From a virus, in the IMG/VR virus record IMGVR_UViG_3300032293_001888, positions 1 to 50,988 of that record: 50,988 nt of DNA; one strand, 5' to 3'. A program made the translations under genes and the position numbers. The notes beneath the pieces were generated by a model. It saw nothing but the letters and a program-made list of their open reading frames with translations, had not been told where the DNA came from and searched no databases. The stretch's first letter is position 1. Each line of letters starts with the position of its first letter. Of the stretch, positions 1 through 50,988 are shown piece by piece.

Positions 1-502
1 ATAGACCATAAGACCAGGCATGTGCTCCAAAATCTTGAACAGGTGTGGGTGAGTCCTTGCTCAAGTATCCAGGTGCTTTGTAAAATTCCAATAGTGTTTG
101 TAAAACTGTGTACACCGCCGGATGCTGAGGTGCAGCAGCAAATACAAAATTGTTGATGGCGCCGTGTGGAGTTTCCACTCCAACAATTAGTTCATCCGTA
201 TCATGAATCCATTGTGTGGCCGGTACCAGGCATTGGGTATCCAGGTCTGCGTAGATTCCGCCGTAGACATAAACAACCGCCACTCGCCAGACATCGGCCT
301 TCATCACTCCAAGTGGCAAAGACATGTACATTTGATAAAACTCGGTGTCAAAGTGGTCACGCACAAATCGTTCACATCGAGCATCGTCAAAATAATACCA
401 AACATGGTCTGGATTTAGCTTCAGCCAAGTCCGTATTGAATCAACTGATTGTGAGTCGGGATACTGCGTCTTATAGGTTTGCCAAATTGTTTTTGGTATC
501 AT
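1..502 (-). CDS. Glycosyltransferase, OCH1/DXD sugar-transferase type (partial, runs off left edge)
   Basis: Reading from an ATG at 502 there is an open frame to the window edge (167 codons, no stop). It begins MIPKTIWQTYKTQYPDSQS and contains the string YGGIYADLDTQCLVP at about residues 86-100. This is the DXD nucleotide-sugar/metal-binding signature of the Gly_transf_sug (OCH1/capsular mannosyltransferase-like) family, preceded by the family's KADVWRVAVVY helix. The enzyme would transfer a sugar from a nucleotide-sugar donor in the host cytoplasm; the acceptor is unknown. It lies directly downstream of the fibre block, so modification of a virion or host-surface component is a reasonable guess. 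The start has no strong Shine-Dalgarno but matches the conserved IPKxIWQT opening of the family. The C-terminus is missing from the window. Confidence 0.88.
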   Translation of the reverse strand, partial: MIPKTIWQTYKTQYPDSQSVDSIRTWLKLNPDHVWYYFDDARCERFVRDHFDTEFYQMYMSLPLGVMKADVWRVAVVYVYGGIYADLDTQCLVPATQWIHDTDELIVGVETPHGAINNFVFAAAPQHPAVYTVLQTLLEFYKAPGYLSKDSPTPVQDFGAHAWSYGL

Positions 503-520
503 AATAAATTAGAGTTCGGT

Positions 521-676
521 TTATCTTCGTTTCAATCTACTTATTTTGCTGTTTACTGCGGCTAAATTTTGTGCTGTGGTAAACCTTGCCAAGTCTGTTA
601 CCCACCATGTCAACAGATCCAGCTCGTTGCCTACAAAATATGAGCGAGGATCAATAGTGACATTTTTCAATAACAT
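521..676 (-). CDS. Small hypothetical protein (51 aa)
   Basis: An ATG at 676, 8 nt after the stop of the 661-aa fibre gene, opens a 51-codon frame ending at 521. The protein starts MLLKNVTIDPRSYF, has a Trp pair (LLTWWVTDLARF) and ends in basic residues KISRLKRR. It fills the gap between the fibre and the glycosyltransferase in the same direction, which is the main support. No good Shine-Dalgarno is visible and I do not recognise a family. It could be spurious. Confidence 0.45.
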   Translation of the reverse strand: MLLKNVTIDPRSYFVGNELDLLTWWVTDLARFTTAQNLAAVNSKISRLKRR

Positions 677-684
677 AGGTTAAC

Positions 685-2670
685 TTATGACCAGTAGATG
701 ATTTCGCCGGTGGTTGGGTTGTAGGCCATGTTGAAGAATCCACTTGGTAATGTAGCACTGGCCACATTGCGGATTGGTTTGACTGTGAAGGTATTTGCCG
801 TGGTTTGATTTAAGTTGGAACCGGTGGCATTTAAAATAATACTGTTATTGGATTGAGAGGTCTCGCCAGCCCAGGCACCAATGGCAACGGAATAGTTACC
901 TTGATTGTCTGCGGCAGCTTCGTTACCAATAGCAACAGAGTTAATGCCTTGTGCTTGACCACCAGCGCCGAAACCAACGGCCACAGCTTTAGTGCCTTGG
1001 GCTGAATAACCAGCAATGGAGCCAACGGCCACAGAACTAGTGCCTTGACTGGTAAATCCACTCTGTAGGCCAATGGCTATCGAGCCTTCGCCTTGTCCGC
1101 CTGCGGCCGCAGAATTGCCAATCGCAATCCCGTATCGAGCTTGATTTTGTTGACCGGCGGCGTTGCCAACGGCAACCGAACTTTCACCTTGAGTTGTCTG
1201 GCCAGCGTTGGTACCGATGGCCACAGCGTCCGTACTTTGTGTAGTTTGAGCAGCCTGGTTACCAATAGCAATACTTCGTGTGCCTTGAGCGCTTAAGGCA
1301 GCAAAATAACCAATGGCCACACCAATTCCACCTTGATTCAGTCGGCCAGCTCCGGCACCGATGGCCACACCGGCAGCGCCTTGAGTTGTTTCACCGGCAT
1401 TGGGGCCAACGGCCACAGCGTCAAAATTTTGGTTAGTTAGACCAGCACTGGATCCAATGGCAACCCGTGTGGACATATTATTACTAGTAACATTACCAGT
1501 CACACTCAAGTTGCCGTTGATGACCAAGGGCTGTGGTGTTTGAGTTACATTGCCATAAGGATCCACCGTGACTATGGGCAAAGGAGTAACAATGTTGTTG
1601 GCTATGAGAACATCGCCGGCCAATACAGAATCGGTGATGAATGTACCATCAGTTTCAAATATGTATGTGCCCGATACATTTGATGTGACTAGTTGGCCGG
1701 TTGTTATGGCCAATGTCAGAACAGTAGTAACCGTTATTGGATCAGGACCAGAAACAATATCGAAATCCAAAAACACATCGCCACTGGCGGCGCCACTGCG
1801 AGTTACGAGTGTAACTATTCCCACAACTAAAACTGGAGTGCCTATATCGGGAGTATATGTTATGGTTGCCCCAATAGGTGTCTGATTCAGAAGCTCTGCA
1901 AAATTTGCGCCAGCTATAGAGTGAGTATACTGTAAAGTTGCTGTTGTTGGTGATTTTGGAACAACAGTCAACGAACTGCCACCGCCGTTCCAGTTGGCTG
2001 GAACATAATTGGTAGTGGCCCGAGTATCAACTGTCACATTACCACTGGTGCTGATTTGTGCTGCATCGTTGAATGATACATTTGCTACGTTAGCAGTGAA
2101 TGTCCAGTCACCTGTACTGCCGCCACCACTTACTGGTATATTACCACTGCCTAGCAATGATGTTCCGTTAATTGTCTTAATGTTTGTGCCAGATACTAGA
2201 GTGTCTTGTTTCGATGATAATCCGGAAACTGCTGTATTAGCTTGATTAAAAGCACCAGCCGCAAACTGATTAACTGCTGTGATTGTGGTGTTTTGGTTGG
2301 TGTTAATGGTCTCAATAGAATTTAATCTGGTGTTTTGTGTTGAGTCCACACCTTGAATAATGGTAATACTATTATTTTGATTGGTGTTAATGGTCTCAAT
2401 TGAATTAATTCTGGTGTTTTGAGTTGTGTCAATACCGATGGTTACATTGGCTTGATTATATGCGCCACTCGCTAAACCATTAGCACCATTGGCTGTGGTA
2501 AACACAACAGAAACCCTATCATCCCTTGCAAGAATTATACCACCAGCTGTTGATCCATCACCAACAGTAACAGTTTTCTTTTGCGTATCAACAAACAACT
2601 CACCCGATGCAGGCGTATTTGCAGTAATTTCTGCTGTTGTTCCACGTCTTAGTTGTAGTGTCTTTGGCAT
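685..2670 (-). CDS. Tail fibre/adhesin with YadA-like head repeats (661 aa)
   Basis: Structural receptor-recognition protein. Residues 1-50 (MPKTLQLRRGTTAEI, then GELFVDTQKKTVTVGDG) match the short N-terminal module seen on many phage fibres (Mtd-N-like), presumably the baseplate anchor. Residues about 70-150 hold coiled-coil-like units (TQNTRLNSIETINTNQN). From about residue 399 to 608 there are 13 near-regular 16-residue repeats of the form xxSVAIGxxAGxxxQG, the left-handed beta-roll repeat of YadA/Hia trimeric autotransporter heads. The C-terminus ends MAYNPTTGEIIYWS. A TATAAATA late promoter lies 31 nt upstream, and AAGGA precedes the ATG. I infer a homotrimeric fibre; its receptor is unknown. 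Confidence 0.85.
   Translation of the reverse strand: MPKTLQLRRGTTAEITANTPASGELFVDTQKKTVTVGDGSTAGGIILARDDRVSVVFTTANGANGLASGAYNQANVTIGIDTTQNTRINSIETINTNQNNSITIIQGVDSTQNTRLNSIETINTNQNTTITAVNQFAAGAFNQANTAVSGLSSKQDTLVSGTNIKTINGTSLLGSGNIPVSGGGSTGDWTFTANVANVSFNDAAQISTSGNVTVDTRATTNYVPANWNGGGSSLTVVPKSPTTATLQYTHSIAGANFAELLNQTPIGATITYTPDIGTPVLVVGIVTLVTRSGAASGDVFLDFDIVSGPDPITVTTVLTLAITTGQLVTSNVSGTYIFETDGTFITDSVLAGDVLIANNIVTPLPIVTVDPYGNVTQTPQPLVINGNLSVTGNVTSNNMSTRVAIGSSAGLTNQNFDAVAVGPNAGETTQGAAGVAIGAGAGRLNQGGIGVAIGYFAALSAQGTRSIAIGNQAAQTTQSTDAVAIGTNAGQTTQGESSVAVGNAAGQQNQARYGIAIGNSAAAGGQGEGSIAIGLQSGFTSQGTSSVAVGSIAGYSAQGTKAVAVGFGAGGQAQGINSVAIGNEAAADNQGNYSVAIGAWAGETSQSNNSIILNATGSNLNQTTANTFTVKPIRNVASATLPSGFFNMAYNPTTGEIIYWS
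847..1476 (-). repeat. Thirteen 48-bp (16-codon) YadA-type repeats
   Basis: Within the 661-aa fibre the protein repeats every 16 residues with conserved [SG][VI]A[VI]G at positions 3-7, A[AG] at 10-11 and QG at 15-16. At DNA level the units are divergent but keep the period. This is the head-repeat signature of trimeric adhesins, and copy number could vary by recombination. Confidence 0.8.
2269..2431 (-). repeat. Dispersed fibre coiled-coil repeat, copy in the 661-aa fibre
   Basis: The DNA encodes two consecutive units of the type TQNTRLNSIETINTNQN. Recognisable copies of the same stretch occur in other fibre genes at about 4909-5000, 5470-5730 and 23990-24126, including a shared run encoding RLNSIETIN. 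This looks like a module shared among fibre genes by recombination or duplication. Confidence 0.7.
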
Positions 2671-2700
2671 TTTTGCTTAATCCTTGTTATTAATTATTAG

Positions 2701-2708
2701 TATTTATA
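2701..2708 (-). promoter_or_regulatory. T4-type late promoter TATAAATA
   Basis: The exact T4 late -10 octamer TATAAATA is present on the minus strand, ending 31 nt upstream of the 661-aa fibre start. No -35 is expected, because T4-type late promoters use the gp55/gp33/clamp system. A gp33 homologue is encoded at 43822-44043. Confidence 0.75.
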
Positions 2709-3768
2709 TGTTTAAATCTTCTGTTCCTGAGCCGTCATTTAAATCTTCTGATCCACTTTGTAACATTAAGTCACCTTCTAATCCTGACAATGTTCTTGCA
2801 ACGATGCTGGTGCGAACCACATCAAAAACTGTGTTTGGATTAGCCGGATTTACCTGTAAACTTACCGTATTTGCAGTTAAAGAGCTTGATACAGTAAATA
2901 AACTTGTATTTGATCCTACCGAATTGTATTGATAGAGAAAAACATCAGTATCATTATGATTCAATAACACTTCAGTTGAATGAACCTCTGAAACATTTAT
3001 AGCTTGTATAATATACTTTGCTGTTCTATAAACTCTTGAATCAAAAGAATCAATAATTTGACTAGGTGTGGATAATATTAAATTTGCTGTATTACTACGA
3101 ATTATCGAATCATTAATTTCAATAGAGCCAACTTTTAAATTATCCCAAGTTGCATATGTAAAGTCGACTGTTGTGGTGGGTTCTGCAACAACATTACTAA
3201 AAAGTTTCCAAACACCATCTGAAGCATCTCTTACTATTCCTGTGTGTTGTTCAATACCATTATTGAAGTTTCCAACAATACCAATATCAACGAGATTTCC
3301 TAAATTATTATTAGCAATGTAAATTAATGGGTCATTAATAATTAAATCATTTGCTCCATGAGAAATAACATTACCGGTAATATTAACGTTACCTGAAACA
3401 GTTAAGTCTTGATTGATTGTAACCGAACCAGTAAATGTGCCACCAGTATTTGCTTTATTGAAAGCGGCTTGTGCTAAACCATTTGCACCTTGAGCAGTGG
3501 TTGTTGCCGTGTTTGCTTGATTATAGGATGAAGCCGCAAAATTATTTACGGCTGTGATATTTGTGTTTTGAGTAGAATTGATGCCTGCAATTATAGAAAC
3601 ATTAGATTCTAATTGAGATTTGGTAATAATATATGTACCACCAACAGTTGTGCCATCGTGAACGACAACGGTTTTTTGGTCGGTATCAACAGTAACTTCA
3701 GCTATGGCTCCAGTGAAAACTGCTGTTTGAGCTGTATTCCCTCGTCTTAGTTGTAATTGTGTGGCCAT
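2704..3768 (-). CDS. Fibre-like structural protein (354 aa)
   Basis: It starts MATQLQLRRGNTAQ and continues AEVTVDTDQKTVVVHDG, the same N-terminal module as the 661-aa neighbour. The middle (about 120-225) carries the module INDPLIYIANNN...DIGIVG...HTGIVRD, also found in the 999-aa and 732-aa fibres. The C-terminal part (from IIDSFDSRVYRTAKY) is paralogous to the C-terminal domain of the 999-aa protein and ends in an acidic tail GSEDLNDGSGTEDLNI. It is probably a short fibre or fibre-base subunit. A TATAAATA lies 29 nt upstream of the ATG. Confidence 0.8.
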   Translation of the reverse strand: MATQLQLRRGNTAQTAVFTGAIAEVTVDTDQKTVVVHDGTTVGGTYIITKSQLESNVSIIAGINSTQNTNITAVNNFAASSYNQANTATTTAQGANGLAQAAFNKANTGGTFTGSVTINQDLTVSGNVNITGNVISHGANDLIINDPLIYIANNNLGNLVDIGIVGNFNNGIEQHTGIVRDASDGVWKLFSNVVAEPTTTVDFTYATWDNLKVGSIEINDSIIRSNTANLILSTPSQIIDSFDSRVYRTAKYIIQAINVSEVHSTEVLLNHNDTDVFLYQYNSVGSNTSLFTVSSSLTANTVSLQVNPANPNTVFDVVRTSIVARTLSGLEGDLMLQSGSEDLNDGSGTEDLNI

Positions 3769-3796
3769 TGTTTATCCTAAAATCTAATTTATATGT

Positions 3797-3804
3797 TATT
3801 TATA
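3797..3804 (-). promoter_or_regulatory. T4-type late promoter TATAAATA
   Basis: The exact octamer lies on the minus strand between the stop of the 999-aa gene and the 354-aa gene, 29 nt before its ATG. This is the same geometry as the 2701-2708 promoter. Confidence 0.75.
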
Positions 3805-6804
3805 TTAACCTACGGTGCCGTAATCAAATGAAGATGTTGTTGCATCCAAGTCAAATCCTGCATTAAATGTTGCCGTTACTGGATCTCCAACAAATCCTAA
3901 AGAACCTGAAGGAGCTTCAACACCTATTCTAGCTATTGCGTTTCTAATGAAAGCTACGGTTACCGAACTGTTGGTTGGTGTAAACAAAACATTTAATGTT
4001 GTTCCAACAATGGAACCAGTAAATGAACCTAAAGATGAAGAAGAATATGCATCACCGAAAGTATTTGCAAAAACTGTAATACCATTGTGAATTATATTTA
4101 AGTTCAACATATGAAATTCACTTGGACTGGAAAGTTGAACTTGATAGAAAGCACTTCTATATACAGAAGTTGAAAAAGAATCTATTGTAACTTGACTGGT
4201 ATCTGTTAAATCTATTGTATTTGCAGATATATTTGTATTTGCAGTTAGATTTATAGCTTTAACACCAATGGTTCCTGTTGATGGATTAAATGTTAAATTA
4301 TTATTTGATGTAAATAATGTGTTTGCAGTGCCTGATGTATTAGCAGTAAAGTTAATATAGTATACATTATTTGAAGTATTATCATTAGAAATTGTTACTG
4401 TTGTACCACCTCCACCGCCAGTATTCGCTTGATTGTAAGCCGATTGTGCAAATTGATTTACAGCCGTAATTTGTGTATTTTGCCAAGAATCAACGCCTTG
4501 CGTTATGATAGTATTGGCTGAAGCTGAATTGGCAGTATCTCTAGCAAACTGATCCGTTGAAGATACAGTAAGAGTATTGGCATAATTAAAAGCAGCTTGT
4601 GCTAAACCAGTAGCTGTGTTTGCTTGATTGAAAGCTTGATTTGCAGTATTAAATCCTGCACCAGCAAACTGATTAACTGCTGTAATCGTGGTATTTTGAG
4701 TAGCATCAACACCTTGAATAATTGTGATGGCTGCATTTTGTGCTAAGTCTACACCTTCAATACCACCAATGCGAGTATTCTGTGTTGCATTGACACCATC
4801 ATTGTAACTGATTGATGTGTTGGCATAGTTATAGGCATTGTTTGCATGGGCATATGCTGACTGAGCATACTGATTGGTTTGATTGGCTGTCTGATATGCC
4901 GATGCAGCATACTGATTGACCTGAGTGATTGTAGTATTTTGGTCGTTATTAATTGTTTCGATGCTATTCAGACGAGTGTTCTGAGTTGCATCAATACCAG
5001 ATACTAATGAAACATAATTGGTAAAATTAATACCCCCAATCACTGCTGTTGTAGCAATTACATTCGCCTTGACATAATCTGCATTGAGATTGGCCGTTCT
5101 AAATGAAGAATCATTAATATTAATGTCATTATTGCCTGATACTTCAGGTGTGTAACCTTGAAACAAATACCAATCTTTGTTTGCGTGCTCACGGAACAAA
5201 CCAGTATGAGCATTGGCACCATCATTGTAGTGTGCTGCAAAACCAATATCAAGTGTATCTGAGTAGAAGTTACCATTGGCCAACAGAATCATTGGATCAT
5301 TAACTTCTAACAGGTTTGTATTGACAGTTGTTGTTGTGCCTAATACATTTAAGTTACCTGTGACTGTTAAATTATTATTTGCTGAGATAACAACAGGACC
5401 AGTAATTGTTCCACCAGCCGAAGCAAACTTGGTGTTTGCGTGGTCATAAGCTGATTGTGCAAACTGATTGACTTGTGTAATCGTGGTGTTTTGGTCATTA
5501 TTAATTGTTTCAATTGAATTCAACCGAACGTTTTGAGTTACATCAGTGCCTTGTATGATGCTAATGGCTGTATTCTGATCGGTATTAATTGTTTCTAATG
5601 AATTCAGTCTGGTGTTTTGTGTAGCATCGACACCTTGTATAATACTAATGGCACTATTTTGTGCCAAGTCCACACCTTGAATACCAAAAATCTGTGTATT
5701 TTGTGTAAGGTCTACACCTTGAGTTACAATGGTATTTGCACTGGCTGTATTGGCTTGATTGTAAGCATTTTGTGCTAAACCTCTTGCAACACTATCTACT
5801 GTAGCACCCCCAGAAAGTAAATTTGATCCAACGCCAGAAGCTGCCGCAGTTAAATCAATATAAGCACCTTTGGCAGGATCGCCTTGAAAGAATCTTAATT
5901 GATTTTGATAAACATCAATTATTACTCCACCAACTAAACTGGTACCAGATGCTGGTATTGCAAGGTTAACTTGACCGCCTTCATTACCAGAAGAATTTGT
6001 GGAAGCTAATTCATTTCCAGAAACCGCACCTGTAGCGGTAAACGCACCAGTATATGTTAATGGTCCACTTCCTGCTCGACCTAATGTATTGGCATTAGAT
6101 GAACCAAATACAATATAAGCATTATTAGCATTTTGTTGGCCTGTAATGCGTATAGTGTCAGCAATATTAACATCGCCAATCCAAGCATCATCACCAACTT
6201 TGAAATTTGTTCCGTTGCCATTATTGGTCGATTCAATAATAGGCGCTTTAAAATAACCTGTAGATTTATCAAAAGTTAATGAAGAACTAGCGCCTCGTAT
6301 TCCACCATCATTAAATTGAACTTGTGTTGTTGATCCTGCTGGTGTATTTGCTGTGTTTGCAAAATCATAAGCATTTTGTGCTAAAGTTCTAGCAACATTA
6401 TCAACAGCAGAACCACCAGAAATTGTGTTGGCATAATCATATGCTGATTGAGCCAAATCAATAGCACTATTGGCTCTGTTTCTAGCAAATTGGTCCACAT
6501 CAGCATCTTGAGAATTAATTGTGATTGTTTTTGTTGTTGTGCAGGCTGAAATGGTAATATTATTACCGGCTGCAATCGATAGTGTATCTGTGGGGGATGT
6601 TGCAAGAATTAAGGAACTGTTTGCATTGATTGTTGCAAACGAATCAGTAGTTGAACCACTTTGAATGTAAGTGATAGAACTGTTAGCAGCTTTGTAATAC
6701 AGTTTTCCATCGGCGTAGTTTAACGCCAACTCACCAAATTCTAGTGAAGAAGGTACATTACCTGTTACGCCTGATTTTTTTAACTGTAGTGTTGTATTTG
6801 CCAT
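3805..6804 (-). CDS. Long tail fibre protein, modular (999 aa)
   Basis: Residues 1-50 (MANTTLQLKKSGVTG...FGELALNYADGKLYYK) are a variant of the shared anchor module. The shaft contains many coiled-coil-like units (VDATQNTRLNSIETINNDQN; QFAQSAYNQANT), predicted to be trimeric stalk. A central module, EVNDPMILLANGN...DIGFAAHYNDGANAHTG, is shared with the 732-aa fibre. The C-terminus (IDSFSTSVYRSAFYQVQL onward) is paralogous to that of the 354-aa protein. Its start is 4 nt from the stop of the upstream 183-aa coiled-coil gene, so the two are probably co-transcribed. It is a structural protein acting outside the cell; receptor specificity cannot be read. Confidence 0.85.
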   Translation of the reverse strand: MANTTLQLKKSGVTGNVPSSLEFGELALNYADGKLYYKAANSSITYIQSGSTTDSFATINANSSLILATSPTDTLSIAAGNNITISACTTTKTITINSQDADVDQFARNRANSAIDLAQSAYDYANTISGGSAVDNVARTLAQNAYDFANTANTPAGSTTQVQFNDGGIRGASSSLTFDKSTGYFKAPIIESTNNGNGTNFKVGDDAWIGDVNIADTIRITGQQNANNAYIVFGSSNANTLGRAGSGPLTYTGAFTATGAVSGNELASTNSSGNEGGQVNLAIPASGTSLVGGVIIDVYQNQLRFFQGDPAKGAYIDLTAAASGVGSNLLSGGATVDSVARGLAQNAYNQANTASANTIVTQGVDLTQNTQIFGIQGVDLAQNSAISIIQGVDATQNTRLNSLETINTDQNTAISIIQGTDVTQNVRLNSIETINNDQNTTITQVNQFAQSAYDHANTKFASAGGTITGPVVISANNNLTVTGNLNVLGTTTTVNTNLLEVNDPMILLANGNFYSDTLDIGFAAHYNDGANAHTGLFREHANKDWYLFQGYTPEVSGNNDININDSSFRTANLNADYVKANVIATTAVIGGINFTNYVSLVSGIDATQNTRLNSIETINNDQNTTITQVNQYAASAYQTANQTNQYAQSAYAHANNAYNYANTSISYNDGVNATQNTRIGGIEGVDLAQNAAITIIQGVDATQNTTITAVNQFAGAGFNTANQAFNQANTATGLAQAAFNYANTLTVSSTDQFARDTANSASANTIITQGVDSWQNTQITAVNQFAQSAYNQANTGGGGGTTVTISNDNTSNNVYYINFTANTSGTANTLFTSNNNLTFNPSTGTIGVKAINLTANTNISANTIDLTDTSQVTIDSFSTSVYRSAFYQVQLSSPSEFHMLNLNIIHNGITVFANTFGDAYSSSSLGSFTGSIVGTTLNVLFTPTNSSVTVAFIRNAIARIGVEAPSGSLGFVGDPVTATFNAGFDLDATTSSFDYGTVG

Positions 6805-6808
6805 TTAC

Positions 6809-7360
6809 TTAAAAACTTCCGCCATCCTTTGTTGTATCATCATTAATAGGTAAAACAGACGACTCTTTCAGTACTTCCAAAACTTTATTTTCTTCTTCTA
6901 ATTTCTTACGCTTGGCAGGAGTTAATTGTAAATATTCAATTTGATTAGTTAATTCTTTAATTTGATTTTCAAAATTTGTACGAGTTTTTTGGTGTTCTTC
7001 TCGTTCTTTATTTAATTCATCACGAAAAACATTAACATGTTGAACTTGGTGTTTAACATTTTCATATTCAGTTTTCATCCTATTCAACTCTGCCATTTGA
7101 ACATTTAAATGGTTAATGGTATCTAAATGTCCTTTGACGGTGTTTTCAAGACTATTAATTTTAGATTCAATTTCTTGATTTTTATCAGTTTTAATTGATT
7201 CTAAATTACTTTTTAATTCTTCAATTTTTTTTACTTGCTCATTAATAACATCTTCAGTAACTCGTGCGTTGGATTGTAGAGATATATTTCTAATAACCGC
7301 ATCGGTCATTGTACCGGTTAATATCTCTACATAATAATTCAAATATTTTTCATTTCCCAT
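6809..7360 (-). CDS. Coiled-coil protein between fibre genes (183 aa)
   Basis: It begins MGNEKYLNYYVEILTGTMTDAVIRN. From about residue 35 to 160 it is highly charged and heptad-like (KKIEELKSNLESIKTDKN; LNKEREEHQKTRTNFENQ), a long alpha-helical coiled coil. The C-terminus DDTTKDGGSF is flexible. Start context: a GGAG-type Shine-Dalgarno (rc of actcctatt) lies just upstream. Its position among fibres suggests a fibre-associated connector or assembly factor, but I recognise no family. The composition (Lys/Glu-rich, no Ala/Thr-rich repeats) is unlike the neighbouring fibres. Confidence 0.75.
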   Translation of the reverse strand: MGNEKYLNYYVEILTGTMTDAVIRNISLQSNARVTEDVINEQVKKIEELKSNLESIKTDKNQEIESKINSLENTVKGHLDTINHLNVQMAELNRMKTEYENVKHQVQHVNVFRDELNKEREEHQKTRTNFENQIKELTNQIEYLQLTPAKRKKLEEENKVLEVLKESSVLPINDDTTKDGGSF

Positions 7361-7397
7361 TTCAAACTCCTATTATAAAAAATTATATAGTCACTAT

Positions 7398-9596
7398 TTA
7401 AAACTGACCCCCATCTAATGCTGTTGTCCATACAGGAATACCAGCATTAGTAACGGTTAATATCTGATTGGACCAGGTTTGGTCTGCACCACCTGCAGCC
7501 GCAGTTACACCAACTGCACCGGTTCCATTACCATATGTGATGCCGTTTTGTGTGATTGTGGATAGACCTGTACCGCCTTGGCCAACAGTCAGACCGCTAA
7601 TTGCACCAACGGTTGCGGCAGTAAATCTGCCATATCCATCAACGGTGATACTCGTGATGGTGTTGTTGGATGTAAGTGTACCTGTTTGTGTATATGTGGT
7701 ATTTGCTAAAGAAGCAATCTTTGTACCATCAAAATATGTAATTTGATTGTCGGTAAATGATGTGCCGTTTGTACCACCACGAGCAATTGGCAATGTGCCT
7801 GAAGTAATCGCAGCAGCATCAATCGCAATCGATGTGTTCGATACAGCAACTACACGACCATATACATCAGTTGAAAATGCAGCAACAGAAGATGCTGAAC
7901 CAAAAGTTTGACCAACAGCAACACTAGAGTTAGCAATCTGTGTCAGTCCATTTACACCAGAACCGATGACAATTTGACCTGATGTAAACGAGGTTACACC
8001 TGTACCACCATTTGGTACTGTAAGTGCATTGTTGAGTGCTAATGTGTTTGCAGTAATTGTAGTCAGATATGCTGGTCTACTAATTACAAATTCGGCTGGT
8101 GTGAAGTAAGCAACGTCTGTGCTGTCTGCATAGAAATGGACATTACCATCTGCATTACTGAACATACCAGAATCGTTGTCGCCTTCTGTACCACTAAATG
8201 AATAACCACCAGCAGTATTAGCACCTTGTGCCGCTAGAATTTTGCCTGCTGCTTCTAATGTACCATCATTTCCAAATGTCCAAACATGAGCATTGTTTGC
8301 ACGAATGTATACTTCTTTTGCACCATCACTTACATTAACATTAGTTTGTTCACCACCCAAATACAATTCAGCACTAGAGGCATCAATTGTACCACCAGCA
8401 CGAACATGAATGTGATTTGGTGCTGTTGGATCAAGAATGATGTATTGGTCATTGACCCCTGGACCATAATTGACACTTGGTGCTAATAAGAGTGTGTTGT
8501 TGGTTGTGTCACCAAAAATACGGTTTGCAACATAGATGGTGTTGGCTTGAACCGTGTTACCAATTGTATTGCCTTTAAAATATGCCGCAGTAACGTTGGC
8601 TTCACGATAAGATGGATTACTTAGGTTGATGTTGTTGTTTGCATCAAGTTCGCCAGTATAACCTTGAAAGAAATGGTATTCTTTTGTTCCCGAATCACGA
8701 ATTAAACCTGTGTGAGCATTGGCACCATCATTGTAGTGTGATGCAAAACCAATATCTTTTGTGTCGGAGAAATAATTACCAACACCTAAAAGAATTAATG
8801 GATCTTGAACTTCAAATTGTTGCATATTTAATGTCGAGGTATTACCAAATACAATTAAGTTACCTGTAACGGTTAAATTATTGTTTGCACCAATTGTTAA
8901 ATTGGTGTTAATTGTCTGTGTACCACCAGTAAATGCGTTAGCACGAACAACTGTATTATCAACATCAAAAGTTACTGTGTCGGTTGCACTTGCAGTAGAA
9001 GTAATACCGGCACCACCAACGAGTGTTAGTGTGTCGCCACCAGAAACAGTCTGTGGAGTACCCGTATCGCCAGCAACAGTAAACGATGTAGAAATTGCTG
9101 CGGTTGTAACATTCATTACACGACCGTTAGCGGCCACTTGAATGATTGGAATTGCTGTTGTGGATCCGTAAGTACCAGCACCAAGGCCAGGAACTGCATT
9201 AAGAGAAGTATTGAGAGTTACATCAGCAGTACCATTAAAACCAACGGCTGCAGCGGTGATATCACCACCACTAATTGAGAAGTTTCTGGAGTTTTCTAAT
9301 TGAACAGCAGCATTTGCAGTACCTTGGATGGTACCAATAATATTAGCGGTAATGAAATTAAACGAAGCATTACCTGTTGCATCTCGTCTAACTAATGTTG
9401 ATCCAGTAGCCGCATTGGTCGCATTATCGACCTGAGAAGTGTAGTATTGACCACCCACATTGACAACACCGTTGCCAGTAGGAGAACCAATAAAAATGGT
9501 GTTGGATGCATACGAGTAGGCCAATTCGCCAGCAAGTAATGAACCTGGTCTTCCAATTGAACTGGAACGTTTGATTAAAATATTAGTATTGGCCAT
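7398..9596 (-). CDS. Tail fibre protein (732 aa)
   Basis: N-terminal module MANTNILIKRSSSIGRPGSLLAGELAYSYASNTIFIG closely resembles the stand-alone 66-aa protein encoded just upstream. Residues about 250-340 hold the shared module VQDPLILLGVGN...DIGFASHYNDGANAHTG. The C-terminal third contains several GGTG units (PIARGGTNGTSF; TVPNGGTGVTSF; TVGQGGTGLSTI) typical of beta-rich phage fibre shafts, and the protein ends WTTALDGGQF. No S74 chaperone domain is present. A CATAAATA late-type element lies 36 nt upstream of the ATG. Probably a trimeric receptor-binding or accessory fibre. Confidence 0.85.
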   Translation of the reverse strand: MANTNILIKRSSSIGRPGSLLAGELAYSYASNTIFIGSPTGNGVVNVGGQYYTSQVDNATNAATGSTLVRRDATGNASFNFITANIIGTIQGTANAAVQLENSRNFSISGGDITAAAVGFNGTADVTLNTSLNAVPGLGAGTYGSTTAIPIIQVAANGRVMNVTTAAISTSFTVAGDTGTPQTVSGGDTLTLVGGAGITSTASATDTVTFDVDNTVVRANAFTGGTQTINTNLTIGANNNLTVTGNLIVFGNTSTLNMQQFEVQDPLILLGVGNYFSDTKDIGFASHYNDGANAHTGLIRDSGTKEYHFFQGYTGELDANNNINLSNPSYREANVTAAYFKGNTIGNTVQANTIYVANRIFGDTTNNTLLLAPSVNYGPGVNDQYIILDPTAPNHIHVRAGGTIDASSAELYLGGEQTNVNVSDGAKEVYIRANNAHVWTFGNDGTLEAAGKILAAQGANTAGGYSFSGTEGDNDSGMFSNADGNVHFYADSTDVAYFTPAEFVISRPAYLTTITANTLALNNALTVPNGGTGVTSFTSGQIVIGSGVNGLTQIANSSVAVGQTFGSASSVAAFSTDVYGRVVAVSNTSIAIDAAAITSGTLPIARGGTNGTSFTDNQITYFDGTKIASLANTTYTQTGTLTSNNTITSITVDGYGRFTAATVGAISGLTVGQGGTGLSTITQNGITYGNGTGAVGVTAAAGGADQTWSNQILTVTNAGIPVWTTALDGGQF

Positions 9597-9631
9597 CTCT
9601 TCTCTCTTTTATTATTATTTTACCACTTTTT

Positions 9632-9639
9632 TATTTATG
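9632..9639 (-). promoter_or_regulatory. Late-type promoter CATAAATA
   Basis: One mismatch to TATAAATA, on the minus strand, 36 nt upstream of the 732-aa fibre ATG. It overlaps the final codons of the 66-aa gene. Confidence 0.5.
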
Positions 9640-9835
9640 TAAATGTACCACCGTCAACCACATTTATGGTAACGTTGGCGATGTAATTTGGACCGCCTAT
9701 TTCTACTATTTGACTATTTCTACTTCCAATAAACAACGTATTTGAAGCAAACGAATACGCCATTTCACCATCATCCAGTGTTGTTGGTCTAGTATTTGCA
9801 TATGACCGAAGAATTTGTATGGTTGTATTGGCCAT
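9635..9835 (-). CDS. Stand-alone fibre anchor module (66 aa)
   Basis: The protein MANTTIQILRSYANTRPTTL...DGEMAYSFASNTLFIGS is a short paralogue of the first about 60 residues of the 732-aa fibre and ends VDGGTFT with no shaft. Its ATG directly follows the stop of the 74-aa gene (TAAATG), indicating translational coupling. It may occupy the same baseplate socket as the long fibres, or be the remnant of a fibre that lost its shaft. Confidence 0.75.
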   Translation of the reverse strand: MANTTIQILRSYANTRPTTLDDGEMAYSFASNTLFIGSRNSQIVEIGGPNYIANVTINVVDGGTFT

Positions 9836-10060
9836 TTAGAAAAATCCTGCGTCTAAGTCTGGGTTTAAATCTGCAACTGATTGTATTACAAAACTGTTTG
9901 TATTTGCTTGATATACAATAACATCTCTATCTTGAGCCCCTGTCATTGATAAGTCCGTTGAATTTTTAATGGTTTTAACACCATAATTTAATTGACGAAC
10001 TGTACCACCTTGTTGTTGATTAACTTGAACATTAACTGTTCCGATTACTTGTCCTGGCAT
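9836..10060 (-). CDS. Small virion-type protein (74 aa)
   Basis: It starts MPGQVIGTVNVQVNQQQGG and ends VADLNPDLDAGFF. It sits in a tight run between the 113-aa and 66-aa structural genes (TAAATG junction downstream, 9 nt upstream). The middle contains DRDVIVYQANTNSFVIQSV, a beta-rich motif also common in marine T4-like virion proteins. Function is not known; I infer a small structural or fibre-base component from context. Confidence 0.65.
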   Translation of the reverse strand: MPGQVIGTVNVQVNQQQGGTVRQLNYGVKTIKNSTDLSMTGAQDRDVIVYQANTNSFVIQSVADLNPDLDAGFF

Positions 10061-10069
10061 GGCAGTTCC

Positions 10070-10411
10070 TTAAAACTTGGTGACTTGAGGAATAACATTC
10101 ACGATTCCTTCTAATACTCTAGTCACGGTGTTTGCGGTGTCTTTAATTGCCACATCATATACATAACGACCAGCTGCAATATTCGATGTCGTGTTTGCGT
10201 TTAATATTAAATTAATGTTACCATCTGTTGGTGTTGGTATAATAACAATGAACTCTGCGGTTGTATTGGCAGAATAATACGATTTACGAATTTGACTTTT
10301 AGCGGTTGCACCAGTTAAATCAAAAGGAACGCCATCCACATCATCAAGTGTGATGTTGGTGGTAAATGTGGTTCCTTGTTCTAAAAATAACTCTTGATAT
10401 GCAGCTGCCAT
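10070..10411 (-). CDS. Small beta-sandwich structural protein (113 aa)
   Basis: The protein (MAAAYQELFLEQGTTFTTN, then DLTGATAKSQIRKSY, ending VIPQVTKF) has the pattern of a compact beta-sandwich, resembling phage proteins with the QGxxF...DLTG...AxxQ(I/V)R opening (BppU/Ig-like N-terminal domains on fibres and baseplates). It is the first gene after the 10,412-10,530 gap. An ACTAAATA late-type element lies 30 nt upstream and a 61-bp repeated element lies further upstream. It is probably a baseplate or fibre-network subunit. Confidence 0.65.
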   Translation of the reverse strand: MAAAYQELFLEQGTTFTTNITLDDVDGVPFDLTGATAKSQIRKSYYSANTTAEFIVIIPTPTDGNINLILNANTTSNIAAGRYVYDVAIKDTANTVTRVLEGIVNVIPQVTKF

Positions 10412-10440
10412 CTTATATCCTGTATATAATATTTCTTAGG

Positions 10441-10448
10441 TATTTAGT
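10441..10448 (-). promoter_or_regulatory. Late-type promoter ACTAAATA
   Basis: Two mismatches to TATAAATA but at the expected distance (30 nt) from the ATG of the 113-aa gene, the first gene of its run. Confidence 0.45.
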
Positions 10449-10461
10449 TAGTGTAGTTTCA

Positions 10462-10522
10462 TAGGAGTAAAAACGCTTTTTTAATCTTTTGAAACCAGTC
10501 AAAAAATTTTTAAGCCGGAACC
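10462..10522 (-). repeat. 61-bp intergenic element, copy A
   Basis: This gap segment aligns without gaps over 61 nt to 30137-30197 (38 identical positions by eye). Conserved blocks on the minus strand are TTCC.GC, AA.AATTTTTT, AAAAAGCG and TTTACT.C. It lies just after the stop of the S74 fibre gene and before the 113-aa gene. Function is unknown; a promoter-leader or terminator role is plausible. Confidence 0.6.
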
Positions 10523-10530
10523 ACAGAAAA

Positions 10531-11376
10531 TCAATTTTTCTTAATTGAGTCAATCTCAGCTTTTAACTCTTTGATTGCTTCAATTAACAACGGAATCATT
10601 CTCTCATATCGAACAGTCATATACTGTGGGTCGATTGGTGCTGGTGCCACCACTTCAGGTAAAACAGCATTGACTTCTTGTGCAGAAACACCAACTTCAC
10701 GAACAGGTTTATATCCTAATGCCTGTGCGGTTTCATTGGCTTCATGGTAGAATCCGTTGAGTGACATAATTTTTTCTAAAGCATTCTGGATGTTACCTAA
10801 TTTGGTTTTTAATCTATCATCCGAATAGTATGCGGTGATGTTATTGGTTGCACGAATCTCACCTGTTGTGCCTGAAGCCGCAGTTCCTACTCCTAAAGAA
10901 GTAATTTGTGTTGATGCATTTGGAACACCAGTAATATATCCCGATGGATTAGTAGCATTATATGGAGTATATCCTAAAGCGGTAGTAACGACAGAACTAG
11001 TAACACTCGAAATCTTATCGGAAGTAATAGAACCAGCCAATTGAGCATTAGTTATGGTGCCTGTTAACTGAGTGGTAGCTAAAGATGTAATCTTATCAGC
11101 ACTAATAGATCCAGCCAATTGAGCATTAGTTATGGTGCCTGTTAACTGAGTGGTAGCTAAAGATGTAATCTTATCAGCACTAATAGATCCAGCCAATTGA
11201 GCATTGGTAATGGTACCGGTAAGTTGAGTGGTAGCAATACTTGGTGTTGCATTGGCAGCAAAAGTAATTCGACCTTGAGCATCAACAGTAACCACAGAGT
11301 GTTGTGTGGTGCCGCCGTAATTTCCTGGTGTAACTGCGGTATTGGCTAATAATGCGGAGGTAACTCTCGTTGTCAT
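10531..11376 (-). CDS. Tail fibre with C-terminal S74 intramolecular chaperone (281 aa)
   Basis: The C-terminal 100 residues contain the endosialidase-type chaperone signature: SDDRLKTKLGNIQNALEKI, then GFYHE, GVSAQEVNAVLPEVV and YERMIPLLIEAIKEL. In this Peptidase_S74 family the domain guides trimerisation of the beta-stranded fibre and then cleaves itself off at a conserved Ser (candidate in YYSDDRL). The shaft has three copies of a 26-residue unit (TTQLTGTITNAQLAGSIS). The protein starts at an ATG preceded by an AAAGGA Shine-Dalgarno. Probably a short receptor-binding fibre; its small size suggests it relies on another protein for attachment. Confidence 0.9.
   Translation of the reverse strand: MTTRVTSALLANTAVTPGNYGGTTQHSVVTVDAQGRITFAANATPSIATTQLTGTITNAQLAGSISADKITSLATTQLTGTITNAQLAGSISADKITSLATTQLTGTITNAQLAGSITSDKISSVTSSVVTTALGYTPYNATNPSGYITGVPNASTQITSLGVGTAASGTTGEIRATNNITAYYSDDRLKTKLGNIQNALEKIMSLNGFYHEANETAQALGYKPVREVGVSAQEVNAVLPEVVAPAPIDPQYMTVRYERMIPLLIEAIKELKAEIDSIKKN
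11033..11245 (-). repeat. 78-bp tandem repeat (two identical copies plus a diverged third)
   Basis: Positions 11033-11110 and 11111-11188 are identical base for base. A third copy from 11189 is partial and diverged. The unit encodes 26 residues, so copy-number change keeps the frame of the S74 fibre. Confidence 0.9.
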
Positions 11377-11387
11377 TTAATTTTCCT

Positions 11388-11513
11388 TTAATTCATGACT
11401 AGATTTATGATTCCATAAACAAAAAGAGTTCTCTCATTAAACACATCAGCAAGTTTCTCTGAATGAGCATGTTTTGGGTCTGTTACGAACTTAATATATG
11501 TTTTGTCTTTCAT
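11388..11513 (-). CDS. Small hypothetical protein (41 aa)
   Basis: The ATG at 11513 directly follows the TAA of the 99-aa gene (TAAATG), and the frame runs 41 codons to 11388. The protein starts MKDKTYIKFVTDPKHAHSEK and ends YGIINLVMN. An AAAGGA Shine-Dalgarno for the next fibre gene sits right after its stop, supporting an operon. No family is recognised. Confidence 0.55.
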   Translation of the reverse strand: MKDKTYIKFVTDPKHAHSEKLADVFNERTLFVYGIINLVMN

Positions 11514-11813
11514 TTAAAATCCTTCTGGCTTAGGATATTTAGCTTTTACTTCCAAACATTTCTGTTTGTAATCTTCAAGAGCCTGCTCATCGCCTTTAAC
11601 CCAAGCATCAAGAAACTCACCAATCTCGGGGTAACTATACAGGCGTTTGCGATAGTAATCTTGTGTGTCAAACTCAAATTCTTGTTTTGCACGAACTAAT
11701 GGCTCGACTTCACTTGCTTGAATTGGAGTCAGATCAGGTTTTATAAGATGGTCTTGTGAACCATCTGCTTCGTATGCGTATACATTACCTTGGCTATCTT
11801 TGTAGTGTTTCAT
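11514..11813 (-). CDS. Tail-fibre assembly/XkdW-like small protein (99 aa)
   Basis: An upstream in-frame extension to 11900 overlaps the previous gene and is not credible. The ATG at 11813 has AAGGAT 5 nt upstream and directly follows the stop of the 1125-aa fibre. The protein reads MKHYKDSQGNVYAYEADGSQ and ends RKRLYSYPEIGEFLDAWVKG...KAKYPKPEGF. The YPxIGExLDAW...YPKP pattern resembles XkdW-like and tail-fibre-assembly proteins that follow fibre genes. I infer a chaperone or helper for the adjacent 1125-aa fibre. Confidence 0.7.
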   Translation of the reverse strand: MKHYKDSQGNVYAYEADGSQDHLIKPDLTPIQASEVEPLVRAKQEFEFDTQDYYRKRLYSYPEIGEFLDAWVKGDEQALEDYKQKCLEVKAKYPKPEGF

Positions 11814-11821
11814 ATCTATCC

Positions 11822-14800
11822 TTAATATAATTCGTACCAACCACGAGCTGAACCGTTCATAGCTGCTAACACATAGGTAGACCCTGCTGGAACAATACAT
11901 GGCATATTTACAGAAAAGCCCCCGCAGCCGTTAAACTGAGCTTGCCAGTATGAAATTAATACGCCGTCAATATAAATCTGTCCTTGTCCACCTTGGTTAC
12001 AACCAAAGTTACCTTGCACTTGAATTGGGTAACTTCGATTATTGGTGTAAGTAACGCCTTGTGAACGAGAACCTGTAACGTCATTCCATACCTCGCCAGT
12101 AATACCAAGGCCTAATTTACTTTTTCCTTGAAACGAGCTTGTATTAAGCGCAGTTGATGCTATCCCTGCGTTTATAGCATAATTTACAGATAATGATGGT
12201 GCAGTTCCCGTTAAACCTGCACCTGAACCATTAAATTGAGAAGCCGTAACTTGTCCGTTACTACCAAGCGTCATAACTGCTGAACCAGTTCTATTCCCGC
12301 TGTAAATTTGAACACCAGAACTAAACCGCATAGCGCAATAGCCAGTGTTCAAATCTACAATGTCACCATCATCAGCCAAAATTAATCCGCCGCCACTGGC
12401 ATTATTGGTGCTTACGGTTACTGAACCAGTAAATGTTCCAGTTGTGCCGGTTACACTTCCGCCTGATAAATTGGTGGCAGTTGTAGCTGATGTTGCAAAA
12501 TTTACACTAAAGTTTGATGGGTTATAAACAAAATGACTTGTTCCATCATTACTACCCCAAAGCCAAGTTGGTTGTCCACCTTGTCCAGACCAATTAAAGG
12601 TCATAGCAGTACCGTTACCACCACCTTGAGAAAGTGTGGAAGCTTTTGTTGCTAGTGTGGCTGTTCCAGCATTACCAGAAATACTGCCAGTAATTTGTGA
12701 ACTAAACGTTTTGGTACCACCAATGGTTTGGTCACCAGACGTATAAACACCATTAGTTACCGTACCAGCATTACCAGAAATACTGCCAGTAATTTGTGAA
12801 CTAAACGTTTTGGTACCACCAATGGTTTGATTACCAGTCGTATAAACACCGTTTGTTACTGTACCAGCATTACCAGAAATACTGTGAGTATATGTGTTGG
12901 AATTATTTAAAGAGTTTTTAACAAATGCCGTTGTAGCAAAAACAGTGTTACTTGCATTAGTATCTACAGTAACACCAGTTACACTGCCCGTAAAACTTGC
13001 AGCTGATAATGCAGCTTTTCTGGTTTCTAAATCTTGTATTGCCAACTGAATTGTGTTGGCTGTTGAAACAATACTACCAAATGGTGATGTAAATGTAATG
13101 TTATTGGCAAAGTATGGATTATTAATATAACCATCAACTTCAATAAAAATAATCACACCAGTTGAAGGTGCGGTACCAAATGTGACTGTAGTTGCATTTG
13201 TTTCAGTGTATGCTGAAGGAAATTGACGAACACCATCAAAGTATACACGAAGTTGTGAAGCACCAGGAATATAAGTTGGTGCCGTATATACTGTTGTTGT
13301 TCCATTACCTGTGTAAGTTAAACGTGTAGACTGAATTGTTGTACCTGGCACCGCACCGCCTCCGCCGCCAGTTCCTCCTGCAGCCCAATAGTATGTTCCT
13401 GGACCATTTGTTGCAAGAACAAATCCAGCAGGAACTCCCGAAGCAGTAGGTAATAAATTTGTTAATGCAGCACCAGAAGAAGTTGCACCTGTACCACCTT
13501 GTGTGATTGGTAACGCATTAGTTAATGTTAAATCATTAAATGTTGGCGCTGCAGTTATTCTTAAATCTTGTGGTGTATTAATTGTTAGTGTATTTGAAGA
13601 ACCAACAACTGTAATACCGTTTGTGCTAGTAATTGATATTATACCAGCATTTGCTGACGCCGAACCAGTTGTACCAAAAAATGTGTTTGAGGATGTGTTT
13701 GCTCTATTAAAAGCTGTAACTGAATAATTATTAAGAGCAGTAATATTGGTGTTTTGTGTTGCATTGACACCAGAAATTGAAGATACATCAGATGCAATTT
13801 GACTTTGTAAACTTACTACGTTAGCTTGAAGTGCATTATTTAATGTGTTGGCAGCTAAAGAAGATGCAAAAGTGTCCGTACTTGTTGATGTTAGTGAGCT
13901 GCTAATTAGATTAGCTGTTAATATTTTAGAATAACTGGAAGGATTATTAACATCAATTATATCCCAATAATCTTGGGTTTCATTCCAACGAATGGATGCA
14001 TTTGCGCCAGAACTACCCCGATTCACATTGAAAGAGCTTATTTGACCAACAGCTGAGCCCGCATTAAGCGTAAAAGTATTGGTACTATAAACTGTTGTTC
14101 CATTAATAACAAAATTACCACCAACACTTACTTGGCCAAGGGTTTGTATATTGTCAAAGAAAGCTATAGGGGCTGAATTAGCGTCGAGTCTAGAAGTTAC
14201 TGTTAATATTGGAACAGTTACACTAGTATTTGCAACAATCGTGTTTGCAACAATCGTGTTTGAACTCAAACCAGTATTGGCTCGTATATTTTGGCCTGTA
14301 ATTGAATTGCTTGCAGTAATTATTGCTGTATTAACAGAACTATTTGCTTGAAGTAAATTAACAAAACCCGTACCAGTTACAGAAATTGTTGCTGTGTTAA
14401 CAGAACTGTTAGCCTGCAAAGCATCAGTAAATGTTGTTCCTGTTATTGTTGCTGTTGCTGTATTGACTGAATTATTAGCTTGTAAAGAACCAACAGAACT
14501 TAAACCAGAAACACTTAATGTAGTTGAACTCAAACCAGTATTGGCTTGAATATTATTACCAATAATGGTATTCGTTGCGGTAACAATTGCGGTATTAACG
14601 GATGTATTTGATTGTAAAGCATTTACTGTTCCTAAATTAGAAACGATTAATGTTGAACTTTCAATAGATGTATTGGCTTGCAAAGCATTTGTTAATGCCT
14701 GACCAGTAATATTTAACGATGCACCTAAAATACTTGTGTTGGAACGTAATGCATTAACTGTTGTGTTGCCCGAAGAAACCACAGAAACAGCACGAATAGA

Positions 14801-15199
14801 ATTATTTGATGTTATGTCATTTGCAAATACATTACCAGAAGCATTGACTGTTGTTGTTCTAATAATGGTATTGGCCAACAAAGTATCGGTGATGGTGTTC
14901 TTACGAATGTTGGCATTATTGGCAACGTCTAAAGCAAAACCTGCACCGTTAATAAACACATTCGCTAAAGCAGTTACGTCACCAATAAGTGAGGAGGTGT
15001 TAGCAACAATTGTAGAACCTAAGATTGCTGCACCAGTTACAGACAATCCTGTGCCAGCACCATTTAGAATTAAAGTTCCACTATCTTTGGTGTAGTTGTT
15101 AGCACCAAGAGTGTTTAATTCAACAGCAGCTCTATTCTGTTGAGATAACAGGTCACCAAAGGTATTGGTAAAATTAAGAATTGGTACTGTATTAGCCAT
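11822..15199 (-). CDS. Very long tail fibre protein (1125 aa)
   Basis: Residues about 90-340 contain a beta-helix-like array of roughly 25-residue repeats (LQANSSVNTATISVTG and variants). A short coiled-coil unit (NATQNTNITALNNYS) follows, then a GGTG segment and two to three 33-residue repeats (GNAGTVTNGVYTTGNQTIGG). The C-terminal domain (from about 1035) has VWNDVTGSRSQGVTYTNN and ends SARGWYELY, the beta-sandwich tip type often seen as a receptor-binding head. Cysteines near the tip may pair. Its ATG overlaps the stop of the upstream 73-aa gene (TAATG). Probably the main long fibre; the following 99-aa gene is its likely assembly partner. Confidence 0.87.
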   Translation of the reverse strand: MANTVPILNFTNTFGDLLSQQNRAAVELNTLGANNYTKDSGTLILNGAGTGLSVTGAAILGSTIVANTSSLIGDVTALANVFINGAGFALDVANNANIRKNTITDTLLANTIIRTTTVNASGNVFANDITSNNSIRAVSVVSSGNTTVNALRSNTSILGASLNITGQALTNALQANTSIESSTLIVSNLGTVNALQSNTSVNTAIVTATNTIIGNNIQANTGLSSTTLSVSGLSSVGSLQANNSVNTATATITGTTFTDALQANSSVNTATISVTGTGFVNLLQANSSVNTAIITASNSITGQNIRANTGLSSNTIVANTIVANTSVTVPILTVTSRLDANSAPIAFFDNIQTLGQVSVGGNFVINGTTVYSTNTFTLNAGSAVGQISSFNVNRGSSGANASIRWNETQDYWDIIDVNNPSSYSKILTANLISSSLTSTSTDTFASSLAANTLNNALQANVVSLQSQIASDVSSISGVNATQNTNITALNNYSVTAFNRANTSSNTFFGTTGSASANAGIISITSTNGITVVGSSNTLTINTPQDLRITAAPTFNDLTLTNALPITQGGTGATSSGAALTNLLPTASGVPAGFVLATNGPGTYYWAAGGTGGGGGAVPGTTIQSTRLTYTGNGTTTVYTAPTYIPGASQLRVYFDGVRQFPSAYTETNATTVTFGTAPSTGVIIFIEVDGYINNPYFANNITFTSPFGSIVSTANTIQLAIQDLETRKAALSAASFTGSVTGVTVDTNASNTVFATTAFVKNSLNNSNTYTHSISGNAGTVTNGVYTTGNQTIGGTKTFSSQITGSISGNAGTVTNGVYTSGDQTIGGTKTFSSQITGSISGNAGTATLATKASTLSQGGGNGTAMTFNWSGQGGQPTWLWGSNDGTSHFVYNPSNFSVNFATSATTATNLSGGSVTGTTGTFTGSVTVSTNNASGGGLILADDGDIVDLNTGYCAMRFSSGVQIYSGNRTGSAVMTLGSNGQVTASQFNGSGAGLTGTAPSLSVNYAINAGIASTALNTSSFQGKSKLGLGITGEVWNDVTGSRSQGVTYTNNRSYPIQVQGNFGCNQGGQGQIYIDGVLISYWQAQFNGCGGFSVNMPCIVPAGSTYVLAAMNGSARGWYELY
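12666..12890 (-). repeat. 99-bp tandem repeats in the 1125-aa fibre
   Basis: Near-identical units start at 12666, 12765 and 12864 (third partial). Each unit is 99 bp (33 codons) and encodes the SGNAGTVTNGVYT-type shaft segment. The first two differ at only a few bases. Confidence 0.85.
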
Positions 15200-15420
15200 T
15201 ATTGTTTTCCTGACAATTGAAGCAAGAGTTCTTTGATGATTCGAACATCATCTCTCACTTCATTAATTTCATTTCTGATGTTATTTATTTCTGTTTTTTG
15301 GTTGGTAATTAATCTTGACTTCATTTTGTAATCTTCTAAACCAGACACATCGGTATTGATTAAAGCCATAGTTTTTGTGTCTCTAATATAAGTTGTGCCA
15401 GGTATTTTTACTAAAGACAT
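15199..15420 (-). CDS. Small coiled-coil virion protein (73 aa)
   Basis: The ATG at 15420 gives MSLVKIPGTTYIRDTKTMAL, an opening typical of a small conserved protein in marine T4-like phages; the 10-residue extension upstream overlaps the previous gene and lacks support. Residues 30-70 form a charged helix (NNIRNEINEVRDDVRIIKEL). It overlaps the 1125-aa fibre start by one base (TAATG), and its own start follows the DUF4815 gene's stop within 2 nt. Probably a baseplate or fibre connector; exact role unknown. Confidence 0.7.
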   Translation of the reverse strand: MSLVKIPGTTYIRDTKTMALINTDVSGLEDYKMKSRLITNQKTEINNIRNEINEVRDDVRIIKELLLQLSGKQ

Positions 15421-15421
15421 A

Positions 15422-18400
15422 TTATACCGCCGATGGTAAAGCAATTGCACGAATATCTGTTAAGAATGGCACCGCAGTTTTATCTGAAGATGCAAGAACT
15501 ACCTTAATTGCAAACTGACTAAAACTATTGTATGTTTGTCCCGAAGCAATACTACTATATTCAACATAGTTTTGTGCAATGCCACCAGCACCTGGAGCAG
15601 CCACAAATTCATATGTGCTTTCTCTTGTTTGTGAATATAATCCGTCCGTATTATTAATTAAGGTCATTAATTGCCAGTTACCCGAATCAAACGGTTGCGT
15701 ATCGTTTCTCGACAAAATTTTGTAGTAAACATAAATTTCGGTATTTACTGGACGATATGCAGTAAAGTATACACGTATATCACCTGAATCAAATCCTTGA
15801 TCCAATACAACTCGTTTGGTTATGTATCTAGCCAATCCATTACCACCAGAAGAAGAAGTTTCACCACCAACAGTAATGGTTGCACCTGTTCCTGGTGATG
15901 AGTTAGCGTCAACAACTGTAATGGTTGGTGTTGTTGCGTAACCAGAACCACCATTAGTTATGTTAATGTTTCTAATCACACCACCAACTACGTTAGCTGA
16001 TGCAGTTGCACCTGTACCAAAACCACCAACTGAATTAACTGTTACGGTTGTTGTATTAACATTGTAACCGGAACCGCCATTGACAATACTAATCATACTA
16101 TTAGAAATTGGTAAATTATTTATTGACCAACCAATTGTATATACGCCTAATCCATCATCAGAAATCATTGGAGATACTGCATCATCAACAGAGCTCATGT
16201 TGGCATACAAAGAAAATGAAGTGTTTGAATTTGCAACTAAAACCCGTTGACCTAGACCATCATTTAAATAGATGTCATCATAAGTTGGTGTGCCGTATTT
16301 ACCCGGAGTAACACCTGTTATTGGTGCTGCAACTTTTGTGGAATTCAATGTAGAAGCATATGAATAACTTAAAGTGGTACTACCAGGAACAAAATCGGAT
16401 GTTGAAACATTAAATGCGTCAACAAGAACATCTGTGTTTGCACACGAAGAAATTGAACTGTTAATTGTATTTGGATTTAAATGATAAGAAATACCTTGTT
16501 CAGTTAATTTACGATATGGTAATTTGTTTGGTACCACAAATTGCATTGTTGGTTGTGTACCGACAGAGAACACACACCGGTCAATAGTAAACATCATTGA
16601 CTCATTTTGATCCGCTGTCCATGTCTGTGAGTTTTGTGACAAGAAAATATTACCAACATATGGTGCTGTGTTAATTTTTGTTATGTTGGTTGGTGTTGGA
16701 TCAGTTGGTAAATTCTTTATAGAAGAAGCAATAGCTGTATCACCATTCTGTGCGGTATAAACTGTGTACTCATTTGATGTTGGGCATCGAACAATAAATG
16801 CATATAGTTTGTTCGACTCCAAATAAACTGGTGCCGGGAACTTAAATTCAGTATACGTTGTTGGATCCAAATAATGCGGATTATTGGATATTTTAATATT
16901 TTCGTTTGTCAAAGTGACTTGCGAATTATCTAATGTTTCTCCTGTTGGATAGCCATTCAAAGTGCTAACAATAGACAGAGTTACTGGATTAAACTGTGAA
17001 GCTTTTGTTCTAAAAAATACTTTAATAGAATCAATAAAAATACCATTAGGATAATTTTCTTTATCAATAATAAATGTTTGTGCAACAGGATCCCAACGAG
17101 TTACATATGTATAAGAAGTAACATTAGTTCTTTCTTCTGTTCTTGTAAATGTATTCTTAGCAGAATCAATAGAAGAAGCAAAGTTTAATCCTTGTTTTGT
17201 TTGTTGCAATCCAGATGCATAAAATCTAGATTCTGCTTTAGTACTAGCAGTTTCTATATTGCCAGCAATAGAATTATCTATTCTAAAAGTTCTTTGTCCG
17301 GTATTGAATGTGCCTCCAGGCAATGCAAATATTCCAGAAACCATTCCTGCTTCATTGGTTTTTGAATTACCAATAGAATAAATGTCACCTTGAGTGGTGG
17401 TAATGGCAGAACTTAAATTAGCAAGCTTTGTTGTAGTATTATATGCTGTGATGGTCGCTGATTGGCCAGCACTTGTTCCACTAACAAAGTTAATTGTATT
17501 GCCTGTATAGTTTGCTGTACTTGAAGCGGTTGATGCTAAAGTTATTGAAGTTGTGGTGTTGGCATTAACAATTTGGCCGGAGTGATGCGTATAAGATACA
17601 ACTGTTCCACTAGCGGTTGATGTCTGATATTGTCCTGAAGCATTAAATTGTGCATTTTGAATTGTTGCACCATTAGGAAATGGAATGTCCAAAATATCAC
17701 CAACAACATACAATCGATATTTTATCGTATCGTTTGGATAATTAAAATAAGAAACCACTTTGGCTGCAGCTGTAAAATTACCGCCAGCTAAAAATCCAAT
17801 AATGTCTCCATCATTAAATGATCCGGTGACATTGGTCAACTCTATCACATTTGGTTTGCGGATATAATTGTTGACAAGAGTACCATCAAAATATGCATTA
17901 ACATCTGTGTTGACAGTCAATCCATAAGTATTGAAAAATAAAAATTGTGGACGAATGTATGGCAACACACTCACATCGGTAATAAATCCACCAGTTTCAA
18001 TATAACTGGAGTTTAGTTTATCATAGTAACCTAATACTGTTTCTTGTTGTTGTGTGGTGTAGGTTGTGACTTGATTTTGCCGCCAATTACTACCGGAAGC
18101 AATTACTTGATCTGTTGTTGTTGCGACAGTAGTTTTCCAATCACCAACTTGCAACACATTAACTTGGTCGCTTTCACGAAACACTTGTAAGTTTGGATCA
18201 ACAATTAATAAAGCTGGAGATGTTTCAGTATCAACCCAATTGTCCATCGGAGGACTTAAAGTCATCACACCATAATTTAATGATACAGAAAATGGATTTA
18301 AATTTTCAAAACGAGAAGCAATTCTTTGAGTTACTACATTTGCAGTTGTATATGGCAATGTAAAAAAGTTTGAAGATGAACTTTTTGAAATTTTAAACCC

Positions 18401-21400
18401 TAAATTATTGGCACTTACAGCATCCAACTGACCCATATTATAAACTAAAGATAATGATTGTAATGGAAAGTTTTGAACGTTTTGTGCAGCTGTCATTTGT
18501 TTAGTTCTGCGATTAACAGACACAAAATAATCAGTATTATTGGTATCTGAAGCTGCGTAACTAGAAAAGTCATCAACAAGAATACCATTTTTGAAACGAT
18601 TTAATCCATTACCGTCAGGAATTTGTAGTGACGATGCACCCTTTTCTAACAAATTCAAAGCAGTATAATATTCAATGTTGTTAACTCGATTTTCTAAAGC
18701 AGAAATATCTCTCATCTGCCAACGTTTATGTTTAACTCTTTCAATAGATAAGTTTGGTAATACACCTGTGACTTCACCTGGAATATATGCGGTATATGGG
18801 TCATGGTACAGATTAGCAATTACTAAAGAACCATCTGGTTCAATTGGTAATAGTGGATTGACTGAAGGAGTTCCTTGGACAATTTCAAAGAATCGGTCTT
18901 TACTTAATACCAATTTATCTGAACGACCAAGATAAAATTGATAATCAGAAGAAAATTCAGTTAAGTCCACAGGAATATATGCGCCAGCTGCACCCGAACC
19001 AGAGCTTGATGTGCGGATTATAAATGAACTCTGAGCATTAATTAATGATGGTCTAAAGTCCAAAGAATCTCTTAACTGATAATAGTTACCACTACTGGAA
19101 CTCACATAAAATGAAATCTCTGCATAATCTTCGGGTGAAGATGACACAGGCGACAAGTAAGACATGACGGAATAGTATCCATCACCACCTGTGGTTGAGT
19201 AGTAGTCCAATATGATTAATAAATTACCATCAATCTGAGGTTGACCAAGACCTAGTGTAATACTAGCAAAGTCATAATAAGAATCTCGTTGACCATTATC
19301 AAATGTGAACCGATTGGTTACATCATTGATTGGATTGGTTAACATGTCAGCTGTTGCTGGTGCTCCAGGAGATTTTGTGTCAATAATCTTAACGATACGT
19401 TTGACATCAGTGATATACAATTTTTGTGGCTGGCCTGGTGCAACAACTCCGGCATTTAAAATATACACTTGTCCATTTGTTAAATCAACTTTAGTATTTG
19501 TTAAGACAGTTGTACCAGTGATGTTAACACCTGTTGTATTACCTGTTACTTTATTTTTGGCTTTTAACACAAATGATGTGTCATTACCATTGCTGATAAA
19601 AGCTTTGGCAATAATGGTTGCAGTAAAGGCACCCAAATCCGATGTTGGTGTGGTGAATGTGGCTGTACCGCCGGATCCAGTAATAGAACAAGTTCTACTA
19701 TTGATACCCCATGGTAATGTTTGACCAGTTATTAGACCACTTGATAATGGGTTTGTTACAATGATTTGAAAATTTTGTGAAATAGCATCTTGTGACAGAG
19801 AACCTGTGCCTAAGAAACGAAGTGTTGATGTTGGCGCAGATCCAAATGTCAACGCAGCCGTAATATTTCCACCAGATACCGTGAAAGACACATTTCGGAA
19901 TACTTGTGTTGTTGTGTAAGATGTATCTGTGACACTGGATACAAAAGGATTGCCTACTGTAAACACCAATTCTGGCGCATTTGGATTTTGTAATACAACA
20001 TCACCGGATGATACATTGTTTACTTTGTTTGAGTTGTCAATCGTTGCATTGGCAGTTACAGCATATGTTGCACCTGCCGTAGCTCCAATCATTGTTTCAA
20101 AGTCGGTAGTATCAAAACGAAGTGTGAATACCGAATTGTTCGCCAATGTTACAGTAAATGGTCGGTCAACATATGCAACCTTAGCAGCTGCATCATAAGT
20201 TGTAATTGTTCTGAAATCACCAGCAGAAGTACCTGTATCAATACTGACTGTTACTCCAGTATAGGCGTTGGCCACATTTGAAAACTGATTGGTATTAGGC
20301 AATCTTATGTAACTATTGTTTGCATTAACTGGTGCAATTTGTGATACATTGGCTGATAATGTTTGATTTTGAATATTGTAAACAAAGGCTTTATAAATGT
20401 AAGCTGCACCATTGGCTGTATTTGAGGTGCTAGAATATACCATGTTACGAATGTAACCTGTTGCAGCTTTAGTGGAGTTATAAGAATTATCATTCGTTAA
20501 TACAATATTATCTTTACTTACAGTATGAAAATCAACCTGTGGTTGAGTGGTTACATCAAATACACCGTTTGCCGAATTAACAAAGAAATAATTACCGTAA
20601 TCAATAAATGTTGGATTATTACCCACATTTGCTTGACTTCTTGCTCGGTCGTTTGTTAGAATTACATCACTTTGATTTTCTAAACGATAACCACGAACAT
20701 AAGCAATACCTTTGGAAAGTCCAAGGTCGTATTTTGCAGAATTAACGGTGTTTGATTTTGGTGTTAAAGTATAATCATTAACAATAAAGTCACCGTTGGT
20801 GTCATTGGTGCGTTTAGCAAAATAATCATCAATCACCGAATAAACTGTACCATCTACTTGTTTAACAATCGAACCGTCAACAAGGCGAACCAACTCAATA
20901 AAGTTGTCATCATCACCCAATGACAATGACCTTGTTTGTAAAGTTAACGATATTTTATAACGATCTGCTCCTGGAGCTTGATAGTTTGTAGCATTAAATG
21001 CAGGATCCAATAAAGAAGAATCATCTACTGAATCAACAATTGTTTCTACAGCATTTAAACCAATTCTTAATGATGGTATTGATGAATATTTGGAAAGAAC
21101 CGTTGTTTGTTCAGAAACAACAACAAAATTACCTTCAACATAAAAAATACCTCGAGCGATAGAAGCAACAGAACTTAAACCTGTAGCATCATTGCCAATA
21201 GTACTTGTGATAATTGTTCCTGTAAGGTTCGAACCATTCAAGAACACGGTTTGTCCTGAAACAAATCTATTACCAGATATGTAACTTACAATCAAAGTAG
21301 GAGGGTCTGCTTCACCTCCTAAAGCGGTTGTTGTCGCTTCTACTGTTTCAACCACTTTAGCAACAACAGAACCGTCAGCAGAAATAACTATGCCATCTGA

Positions 21401-21676
21401 AAAAGCTTCTGCGGAAATAGTAGCACCAGAATTATCTGTTGTGTTTAGTTTTAAATAATAAACATTTTGATTTACGGTAACTTTACCACCAGAAATTGGT
21501 GTGTTCTGTGTGAATATGGCATCAGCAAAACTGGTAATCTGATTTTGTAATATTGTTTGTGATTGTGTTAATTCACGAGCCTGTACCGCAAAACCTGGCT
21601 TAAAAAGAATACGATGAAAGTTTTTCTCAGCATCGAAATCATCATAATACGGGTCTACATTAAAATTAAGTGGCAT
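15422..21676 (-). CDS. Giant DUF4815-type baseplate/virion structural protein (2084 aa)
   Basis: The N-terminus has VDPYYDDFDAEKNFHRILF followed by PGFAVQARELTQSQTILQN, the signature of the DUF4815 family found in T4-like cyanophage and pelagiphage baseplates. The remaining about 2000 residues are beta-rich with many short turns (SGQTVFLNGSNLTG, etc.). Near residues 1840-1920 are two copies of the motif NGGSGYxxxPxxTV, also present in gp6, gp7-like and gp8. The stop lies 2 nt before the next ATG. It occupies the T4 gp9/gp10 region downstream of gp8, so a peripheral wedge or fibre-attachment role is inferred. It is the largest gene in the window. Confidence 0.85.
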   Translation of the reverse strand: MPLNFNVDPYYDDFDAEKNFHRILFKPGFAVQARELTQSQTILQNQITSFADAIFTQNTPISGGKVTVNQNVYYLKLNTTDNSGATISAEAFSDGIVISADGSVVAKVVETVEATTTALGGEADPPTLIVSYISGNRFVSGQTVFLNGSNLTGTIITSTIGNDATGLSSVASIARGIFYVEGNFVVVSEQTTVLSKYSSIPSLRIGLNAVETIVDSVDDSSLLDPAFNATNYQAPGADRYKISLTLQTRSLSLGDDDNFIELVRLVDGSIVKQVDGTVYSVIDDYFAKRTNDTNGDFIVNDYTLTPKSNTVNSAKYDLGLSKGIAYVRGYRLENQSDVILTNDRARSQANVGNNPTFIDYGNYFFVNSANGVFDVTTQPQVDFHTVSKDNIVLTNDNSYNSTKAATGYIRNMVYSSTSNTANGAAYIYKAFVYNIQNQTLSANVSQIAPVNANNSYIRLPNTNQFSNVANAYTGVTVSIDTGTSAGDFRTITTYDAAAKVAYVDRPFTVTLANNSVFTLRFDTTDFETMIGATAGATYAVTANATIDNSNKVNNVSSGDVVLQNPNAPELVFTVGNPFVSSVTDTSYTTTQVFRNVSFTVSGGNITAALTFGSAPTSTLRFLGTGSLSQDAISQNFQIIVTNPLSSGLITGQTLPWGINSRTCSITGSGGTATFTTPTSDLGAFTATIIAKAFISNGNDTSFVLKAKNKVTGNTTGVNITGTTVLTNTKVDLTNGQVYILNAGVVAPGQPQKLYITDVKRIVKIIDTKSPGAPATADMLTNPINDVTNRFTFDNGQRDSYYDFASITLGLGQPQIDGNLLIILDYYSTTGGDGYYSVMSYLSPVSSSPEDYAEISFYVSSSSGNYYQLRDSLDFRPSLINAQSSFIIRTSSSGSGAAGAYIPVDLTEFSSDYQFYLGRSDKLVLSKDRFFEIVQGTPSVNPLLPIEPDGSLVIANLYHDPYTAYIPGEVTGVLPNLSIERVKHKRWQMRDISALENRVNNIEYYTALNLLEKGASSLQIPDGNGLNRFKNGILVDDFSSYAASDTNNTDYFVSVNRRTKQMTAAQNVQNFPLQSLSLVYNMGQLDAVSANNLGFKISKSSSSNFFTLPYTTANVVTQRIASRFENLNPFSVSLNYGVMTLSPPMDNWVDTETSPALLIVDPNLQVFRESDQVNVLQVGDWKTTVATTTDQVIASGSNWRQNQVTTYTTQQQETVLGYYDKLNSSYIETGGFITDVSVLPYIRPQFLFFNTYGLTVNTDVNAYFDGTLVNNYIRKPNVIELTNVTGSFNDGDIIGFLAGGNFTAAAKVVSYFNYPNDTIKYRLYVVGDILDIPFPNGATIQNAQFNASGQYQTSTASGTVVSYTHHSGQIVNANTTTSITLASTASSTANYTGNTINFVSGTSAGQSATITAYNTTTKLANLSSAITTTQGDIYSIGNSKTNEAGMVSGIFALPGGTFNTGQRTFRIDNSIAGNIETASTKAESRFYASGLQQTKQGLNFASSIDSAKNTFTRTEERTNVTSYTYVTRWDPVAQTFIIDKENYPNGIFIDSIKVFFRTKASQFNPVTLSIVSTLNGYPTGETLDNSQVTLTNENIKISNNPHYLDPTTYTEFKFPAPVYLESNKLYAFIVRCPTSNEYTVYTAQNGDTAIASSIKNLPTDPTPTNITKINTAPYVGNIFLSQNSQTWTADQNESMMFTIDRCVFSVGTQPTMQFVVPNKLPYRKLTEQGISYHLNPNTINSSISSCANTDVLVDAFNVSTSDFVPGSTTLSYSYASTLNSTKVAAPITGVTPGKYGTPTYDDIYLNDGLGQRVLVANSNTSFSLYANMSSVDDAVSPMISDDGLGVYTIGWSINNLPISNSMISIVNGGSGYNVNTTTVTVNSVGGFGTGATASANVVGGVIRNINITNGGSGYATTPTITVVDANSSPGTGATITVGGETSSSGGNGLARYITKRVVLDQGFDSGDIRVYFTAYRPVNTEIYVYYKILSRNDTQPFDSGNWQLMTLINNTDGLYSQTRESTYEFVAAPGAGGIAQNYVEYSSIASGQTYNSFSQFAIKVVLASSDKTAVPFLTDIRAIALPSAV

Positions 21677-21688
21677 TTTTTCTTTCCA

Positions 21689-23086
21689 TTAAAAGCTTAA
21701 CACAATACGAAATTGTTCTGTTCCATCAGGACTTCTTGGTATACCTTGTCTATTCTCTATGTATAAGAGATATCCGGAGTATATAATAAAATCTGGTCGT
21801 TCTGTTGATAGCAAGGTTCGAACTGCAGCAACAATCGATCCACTAGCATCTTGAATTAGAGCTTGGTTATTTTGTGGAGTTCCGTTTATATTTATGACGC
21901 TTACAATATTGGTTGCTGGGTCGAAGCTAACTATTTCAGCAGAAAATGTTGATGTTGCAAAATTAGTACCTTGATACACAGTTTGACCACTAACAAAATT
22001 ACCAGAACCCGGAGATACAAATAGTTTGGTTGTAATGTCATAAATTGCGCCATTAGCTAATGCATTTTGTGATACGGAAGCTTGTGAAATTGGATTCAAT
22101 AAAAGCCCAATTTGTCGATAGGTCATATCAGTTGATATTTTTCCATTTTCACTTTCAGCAAATTGTGGTGCAACCATAACATGATTACAACCCAACTCGG
22201 AAATAGGATCAAAGCCATGGCCACCAACAGGTGATGTTGGTGCAATCGCTACAGCTGACACATTAGGTGAATTGAATCCTGAGAGTACATTAATGGTAGT
22301 TTCAGCAAAAGTATAACCTGTACCCGTATTAGCCATAACCACATCATACAAATAACCAGCTGCGTTAACTAGAGGTGTTGCATTAGCAAATTGACCATCA
22401 CCAGTAATAGTAATTGTTACACCGCCTTGTGTATATCCTTCTCCTACAGTAGTTACATTGATAACATCAATTGATCCTTGTGCAGCAAATGTTTCCACTG
22501 GATTAGGAACGTTCTGGCCAATAGGTACCGGCATCCAATCTGCATCAAAAAACTTCTGTTTTGAACCTGAGTCCAAAGAATACATAAACTTCCATTTATA
22601 CCCATCAGCAGTTTTAACTAAAAAAGTATTGTCGAATGTGCCAGGTAAAAATTGTGGTTCTACGGTTGAAACTGAATTATTATTGTTCCAAAGACACTTA
22701 AACACTTGGTCAAATTTATTTCTTACATAAAATCTTTTTTCGACAATGCCATCGGCATTAGTTGCCAACATATCTACTGTGTCGGTGTAAAAATCATATA
22801 CTATACCATCTTCCCAATCAATACGAGGAATAACTGGAGATATGTCTGATGATGTTATCAGTTTAGATGCAATCATATTTTTGAATACAGACTTTAATGA
22901 TTGCTGGTCTTGTTGTGGTACTGGAGGATTGTTTTCATCTATCCATGGCATAACCTGGCCAATAAAAGAATAAAGCGGATTTATGTTTGAGTTTCCAGTA
23001 GAAGTTCTTGGAGAATAGTAATACTGCAAAACTTCATAGAGTTTTGATCCGTGTAATAATTGCGCTGATGTATTTGATGTTGCCAT
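21689..23086 (-). CDS. 8: Baseplate wedge subunit gp8-like (465 aa)
   Basis: T4 gp8 homologue. Diagnostic segments are VIPRIDWEDGIVYDFYTD (T4: AVIPRRDWGD), VFKCLWNNNN (YRCLD), ADGYKWKFMY (GDGYVWEYLF), a segment about MTYRQIGLLLNP (FRQISIITNP) and the C-terminus YLLYIENRQGIPRSPDGTEQ (MIYMENRPPI). It is longer than T4 gp8 (334 aa), mainly through an insertion in the middle with GEGYTQGG and GTGYTF motifs. It forms part of the wedge with gp7, gp10, gp6, gp25 and gp53, and the order around it follows the T4 6-7-8 order. Confidence 0.85.
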   Translation of the reverse strand: MATSNTSAQLLHGSKLYEVLQYYYSPRTSTGNSNINPLYSFIGQVMPWIDENNPPVPQQDQQSLKSVFKNMIASKLITSSDISPVIPRIDWEDGIVYDFYTDTVDMLATNADGIVEKRFYVRNKFDQVFKCLWNNNNSVSTVEPQFLPGTFDNTFLVKTADGYKWKFMYSLDSGSKQKFFDADWMPVPIGQNVPNPVETFAAQGSIDVINVTTVGEGYTQGGVTITITGDGQFANATPLVNAAGYLYDVVMANTGTGYTFAETTINVLSGFNSPNVSAVAIAPTSPVGGHGFDPISELGCNHVMVAPQFAESENGKISTDMTYRQIGLLLNPISQASVSQNALANGAIYDITTKLFVSPGSGNFVSGQTVYQGTNFATSTFSAEIVSFDPATNIVSVININGTPQNNQALIQDASGSIVAAVRTLLSTERPDFIIYSGYLLYIENRQGIPRSPDGTEQFRIVLSF

Positions 23087-23099
23087 ATTCTATTCTCTA

Positions 23100-24743
23100 T
23101 TAAGCTGATTGAACTGCTACAAATGTATTTGCTAAATCGCCATCAATACTGAAGTATTTTAGGTATGCAGAACTAGTTGAAGCCATCGTAAATGTGGTGG
23201 AATTTTCACTTGAATTAGTTGCTGAACATCCATGTGTAATGGTTCTAGTTGAACCACTCGTATTGATTAACCAAACTTCAACCACTTTACCAGCAACAAA
23301 ATTTGTAAGTGTAAATGTTAAGTCAGCTGCTAAATTGGCTTTGATAACTACATCACTTGAAAAATCGATTGTAATGGCCGTTTGATTACCAACAGGTAGT
23401 CGTGGTGTAAAAATGAAACCCTTTGTTGGATTAACTGTACCAAGGAATTCAGCCGAATCTGCATTGAATGAAGCAATTTCTTGTAGTGTGTTTGAACCTA
23501 CAGGAGTATTCCAGAACTCAATACGAGTACCACGATTAGTATCACTAAAATTTTCTGCTGCCACAAAATCAATCTTTGTGGGACTAGAAGATGGAAACTG
23601 TGTGCCTGTCCAACCGTTGCCAACAACTCGGAATATCACATCATTGTTTGCTACTGCGACTGGTGCTGCGGCTGATCCTCGACCCATACGACCAGCTACC
23701 AAAGGATAGGTGTTTGCACCAAAACTATCTAAAACAACACGAGTTACAGAATTGGCTTTGCCAGTAACGTGCAACATATAGTTGGTGTTTGATGGAGCCT
23801 GAGTAACAAAACCATCACTTGAGGTAATTTTAACAAATGCGGTGTCAGTAGCAAATGATGAATTGTTTAAACTGATTGTACCAGTAGTTAATACATTACC
23901 TGTAATGGTTAAATCACCAGCAAAGGTACCCGATGTGTTGGCTAAAGCATTATTTGCTTTAGTGAAAGCTGCCCATGCATGGTTATTAGCAGTAGTTATG
24001 TTTGTATTCTGTGTAGTATTTACACCTTCAATAATAGAAATACTTGTGTTCTGATTTGTGTTGATGGTTTCAATAGAATTTAATCTAGTATTTTGTGTGG
24101 CGTCAACACCTTGTGTAATAATGGTATTAGCTTGTGTAGCCAAAGTAACCGCAGCTGAAGATGCCGCTGTAGTTTGTATTGTTGAATCACCAAATTGTAA
24201 CGGTATACTTAATTTTAAATTGCCATTATCTTCAACTCTAACAGCTTCAGCAGCAATCGTGTGTGAACCTGTATAGAAAATAATATCATTATTTGAATTG
24301 TGTGTGCCTATCCATAAATTTCCATATACTTCACCATTTTTACCGTGCATACAAATGAAACCGTCACGGTTTGGTAAATCAAATTCAGAATCAAAGTCCA
24401 TATTTGAACCACGAATACCCATATTAATAAATCCATTAGCTTCATTTCCATCGGCTGTAGCAATTACAATTTGGCCAGTACCTTTTGGATTGATATTCTG
24501 AAAAAATACTCTAGAACTAGGTGCTGTGTTACTAACGAATTGTGCAATCGCATCGGCATATATTGTGGCTGCAGATGTTCCAACATTCAATACATTATTT
24601 GCAAATAGTCCTCCAGCCAATGTGGTAGTCGAGAATTGTGATGTTGTATTGGTCGTTTTATCCACGGCAACGAATACCGTATTGGCGTTGTTAGCCGATA
24701 ACTGGTTTAATACTGGTAAATCTGATATTTTTACTGACGGCAT
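23100..24743 (-). CDS. Fibre-like virion protein inserted between gp7- and gp8-type genes (547 aa)
   Basis: It starts MPSVKISDLPVLNQLSANN, an N-terminal module of the KISDLPxL type seen on phage fibres. The middle holds TQNTRLNSIETINTNQN coiled-coil units identical in type to those of the 661-aa and 999-aa fibres. The C-terminal part (RLPVGNQTAITIDFSSDVV, then HGCSATNSSENSTTF) is beta-rich and ends ANTFVAVQSA. It lies between wedge genes with gaps of only 3-13 nt, so it is probably co-transcribed and may be a fibre mounted on the wedge. Confidence 0.8.
   Translation of the reverse strand: MPSVKISDLPVLNQLSANNANTVFVAVDKTTNTTSQFSTTTLAGGLFANNVLNVGTSAATIYADAIAQFVSNTAPSSRVFFQNINPKGTGQIVIATADGNEANGFINMGIRGSNMDFDSEFDLPNRDGFICMHGKNGEVYGNLWIGTHNSNNDIIFYTGSHTIAAEAVRVEDNGNLKLSIPLQFGDSTIQTTAASSAAVTLATQANTIITQGVDATQNTRLNSIETINTNQNTSISIIEGVNTTQNTNITTANNHAWAAFTKANNALANTSGTFAGDLTITGNVLTTGTISLNNSSFATDTAFVKITSSDGFVTQAPSNTNYMLHVTGKANSVTRVVLDSFGANTYPLVAGRMGRGSAAAPVAVANNDVIFRVVGNGWTGTQFPSSSPTKIDFVAAENFSDTNRGTRIEFWNTPVGSNTLQEIASFNADSAEFLGTVNPTKGFIFTPRLPVGNQTAITIDFSSDVVIKANLAADLTFTLTNFVAGKVVEVWLINTSGSTRTITHGCSATNSSENSTTFTMASTSSAYLKYFSIDGDLANTFVAVQSA
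23990..24126 (-). repeat. Dispersed fibre coiled-coil repeat, copy in the 547-aa protein
   Basis: It encodes GVNTTQNTNITTANN and VDATQNTRLNSIETIN-type units and closely matches DNA at 2269-2431, about 22 kb away, over the segment encoding RLNSIETIN. Confidence 0.65.
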
Positions 24744-24746
24744 TTG

Positions 24747-27647
24747 TTACCCCGCTAATATTGTTATGCCTGATTCTGTTATTAAAATGTAACCATTCTC
24801 TGTTAATAATTCTGGATATTCATAAAATCCTATCACACCATAGACCAAACAAGTTTCTGTGTTTGCTGATTTATCAACTGTAATTAATGCGTTATTTACT
24901 GGTCCAAATGAGTTATTAGCAAGGTGTAAATTACCATTTGCAAATACCTGTGTGACGGTATAATAAGGACCGCCATTTAAGGAAACTTTATCTCCAGCAA
25001 AAATAATGTTGTTGGCTGGTGTTTTATTTAAAAAATTGCCATCATATTGGCCTGTGACTGTTTGTATATTTATCACATTGGAGGAGGCATTTGCTGATCC
25101 AGTAGCAACATTTGCAAAAACAACAAACACATTATCTTGTATCCCAACTTGATTGTTGGCCCAATCCACAGTTGTAATTGTTGAATATGCACGAAGGTTG
25201 TTGGTTGCAGTAAACTCAATGTTATCGTTTGCAAATATGGTATTTCCAATGTTGGCAGTAATGGTGTTAACAAAACGAATGGTGTTGGTACTGATTTGGC
25301 CTTGTTGTGTATTGGCTTCGATTCTGGCTAATGCAGACGGACCAGCAAATGTGTCCATATGATAACCTTCTTGAAAAGAAGATTCGGTATTCATACTAAA
25401 TCCGTTTGCACTTCTCAGTAAGTACCTTCCTTTGAGGTTCATGCCTGAAGGATGTACTAAATTTAATACCAAATCTTTGTATGTTTTTAATGCTTGTTCA
25501 ACAGATAGAACATAAGTGAAGTTGTTATAGTCTAAACTTTCCAACACAAGACCTAATGATGATAATTGTCCATCATCGTTTAAATATTTACCTTGGCCAA
25601 CAATCAAACCATCCAAAAATGATGCGTTTGCTTTGGCATTACCATCACCATATCTAATAATTGATGTTGGACCATCAACACCAGTATAATAATTTTGTGG
25701 ATCCAACTTTAATAAACTAGGTACCTCAGATACGATTCGGTCAATAAACAAAGATTGTGTGTCATTATAATTACCTGAATAATTATAAGTTCTTATTTGA
25801 TATATGTCTGCAAAAGTATTTGCTGGTGATGCTGTAGATAATTTAAAAATTGAATCTACATTGGCTTTATATGTTGCAACATTAAATGATGCCCCTTGAT
25901 AAACAACATCACCTTTTAATGGAAATTCACTGGAAGATACATTGCTTACTGCCACATCGGCAACCTTCAAGTATACTTGTGGTGTTGAAACATAATCTTC
26001 ACCAGGATTAAGTATATTAATTGTTGTGATTGAGCCTGTTCTATCCGTTGTTGGAGACAATACTGCGCCTTCTCCCATTATGCCGTTAATTATAAGTGAG
26101 GCATTTGATCCTGTAGAAGTAACCACATTAATTGTTGGTAAAAGATCAGAAGTATATCCTAATCCACCCAAAGGAAAAGCCTGTACTGTGTTGTTGCTTG
26201 AGTAAATATAGTCGGCCAAAATAATGGAGCCGGCAGTGTTGACGGTTAAGTTTGCAAATGCACCTTGGCCAGTGCCACCTATAATTTGAATTACATCGGA
26301 GTTAGAATAATTTTCTCCACCATTTGCAATAACAATTGGTTGTAATATGCCAAGAAATTTGAGATTATCTGTACCAACATCGGTTGTATAATTTGAATCT
26401 ACAGTTACTACTGGCGCTGATGAATATCCGCCACCCTGATTAATAACATTTACTGAACCAATTGGACCAACCACGAAAGTTTTAAAGGTTAACGCATTCA
26501 AAAGTGAACTGTTTGTATTGGCTGCAACAGCGAAATTAACATAATTGACTACATTATTGGCGTCACCAACAACGACATTAGCCATAATACCTAATGTATT
26601 ACTGGTAATTAAAGTGACATTAGCTAAGTTTTCACCATCTATTAATGTAACTTGTGCGGTTGCACCAGTTCCACCACCGCCTGAAAACGAAATGGCTGAG
26701 TTAGGAAAAACTCTATAACCATGTGAGGGGTTTGATACCGATAAACTTTGCACACTACCTAAAGTTGTTTCACCAACTTCAGCCGTTGCACCTATAGGAT
26801 TGTCAACGTCAGGACTTAAACCACCTTCTACAATTACAGGATCTCCAGTTTCATAAAATAGTCCTCTGTTTCTTGGATTAATTCTAATTGAAGAAATAAC
26901 TCCAACAACTTTACCTCGAAGCGTTGTTGCACCATTTGGTATTGTTACGCCTTGATTTTGAATGTATACTTCGTTGTTAAAGAAATACACATCAAGATTA
27001 TTGTTGTCTACAACTCGAACAAACTCACCAGATTCAAACAGACGCTGAATGTTTGAAATGAACACTTCTGTTTTATTGCCTGTGGCCGATGCAAAATCTA
27101 CTGTAGCATATGATTGTGATGTTTCACCAAACAACTTTAAATTATTAATCTTTAAAAAATTTAAATCGGTTGAATTGATTCGTACAGATTTTGATATGAT
27201 CCATTTACCATCGGATGCACGAAGAATAACATCAGAAGTGTTAAATGTTTCTGCATCGGAATTATATAATGCTCGAAATAAAAACTGATATGATTTGGCT
27301 GTGCCTTTAGCCAAATAAAAGTCCCTGGCTATCTTTAATAATTTTCTTTTATCTGTTAGTGCATTTTCTGGTATATAAGGAAGAAAATCTTTAATAAAAT
27401 ATTCAACAAAACCATCGAGTGTCTTGTCTACATCTATATAATTCAGTAGATTTTTTGCACCATAAGTTACACCTTCACCAGAAGTGTTGGCTGTTAATAT
27501 CGATCCGTTAGCCGTGTTGGCTGTTTCTAACCACTCATAATACGCCTGAAGAAACGCAACAAAAGTTTCATAACTTACATTATCCCGAACAAATTCAGGA
27601 AGTTGTTGAGGTATTAATAGAGAGGTTTTATAATCGTTTGGTATCAT
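24747..27647 (-). CDS. Baseplate wedge protein, gp7-like by position (966 aa)
   Basis: It starts MIPNDYKTSLLIPQQLPEFV and contains VAFLQAYYEWLE, DGFVEYFIKDFLPYIPENA and LLKIARDFYLAKGTAKSYQF, an N-terminal helical domain conserved in T4-like aquatic phages. The central region has repeated beta motifs (NQGGGYSSAPVVTV; NGGENYSNSD; NPGEDYVSTPQV). Length (966) is close to T4 gp7 (1032), and it directly follows gp6 as in T4 (gap 3 nt), which is why I favour gp7. Direct sequence similarity to T4 gp7 is not obvious to me. It would clamp gp6/gp25/gp53 and the outer wedge. Confidence 0.7.
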   Translation of the reverse strand: MIPNDYKTSLLIPQQLPEFVRDNVSYETFVAFLQAYYEWLETANTANGSILTANTSGEGVTYGAKNLLNYIDVDKTLDGFVEYFIKDFLPYIPENALTDKRKLLKIARDFYLAKGTAKSYQFLFRALYNSDAETFNTSDVILRASDGKWIISKSVRINSTDLNFLKINNLKLFGETSQSYATVDFASATGNKTEVFISNIQRLFESGEFVRVVDNNNLDVYFFNNEVYIQNQGVTIPNGATTLRGKVVGVISSIRINPRNRGLFYETGDPVIVEGGLSPDVDNPIGATAEVGETTLGSVQSLSVSNPSHGYRVFPNSAISFSGGGGTGATAQVTLIDGENLANVTLITSNTLGIMANVVVGDANNVVNYVNFAVAANTNSSLLNALTFKTFVVGPIGSVNVINQGGGYSSAPVVTVDSNYTTDVGTDNLKFLGILQPIVIANGGENYSNSDVIQIIGGTGQGAFANLTVNTAGSIILADYIYSSNNTVQAFPLGGLGYTSDLLPTINVVTSTGSNASLIINGIMGEGAVLSPTTDRTGSITTINILNPGEDYVSTPQVYLKVADVAVSNVSSSEFPLKGDVVYQGASFNVATYKANVDSIFKLSTASPANTFADIYQIRTYNYSGNYNDTQSLFIDRIVSEVPSLLKLDPQNYYTGVDGPTSIIRYGDGNAKANASFLDGLIVGQGKYLNDDGQLSSLGLVLESLDYNNFTYVLSVEQALKTYKDLVLNLVHPSGMNLKGRYLLRSANGFSMNTESSFQEGYHMDTFAGPSALARIEANTQQGQISTNTIRFVNTITANIGNTIFANDNIEFTATNNLRAYSTITTVDWANNQVGIQDNVFVVFANVATGSANASSNVINIQTVTGQYDGNFLNKTPANNIIFAGDKVSLNGGPYYTVTQVFANGNLHLANNSFGPVNNALITVDKSANTETCLVYGVIGFYEYPELLTENGYILITESGITILAG

Positions 27648-27650
27648 TGA

Positions 27651-29723
27651 TTAAATTTTAGCTATAATATTTACATTAATTGCATTGGGATCTGTGTTAT
27701 CCAATGTAATTATCTTATCTCTTGAAGAAGAAATAATAGTAGAAGTTGGTACTGCTTGAACACTCAATATACCTAATGGATTATTAATTGCTGACGGATT
27801 AAAATCTACCAGTGTAACAGCACCTTCATCATAATTAACTGTACCAGCATTCGAATTCAAAATTCGTTTGACGCCATCCTCAAAATAATAAGTTCTTAAT
27901 GTGCCTTGATTTCCTGATAAAGTTGCAACACCAGAAGCAAGAGCTCCGTTGCCATCTGTTGAAGTTATTTGAACAATAGCTTGTGTGTAATTTCCACCAG
28001 AATTTGTGACTGTGATATTATTAACTTGGCCGTTAACTACCGTAGCCACCGCAGTTGCACCCACGCCATCACCGAGAATAGTTACTATTGGTGTAGAGGT
28101 ATAACCAAAACCAGGATTAAGGACTGAAATTGATTCGACTGTTGTGGTTGAAGATGGAGTTTCTTCCAAATAAACTGTATCTCTTACCACATTATTATTA
28201 TTGGTGTCAATAATTTGGAATGTTGGTGTAACACTTATACTTTTACCAAAAATATCTTTCTTTAAAGGAGTTCCAAATTTTAAAGAATATGTTGTTGAAG
28301 TAGTTAAACTTGGCACAATTCTTTTTTGTAGTGTGATTGAAGCATCATTTGTTACAAATGAACCACTCACCGCCTGTACCGTTGAAATTAAAGATGATAG
28401 TTTAAATGTAGAATTAAAAGTGTTTAAAGTATTTCTTGCAAAACCTAGAATTGCAGTCAAAACCTGAGTCTGTAATTGTGATGATGTCAATGAAGTTAAT
28501 TTTGGTTCATATAAAATATTTGAGTTGATTACCAAATAAGTATAATCAACATCAATAATTCTTGGTTGTACCGTCAATACCGAAATTGGTTTAATAATTT
28601 GTTCTTCGATAATCGCTTTTTGTGTTTGAGTTAACAAAAATCCACCACTTGGTTTAATCGCAATAAAGATGGCACCATAAACAGGAGGATCATTTTCTTC
28701 TCCACCCCACACATTCACAGCATCAATTGGAAATACACCAGCGTTATTTTGAATTAGGTAAATGTAATCTTCTTTGGTAACTGCTCGTCCTTGAGCCGAA
28801 TAGGATTTGGGTGCGGTATACTTGATAGATTCAATCGTTTCTTTCTCTGCACCTTGAGTAGCAGCCAAAACAGGAGTTACTACACCATTAGAGAAACCAG
28901 AAATGGTGTCCATCAATACAAAATTGTTCGCTCCTGTTGCAGATGTACCTGATGTAATAATATATGTTACGGTAATTACATTGCCATCAGTTAGTGCTTT
29001 ACCTAAAATACCGTCACCAAAATAAATTTGATAGAAACCGTTGTTGCCTTCTTGTAAAAAATAAGCTGTTGTTTCATTATCTAAAGACAAATAATCATCA
29101 ACTAGGGTAAATACCTGAGTTGAGGTGTTTGAACCACTTTGTTGAACTGATACTGTGATTGTTGTTGTATCAACATCTGTATCTGGCAATTCAAATATTG
29201 CAGTTGGGTTTGCGGCAGAATCATAAGTGAATGTAAGAGTTACGGGTTCACCTTGTTTGATAACTAAATCATTAAAAGTTACTGTGTTGTTGGCTAAATT
29301 GGTATTTTCTGTAACAGAATTCATTGTCACAAACTTGTAAGCGACTCCATCTATTGCTTCAGATAAAAAACTTGTAAAGATTGGCAAAGTTAAAGAAGAA
29401 CTTGTAACATTGTTCATCACCAAATCAATTTGAGCTCGTGGAGCTGCTGCCGATTGTGGAGTGTAATTCAATAGTTTGGCATGAGAAACAACCGAAGCTC
29501 TTTGTAATGCGGAATCCAAAAACATCTCATTGGCAACCATATTTAAATAGTATGCTTGATATTGTGTGTTGTATGCAAGAATATCTAAAAGTGTAGAAAG
29601 CGCAGAACCTTCGTAATTATAGTCTTGTAGAGTAGTTTGAGCTTGTAAATATCTTTTTAGATTGGTCTTAATTAAATTAAAATCCAAATCCGTAACTTGA
29701 ATGTTAGAATTTTCGCCTGCCAT
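27651..29723 (-). CDS. 6: Baseplate wedge subunit gp6 (690 aa)
   Basis: Clear T4 gp6 homologue: IKTNLKRYLQAQTTLQDYNYEGSAL is cut here to its key parts IKTNLKRYL and DYNYEGSALSTLLDILAYNT, matching T4 DYDFEGSRLNVLCDLLAYNT. The centre has the Baseplate_J-type segment YTAPKSYSAQGRAVTKEDY. Length matches T4 (660 aa). gp6 forms the inner ring dimer of the baseplate and triggers sheath contraction with gp25. A C-terminal extension carries NPGFGYTSTPIVTI and NSGGNYTQ motifs shared with neighbouring wedge proteins. It begins 2 nt after the gp25 stop. Confidence 0.93.
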   Translation of the reverse strand: MAGENSNIQVTDLDFNLIKTNLKRYLQAQTTLQDYNYEGSALSTLLDILAYNTQYQAYYLNMVANEMFLDSALQRASVVSHAKLLNYTPQSAAAPRAQIDLVMNNVTSSSLTLPIFTSFLSEAIDGVAYKFVTMNSVTENTNLANNTVTFNDLVIKQGEPVTLTFTYDSAANPTAIFELPDTDVDTTTITVSVQQSGSNTSTQVFTLVDDYLSLDNETTAYFLQEGNNGFYQIYFGDGILGKALTDGNVITVTYIITSGTSATGANNFVLMDTISGFSNGVVTPVLAATQGAEKETIESIKYTAPKSYSAQGRAVTKEDYIYLIQNNAGVFPIDAVNVWGGEENDPPVYGAIFIAIKPSGGFLLTQTQKAIIEEQIIKPISVLTVQPRIIDVDYTYLVINSNILYEPKLTSLTSSQLQTQVLTAILGFARNTLNTFNSTFKLSSLISTVQAVSGSFVTNDASITLQKRIVPSLTTSTTYSLKFGTPLKKDIFGKSISVTPTFQIIDTNNNNVVRDTVYLEETPSSTTTVESISVLNPGFGYTSTPIVTILGDGVGATAVATVVNGQVNNITVTNSGGNYTQAIVQITSTDGNGALASGVATLSGNQGTLRTYYFEDGVKRILNSNAGTVNYDEGAVTLVDFNPSAINNPLGILSVQAVPTSTIISSSRDKIITLDNTDPNAINVNIIAKI

Positions 29724-29725
29724 TT

Positions 29726-30118
29726 TTATCTATTTCTCTCTAAAAGGATTGTAACCGTTGTAGGTAATGTTGCATTTTCAATATAAAATGTGATTGTAAC
29801 ATCATATGCGTTTTGGTCTGGTTTGGCCAACACGGTAATTTCTTTCAACAACGCTCTTGGTTCATAGTTGTTAATCACGTTCTCAACTTCACTTTGTAGT
29901 GAAGCTGAAGTATTATCCGAAATAGGTTCAAATAATAAAGCGTTAATGTTTGATCCTATCTCTGGATTAAAAGGTCTTTCAAAGTTATTTGTTAATAACA
30001 AGTTACGAACAGACCTAATTACCGCCATTTCATCAAAACTTAATGCGATATCATTGGTTACCGGCTTTCTGGTGAAAGTGAAGTCAATGTCAGAGTATAG
30101 TTTCTTTATGGTTGCCAT
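29726..30118 (-). CDS. 25: Baseplate wedge subunit gp25 (130 aa)
   Basis: GPW/gp25 family. MATIKKLYSDIDFTF aligns with T4 MANINKLYSDIDPEM. The segment RPFNPEIGSNINALLFEPI matches RPFDPEFGCDLSDQLFENM, and NNYEPR matches the invariant EPR motif. Length (130) matches T4 (132). The protein sits at the core of the wedge with gp6 and nucleates sheath assembly. It is the first gene of the gp25-gp6-gp7 run and is preceded by the 99-nt gap holding copy B of the 61-bp element. Confidence 0.95.
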   Translation of the reverse strand: MATIKKLYSDIDFTFTRKPVTNDIALSFDEMAVIRSVRNLLLTNNFERPFNPEIGSNINALLFEPISDNTSASLQSEVENVINNYEPRALLKEITVLAKPDQNAYDVTITFYIENATLPTTVTILLERNR

Positions 30119-30136
30119 TGTTTATTTATTCTGCTC

Positions 30137-30197
30137 TGGAAGTAAATTCGCTTTTTAGCATCTTGAAATGCGCCTAAAAAATTCTTGGGCTGGAATC
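30137..30197 (-). repeat. 61-bp intergenic element, copy B
   Basis: Aligns ungapped to copy A (10462-10522). Copy B contains a longer inverted repeat (TTTTTAGCAT against ATGCgcCTAAAAA on the plus strand) that would form an A/U-rich hairpin. It lies 19 nt upstream of the gp25 start and just after the stop of the 267-aa gene. Confidence 0.6.
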
Positions 30198-30217
30198 AAA
30201 AAATTCGAATTTTGAAA

Positions 30218-31021
30218 TTATGAGTTAATTCTTTCTTTTATCTTGTTGGTACCAACAAAGTTATTGACCAGATAAGTTTCGGTTTCACCCATATTACTGA
30301 ATTTCTTGACGGAATTGTATTTGTCTACAAAACTACGCAAATTAGTATAATAGGTTACATCAGCATTTTGTCTGGTTATCAAAAGTGTGTTGGTATTTGA
30401 AATATCCGAAAGAATCTGTGTTATCTGTGCTTCTGTTAAATTGTTAGCCGTCACACCGTTTGTCAAAGTTACAAGATTGTTGGCCAAAGTGACATTTGCT
30501 GAATCTACTTGAGGACCAACCAAAATACTAGTAAAACTACCCAAAATAGGTGAGGTATTGGTTATATTGTCAGTTTGATTGGTAATATACAAAGCGGTCT
30601 TACCTAATCCCATGGCTGTGTCGTAATATGGGTTCTCAACTTCTTGGCCAACAAAGGGTGTTACTCCCGATATTCTGTTAGTGTGTGCTAAAAATGAAGT
30701 TGCAACATTCGCAAGTGTATTTGCAGCCGTAACAATTAAATCACAATTTGCAATGTTTTGACTGGCACCAGTATTTGCCACAGTTATCATGGTTTGTGAA
30801 ATTGTAATGATTGAATTGGTATTAGAAGCCACAGGATTCTGATAATATCCACCAACTGCGTTATTTGCAATATCTTGTGCCTGCCACGTATCAATAAACG
30901 CCGGCATAGAGTTTAAATGTGCAACTGTATTTGCAGAAAGATTTAATACATCACCATTAGGGTCACTAAAATTATAACCTAATGTTGCATATACTCCTGT
31001 TGCATTATTAACTGATGCCAT
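30218..31021 (-). CDS. Virion-type protein of unknown function (267 aa)
   Basis: It starts MASVNNATGVYATLGYNF. The protein is rich in Asn, Thr and Ala, largely helical-looking (LIVTAANTLANVATSFLAHT), and ends FVGTNKIKERINS. It contains an HTNRISG and a VENPYYDTAMG motif that I have no family for. It lies between the gp5-type needle gene (3 nt gap) and gp25, so a hub or wedge-associated structural role is likely. No signal peptide or membrane segment is seen. Confidence 0.65.
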   Translation of the reverse strand: MASVNNATGVYATLGYNFSDPNGDVLNLSANTVAHLNSMPAFIDTWQAQDIANNAVGGYYQNPVASNTNSIITISQTMITVANTGASQNIANCDLIVTAANTLANVATSFLAHTNRISGVTPFVGQEVENPYYDTAMGLGKTALYITNQTDNITNTSPILGSFTSILVGPQVDSANVTLANNLVTLTNGVTANNLTEAQITQILSDISNTNTLLITRQNADVTYYTNLRSFVDKYNSVKKFSNMGETETYLVNNFVGTNKIKERINS

Positions 31022-31024
31022 TAT

Positions 31025-31798
31025 CTAAACTCCAAAGAAAGGTGTCAAAGGAGGACTTGTAGGTCCTTTTGGTGAATTATGTATATGTGTGTTATAGATG
31101 CCTTTGTTAATAACATCTGACATTAGAACTGCATCTAGAATACCAGTTCTTACCAACGGTGCTGTAACTGAAATTAAAGAGATTATTGGTCCTTGTGAAT
31201 ACACACCTTGTAGTCCTGCATAAACACCTGTACCAGCATTGATTCTTGATTCGGCCGTAATTAAGTCAGCCGAAGCTGAACCAGCAACCACCAAATCAGA
31301 ATCTATGTATACATGGTCAGCCGCAGCCATACGAATCGCACCACCAAAATTTTCATTTGCGGTGATTGACATATCACCATCGCTGGACAATGAGATATCT
31401 CCCACAACTCTAGTGTTCATTTTACCACCAACTAGAAGGTTGTAATCACCAGCCACTTGTACATTGTGGTCACCTTTAACTTCCATATTGGCATCACCCT
31501 CAATGGTAATATTACAAGTGCCTTTGATAAGAACATTCTTACCTTTTAAATAAATTTCATAACCAGTACCATATACCTTATGCACCTCATCGCCATCAGG
31601 ATGCATTTCCAAGAAAGTACCTATGCGGTGCTGCAACCGAACTCGTTCTCTCGTTGGAGTGTCGTCCATCTCAAAGGAGTGACCCGATTCTGTCTGTTGT
31701 ATGTTATTATACGGATAAACTGGTGGAGTTTCGGTATTTCTAGCCGATTCCGGTTCGGTCCAAGAATTGTCTGAAGGTGATGGTGGTAATATTGCCAT
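31025..31798 (-). CDS. 5: gp5 C-terminal beta-helix (cell-puncturing needle) as a separate protein (257 aa)
   Basis: Residues about 28-130 match the C-terminal part of T4 gp5: YNNIQQTESGHSFEMDDTP (T4 METESGHIQEFDDTPGQER), then RERVRLQHRIGTFLEMHPDG and the repeating VKGDHNVQVAGDYNLLVGG of the triple-stranded beta-helix. The C-terminus YNTHIHNSPKGPTSPP is the HxH metal-binding tip type of phage spikes. The OB-fold and lysozyme domains are absent; the OB-fold is encoded separately at 32630-32923. It acts at the tip of the tail tube to pierce the outer membrane. Confidence 0.88.
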   Translation of the reverse strand: MAILPPSPSDNSWTEPESARNTETPPVYPYNNIQQTESGHSFEMDDTPTRERVRLQHRIGTFLEMHPDGDEVHKVYGTGYEIYLKGKNVLIKGTCNITIEGDANMEVKGDHNVQVAGDYNLLVGGKMNTRVVGDISLSSDGDMSITANENFGGAIRMAAADHVYIDSDLVVAGSASADLITAESRINAGTGVYAGLQGVYSQGPIISLISVTAPLVRTGILDAVLMSDVINKGIYNTHIHNSPKGPTSPPLTPFFGV

Positions 31799-31800
31799 AA

Positions 31801-32622
31801 TTAAGGTGTGTTTTTATTTTGTGGAGATGGTGTTGCAGGTGTTTCATACGCTGCGATGGTTGCATTGGCCGCATCCAATTCTGCCTGACTGGTTGGTATT
31901 AAAAGTCCTGCTGTGCCAGCAACTGCAATATTAACTGTACCCGCTGCAACAGCAACCGTTGCTTTTACTGTATTGGAGGCCGATTCGGCTAAGGCTTTTG
32001 CTTCTTTAATAATGTCGTCATAATTACTAGGTCCTTCCGAAAAACCTTCTGAAAGACCAGCACCAATATCAGAAAAAACAGAACCAATTAATTTAATTAG
32101 TCTTGCCAAACAATCTTGCAATAAAGCCAAAAATTTTGCAGGTAAACTTAAAATCCAAGCAATAATATTTCTTAATTTGGCGATATAAGCAACAACATAC
32201 TTTTGAAAATCTAAAATTGGTTGTAAAATTTCTTTATTAATACGATTAACTTCTCTAGCAATGGCTTTTAATGTGGTTGCTAACCAAGAAGCTTCACCTG
32301 TTTTATCAGAAATGCCTAATAATCTTAAAACTTCTCGTATTGCATCTCTGATTTGTTTAGCTACGGCTTTTGCATATTTTTTAAATTCAATATTTTTTTG
32401 TATATCGGTAACAAAATCACACACATGAGCCAAGTTATCATTAGCAAAACCAACACTAGTATTGGCAACAATACTTCTTGCACCAGCAGGAACATCAGGA
32501 TTACCTGGTGTTGGTCCATCATTTGTTTGAGTAACTTGTGGTGCCGGTGATTCAACCGCAACACCACCAACAAAAGTTACACTAACACTAGACGGAGGAG
32601 ATTGTATATTTTCTTCTGCCAT
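31801..32622 (-). CDS. Unknown protein between the split gp5 genes (273 aa)
   Basis: It starts MAEENIQSPPSSVSVTFVGG, followed by a low-complexity Pro/Gly stretch. Residues about 75-200 are a run of amphipathic to hydrophobic helices (AVAKQIRDAIREVLRLLG; IIAWILSLPAKFLALLQD; IGAGLSEGFSEG), and the C-terminus is Ala-rich with ATPSPQNKNTP. It lies exactly where the T4 gp5 lysozyme domain would be in gene order, but I see no lysozyme motif. It could be a hub plug, a chaperone for the needle or a membrane-active tail protein. Gaps to neighbours are 2 and 7 nt. Confidence 0.65.
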   Translation of the reverse strand: MAEENIQSPPSSVSVTFVGGVAVESPAPQVTQTNDGPTPGNPDVPAGARSIVANTSVGFANDNLAHVCDFVTDIQKNIEFKKYAKAVAKQIRDAIREVLRLLGISDKTGEASWLATTLKAIAREVNRINKEILQPILDFQKYVVAYIAKLRNIIAWILSLPAKFLALLQDCLARLIKLIGSVFSDIGAGLSEGFSEGPSNYDDIIKEAKALAESASNTVKATVAVAAGTVNIAVAGTAGLLIPTSQAELDAANATIAAYETPATPSPQNKNTP

Positions 32623-32629
32623 TTATATC

Positions 32630-32923
32630 CTATTTTGCTAAACCAGGTAAAACACCCATCATAACTGGTGCTTGTGCTGAGTCGCCATCTAAAAAAAATC
32701 CTACAACCCAATCGCCCAACCTTGGAGCCGAAAAAGATTTTGAATTGTTGATTGGATACATGGGTTGAGCCCAAGGCAATACTTCCGTAGGCAAATCTGA
32801 AATATTATCAGTATGCCAGCCATATATTCTCAATTGACATCTTCCCATACCTAAAGGATCTACTCGGTTTTCAACTACACCAATAAACCAAATAAAACCA
32901 TTTTTTCCAATAAAATTTTCCAT
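32630..32923 (-). CDS. 5: gp5 N-terminal OB-fold as a separate protein (97 aa)
   Basis: WFIGVVENRVDPLGMGRCQL aligns with T4 gp5 WFVGVVEDRMDPLKLGRVRV. TEVLPWAQPMYPI matches TEKLPWMSVIQPI, and RLGDWVVGFFLDGD matches the VYGHFLDK strand. The protein stops after GVLPGLAK, at the end of the OB-fold, with no lysozyme or beta-helix. It would cap the gp27 hub ring. Its ATG overlaps the gp27-like stop by one base (TAATG), as expected for coupled hub subunits. Confidence 0.9.
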   Translation of the reverse strand: MENFIGKNGFIWFIGVVENRVDPLGMGRCQLRIYGWHTDNISDLPTEVLPWAQPMYPINNSKSFSAPRLGDWVVGFFLDGDSAQAPVMMGVLPGLAK

Positions 32924-34317
32924 TATTTTTTAATCACTTTTTGTAACTTCGCATCACTATTATTAATTGCACTATATTTTCTAGAAGAACTATCTTTTGC
33001 AATCTCAACGACAGTTTGATATACTGTTGGTTGAATAATATGCCTTACAGCAGTTACCAAATATTTACCAGAATAAAATTTATCCAAACCTTTTGAACTT
33101 GTAGTTGGACTTAAAGTAAATAATTTCACATCAATTGTTCTTCCAACACTTATACCTGGATCACCAGGTATTGTCATTTTTATTACGGTATAATTTGCCA
33201 AAGAAATTTGTGCAGTTCTATTTGGAACATATGTTTCGATTGCAATATTTTTTGCAACCGCACCAGGCACTTGTTTTATATATGCAGCATTGGACTGCAC
33301 AGCATTTCCTGTAAAAACTTTAAAATTTGAATCTGGTGATCTGGATTGTGTGAGTCCCAATCGATTTCTCATTTCATTTGAAACATCTTCTGCATTTAAA
33401 CTTGCCGACTCATCATCTTCATAATTGTATATTGTGGTATTTGCTTTTTTTGCCAATGTATCTATAGAGATTAATTTATTTGCAAATGTGCCTTGATTTA
33501 TCTCATTCAACATATCAAAGGTTTTAACAAATTCATAATTTAATATGGTATTCATCTTTTCTTTAAATGACTGTTCATTGTCACCAAGATTTTTTAATTG
33601 GTATTTGTAAGTTCCATATATTGGTTGTTTATACATCGACTGTAATGATCTAAAATTAAATCCATCTTTATTTTGAAAAAATAACATGTCAGCTATTTTA
33701 TCTTTTTGGTTAAAGCTTGCTGGTCTGGCATAACTTGACAACCAGCTGATTGCTTCAAATGGTTTTAATCTAGGAATAATAAAATCATATACTCCTGTGG
33801 TTTCTTCTATTGTTGCAATTTTTTTACTATCGACAAATAGACCACCATTAGAGTTACTTAAAACACCTCTGATTATGTCGGATATTTTTGTGCCCACAAC
33901 CGATTTACTTATTTTGGTCTGTTCTGATAACATCAATTCTTCTGAACAGAAATACATTTTATAACTTTCTGTGTTCATATTACCAGAAGGTTTTCTATTC
34001 TCAATTTTATAAACTCTCACGGTTTGTTTGATATTATTAGGCGCACCTTTTATTTTACCAAAATTTAATTCTAAAAATTGATTACCTGTTTCTTGTAACA
34101 ATTCGATAAATCCTTGACCGTCTTGTACAGTAAGATATCCAGAAATGGAAAAACTGTAAATGTCCTCATAATAACACAATTCAACCAACAATTTTCTCAA
34201 ATCAAATGCTTGGCCATTGGCCGTTAAAAAATTGATTGTATCAAGTGAATAATCTTGAGTATAAAATACTCCAGGATTTTCTGTAAGAGTTGAATTAGGT
34301 TGTTCAATTTCTGCCAT
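32923..34317 (-). CDS. 27: Baseplate hub subunit, gp27-like (464 aa)
   Basis: Located directly upstream of the gp5 OB-fold gene. It has hub-type segments: LRKLLVELCYYEDIYSFSIS, LQETGNQFLELNFGKI, VGTKISDIIRGVL, RLKPFEAISWLSSYARP, DMLFFQNKDGFNFRSL and near the end YSGKYLVTAVRHIIQ. This order (two tube-like domains, then the AISWL...R(P/A)...FFQ(N/T)...GFxFxS core) matches T4 gp27/gpD-type hub proteins. It is somewhat longer than T4 gp27 (391 aa). The trimeric hub carries the gp5 spike and connects to the tail tube. Confidence 0.85.
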   Translation of the reverse strand: MAEIEQPNSTLTENPGVFYTQDYSLDTINFLTANGQAFDLRKLLVELCYYEDIYSFSISGYLTVQDGQGFIELLQETGNQFLELNFGKIKGAPNNIKQTVRVYKIENRKPSGNMNTESYKMYFCSEELMLSEQTKISKSVVGTKISDIIRGVLSNSNGGLFVDSKKIATIEETTGVYDFIIPRLKPFEAISWLSSYARPASFNQKDKIADMLFFQNKDGFNFRSLQSMYKQPIYGTYKYQLKNLGDNEQSFKEKMNTILNYEFVKTFDMLNEINQGTFANKLISIDTLAKKANTTIYNYEDDESASLNAEDVSNEMRNRLGLTQSRSPDSNFKVFTGNAVQSNAAYIKQVPGAVAKNIAIETYVPNRTAQISLANYTVIKMTIPGDPGISVGRTIDVKLFTLSPTTSSKGLDKFYSGKYLVTAVRHIIQPTVYQTVVEIAKDSSSRKYSAINNSDAKLQKVIKK

Positions 34318-34320
34318 AAA

Positions 34321-34914
34321 TTATACCATTAATTCTTGAAATTGTGCTTCCAATTGATCCACATAATTTGCATTTAATATCTTTATCGTTCTTTTAGATT
34401 CATTTAAACGCACCTCATAATCATAATAAGTTACTATTGATTTAGTAATGGTAATTGTTACATTACCTGTGACTAATTGATATGTGGTTACACTAGGATT
34501 TAAAGTATTATAGGTGCTTTCATCTATAATAATATTGTTAACCGTTGTTGTTTGTGTAGTTGCATCATATTGAGTAATAGTTTTTTCATATTGATATGCT
34601 GTATTGTATGGATTAAAAGTTTGATATTTGTTAGTAATATAAGAATCAAACGAATTTGAATTGAGTGGCCAATCCCATTGTGGATCAGTTATTTGATTTG
34701 CAAATAAAACAATCCAATATCGATAGGAGTTGCCATAATATTTGTATGCGACAATCTCTGGAGTATCTCCGTCTTGTATATCATAATCATAGTACAATAA
34801 TGGGTTCTTTAAAATTTCAGGAATAATAGAACATCTTGCCATTAAATCTGTCATTAACACCGACACACCATTGGTTGTCTTAATTATTTTAGGTAAAGAA
34901 TCAAAATATTGCAT
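34321..34914 (-). CDS. 53: Baseplate wedge subunit gp53 (197 aa)
   Basis: MQYFDSLPKIIKTTNG, then VSVLMTDLMARCSI, YYDYDIQDGDTPEIVAYKYY and YRYWIVLFANQITDPQWDWP are hallmarks of T4 gp53, whose N-terminal half resembles LysM. Length is essentially that of T4 gp53 (196 aa). It ends YVDQLEAQFQELMV. gp53 bridges neighbouring wedges in the inner baseplate. It lies 3 nt upstream of the gp27-like gene and 1 nt downstream of the gp48/54-like gene. Confidence 0.92.
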   Translation of the reverse strand: MQYFDSLPKIIKTTNGVSVLMTDLMARCSIIPEILKNPLLYYDYDIQDGDTPEIVAYKYYGNSYRYWIVLFANQITDPQWDWPLNSNSFDSYITNKYQTFNPYNTAYQYEKTITQYDATTQTTTVNNIIIDESTYNTLNPSVTTYQLVTGNVTITITKSIVTYYDYEVRLNESKRTIKILNANYVDQLEAQFQELMV

Positions 34915-34915
34915 T

Positions 34916-35905
34916 TTAATATCCTTGTTCGACTTTTTGCTTTGTAATCAGTTCGAGTTCTCTGAATTCAATCGTCAATGTTGTCTGTACTGGTGCACCA
35001 TCGGTGTGTGCAGAAAATCCTTGTGGTGCATAATCCACATTGATGTTTGTAATAACACTTTCGGTTACTTGACTAATGTTTTTGTTGACTCGTCCATTAA
35101 ATCTAAAAGTTGGTGTGAATGTCGCTGGCGGTACAAAAAACATACCACCACCTGATCCTTCGACAAGTCTTGGAGCAGCATGAGTTTTGAACATCTTTAT
35201 GATAGCAGCAACAGTTTCGGCCTCTTGTTTTGAATATGGAGTAAAAGTGAAAGCCAATTGATATGTTCTAAAATCGATACCATCAAACAAAACTTGCTGA
35301 TTTGGATTAAGTGCATATCCAGATCCTTTTAATAAAAGTCGAGCTGCAGGATTGTTTAATGCTTGAGTTACGGCTGAAACAACACGACCTACACCTAACG
35401 GAAGACTACTTGCAGCCGTTAATAAATCTGTTTGGCCATAACTAGCTGCATAAGTAAAATTTAGCGTGTCAGGCATATACAAAGAAATGGATTTGGTGCT
35501 TGTTTTTGTACGATTACTAAGGACCAAATTTAATTCTTTTGTGTAACTACCATCTTCAAGTTTTCCAAATGTACTTTTAAGAGCATCTGCACCTAAATCA
35601 AATACCTCTTGAGCTCCGCCACTTTCATAGGCTTCTTTTGTTTTTTCTGCTGCTTTTTGTATACCATCACCTGTTTTACCAACAGTTTCTATGACTTGAT
35701 TTTTAAGCTCCACATATTTTATAGGATTAATCTCGTTAATCGCAAAATTAACCACATGACCTCTGGTGGCCGATTGCAAATCTCTTGGATATTGTAAATC
35801 TTGTCGACCAAATGGATTTTTATATAGTGAGCCCAATGGTCCGTTTGTGACAATTCCTGGTATAGATACACCACCGATAGATGTTGGGATGGTAATGAGA
35901 GCCAT
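34916..35905 (-). CDS. Baseplate tail-tube cap, gp48/gp54-like (329 aa)
   Basis: The N-terminal part (LYKNPFGRQDLQYPRDLQS; HVVNFAINEIN) and C-terminal tube-like domain (FRTYQLAFTFTPYSKQEAE; IIKMFKTHAAPR; TFRFNGRVNKNISQV; VDYAPQGFSAHTDGAPVQT; LTIEFREL) match the T4-like tube cap/initiator family. The tube-fold ending GxPVxTxLxLxFxEL is characteristic. Length is between T4 gp54 (320) and gp48 (364), so I do not choose between them. It is the first minus-strand gene after the strand switch; CATAAATA lies 33 nt upstream and a weak AGAGA Shine-Dalgarno is present. Confidence 0.83.
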   Translation of the reverse strand: MALITIPTSIGGVSIPGIVTNGPLGSLYKNPFGRQDLQYPRDLQSATRGHVVNFAINEINPIKYVELKNQVIETVGKTGDGIQKAAEKTKEAYESGGAQEVFDLGADALKSTFGKLEDGSYTKELNLVLSNRTKTSTKSISLYMPDTLNFTYAASYGQTDLLTAASSLPLGVGRVVSAVTQALNNPAARLLLKGSGYALNPNQQVLFDGIDFRTYQLAFTFTPYSKQEAETVAAIIKMFKTHAAPRLVEGSGGGMFFVPPATFTPTFRFNGRVNKNISQVTESVITNINVDYAPQGFSAHTDGAPVQTTLTIEFRELELITKQKVEQGY

Positions 35906-35942
35906 TTAAAATCTCTTTTAATGTGTTGAATATATATTATTT
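35906..35942. promoter_or_regulatory. Divergent intergenic region with a late-type element
   Basis: This 37-nt gap separates leftward wedge/hub genes from rightward gp4. The minus strand carries CATAAATA at 35938-35945 (one mismatch to the late octamer, overlapping the gp4 start). The plus strand is A/T only around the gp4 start (AATATATATTATTT), so a rightward promoter is not clear. Confidence 0.5.
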
Positions 35943-36377
35943 ATGGCTTATTCCGGACGATTTACACCTCGAAATCCTCAAAAATACATTGGGGATTATA
36001 AAAATATCATTTACCGCTCTTCGTGGGAGTGCAAAATGATGGATTGGCTCGATAGAAATCCTAATATTATCTCTTGGGCTTCTGAAGAATTAATCATTCC
36101 TTACATCTCTCCTGTAGATGGCCGTTGGCACCGATACTTTCCTGACTTTCTTGTAAAGATGAGAGCTAAAGATGGTAAGTTAAAAACCATGTTACTTGAA
36201 GTAAAACCAAAGAAACAATCTCAGGCACCAGAACCACAGAAAAGAATTACTAAACGATATATCAATGAGGTTGCAACTTACGGAATAAATCAATCCAAAT
36301 GGAAAGCCGCAACAGAATACTGTCTAGACCGTGGTTGGGAGTTTCAAGTAATCACGGAAGACCACTTGGGACTGTAA
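35943..36377 (+). CDS. 4: Head completion nuclease gp4 (144 aa)
   Basis: MAYSGRFTPRNPQKYIGD aligns with T4 gp4 MAYSGKWVPKNISKYRGD. YRSSWECKMMDWLDRNP matches YRSNWEKFFFEWLDKNP, and YINEVATYGINQSKWKAA matches FMNEIYTYSVNTDKWKAA. A PD-(D/E)xK nuclease core is visible: E29, D68 (FPDF) and E86-x-K88 (LEVKPKK). In T4 gp4 (gp50) is needed to complete DNA-filled heads before tail joining, probably by trimming DNA ends. It is the first gene of the rightward operon. Confidence 0.95.
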   Translation: MAYSGRFTPRNPQKYIGDYKNIIYRSSWECKMMDWLDRNPNIISWASEELIIPYISPVDGRWHRYFPDFLVKMRAKDGKLKTMLLEVKPKKQSQAPEPQKRITKRYINEVATYGINQSKWKAATEYCLDRGWEFQVITEDHLGL

Positions 36378-36389
36378 CTAAATAATCTA

Positions 36390-36983
36390 ATGGCATATAC
36401 ATCTAAACTCACGACCTTAGCGAAACAAAAAACGGCAGCGCAATTACAAACTGCCAGTCGTGATTCGTATCGTTGGTTAATGAAGAAGATTAGTGAATTA
36501 AACAATCCAACAAGCATCGCTTCGGTGATTGCTCGTGAAGATAGAGGCAACCGATTCATCAATGGTGGATTATACTATTTTTATTATGATCCAAAAGGCA
36601 AGGCTGATCTACCATACTATGATCGTTTTCCTTTGGTATTGGTATTAGAGATATACAAAGATGGTTTTTTAGGTCTGAACCTGCATTATTTGCCAATCCG
36701 TCAACGAATTGGTCTTTTGGATAACTTGATGGAATACGCTGACCTAGACAAGAACAAAGACATTCTGCGTATGCGTGTCACCTATGATATATTAAACGCC
36801 TCCAAGCGGTTTAAAGAGTTCAAACCGTGTCTTAAAAAGTATTTGTTCGGCCATGTCCAGTCAAAGATACTTGCCGTTCAGCCAAATGAGTGGGATATAG
36901 CGGCATTTTTGCCAATTCAGCAATTCAGAAAAGCTACCACATCAGAAGTGTGGCAAGATTCACTAGAAGAAATAAGGAAATAA
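36390..36983 (+). CDS. Conserved T4-like virion/assembly protein (197 aa)
   Basis: It begins MAYTSKLTTLAKQKTAAQLQ. Core motifs are GGLYYFYYDPKGK, LPYYDRFPLVLVLEIYKDGF, GLNLHYLPIRQRIGLLDNL, FKPCLKKYLFGHVQSKIL and NEWDIAAFLPIQQFRKAT. This pattern is common in T4-like aquatic phages, but I cannot link it securely to a named T4 gene. In T4 the neighbour of gene 4 is gene 2 (DNA-end protector), so that is a candidate by position only. It starts 12 nt after gp4 and ends 1 nt before the next gene. Confidence 0.75.
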   Translation: MAYTSKLTTLAKQKTAAQLQTASRDSYRWLMKKISELNNPTSIASVIAREDRGNRFINGGLYYFYYDPKGKADLPYYDRFPLVLVLEIYKDGFLGLNLHYLPIRQRIGLLDNLMEYADLDKNKDILRMRVTYDILNASKRFKEFKPCLKKYLFGHVQSKILAVQPNEWDIAAFLPIQQFRKATTSEVWQDSLEEIRK

Positions 36984-36984
36984 A

Positions 36985-37725
36985 ATGGCAGGTTCCATTA
37001 ACGACTTCAAGGCAAGTTTTCAAAAAGATTTGGCCAGACCAAATAAATTTGATGTGAATATTCCTGTGCCTTTGACTTTAATACCTTATGTTAAAAATGC
37101 AAAAAATTTAGTTTATCGTTGTGAAAATGCCAATTTACCTGGTAGAAATTTTGCAACTCTAGAACAAAAAATAGGATCAAATCCTGTTGAAAAGTATCCA
37201 TACTTGACAACATATAATGATTTAGATTTAACTTTTATAGTTGATGATGACATGAATCAAAAAGTGTTTTTTGATGCGTGGTTAAACTTTATCAATCCAA
37301 CATATAATTACAACTTTAGATATAAAGGTGATTATTCAACCGCAATCACAATTAATCAATATGATGTTACAAATCAAATTTCATATTCTATTAATTTGTA
37401 TGACGCTTATCCTGTTTCTATGAATCAGATGGACTTGGATTGGTCGGCAGATGGTTATCATAAGTTGAATGTTACTTTTGCATACACATACTACCAGAAT
37501 AATTCGTTACAGGCTTATGGTATGCAATTGATTGATGCGGGACTTGGATTCTTTGCGGATTCCATTGGTGGTTTGGGTGGTAATGCCATCGGTGGTTTAG
37601 GTCAAGCAGCTAATGCTTTACCAAATGCTTTAGGTGGTGCTGTACCATTCAAAGATCCAGATCAACCTTTTAGTGCTTCTGGTGCTCGATCTTTTAACGA
37701 AATCACAGACGAATTTGATAGATAA
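36985..37725 (+). CDS. Tail-tube-fold structural protein, gp19/gp54-like (246 aa)
   Basis: It starts MAGSINDFKASFQKDLARPN. RPNKFDVNIPVPL, YRCENANLPGRNFATLEQ, YPYLTTYNDLDLTFIVDDD, FFDAWLNFINPTYNYNF and VSMNQMDLDWSADGYHKLNV are the strand order of the tail-tube fold. A C-terminal extension from about residue 180 is Gly/Ala-rich (IGGLGGNAIGGLGQAANAL) and hydrophobic, ending FNEITDEFDR. It could be a second tube initiator, complementing the gp48/54-like protein on the other strand, or a tube-like hub ring. AATGGAGTG follows its stop as the Shine-Dalgarno of gp26. Confidence 0.75.
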   Translation: MAGSINDFKASFQKDLARPNKFDVNIPVPLTLIPYVKNAKNLVYRCENANLPGRNFATLEQKIGSNPVEKYPYLTTYNDLDLTFIVDDDMNQKVFFDAWLNFINPTYNYNFRYKGDYSTAITINQYDVTNQISYSINLYDAYPVSMNQMDLDWSADGYHKLNVTFAYTYYQNNSLQAYGMQLIDAGLGFFADSIGGLGGNAIGGLGQAANALPNALGGAVPFKDPDQPFSASGARSFNEITDEFDR

Positions 37726-37748
37726 TTTTTTAATGGAGTGAAAATAAA

Positions 37749-38474
37749 ATGGCTTTACCAAAACTTGATGTGCCAACATATGAAATTGTTTTACCTGTTT
37801 CTAAAACAAAAATAAAATTTAGACCGTTTCTAGTTAAAGAACAAAGAAACTTATTGATGGCGATTGAATCAAATGAATCGGCAACAATACAACAGAATGT
37901 AAAAGACATTCTTTATAACTGTACCTTGACAGAAGGTATTGATATTGAGAAATTGCCTATCATTGATGTAGAATTTTACTTCATCAATCTTCGTGCCAAA
38001 TCAGTAGGTGAGATTGTTGAATCGAAATATAAATGCAACAATATGGTCGGCGACAAAGAATGTGGTAATGTTATGGAGACTGAAGTTGATTTGCAAAATA
38101 TTGTTGTGCAGACGAATGATTCTGTTTCTCCAGAGATTCAACTGACACCACAGATTACAATTAAGTTAAAGTATCCAGAATTTGGCATCGTGCAAGATTC
38201 ATTAAAGTATGATTCTATTGCAGAAACCACATTCAATATGATTTCTGAAAGTATCGAATACATTTATGATGGTGAACAATTCTATTATGGTACAGAAGCT
38301 GAACCAGGTGAAATGTTGGAGTTTGTAGAAGGTATGAACCAAGAACAATTTTCAAAGGTCGAAAACTTTTTTAATAATTTACCAAAACTGAAAAAAGAAA
38401 TTGAAATTGATTGTAGTAAATGTGGTTATCATCATAAAATTGAAGTAGAAGGACTTGAAAGTTTTTTCGGTTAA
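37749..38474 (+). CDS. 26: Baseplate hub assembly protein gp26-like (241 aa, zero-frame product)
   Basis: T4_baseplate (gp26) family: KIKFRPFLVKEQRNLLMAIE, LTEGIDIEKLPIIDVEFYFI and LRAKSVGEIVESKYKC are diagnostic. Four cysteines in two pairs (C96/C105 and C222/C225 in DCSKCGYHH) look like a zinc ribbon. The protein is a tail-assembly chaperone/hub assembly factor. The last codons read AGT TTT TTC GGT TAA, so a T TTT TTC slippery heptamer lies just before the stop. In the -1 frame translation could continue for 62 residues (separate entry). Confidence 0.88.
   Translation: MALPKLDVPTYEIVLPVSKTKIKFRPFLVKEQRNLLMAIESNESATIQQNVKDILYNCTLTEGIDIEKLPIIDVEFYFINLRAKSVGEIVESKYKCNNMVGDKECGNVMETEVDLQNIVVQTNDSVSPEIQLTPQITIKLKYPEFGIVQDSLKYDSIAETTFNMISESIEYIYDGEQFYYGTEAEPGEMLEFVEGMNQEQFSKVENFFNNLPKLKKEIEIDCSKCGYHHKIEVEGLESFFG
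38462..38468 (+). promoter_or_regulatory. Candidate -1 ribosomal frameshift site (U UUU UUC)
   Basis: Heptamer T TTT TTC in the zero frame of gp26 fits X XXY YYZ, a canonical -1 slippery sequence. It is two codons before the gp26 stop (GGT TAA). After slippage the next codon is CGG at 38468-38470 and the frame stays open to 38656. Confidence 0.65.
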
Positions 38475-38656
38475 TATTTCGTCATGACAATTTAAAGAAT
38501 TACTATAAGACTAACTTTTCTTTGATGCAGCACCATAAGTATAGTCTATCTGAACTTGAGAATATGATGCCTTGGGAAAGGGATATTTACGTTTCCATGT
38601 TGATTGCGTATATTGAAGAAGAAAATGCTAAAATACGGGAAAGACAAAAAAAATAG
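38468..38656 (+). CDS. -1 frame extension of gp26 / small tail-assembly ORF (62 aa as extension, 43 aa from its own ATG)
   Basis: From CGG at 38468 the frame encodes RLIFRHDNLKNYYKTNF, then SLMQHHKYSLSELENMMPW and ERDIYVSMLIAYIEEENAK, ending RERQKK and TAG at 38654-38656. An internal ATG at 38525 gives a 43-aa product, but the open frame begins upstream of it exactly at the slippery site and the residues before that ATG look protein-like. The pattern (helical, SELExMMPWERDIYVxxL) resembles the C-terminal part of phage tail-assembly chaperones made by frameshift (lambda G-T type). Neighbouring genes abut it: the next ATG is at 38660. Confidence 0.7.
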   Translation, partial: RLIFRHDNLKNYYKTNFSLMQHHKYSLSELENMMPWERDIYVSMLIAYIEEENAKIRERQKK

Positions 38657-38659
38657 TAA

Positions 38660-40132
38660 ATGGATTATCAACAGGCCGCAGATACTCGCAAAAAGGGTTT
38701 ATTCTCCGCAATCACAGATAAATTGGTTGCTGGTCAAGGCATTGGTTCGTCTGTTGGTGGAGCCATATCCGAAAAAACTCAAGCAACAGTCAAAGGATTC
38801 AAAGAAAAGTTTGACATACTCAACATAGCTAAGACACTAACAGGTGGCAGTAATTTAGCTCCTGCATTATTGGGTAGAATGATGGGTAGAAAAAAAGAAG
38901 ATATTGCTTATTTTGCCGGTGCCAAGAATAAGAAGATTGGTGGCCTCAGTTCCACAAAAACAAATGAGATGGCAGTTGAAGTTCTTGGTTTGATATATCG
39001 TGAGATGGTAAGAACCGAAGAACAAAGAAAAATAGATTTTGCTGATGTTGAAGCAGAAAAGAATAAAGAATTAGAAGCGGAAGATACCAGAAACAAACAG
39101 ATTATTGCAGCATTAACTGGTAGAAAAAGACCAACCAAAAAGGTTAAGGTCGAAAAAAAGAAAAAAGAAACAAAAGAGAAAAAACCAAAGGCGGGAGCTC
39201 CTGCCATTTCAATTGGTAAAAAAGGTGTCGAAACAATTTCAAAATTGTCTCCTTTTAAAACTATACAGAAAGCAATAACAACAGTTGTCACACCATCAAG
39301 AGTTGCTGGTGGTGCTATTTTAGGTGCTGCTGGTATTTCGGCAGCAGCAGCAATATCGATTAAAGGTGAAACAGGTAAGACTGCTACATCAAAACAAGAT
39401 ATTTTAGATAAAGCAGGCCAAGTTGTACAGAATGATCCTAAACCCGGAGTTACATCATATGGAATTTTTGGTATGAATTCTGGATCAGGAACAGTTCAAC
39501 AATTTCTTGCTGAAAATCCACAATTTGGAATAACAGCAAAGCCTGCTACACCAGAGTTTGACAAACAATGGAAAGAAGTTGCCAAACAAAAAGGTCCAGA
39601 ATTTTTGGATGCTCAGTTAATGTGGCACGATAAACACATAGTACAACCATTAAGAAAAGAATTAACAAACAAACTGCCACGAGGTGTGCAACCAAACGAA
39701 CAAGTATTGGCTTATATGGCTGATAGAAGAATTCAGTATGGAAGAGTACAAGAACAATCAGCACTACAATATGCTTCTGGTGCAAAAACACCAGCAGAGT
39801 GGATTGAAAAAATGACCGAGTATGATTTATCAAATCTTGGTACTGCTTTTTCTACTTATTTGAAAGAACATCCAGAGGCAAAAAAAGGTTTAATTAATCG
39901 CCTTGAAATGAGAAAAAGCATGGCACTTTCTGTTTCTCCCGATAACAACACAGGTAATCAAATAGAACAATCTTCAAAAGTTAATAAAGATGCCAAAGCT
40001 CAAGCCGATGCTTCAGCTATGCAACAAAAAAATGTAAATACCACTAATGTATCTTCTTCAAATCAATATGCTGAAAATGCAGAAAAGGAAGATGATAGAA
40101 GTGCATATGATAAAAAGGTTAAACAACGATGA
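38660..40132 (+). CDS. Hub/tape-measure-type protein with lysozyme-like domain (490 aa)
   Basis: Residues 1-115 (MDYQQAADTRKKGLFSAI; ISEKTQATVKGFKEKFD; LAPALLGRMMGRKKEDIAYF) are paralogous to the start of the next gene. Residues 155-178 form a Lys-rich linker, and 214-234 an Ala/Gly-rich hydrophobic stretch (VAGGAILGAAGISAAAA). From about 236 to 425 is a region matching murein-hydrolase domains found in VgrG/tail spike proteins: GETG at 236-239 (E237 candidate acid), SYGIFGMNSGSGTVQQFL at 266-283, FDKQWKEVAKQKGPEFLDAQ at 300-319 and DRRIQYGR. The C-terminus is Gln/Asn-rich. I infer tail-borne peptidoglycan degradation during entry. Confidence 0.72.
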   Translation: MDYQQAADTRKKGLFSAITDKLVAGQGIGSSVGGAISEKTQATVKGFKEKFDILNIAKTLTGGSNLAPALLGRMMGRKKEDIAYFAGAKNKKIGGLSSTKTNEMAVEVLGLIYREMVRTEEQRKIDFADVEAEKNKELEAEDTRNKQIIAALTGRKRPTKKVKVEKKKKETKEKKPKAGAPAISIGKKGVETISKLSPFKTIQKAITTVVTPSRVAGGAILGAAGISAAAAISIKGETGKTATSKQDILDKAGQVVQNDPKPGVTSYGIFGMNSGSGTVQQFLAENPQFGITAKPATPEFDKQWKEVAKQKGPEFLDAQLMWHDKHIVQPLRKELTNKLPRGVQPNEQVLAYMADRRIQYGRVQEQSALQYASGAKTPAEWIEKMTEYDLSNLGTAFSTYLKEHPEAKKGLINRLEMRKSMALSVSPDNNTGNQIEQSSKVNKDAKAQADASAMQQKNVNTTNVSSSNQYAENAEKEDDRSAYDKKVKQR

Positions 40133-41502
40133 ATAATATGTCATATCAAGATGCCGCAAGAACGAGAAAGAAATCGTTCATATCAATGATTACCGAAAAA
40201 TTGGTTGAAGGTAATAGTATTGGTTCATCGATAAAAGCCACCGTTTCTGAAAAATCTGCCGCCCGAGCAAAAGGATTTAAAGAAAAAATAGATCCAATGA
40301 ACATCATTAAGTTTATGACTGGTGGATCTAAATTTGCCGCAGCTTTATATGGTAGTGCTAGAGGTAGAAGTAAAGAAGATATGAAATACTTTACCGGTAC
40401 TCCAAGGTCAGCAAAAGAAGTAGGTGCATCATCAACTCGAATCGATTCATTAGAAACTGGTAATGAAATGGTATCTTTATTGATGAAAATTTATGAGTTT
40501 ATGCGTACCACAAATGAAGAAGATAAAACGAGGAAACAAAAAGAAGCCAATTTCAAAGAAGAAATAGAATATGAAAGAGGATTAAGACACAAAGCTTTAT
40601 TAGAAGCCTTGTCTGGTTTAAAACCAGGTAAAACGGTTACTGCAACTAAAGAAACTGATGATGGAGGCTTTGGTGGTATTTTCGCAGGATTAATTTCTTT
40701 TGTTAAAGGATTAATCTCCGATGCATTAAAAGGTGTAATGGCTATACTTAATGGCATTACAGAATTAATAGAAAAATCTTTAATTAAAATGTTGGGCCAA
40801 AAATTAATTTGGAGCATGATTATTAGAAGTGTTCCTCAAATTGCAATGTTGTGGGGAATATATGAATCGAAAAAATATTTAGATAAAATTCTTTATGCTG
40901 AAAGAATGAAAGATGAGGAAGGTAAATCTGCACAGAAAGCCTTTAAAGGAATACAAACCGATTTTAGTAAATCAAAACTCACTCAAGACGAAGCAAAAGC
41001 AATATTGGAACAAGATCCTGGTATTAGAAAAGACAGAGATATAGCATCTTTTGGTGGAATTGAAAGAGTTCAAGCAATAGCTGATGGAAAACCGGACCCA
41101 GGAGGTATAATTCCTAAGTCTAATGAAGAAATTAAACGAAAATTGAAGTTGGATGAAGAAATAAGAAAACTGAAATCAACTCCAATACCTACTTCACAAG
41201 CCGAAGCACAAGATTTGGAGAATGGTGCCAGTCAGCAACCTATGCCAGCACCTATGGTACCTGTAAATCAACAACCAGTGCCAGCGCCTATGGTACCTGC
41301 AAGTAATGTTTTGAATGAAAAAACAAAAGAAATGAATGATGTCAATTTACCTACACCAGCACCAGTTATGACATCTCAAACAACCAATACTACAAATGTT
41401 ATGGCAGATAAAAAAATTGCACCGACAGGTCCTTTACCTTCTGTAAGAAATCAAGAACCTACTTTTGCCAATATGATATTATACAGCACAAGAGTTGTGT
41501 AA
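40129..41502 (+). CDS. Paralogous hub/tape-measure-type protein with hydrophobic segment (457 aa)
   Basis: ATGA overlap with the preceding stop supports a start at 40129, but MSYQDAARTRKKSFISMI from 40138 aligns better with the paralogue. The first about 115 residues (GNSIGSSIKATVSEKSAARA; KFAAALYGSARGRSKEDMKY) mirror the previous protein. Residues about 185-265 are strongly hydrophobic (IFAGLISFVKGLISDALKGV; LIWSMIIRSVPQIAMLWGIY), as in tape-measure proteins that insert into the host membrane. A Pro-rich duplication (PMPAPMVPVNQQPVPAPMVP) follows, then a tail ending ANMILYSTRVV. Probably a tape measure or hub component; no catalytic domain is seen. Confidence 0.7.
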   Translation: MNNMSYQDAARTRKKSFISMITEKLVEGNSIGSSIKATVSEKSAARAKGFKEKIDPMNIIKFMTGGSKFAAALYGSARGRSKEDMKYFTGTPRSAKEVGASSTRIDSLETGNEMVSLLMKIYEFMRTTNEEDKTRKQKEANFKEEIEYERGLRHKALLEALSGLKPGKTVTATKETDDGGFGGIFAGLISFVKGLISDALKGVMAILNGITELIEKSLIKMLGQKLIWSMIIRSVPQIAMLWGIYESKKYLDKILYAERMKDEEGKSAQKAFKGIQTDFSKSKLTQDEAKAILEQDPGIRKDRDIASFGGIERVQAIADGKPDPGGIIPKSNEEIKRKLKLDEEIRKLKSTPIPTSQAEAQDLENGASQQPMPAPMVPVNQQPVPAPMVPASNVLNEKTKEMNDVNLPTPAPVMTSQTTNTTNVMADKKIAPTGPLPSVRNQEPTFANMILYSTRVV

Positions 41503-41558
41503 TAACCAATAAAAAACCACACCGTATCTTTCGACAGAGGGTGTGGCCGTGTTATTAC
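41499..41558. terminator. Bidirectional hairpin terminator between convergent operons
   Basis: CCACACC (41517-41523) pairs with GGTGTGG (41540-41546), and an outer pair GTAATAAC (41499-41506) with GTTATTAC (41551-41558) extends it. Leftward of the core, on the minus strand, the stem is followed by TTTTTT (rc of 41511-41516). It is therefore a good intrinsic terminator for gp32 and a weaker one for the plus-strand operon. Confidence 0.75.
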
Positions 41559-41570
41559 TATTTAAAAGAA

Positions 41571-42458
41571 TTAATCTTCTTCAGCTAACTTGGCAAAATA
41601 TGCCATGTCATCTTCATCTTCACCAAGACTAGGTTCAGCGCCGACTGCCTTCTTAGGCGCAGCAAACTCTTTTGCCTTTACTTGTTCTACGGTTGTGCGT
41701 GGTGCTTCACCATTCAAACCAAGAACCTTATCAAGGCGTTGCTTCAGAGCATCATACGACTTGAACTCTTTATCAGCAACTAACTCTTGTAGTGAGAAAG
41801 AATCTTTCCAGATTTGTTCTAACTTGCCATCATCATCAGATAATACAGATGGTGATTCGAATTCAGACTTATCATAGTTCTGATAGCCTTCAACCTTACG
41901 AATCTTCAACTTAAAGTTAGCACCCTTCCACATATCAAATGGATTGATTGCTTCTTCATCAGCGAACTGTGGGTTCATTGCTTCAGAAATCTTATCGAAA
42001 ATCTTCTTGCCGAACTTAAACAATTTAATCTTGCCTTCGTTCTCAGGATGTTTAGGATCAGATACGATATAAACATTGGCGATGTAATTCAATTTACGCT
42101 TTTGCTTACGAACTACATCTTTGTTGGCTTCGATGCCAGAATTCCATAGTGTAGAATTGTGTTCACATACTGGACATTGTTGGTTCTTTGAGGTCAAACA
42201 GTTATCGATTAACCAACCACCAGGTCCTTGAAAACCGTGGGAGAAAATCTTGACCCATGGTAGACCATCGTCACCATCTTTTTCAGATGCTGGCAAGAAA
42301 CGGATTGTTGCCATACCATTGCCTGATTTGTCTACTTCGGGACGCCAGAAATTATCTGACTTTTCTGAACCACCTTCTGAGGATGTATTGAGTGCCTCGA
42401 TGGCCTTTGATAACTTATCCAGATTACCGGATTGTCTTTTTAGATTTGCAAAACTCAT
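41571..42458 (-). CDS. 32: Single-stranded DNA-binding protein gp32 (295 aa)
   Basis: Diagnostic parts: N-terminal basic region FANLKRQSGNLDKLS (cooperativity LAST-like motif), MATIRFLPASEK, and the zinc site H74, C87, C95, C98 in FSHGF...DNCLTSKNQQCPVC. These match the H-C-C-C ligands of T4 gp32. KLNYIANVYIVSDPKHPENE and GKKIFDKISEAM follow. The C-terminus is acidic (LGEDEDDMAYFAKLAEED), as required for partner binding. Length matches T4 gp32 (301). It coats ssDNA in replication and recombination and works with gp59 (43210-43815). Two sigma70-type promoters lie upstream, and AAAGG precedes the ATG. Confidence 0.95.
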   Translation of the reverse strand: MSFANLKRQSGNLDKLSKAIEALNTSSEGGSEKSDNFWRPEVDKSGNGMATIRFLPASEKDGDDGLPWVKIFSHGFQGPGGWLIDNCLTSKNQQCPVCEHNSTLWNSGIEANKDVVRKQKRKLNYIANVYIVSDPKHPENEGKIKLFKFGKKIFDKISEAMNPQFADEEAINPFDMWKGANFKLKIRKVEGYQNYDKSEFESPSVLSDDDGKLEQIWKDSFSLQELVADKEFKSYDALKQRLDKVLGLNGEAPRTTVEQVKAKEFAAPKKAVGAEPSLGEDEDDMAYFAKLAEED

Positions 42459-42481
42459 GATATTACCTTTCGTATTTACGG

Positions 42482-42510
42482 TGTATAAACGGAATATAAA
42501 CTACTTTCAA
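42482..42510 (-). promoter_or_regulatory. Sigma70-type promoter P2 for gp32
   Basis: On the minus strand TTGAAA (42505-42510), 17-nt spacer, TATACA (42482-42487). The predicted start is near 42475, about 17 nt upstream of the gp32 ATG, with AAAGG in the leader. Confidence 0.65.
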
Positions 42511-42530
42511 ATTACTTCTCATAATCAACT

Positions 42531-42559
42531 ACTATATCATAATATTTAGGCTTTGTCAA
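42531..42559 (-). promoter_or_regulatory. Sigma70-type promoter P1 for gp32
   Basis: On the minus strand TTGACA (42554-42559), 17-nt spacer, TATAGT (42531-42536). It overlaps the 3' end of the 58-aa gene and lies in tandem with P2. Confidence 0.65.
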
Positions 42560-42722
42560 GGCCTGAATTCTCACTTAATAATTGTTTACCGGTGGACATA
42601 TGCCACTCATCCAAACGGACTTTAAATTCTTCATTGGTTAAATTATGCCAACCAATACAGTCACCGGTTGGACTACGGCCACAGCGACAAGGATTAATTA
42701 CTTCTTTTAACATTTCTTTCAT
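42546..42722 (-). CDS. CDGSH-like Cys/His microprotein (58 aa)
   Basis: ATG at 42722 follows the nucleotidase stop closely (9 nt) with GGAG upstream; the frame ends at 42546. The protein is MKEMLKEVINPCRCGRSPTG, then DCIGWHNLTNEEFKV. Residues C12, C14, C22 and H26 give C-x-C-(x)7-C-x3-H, close to the C-x-C-(x)8-C-x3-H ligand set of CDGSH 2Fe-2S proteins, with S17 also in place and CIGWH instead of CDGSH. Small proteins with this CGRSPTGxCIGWH pattern occur in aquatic phages, to my recollection. Metal or cluster binding is inferred. It lies in the gp59-gp32 operon. Confidence 0.75.
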   Translation of the reverse strand: MKEMLKEVINPCRCGRSPTGDCIGWHNLTNEEFKVRLDEWHMSTGKQLLSENSGLDKA

Positions 42723-42731
42723 GTTTTCTCC

Positions 42732-43217
42732 TTAAACATACATCTTTAAAATACCAATGGTTGTCATAGCGTCTGTATGAAGAATACCAACACCACCTTC
42801 GGCTCGCCATTGGTCGATGTTCTGTGCCGTATCATCAATCAGTAATGAATTTGTATTTGAAAAGTTTCTTTTTAACCTTTTACCTGGTACCAAATTGATT
42901 GGGTAGTGTATGCCATGTTTATGCAACCAATCCGTCTTTTGTTTTGCAATAGGATCATGCCGCTTCTCTGATGATGTTGATGATAGTATCTCAACAGGAA
43001 TACCGGTGCTATTCAGAAAATTTAATAGTGTCTGTGCATCTTGCATCATTGGTAGTTTTGCAAAGTGTTCGTTTGTAATGAAATGGTCAAAGAGTTTATA
43101 GAACTCCTTTTTCTCATCAGCATCTCTTGGTGACATTTTATACAACTCTTTGTAATGCCTATCAAAGTCGGCAATTACACCATCCATGTCTAAGTAAATT
43201 TTGGTAATCTTATGCAT
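42732..43217 (-). CDS. HAD-type 5'(3')-deoxyribonucleotidase (161 aa)
   Basis: HAD motif I is YLDMDGVIADFD (nucleophile D10, acid D12), motif II is ILSSTSS near residue 78, and motif III is LLIDDT (D128/D129). The small size and the DMDGV...LSS...K...IDD pattern match NT5C-like nucleotidases. It would dephosphorylate (deoxy)nucleoside monophosphates and adjust nucleotide pools during phage DNA synthesis. It overlaps the gp59 gene by 8 nt, so it is probably translated with it. Confidence 0.85.
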   Translation of the reverse strand: MHKITKIYLDMDGVIADFDRHYKELYKMSPRDADEKKEFYKLFDHFITNEHFAKLPMMQDAQTLLNFLNSTGIPVEILSSTSSEKRHDPIAKQKTDWLHKHGIHYPINLVPGKRLKRNFSNTNSLLIDDTAQNIDQWRAEGGVGILHTDAMTTIGILKMYV

Positions 43218-43815
43218 ATTCTTTAATTTTTTCTTTCAGTATTGCTTTAAACTTCACTTTATCATAATTTAAGAAAGGTGTATATTTCTCACATTTCATT
43301 TTAAAATCAGGCCAGACAATATCATCATCGATCTTTTTATCCCACATCGGGAAGAACTTCATTATATCATTCAGTATACACAATGTTTCGAGTGAGACCT
43401 GTTTCAATTGTACCAGGTGCATTAACACCGGATATGAATTGGGTTTTACTTCCAGCATCTGATCAGGTGATCCACCATTTGATAACAGATACATTATATC
43501 ATTCTCAAAGGTATAAGTCAAGCTCTGTTGAGTTTTTTGCCACTTTTTGTATACCTCTTCACCATCCACGTTAGCAAGCTCACCAACCCATTTATCACCT
43601 TCCAGAAAGTTGGCAATATAAAAATCTTTGAGCTCATCGAGATTGTATTTACGAGCGAGTTTATAGAATTGGTATTTGGATTTGTTTTTAAGGAATGTTG
43701 CAGTACTTACATTTGTTTTGCCATGATATTTAAAGTAATCATAACTCTTTGAGGTGAAATGTAACTTTAAAGAGTTATACATGGCAAACGCTGCATAACC
43801 TGAATTTTCTGTCAT
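43210..43815 (-). CDS. 59: Replicative helicase loader gp59 (201 aa)
   Basis: T4 gp59 homologue. KSKYQFYKLARKYNLDELKD corresponds to T4 DKYFFQKLSEKYKLKELAL, and FYIANFLEGDKWVGELANVD to FISNLVANQDAWIGDISDAD. TFENDIMYLL follows, then SLETLCILNDIMKF and DIVWPDFKMKCEKYTPFLNY. Length (201) is near T4 (217). It loads gp41 helicase onto gp32-coated forks. It is followed by the nucleotidase, the CDGSH-like protein and gp32, keeping the T4 33-59-32 order with two insertions. Confidence 0.93.
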   Translation of the reverse strand: MTENSGYAAFAMYNSLKLHFTSKSYDYFKYHGKTNVSTATFLKNKSKYQFYKLARKYNLDELKDFYIANFLEGDKWVGELANVDGEEVYKKWQKTQQSLTYTFENDIMYLLSNGGSPDQMLEVKPNSYPVLMHLVQLKQVSLETLCILNDIMKFFPMWDKKIDDDIVWPDFKMKCEKYTPFLNYDKVKFKAILKEKIKEYA

Positions 43816-43821
43816 AACAAA

Positions 43822-44043
43822 TTAAATAGGCAATTTAGAAGTCTTTTTCAGCATATTGTTTTCTTGGGCTTCTTCTTTGATTTTGGCTTTGAGTGCGGAA
43901 GAAATCAAGGTAGAAGCTACCTCAATTTCTAATCCAGTTTCCTTGCAATGTTGTAGTATGGCATCCATACGATTGCACCTCAACGTAATGCACAACTCCT
44001 CAATCATCATACTAAAATCTTTAATCTCATCTTTTGTTGGCAT
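43822..44043 (-). CDS. 33: Late transcription co-activator gp33 (73 aa)
   Basis: MPTKDEIKDFSMMIEELCIT, then MDAILQHCKETGLEIEVAST and LISSALKAKIKEEA, ending KKTSKLPI, fits the short gp33 type of T4-like cyanophages, shorter than T4 gp33 (112 aa). gp33 bridges RNA polymerase and the sliding clamp to activate late promoters. Late TATAAATA promoters elsewhere in the window are its expected targets. Its start overlaps the stop of the SleB gene by one base, and it is followed closely by gp59. Confidence 0.82.
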   Translation of the reverse strand: MPTKDEIKDFSMMIEELCITLRCNRMDAILQHCKETGLEIEVASTLISSALKAKIKEEAQENNMLKKTSKLPI

Positions 44044-44570
44044 TAGAACTTGTTTTCTCTATAAAAAATATGGTTACCAATCTGTGTTACTCTGGTTAGT
44101 TTCCAACCAGGATTCACATAGTTTGCATGGAAATATAATGCGTTACTTTTATGGAGTATATCATGTGCGACAGAAGATGTCAAGGCTTTCTTTGCAACAA
44201 TTACCGATTCTTCCCATTGATATGGATTTTTTAATTTACTCACAGTCATGCCTACCCAGCTAAACTGATACGTTTCACCAACCTTCTGCTTCACTACACC
44301 ACATATGGTTGATGGGAATTTACCAGAATTTACACGGTTGATTGTGACCTGTGCGACTGCCAGTTTACCTTCAAATGGTTCACTCTTAGATTCATAATAA
44401 ACATTTTCTGCTAGGCATTGCAACTCTTTATTGAAGTGTTGATTGACCTCGGCCGTTTCTATATTCTGAGCGTATGCTTGTGCTGCAGGTACTAACAGAT
44501 TAATTGCAATCAATACCACTGAGGTTGTAATTAAAATTTTATTTGTTACTTGTTTTTTAGTGCTAAACAT
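44043..44570 (-). CDS. Exported SleB-type cell-wall hydrolase (probable endolysin, 175 aa)
   Basis: Residues 1-35 are a signal sequence: basic MFSTKKQVTNK, hydrophobic ILITTSVVLIAINLLVPA, likely cleavage near AQAYA. The Hydrolase_2/SleB domain follows: CLAENVYYESKSEPFEGKLA (E60 candidate catalytic residue), VAQVTINRVNSGKFPSTIC, YQFSW and SNALYFHANYVNPGW, ending TQIGNHIFYRENKF. C52 and C90 could pair. It would cleave peptidoglycan after Sec export, most likely for lysis. A compact inverted-repeat structure sits in the leader, and AAGGAAG precedes the ATG. Confidence 0.88.
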   Translation of the reverse strand: MFSTKKQVTNKILITTSVVLIAINLLVPAAQAYAQNIETAEVNQHFNKELQCLAENVYYESKSEPFEGKLAVAQVTINRVNSGKFPSTICGVVKQKVGETYQFSWVGMTVSKLKNPYQWEESVIVAKKALTSSVAHDILHKSNALYFHANYVNPGWKLTRVTQIGNHIFYRENKF

Positions 44571-44583
44571 CTTTCTTCCTTTT

Positions 44584-44616
44584 TGATGTTCTGGCCACCA
44601 AACATCAGGCGGCCAG
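44584..44616 (-). promoter_or_regulatory. Interleaved inverted repeats in the lysin leader
   Basis: On the minus strand CTGGCC (44611-44616) can pair with GGCCAG (44591-44596), and TGATGTT (44601-44607) with AACATCA (44584-44590). The two stems interleave, so they are mutually exclusive hairpins or a tight pseudoknot. The second stem ends about 6 nt before the AAGGAAG ribosome site of the SleB gene. Confidence 0.55.
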
Positions 44617-44626
44617 ATTTCTCCAA

Positions 44627-44905
44627 TTACGAATTCGTTTTCTTTGTAATTTTTACTTCAGGTTGTGGAGTGGTTTGAGAAACGAATTGATTGAGAGCTT
44701 CTGCTTTCTTTACAATTTCATCTTCTGTGGGAAATGGCGGTAGTGCCGGGAAATCAGGTGATGATGTGCCAGCAATTTTTGCTGCATCTACCTGTGTATG
44801 CCATTGCTGTTGTAGAGAATCATGTCTAGTGTGATAATCATCAGTTAGCATATCTTTGGCCATTTTTAAGAGTTCTAGCCGTATCTCGTATGGTGTCATA
44901 CTCAT
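44627..44905 (-). CDS. Conserved small phage protein (92 aa)
   Basis: It starts MSMTPYEIRLELLKMAKDML and continues DDYHTRHDSLQQQWHTQVD, then a Pro-rich segment (SPDFPALPPFPTEDEIVKKA), ending VKITKKTNS. The TPYEIRLELLKMAKDML opening recurs in T4-like aquatic phages, as I recall, but I know no function. AAGGAG lies 5 nt before the ATG. The leader contains an ACCAGC...GCTGGT hairpin (44937-44960), with a sigma70-type TTGACA-N15-TATACA and a CATAAATA further upstream. Confidence 0.75.
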   Translation of the reverse strand: MSMTPYEIRLELLKMAKDMLTDDYHTRHDSLQQQWHTQVDAAKIAGTSSPDFPALPPFPTEDEIVKKAEALNQFVSQTTPQPEVKITKKTNS

Positions 44906-45061
44906 TTACTTCTCCTTGTGTGTGTTTATGTGTATTACCAGCGGTTTGTGTGTTGCTGGTGTTTTATTTATGCAGAGTTAATCTACATTCTTGGGGTGTA
45001 TACTAATCCAACATAAATGTCAAGCGGTTGCTGCAATTATCTTACAATGTGAAACTGGTAA
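44906..45061 (-). promoter_or_regulatory. 156-nt leader region with promoters and hairpin
   Basis: On the minus strand: TTGACA (45018-45023), 15-nt spacer, TATACA (44997-45002); a late-type CATAAATA (44965-44972); and a hairpin ACCAGC/GCTGGT at 44937-44960. No ORF of note is seen here. The spacer is short for sigma70, so promoter strength is uncertain. Confidence 0.5.
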
Positions 45062-45181
45062 TTAACCGAACAGGTAAAATACCGTAAACAAAACGGTCAA
45101 ACCGGCTGCAAGTACTATCAATGCACCTAATCTCTGTTCAATTTTTTCTTCCGAATAGTTTTCAAATTTATCGTGGCTCAT
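45062..45181 (-). CDS. Single-pass membrane microprotein (39 aa)
   Basis: ATG at 45181, stop at 45062. Residues 1-17 are polar (MSHDKFENYSEEKIEQR) and residues 18-39 are one hydrophobic helix (LGALIVLAAGLTVLFTVFYL). Exact TATAAATA lies 34 nt upstream, and AAGAAG serves as a Shine-Dalgarno. One N-in transmembrane helix, late expression and position three genes from the SleB lysin make it a possible holin-like or lysis-accessory protein, but this is only inference. Confidence 0.65.
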   Translation of the reverse strand: MSHDKFENYSEEKIEQRLGALIVLAAGLTVLFTVFYLFG

Positions 45182-45214
45182 TTTCTTCTTTCGTATTAGT
45201 GTTTGTACTATTAG

Positions 45215-45222
45215 TATTTATA
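45215..45222 (-). promoter_or_regulatory. T4-type late promoter TATAAATA
   Basis: Exact octamer on the minus strand, 34 nt upstream of the 39-aa membrane protein ATG. It lies in the gap after the nuclease gene. Confidence 0.7.
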
Positions 45223-45231
45223 CTTATAGAA

Positions 45232-45888
45232 TCACCACTTTTGGTCATTGTAGAATTTAATTGCCTTGACTAATCCTTCGATATGATCTTCTGTTTTTTC
45301 TTGGAATACCAATGGTTGTTCATCTTCTACCGCCATAATAATGACCAAGTTTTGTATAGGCGTGCCAATCATTTCTTCATACATCAAACTATACGCAGCC
45401 GTCTGCCAAAAATAATCTTCAATCTGTGCCTTGGTTTTAATCTTTTTGGATGTTTTGAAATCGATTACCGATAGTTGCCCATCAAATTCACCAATCACAT
45501 CTACTCGGCCAGCCATACCCAATTGTTTTGACCATAATGCACACTCTTGGTAGTGGATGTTGTTGATGCGATTCAATAGTGGTTTGAGTGACAGGAACAT
45601 CTCCAAGGCGTCTGGCATGACCAGACCTAGACCTTCATTGTTGAGATATCGTTCACACAAGGTATGCACATTGGTGCCTCTTCCTGTAGCCTTCTTTGAG
45701 ATTGCATTGGCTACATCTTCACCTACTCTCTTACGCCATGCCATTATGGCATCTTTCTTTTGGGCACCAAGAACGGTAGTCACCGATGGTAGTTTAGTAC
45801 CATCAGGTAGAGTATAGAACCTACCACTTGATAATGTTTCGGATTGTAAATCTTGGAGTGGTACTGGTGGGCAAAATGTAAATGTCAT
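45232..45888 (-). CDS. PD-(D/E)xK exonuclease, Cas4/RecB-like (218 aa)
   Basis: Motifs in order: LPSVTTVLGAQKKDAI (33-48), ATGRGTNVHTLCERYL (67-82, H75), ECALWSKQLGMAGRVDVIGE (115-134, D130), LSVIDFKTSKK (139-149; D143-x-K145) and YFWQTAAYSLMYEE (Q162). This is the H...GxxD...DxK...Q arrangement of RecB-family single-strand-end exonucleases (MGME1/Cas4-like). Likely roles are recombination, fork repair or host DNA degradation. A consensus sigma70 promoter lies so close to the ATG at 45888 that the transcript would start at or next to the ATG. Confidence 0.85.
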   Translation of the reverse strand: MTFTFCPPVPLQDLQSETLSSGRFYTLPDGTKLPSVTTVLGAQKKDAIMAWRKRVGEDVANAISKKATGRGTNVHTLCERYLNNEGLGLVMPDALEMFLSLKPLLNRINNIHYQECALWSKQLGMAGRVDVIGEFDGQLSVIDFKTSKKIKTKAQIEDYFWQTAAYSLMYEEMIGTPIQNLVIIMAVEDEQPLVFQEKTEDHIEGLVKAIKFYNDQKW

Positions 45889-45893
45889 AGTAA

Positions 45894-45922
45894 ATTATAT
45901 CACAGGTAAATTAAAATGTCAA
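45894..45922 (-). promoter_or_regulatory. Perfect sigma70 consensus promoter
   Basis: On the minus strand TTGACA (45917-45922), 17-nt spacer, TATAAT (45894-45899): no mismatches. The -10 ends 5 nt before the nuclease ATG, so transcription would begin at about the ATG itself. Confidence 0.8.
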
Positions 45923-45925
45923 GAG

Positions 45926-46186
45926 TTATTCAGATTTATTTCTAGCTTCCACTTCCATAGGATTATTCCAATACCTATATCGGATATTATACCACAAGTA
46001 CGTAATATAAAAACGAATAACACCCATTCTTTGATATTGTTCCCAATGCACCATTTCGTGGCGCTTGAGAAGTTCATCATTCATTCTTTCTTTTAGTATA
46101 TAGATACCAAATGGAGGTAAAGCAATACCCGCATACCCAGTACGCACTAAAAATAACTTAATGAGGTGTTTAGCTTCCTTGATCAT
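45926..46186 (-). CDS. Small HExxH putative metallopeptidase-like protein (86 aa)
   Basis: A longer reading from 46237 overlaps the upstream gene; the ATG at 46186, 8 nt after its stop, is preferred. Zinc motif RHEMVHWEQ gives H43-E44-x2-H47, and NPMEVEAR near the end supplies E78 or E80 as a possible third ligand. Between them lie aromatic-rich helices (FYITYLWYNIRYRYW). N-terminal residues 8-30 are hydrophobic. Small proteins with HExxHxxQ...EVEAR occur in phages and bacteria; the substrate is unknown. Confidence 0.75.
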   Translation of the reverse strand: MIKEAKHLIKLFLVRTGYAGIALPPFGIYILKERMNDELLKRHEMVHWEQYQRMGVIRFYITYLWYNIRYRYWNNPMEVEARNKSE

Positions 46187-46194
46187 GTTAAATA

Positions 46195-46404
46195 TCAAAC
46201 CGCCTTTATGGGGTTGGTCAGTGTTATTGGAGTCCAAGTTGTATCACCGTTTTCGTCAGCAACAGATTGAACAAGACTTACCGGGTATCTTTTTAATATT
46301 TCGTTACTAATCTCAACTAGCGCAACTCTCGCGCTTGCCTCATCCGGATACTCTGTATGAGTTCCGTCAAGGGGGTTAAAAACTTGCATTGTTATTTTTT
46401 CCAT
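46195..46404 (-). CDS. Small protein downstream of the Gly-rich adhesin (69 aa)
   Basis: ATG at 46404 overlaps the adhesin stop by one base (TAATG); a longer frame to 46449 lies inside the adhesin. The sequence starts MEKITMQVFNPLDGTHTEY, then DEASARVALVEISNEILKRY and SVADENGDTTWTPITL. An alternative start is the internal Met at 46389. It probably assists or accompanies the adhesin (like small chaperone genes after fibres), but no family is recognised. Confidence 0.65.
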   Translation of the reverse strand: MEKITMQVFNPLDGTHTEYPDEASARVALVEISNEILKRYPVSLVQSVADENGDTTWTPITLTNPIKAV

Positions 46405-47456
46405 TATGATACTGCTCCATAAACTCGTGAAGTGTCGCCAGAAACCCAAGTTACTGAACGTCCATTAAGTTGTACTGCTTGACCGCCAGCGCCGCCAAGA
46501 CCAGCATTTCCGGCGCCCGCTTGAAGCGCTGCCCTACCGCCAGAGGCCCCCCAACCACCACCACCGCCGCCACAATAGTATTGATTGTTAGTTCCAAAAC
46601 CATCGCCGCCGGCAGCATTGGCAGATCCGCCAGCACCCGCTTGAGCAGGGCGTCCAAAAGTCTCAATCCAAGCACCGCCAGCGCCGCCAGCGCCACCACC
46701 CACCCCGTTGCTAATAGCATTAAGTGTGGTAGTCCCTCCAACGCCGGGGAATATTCTACCGCCACCACCACCAGAGGAATCTCTAAAACTTGGGCCACTA
46801 TCGCCACTAGTGCCAGCTGCTCCTATGCCGCCACCCCCTCCGCCAAGAAGACCACCTCCATTGCCGCCACCAGCGCCACCTCCACCACCACCAGCCCTTG
46901 ATGGAACGGCGGCACAACCGCCGCCACCGCCACCGCCACCGCCAATATAAGCAGAACCGTTGGTGTTATTTATGGTGGTATTAAAGCCTAAAGATAAAGC
47001 GGGTCCACCAGCGCCAGCGTTTGTTTCTCTGGTTCCATCAGCACCTTGCCCCGCTATAAAACCTTGGTTTATTAAAGTTAAAGTATCACCAGATGTGCCC
47101 CCAGACAAGGCTAACCCCGGACCACCTGTTGTTGTTGAATAAAGCCAAACACCGGGGTTTACAATCACTGTTACATCGGTTATACCCGCAACATATCCAC
47201 TAATTGTTGTTATGTTTAAACTTGCGTTTGGAACGCTACTTGTAAATGTAAAGCTTGCAGCAGGGCGGTTTGATGTGCCATAAAAATTAAATACACCAAT
47301 TGCACCACTACTAGGAACCGCACCATTAGTTCCAGTTGTACCAGAAGGAACTAATCCACCACCAGCATAATATTCATTTAGTCCAATGGGATTAGTACCA
47401 CCAAATTCGGTTTGAATATTATCAAATGTCAGTGGTCCTGAAGTTGGTAATGGCAT
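46404..47456 (-). CDS. Glycine-rich distal fibre adhesin (350 aa)
   Basis: The N-terminus MPLPTSGPLTFDNIQTEFGG, then NEYYAGGGLVPSGT and AIGVFNFYG form a module widespread on aquatic phage fibres. Residues about 165-330 consist of many Gly-rich runs (up to nine consecutive Gly) separated by short variable loops. This resembles the polyglycine-II helix sandwich of gp38-type adhesins, with loops displaying receptor contacts. One Cys lies near the first Gly run and another near YYCGGG. The gene is visibly more GC-rich than its surroundings because of GGN codons. TATAAATA lies 27 nt upstream. Confidence 0.8.
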   Translation of the reverse strand: MPLPTSGPLTFDNIQTEFGGTNPIGLNEYYAGGGLVPSGTTGTNGAVPSSGAIGVFNFYGTSNRPAASFTFTSSVPNASLNITTISGYVAGITDVTVIVNPGVWLYSTTTGGPGLALSGGTSGDTLTLINQGFIAGQGADGTRETNAGAGGPALSLGFNTTINNTNGSAYIGGGGGGGGGCAAVPSRAGGGGGGAGGGNGGGLLGGGGGGIGAAGTSGDSGPSFRDSSGGGGGRIFPGVGGTTTLNAISNGVGGGAGGAGGAWIETFGRPAQAGAGGSANAAGGDGFGTNNQYYCGGGGGGWGASGGRAALQAGAGNAGLGGAGGQAVQLNGRSVTWVSGDTSRVYGAVS

Positions 47457-47482
47457 ATCAGTATTCCTTGTAATTTATCGTA

Positions 47483-47490
47483 TATTTATA
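47483..47490 (-). promoter_or_regulatory. T4-type late promoter TATAAATA
   Basis: Exact octamer on the minus strand, 27 nt before the Gly-rich adhesin ATG, in the gap after phoH. Confidence 0.75.
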
Positions 47491-47499
47491 TCAATAAAA

Positions 47500-48255
47500 T
47501 TATTCAGAATCTTCAATTTTTAGTTTTGCTAATATGTATTCTTTAACCAAAGAAGAACGAACAATGTCATCCGCAGTAAATTCAATCTTGGTAAAAGCAT
47601 TCATGTGCATGGCAATATCAAAGAATCTTAATATACCTGACATATCATTCTTGCGTTTATTTAAATCAGTCTGGCGATAATCACCACACCATAATATCTT
47701 TGACCTGTAACCTACTCGTGTCATTACAGTATCAATTTCTTCAAAGGTTAAGTTCTGCATCTCATCTACAAGAATAATGGCATCATCAAATGACATACCA
47801 CGAATGAATGATGTAGAGATAAACTCAATGTGACCTTGTTCAGTTAATCGTTGATAAGCATCTTTACGACCAAAAAGTGTTTCACAAATTTGTTGATACG
47901 GTTGTTGAAAGATTTCCATCTTCTCAGATACATCACCTGGTAAATGGCCAATCTCTCTTGATTGTACGGCGGACCGAACAATAATAATCTTATTGAATGG
48001 ATTGGATTTGTCTAGTACTTCTTCTAGTGCTTTGTATAAGGCACAGAATGTTTTACCTGTACCTGCAACACCATGTAATGCAACAAAGTAATCACCTTGT
48101 TTGTATGCATCAAAGAAAATCTTTTGATTCTCTGTTAACGGTTGAAATGTTTTTAAATCATCAATGCGGACTCTTAATGCGTTTGTCTGCTTGTTGTGTG
48201 GTTCTTTATCGTGTGTTGTTGTCACCTCAGGTAGAACTCTTTTTTTGGTTACCAT
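47500..48255 (-). CDS. phoH: PhoH-like P-loop ATPase (251 aa)
   Basis: Walker A GVAGTGKT at residues 62-69, VRSAVQSREIGHLPGD around 93-108, STSFIRGMSFDDAIILVDE with Walker B ILVDEMQN at 161-168, and GDYRQTDL are all PhoH family hallmarks. The ATG at 48255 (MVTKKRVLP) is chosen over a TTG 3 nt upstream; AAGGAAG lies 5 nt before it. PhoH is common in marine phages and is thought to be an RNA helicase/nuclease-type ATPase; its phage role is unsettled. No pho-box is evident. Confidence 0.92.
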   Translation of the reverse strand: MVTKKRVLPEVTTTHDKEPHNKQTNALRVRIDDLKTFQPLTENQKIFFDAYKQGDYFVALHGVAGTGKTFCALYKALEEVLDKSNPFNKIIIVRSAVQSREIGHLPGDVSEKMEIFQQPYQQICETLFGRKDAYQRLTEQGHIEFISTSFIRGMSFDDAIILVDEMQNLTFEEIDTVMTRVGYRSKILWCGDYRQTDLNKRKNDMSGILRFFDIAMHMNAFTKIEFTADDIVRSSLVKEYILAKLKIEDSE

Positions 48256-48282
48256 CAAACTTCCTTTGTTGTTAGAAATCTT

Positions 48283-48561
48283 CTACCACTCCCTTGGTTT
48301 CTTTGTCTTATGACCAGACATTGTATTGCCAGGAATTGTTTCTTTCATTCTCTGGATTACACCAGATTCAAATGCTGCATGAGGTTGGCCAATGCCGGGA
48401 ACCGACATACGAGTGCCATCACCAAAGATAGGAAGATTCTTTGCTGAGATGTATCGTTCTAAATGTGGATTGTCCAACTTGAATTGGTCATACAGAGTGT
48501 AACTCATCACATGAGTTTCGATTTCATCTGTATCTTTATTTAAGAATTCATATGCAGGCAT
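48283..48561 (-). CDS. Small conserved phage protein (92 aa)
   Basis: ATG at 48561 overlaps the upstream stop by one base (TAATG). It starts MPAYEFLNKDTDEIETHVMS, resembling the first strands of FmdB-type regulatory proteins (MPxYEF...E) but without their CxxC zinc ribbon. Then HLERYISAKNLPIFGDG, VPGIGQPHAAFESGVIQ and C-terminal MSGHKTKKPREW. It is upstream of phoH with a 27-nt gap. Function unknown. Confidence 0.7.
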   Translation of the reverse strand: MPAYEFLNKDTDEIETHVMSYTLYDQFKLDNPHLERYISAKNLPIFGDGTRMSVPGIGQPHAAFESGVIQRMKETIPGNTMSGHKTKKPREW

Positions 48562-49130
48562 TATGCGGCTTTCTTCATGATCATATCTGTTAACCATTTT
48601 GGTTCTGTCCTACTATTTATCTTACCTTTCCATGACCACATACGTTGTTTTTCATTAAAGTAATAGTTATGATACGACTGTAATGAATTACCTGGTACTT
48701 TGCAATAGTCTGGCATGGCAGGTGTAGGACCAGTAAATGGTTTATTTGGAATATTGGTAGGTAAGACACCAAGGTCTGGTATCAACCGAGCACACGCATG
48801 AACTTTACCATAACGATAGGTGAACTCACTCAATAGTTCACACCACATATTGTACAACCACAGATAGTTTTTGTCTGATTGGCGTACCCATATGGCGGAT
48901 GGGTGGTTCATCATTGTAGGCTTCATGAGGCGTTCTTCACGACCATCAGGCAGTCGCCATGCCTTGATTGAACGGTTATTGGCAGAGAGTCTGCGGTATT
49001 CTTCACCGTCAAGTACACGATGTGTTGTGGAAAGTAATTGAGCATACTCGATAACCATTTTGCAAACGTGTTTGTCGAGGTGCATTTCAGCACAAATTTT
49101 GGGATCATTATCTAGATAAAAAATATTCAT
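48561..49130 (-). CDS. Conserved phage protein, MNIFYLDxDP family (189 aa)
   Basis: It starts MNIFYLDNDPKICAEMHLDK and HVCKMVIEYAQLLSTTHRVL, then MNHPSAIWVRQSDKNYLWLY, ELLSEFTYRYGKVH, PAMPDYCKVPGNS and YHNYYFNEKQRM. This set (DKHxxKMxxExAQLLSTxHR...HPxxxWVRxSxxNYxWL...YRYGKxH) recurs in many large phages without an assigned function. Conserved His, Asp and Lys residues in the first helix suggest an enzyme. It overlaps the membrane-protein gene upstream by 4 nt. Confidence 0.78.
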   Translation of the reverse strand: MNIFYLDNDPKICAEMHLDKHVCKMVIEYAQLLSTTHRVLDGEEYRRLSANNRSIKAWRLPDGREERLMKPTMMNHPSAIWVRQSDKNYLWLYNMWCELLSEFTYRYGKVHACARLIPDLGVLPTNIPNKPFTGPTPAMPDYCKVPGNSLQSYHNYYFNEKQRMWSWKGKINSRTEPKWLTDMIMKKAA

Positions 49131-49414
49131 AACATTCTTATTAAACCAACAATATCAATTGTAGTAAGTAACAAATAGTTAGCCAGCATACCAAATGACT
49201 TACGAGTGAGTGCAGCCCACGCATACATGGCACAACCAAGAATCCAAATAGGATACAAAATCAAAAGAGGAGGAGTTGGAACAGTAGCGGCCATGGCAAT
49301 GGCACAACCAATAGAGATTGCCCACGCCACACATTCTACAATAAAACGAACACGGCCGGATTTCCAATCATCATGAATCCAATTAAAACCCCTAAGGATT
49401 AAATCATTCATCAT
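49127..49414 (-). CDS. Small multi-pass membrane protein (about 95 aa)
   Basis: The frame extends to a TTG at 49420, but two ATGs at 49414 and 49411 fit better with the overlapping stop of the 56-aa gene. After a short N-terminus (NDLILRGFNWIHDDWKSG) there are three hydrophobic segments: FIVECVAWAISIGCAIAMA, PLLILYPIWILGCAMYAWA and GMLANYLLLTTIDIVGLI. The last resembles small phage membrane proteins of unknown function. Its stop overlaps the next gene's ATG (ATGA). A lysis or transport accessory role is possible. Confidence 0.7.
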   Translation of the reverse strand: MMNDLILRGFNWIHDDWKSGRVRFIVECVAWAISIGCAIAMAATVPTPPLLILYPIWILGCAMYAWAALTRKSFGMLANYLLLTTIDIVGLIRML

Positions 49415-49574
49415 CAACAAAATCTAGGTGGCCATCAAAATGATAACCACAACCTCTTAAAAAGTTTTCAAATTCTTCTACCACATGAGGCAATAAATCA
49501 GCAGAAATCTCTGATGTATTTTTTGTTGGATTATTTAACAGGTTGTTTTCACAGATGAATGTAAACTTACTCAT
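49404..49574 (-). CDS. Small hypothetical protein (56 aa)
   Basis: ATG at 49574, stop at 49404. Reads MSKFTFICENNLLNNPTKNT, then SADLLPHVVEEFENFLRGC and GYHFDGHLDFVDDE. It overlaps the 3' end of the 92-aa gene by 4 nt (ATGA) and the start of the membrane-protein gene by about 10 nt, which supports it being real. The acidic C-terminus and CGYHFDGH motif are distinctive, but I know no family. Confidence 0.65.
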   Translation of the reverse strand: MSKFTFICENNLLNNPTKNTSEISADLLPHVVEEFENFLRGCGYHFDGHLDFVDDE

Positions 49575-49849
49575 AGTTTAGGAATATCTTCTGCTGTGAT
49601 TGCTGATTTTGGCGGCCGACCACGACCTTTGATTGCTTCAATACGATTAGCAATATCATCAGCCGATACTTGTTGCATAGCAAATTGCTTAAACAGTTCA
49701 TATGAATCTTTTACTTTGTAGATTCTACCATCATTCAAAAACAAATGGCAACCACCTGATGAGAACGGAGCAATTTCACTTACCGTATCCAAATTCAAAA
49801 TCACTTTACAATTCTTTTCTACTGAATCAACTTCGACAAATAATGCCAT
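49571..49849 (-). CDS. Small protein with C-terminal AT-hook-like motif (92 aa)
   Basis: ATG at 49849 has AAAGGAGAGT just upstream; the longer frame to 49948 lies inside the 53-aa gene. MALFVEVDSVEKNCKVILN, then LDTVSEIAPFSSGGCHLFL and NDGRIYKVKDSYELFKQFAM form a small beta-rich domain. The C-terminus contains KGRGRPPKSA, the GRGRP core of an AT-hook that binds the minor groove of AT-rich DNA. A DNA-binding regulatory role is plausible in this AT-rich genome, but is inferred only from this motif. Confidence 0.72.
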   Translation of the reverse strand: MALFVEVDSVEKNCKVILNLDTVSEIAPFSSGGCHLFLNDGRIYKVKDSYELFKQFAMQQVSADDIANRIEAIKGRGRPPKSAITAEDIPKL

Positions 49850-49850
49850 T

Positions 49851-50012
49851 TTACTCTCCTTTAGGTTCACGAACTTTTGTAAGCTTGGCCAATTTCTCGG
49901 ACAACTCTGCTTCAATATATAGTTTCTTCCACATAGACTTTTGTTCACCTGTTTTGGTAGCCAGCAATCGTTTTGCGCTCTTACTCAATTTAAAATCTTT
50001 ATTTGGTTTCAT
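49851..50012 (-). CDS. Small basic hypothetical protein (53 aa)
   Basis: ATG at 50012 overlaps the upstream stop (ATGA), stop at 49851. MKPNKDFKLSKSAKRLLATK, then GEQKSMWKKLYIEAELSEKL and AKLTKVREPKGE. Lysine-rich and helical. Its last codons contain the AAAGGAG ribosome site for the AT-hook protein, so the two are coupled. Function unknown. Confidence 0.68.
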   Translation of the reverse strand: MKPNKDFKLSKSAKRLLATKTGEQKSMWKKLYIEAELSEKLAKLTKVREPKGE

Positions 50013-50260
50013 TTCTTATCACAATCATTAACACGGATTAAATATACAGCCTCAGAGGAGAAAGGACGAACAAAGTAACATTCTCCTTTTGTAGACCACA
50101 CCAGATGGTGTTGAATACTACCTTCAACCACATTAATTACAGGAGGTTTACGAATCACATCAACCAAATTATAAATGGCAATGATTGATGAAACAAGTGC
50201 CAGTAGTAATATGAGATAGATAGTATTCTTACCTACCCATGCGTGGAATTTATCAAACAT
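50009..50260 (-). CDS. Single-pass membrane protein (83 aa)
   Basis: MFDKFHAWVGKNTIYLILLL begins a transmembrane helix (about residues 13-32, IYLILLLALVSSIIAIYNL) after a short N-terminus. The rest (VINVVEGSIQHHLVWSTKGE, then CYFVRPFSSEAVYLI) is a small beta-rich domain with two cysteines (C61 region and C80) that could lie outside the cytoplasm. A perfect sigma70 promoter is upstream, and GGAG lies before the ATG. Role unknown; Rz-like or superinfection roles cannot be excluded. Confidence 0.7.
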   Translation of the reverse strand: MFDKFHAWVGKNTIYLILLLALVSSIIAIYNLVDVIRKPPVINVVEGSIQHHLVWSTKGECYFVRPFSSEAVYLIRVNDCDKK

Positions 50261-50495
50261 GTATTACTCCATTAATATACAATAGATACATTATAACACC
50301 AATTACAAATACTGTCAAGAATATTGTGGTGAATGTTTTGGATCTTTCACGGTAATATTCCACTTCTAACTCCAACATATCTCGCTGGCCAAGTAACATA
50401 GGTTGGCAATCTTCTTCACCACCCATCATCTCAATCGTTTTCTTGGCATTGGCCAATCGTTGTTTGGCTTCGTAGAGGTAGTAATGTGGTATCAT
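50253..50495 (-). CDS. Small membrane protein with N-terminal helix (80 aa)
   Basis: ATG at 50495 (MIPHYYLYEAKQRLANAKKT) follows the upstream stop within 1 nt (TAATATG); the longer frame to 50543 lies inside the previous gene. Residues 5-50 are a charged helix (MLELEVEYYRERSKTF), and residues about 53-75 are a transmembrane segment (TIFLTVFVIGVIMYLLYI). It overlaps the next gene by 8 nt. The helix-then-TM (N-in) arrangement is typical of small phage membrane proteins of unknown role. Confidence 0.68.
   Translation of the reverse strand: MIPHYYLYEAKQRLANAKKTIEMMGGEEDCQPMLLGQRDMLELEVEYYRERSKTFTTIFLTVFVIGVIMYLLYINGVIHV
50290..50318 (-). promoter_or_regulatory. Perfect sigma70 consensus promoter inside the upstream gene
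   Basis: On the minus strand TTGACA (50313-50318), 17-nt spacer, TATAAT (50290-50295). The predicted start is near 50283, about 23 nt before the 83-aa membrane protein ATG. It lies within the coding sequence of the 80-aa protein. Confidence 0.75.
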
Positions 50496-50496
50496 A

Positions 50497-50988
50497 TTAG
50501 TCCCAAAGTGCTTGGTAATATTTACCAAATAAACGAAAACCATTACGCTTACGATTTTGATGTGCGTCTAAACCTTCACGGTCAACTTTAAGTTTACTTA
50601 TATATTGACCAGCTTCATTCCATGGAAATTTTTCATCACCACATTCAGAATGGTCAAAGAATTGGCTTTCATCGTCATCTTTGTTTGTTTGTTCAAATGC
50701 CCAAATCATTTCATCAAGTATCCAATCCCAGCGCTTGAAGTGTAAACTATCGGTGTCCCATTCATTCTCTTTTGGTTCAGCATTGGTACTTCTCAATTCT
50801 TCGGGTACATCTTCATCTTCGGTAAACGGTGCACCGTGTTTGGTTTCTTTTAACTGAATTAACATTGGATGAATGATGTAAGCCAAGGTGTGATCCATTG
50901 ACCATGTATCGTATCGGTCAATCTTAACATAACGAATGGTTGGATTGATTCTCTCACGAACCCACTTTAATGCATTGCAGAATGGTTC
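50497..50988 (-). CDS. Conserved phage protein (partial at right edge, at least 163 aa)
   Basis: The frame is open to the window edge: an ATG at 50898 is internal, since upstream codons continue in frame as FCNALKWVRERINPTIRYVK and IDRYDTWSMDHTLAYIIHPM. The pattern DTWSMDHTLAYIIxPMLxQL, ETKHGAPFTEDEDVPEELRS, RWDWILDEMIWAFEQ and GLDAHQNRKRNGFRLFGKYY is a conserved protein of many large phages with no assigned function. The true N-terminus is beyond the window. Confidence 0.8.
   Translation of the reverse strand, partial: EPFCNALKWVRERINPTIRYVKIDRYDTWSMDHTLAYIIHPMLIQLKETKHGAPFTEDEDVPEELRSTNAEPKENEWDTDSLHFKRWDWILDEMIWAFEQTNKDDDESQFFDHSECGDEKFPWNEAGQYISKLKVDREGLDAHQNRKRNGFRLFGKYYQALWD

Follow-up and report, generated by a model that had tools for sequence, protein, structure and literature searches.

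The window (the whole stretch of DNA analysed, 50,988 nt of IMG/VR record IMGVR_UViG_3300032293_001888) comes from an uncultured T4-like phage and carries, directly downstream of a tail tube gene (phrog_45), a gene for gp26. Its open reading frame starts with the ATG at 37749 and its 3' end reads AGT TTT TTC GGT TAA, with a single sense codon (GGT) between the heptamer T TTT TTC and the stop at 38472-38474. The initial annotation had placed this heptamer at 38462-38468, in the zero frame and near the end of gp26, and both its coordinates and its phase (X XXY YYZ) are correct. It had also described a -1 frame that stays open into the space before the next gene, which the sequence confirms: there is no stop from 38459 to the TAG at 38654-38656, 62 residues are added after the Phe-Phe, and the ATG of the next gene follows at 38660. 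The features of the locus, where TAC denotes tail assembly chaperone, are as follows.

36985-37725, + strand: tail tube protein (gp19-like), directly 5' of gp26; phrog_45 6.7e-39, PF23849 and PF06841
37735-37738, + strand: GGAG, probable ribosome-binding site of gp26, as read from the sequence
37749-38474, + strand: gp26, putative short TAC form (TAC-N), 241 aa; PF12322 1.7e-57, phrog_150 2.8e-63; model pLDDT 93.7, predicted TAC fold at residues 1-96
38447-38453, + strand: AGAAGGA, SD-like, 8 nt 5' of the heptamer, possible upstream stimulator
38459-38656, + strand: -1 frame ORF, putative TAC-C, corresponding to the C-terminal domain of T4 gp51; 62 residues post-shift, ending at TAG; phrog_634 2.7e-29, alignment to the T4-type gp51 C-terminus, dN/dS 0.06
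38462-38468, + strand: slippery heptamer T TTT TTC, in frame; T TTT TT[C/T/G] in 254 of 266 distinct relatives
38472-38474, + strand: TAA, zero-frame stop of gp26
38480-38487, + strand: CGTCATGA, invariant in 30 aligned members of the window's clade
38660-40132, + strand: 490-aa protein with a VgrG3-like/lysozyme-like C-terminal part (PF21277 2.7e-9), in the tape-measure position, which suggests its function
40129-41502, + strand: 457-aa protein, paralogous to the 490-aa protein in its N-terminal ~175 aa (46% identity over 175 aa, 2e-31)

The match of gp26 to PF12322 is full length (195 bits, cut-off 24.5). The two ORFs in the tape-measure position have no match to any tape-measure family. A search of NCBIfam found nothing. 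At the DNA level, window positions 30000-42000 have no near match among 50,697 GenBank phages, the closest sequences being uncultured IMG/VR contigs.

Conservation of the slippery heptamer

In the AT-rich window, bare TTTTTTC occurs at chance frequency (24 found, 25.8 expected) and is thus not over-represented, as would suit a reading in which the heptamer is a chance run of Ts and the extension a decayed or accidental frame. When the reading frame is taken into account, the 36 ORFs of 120 aa or longer (45 kb) contain a single T TTT TT[T/C], the one in gp26. We assessed conservation across 353 gp26 loci outside the T4 type, drawn from IMG/VR and GenBank phages, of which 266 are distinct. In 254 of the 266, an in-frame T TTT TT[C/T/G] occupies the corresponding position and the -1 frame is open; heptamer, frame relation and extension, which the initial annotation had tied together in a single frameshift, are indeed conserved jointly in relatives. 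The last base of the heptamer is C at 189 of these loci, T at 64 and G at one, and the gp26 stop follows after 0-3 codons in 231 and after 8 codons in 23. NNT-TTT is invariant across 36 gp26 clusters (45% identity threshold), for which the chance is ~1e-16 given each gene's codon usage, a figure that assumes independent lineages and was computed on heptamer-bearing loci. One search pattern demanded the residues DFF, but it was back-translated degenerately and so introduced no bias to TTT over TTC. Conservation of the heptamer in relatives is far beyond chance.

A T run of this kind could also change frame during transcription, with RNA polymerase rather than the ribosome slipping and with identical protein products. 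The run is all T, and it contains at least seven Ts at 64 of the 254 loci; against this, 189 of the 254 have exactly TTTTTTC, and six Ts is short for polymerase slippage. The run moreover holds one phase (T TTT TTN) and is followed in many lineages by a stem 5-8 nt away, both of which are typical of ribosomal shifting, and we regard slippage by the polymerase as very unlikely.

Cyanophage records list gp51 as a separate gene of ~57 codons that directly follows gp26; an ATG is often found a few bases downstream of the end of gp26. The heptamer is present at these loci too, which meets the objection that relatives might keep the extension as a separate gene with no slippery site.

Among the 12 loci without the heptamer, 11 belong to one clade (Ackermannviridae together with Vibrio K362) and the remaining one is a truncated gene. 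In the Ackermannviridae (GAR ATT TTC ATY TAA) and in Vibrio K362 (CTT TTC AAG TAA), the extension is in the -1 frame with no tandem heptamer. Between the gp26 stop and the first start, the ratio of synonymous to nonsynonymous changes in the Ackermannviridae is 183:48 for the -1 frame but 57:161 and 24:194 for the other two frames; this synonymous excess implies that the segment is coding and is entered from upstream. An ATG overlaps the gp26 stop at three loci of the Ackermannviridae type (L214-L216). This clade is the least explained point of the analysis. It is possible, if rather doubtful, that this branch uses an unusual single-codon slip at TTTTC or some other recoding, and that CGTCATGA in the window's clade is a new kind of stimulator.

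Several individual loci deserve mention. The heptamer-less Ackermannviridae and Vibrio K362 loci with the extension are L087, L199-L216 and L223, which have ATT TTC or CTT TTC before the stop. In S-SCSM1 (L220, 1481-1668) the heptamer is intact and the extension is in the +1 frame, perhaps through a sequencing error, or else through a real frame change. The HTVC008M-like locus L178 (1501-1989) was rejected as an exception: its gp26 stops early relative to near-identical relatives, probably through an assembly error, and the slip site is not reached.

Coding in the -1 frame and candidate stimulators

The extension matches phrog_634 (PHROG 634), 'baseplate hub assembly catalyst', which is T4 gp51 (E = 2.7e-29, to the C-terminal part), and the description of it as protein-like in the initial annotation holds. 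Pfam matches of the extension to MobI and TumE (0.002 and 0.03) are below their cut-offs and were set aside as chance. In the window's clade, codons 3-17 past the gp26 stop have a dN/dS of 0.058 in the -1 frame versus 1.28 and 1.18 in the other frames. This selection pattern refutes a decayed or accidental extension: purifying selection in the -1 frame is strong, and there are in addition the family match and the conservation across very different phage groups, leaving that reading with a negligible probability.

The -1 frame of the window contains no ATG, GTG or TTG upstream of the TTG at 38522, which sits 17 codons into conserved sequence (dN/dS 0.06). Selection ahead of any start argues, in the window, against production of gp51 as a separate small protein through translational coupling, with ribosomes re-initiating at the gp26 stop or beyond it, and for the window's clade we reject re-initiation as a general mechanism on the strength of these 17 conserved codons with no preceding start. 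Of the 254 loci, 136 have their first -1-frame start codon more than 30 nt past the gp26 stop. An ATG lies within -5 to +10 nt of that stop in 86 (about a third), which, like the annotation of gp51 as its own gene in most cyanophage records, is in favor of re-initiation, and separate synthesis of gp51 may occur at such loci. However, the heptamer is retained at the ATG-bearing loci as well, the gp26 stop is 8 codons past the slip site in 23 loci, and T4-type gp51 includes a gp26-like domain. As an explanation, re-initiation seems to us quite unlikely.

Within the 51 distinct genes of the window's clade, synonymous variation along gp26 has its minimum at the heptamer (O/E 0.23, rank 1 of 237), where the Ser-Phe-Phe codons show no synonymous variation at all. 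In the P-SSM2 group the heptamer stands out less (rank 5 of 235 and 21 of 234).

We also looked for elements that might stimulate a shift. In a set of 86 representatives, the 6-bp stem with the strongest covariation pairs positions 8-13 with 58-63 after the heptamer and so begins at a spacing of 7 nt, with an excess of 0.51 that is uncorrected for kinship, the largest excess in 30 column shuffles being 0.30. A compact hairpin with much the same spacing occurs in the cyanophage P-SSM2 (z -3.5). For the window and its clade, folding gave nothing convincing as a 3' stem-loop (z about +1), and Rfam returned no match. Just past the gp26 stop, the partly palindromic CGTCATGA does not vary among the 30 clade members that were aligned, not even at synonymous Arg and His positions. 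Upstream of the heptamer, the GAA of codon 234, within AGAAGGA, is free of synonymous changes across the window's clade; the Gly codon of this motif is also kept for the protein. From its sequence, AGAAGGA is a possible upstream stimulator.

Two predicted forms of a tail assembly chaperone

AlphaFold2 gave confident models of gp26 (pLDDT 93.7) and of T4-type gp51 (93.3). A Foldseek search of the PDB produced no match below E 0.001 for either model; among the matches of gp26, the HK97 TAC (2ob9) had the top probability, 0.51. With a second structural aligner, residues 1-96 of gp26 matched 3fgx (RBSTP2171; Z 7.8), 3klu (YqbN; 7.3) and 2ob9 (HK97 TAC, gp13; 7.1), which we take to be the structures used in defining the TAC fold, followed by 5ir0 (a phage-like element; 5.8), with all others at or below 2.7. 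As Z scores below 8 are middling, these matches support a TAC fold in the gp26 model rather than prove it. A sequence-profile search of the PDB gave chance matches only, with no gp26 chain among them.

Taken with the conservation and selection described above, these observations are best accounted for by a -1 frameshift that yields gp26 and a longer gp26-gp51C fusion, as in the lambda G/GT type of TAC, a reading that the initial annotation had already put forward and to which we assign a probability of roughly 0.93. Points that weigh against it are the failure to find a convincing 3' stem-loop in the window's clade, the exception clade with its -1 extension but no tandem heptamer, and the +1 position of the extension in S-SCSM1. 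That slippage takes place, how often it does so and what each form does are inferred, as follows. Most ribosomes would end at the TAA at 38472 and release gp26 as the short form of the TAC, while a minority would shift by -1 at T TTT TTC, where the Phe-tRNAs would leave TTT-TTC and pair with TTT-TTT instead, and would read on to the TAG at 38656 to make the gp26-gp51C fusion as the long form. If lambda G/GT is a guide, coating of the tape-measure protein would fall to the short form and recruitment of tail-tube subunits to the C-terminal domain of the long form, and both forms would depart before completion of the tail.

Relation to T4 genes 26 and 51 and to other chaperones

In T4, gp26 and gp51 are classed as hub assembly chaperones, and gp51 is required yet is not in the particle (PMC3004832). 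In the T4-type set that we compared (RB69, Aes508 and twelve IMG/VR loci), gp26 (~208 aa) and gp51 (~250 aa) are encoded by separate neighbouring genes, which are on opposite strands in RB69 and Aes508. Both proteins of these two phages match PF12322 essentially over its full length, and the extension is carried by T4-type gp51 only and is absent from T4-type gp26. In an unguided alignment, the -1 extension of the other phages falls on the C-terminus of gp51 from the Phe-Phe junction onward. At the equivalent spot, T4-type gp26 has TTC TTT, which is not slippery, in most members. The proteins are therefore homologous, with gp51 the in-frame counterpart of the predicted fusion, but the T4-type genes are separate and have no slippery heptamer, so that no frameshift is needed. 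As judged from these alignments, the one frameshifted gene predicted in other T4-like phages corresponds to the two paralogues of the T4 type. Earlier, Sullivan et al. 2010 described cyanophage gp51 as being without its first ~200 residues and Aeh1 as being without gp51 (PMC3037559). We find a gp51-like extension in the -1 frame in Aeromonas phage Ah1.

Two other phages provide points of comparison. The slippery site of P2 E/E', T TTT TTG, is likewise a T run in a contractile-tail phage, and exactly this heptamer is found in RHph_I1_9, a member of the gp26 family; to our knowledge, the P2 proteins are unrelated in sequence to gp26 and gp51. Lambda, in contrast, is a siphophage whose gpG/gpGT slippery sequence, G GGA AAG, is a different one and whose proteins have no detectable sequence similarity to those described here.

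A proposal for the TAC genes of T4-like phages is reported to have been made by Vladimirov, Gautam and Davidson in 2022 (Virology 566:9-15). Reportedly, that study found frameshifting to be conserved in several T4-like groups, with T4 using genes 26 and 51. PMC12846349 credits Vladimirov et al. 2022 with the statement that TAC-N genes in T4-like phages have polyT slippery sites, and the PRFect paper (PMC10885494) says of the same work that some T4-like phages have short and long TAC genes and no frameshifting. The gene family and the short and long forms (gp26, gp51) are the same in our case; the difference is that the window's phage is uncultured and has no near relative among GenBank phages. 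A TAC frameshift in T4-like phages was thus already proposed in 2022, and the novelty here is modest.

The likeness to lambda is that of a short chaperone and a longer -1 frameshift fusion acting in tail assembly, and a 2016 review described the G-T frameshift as conserved in long-tailed phages 'except T4' (PMC5009743). On the reading proposed here, the T4 type would be the exception, carrying as two genes what is elsewhere one recoded gene. The many records with separate gp26 and gp51 entries could then be corrected, and work on tail chaperones would become transferable between the lambda and T4 models.
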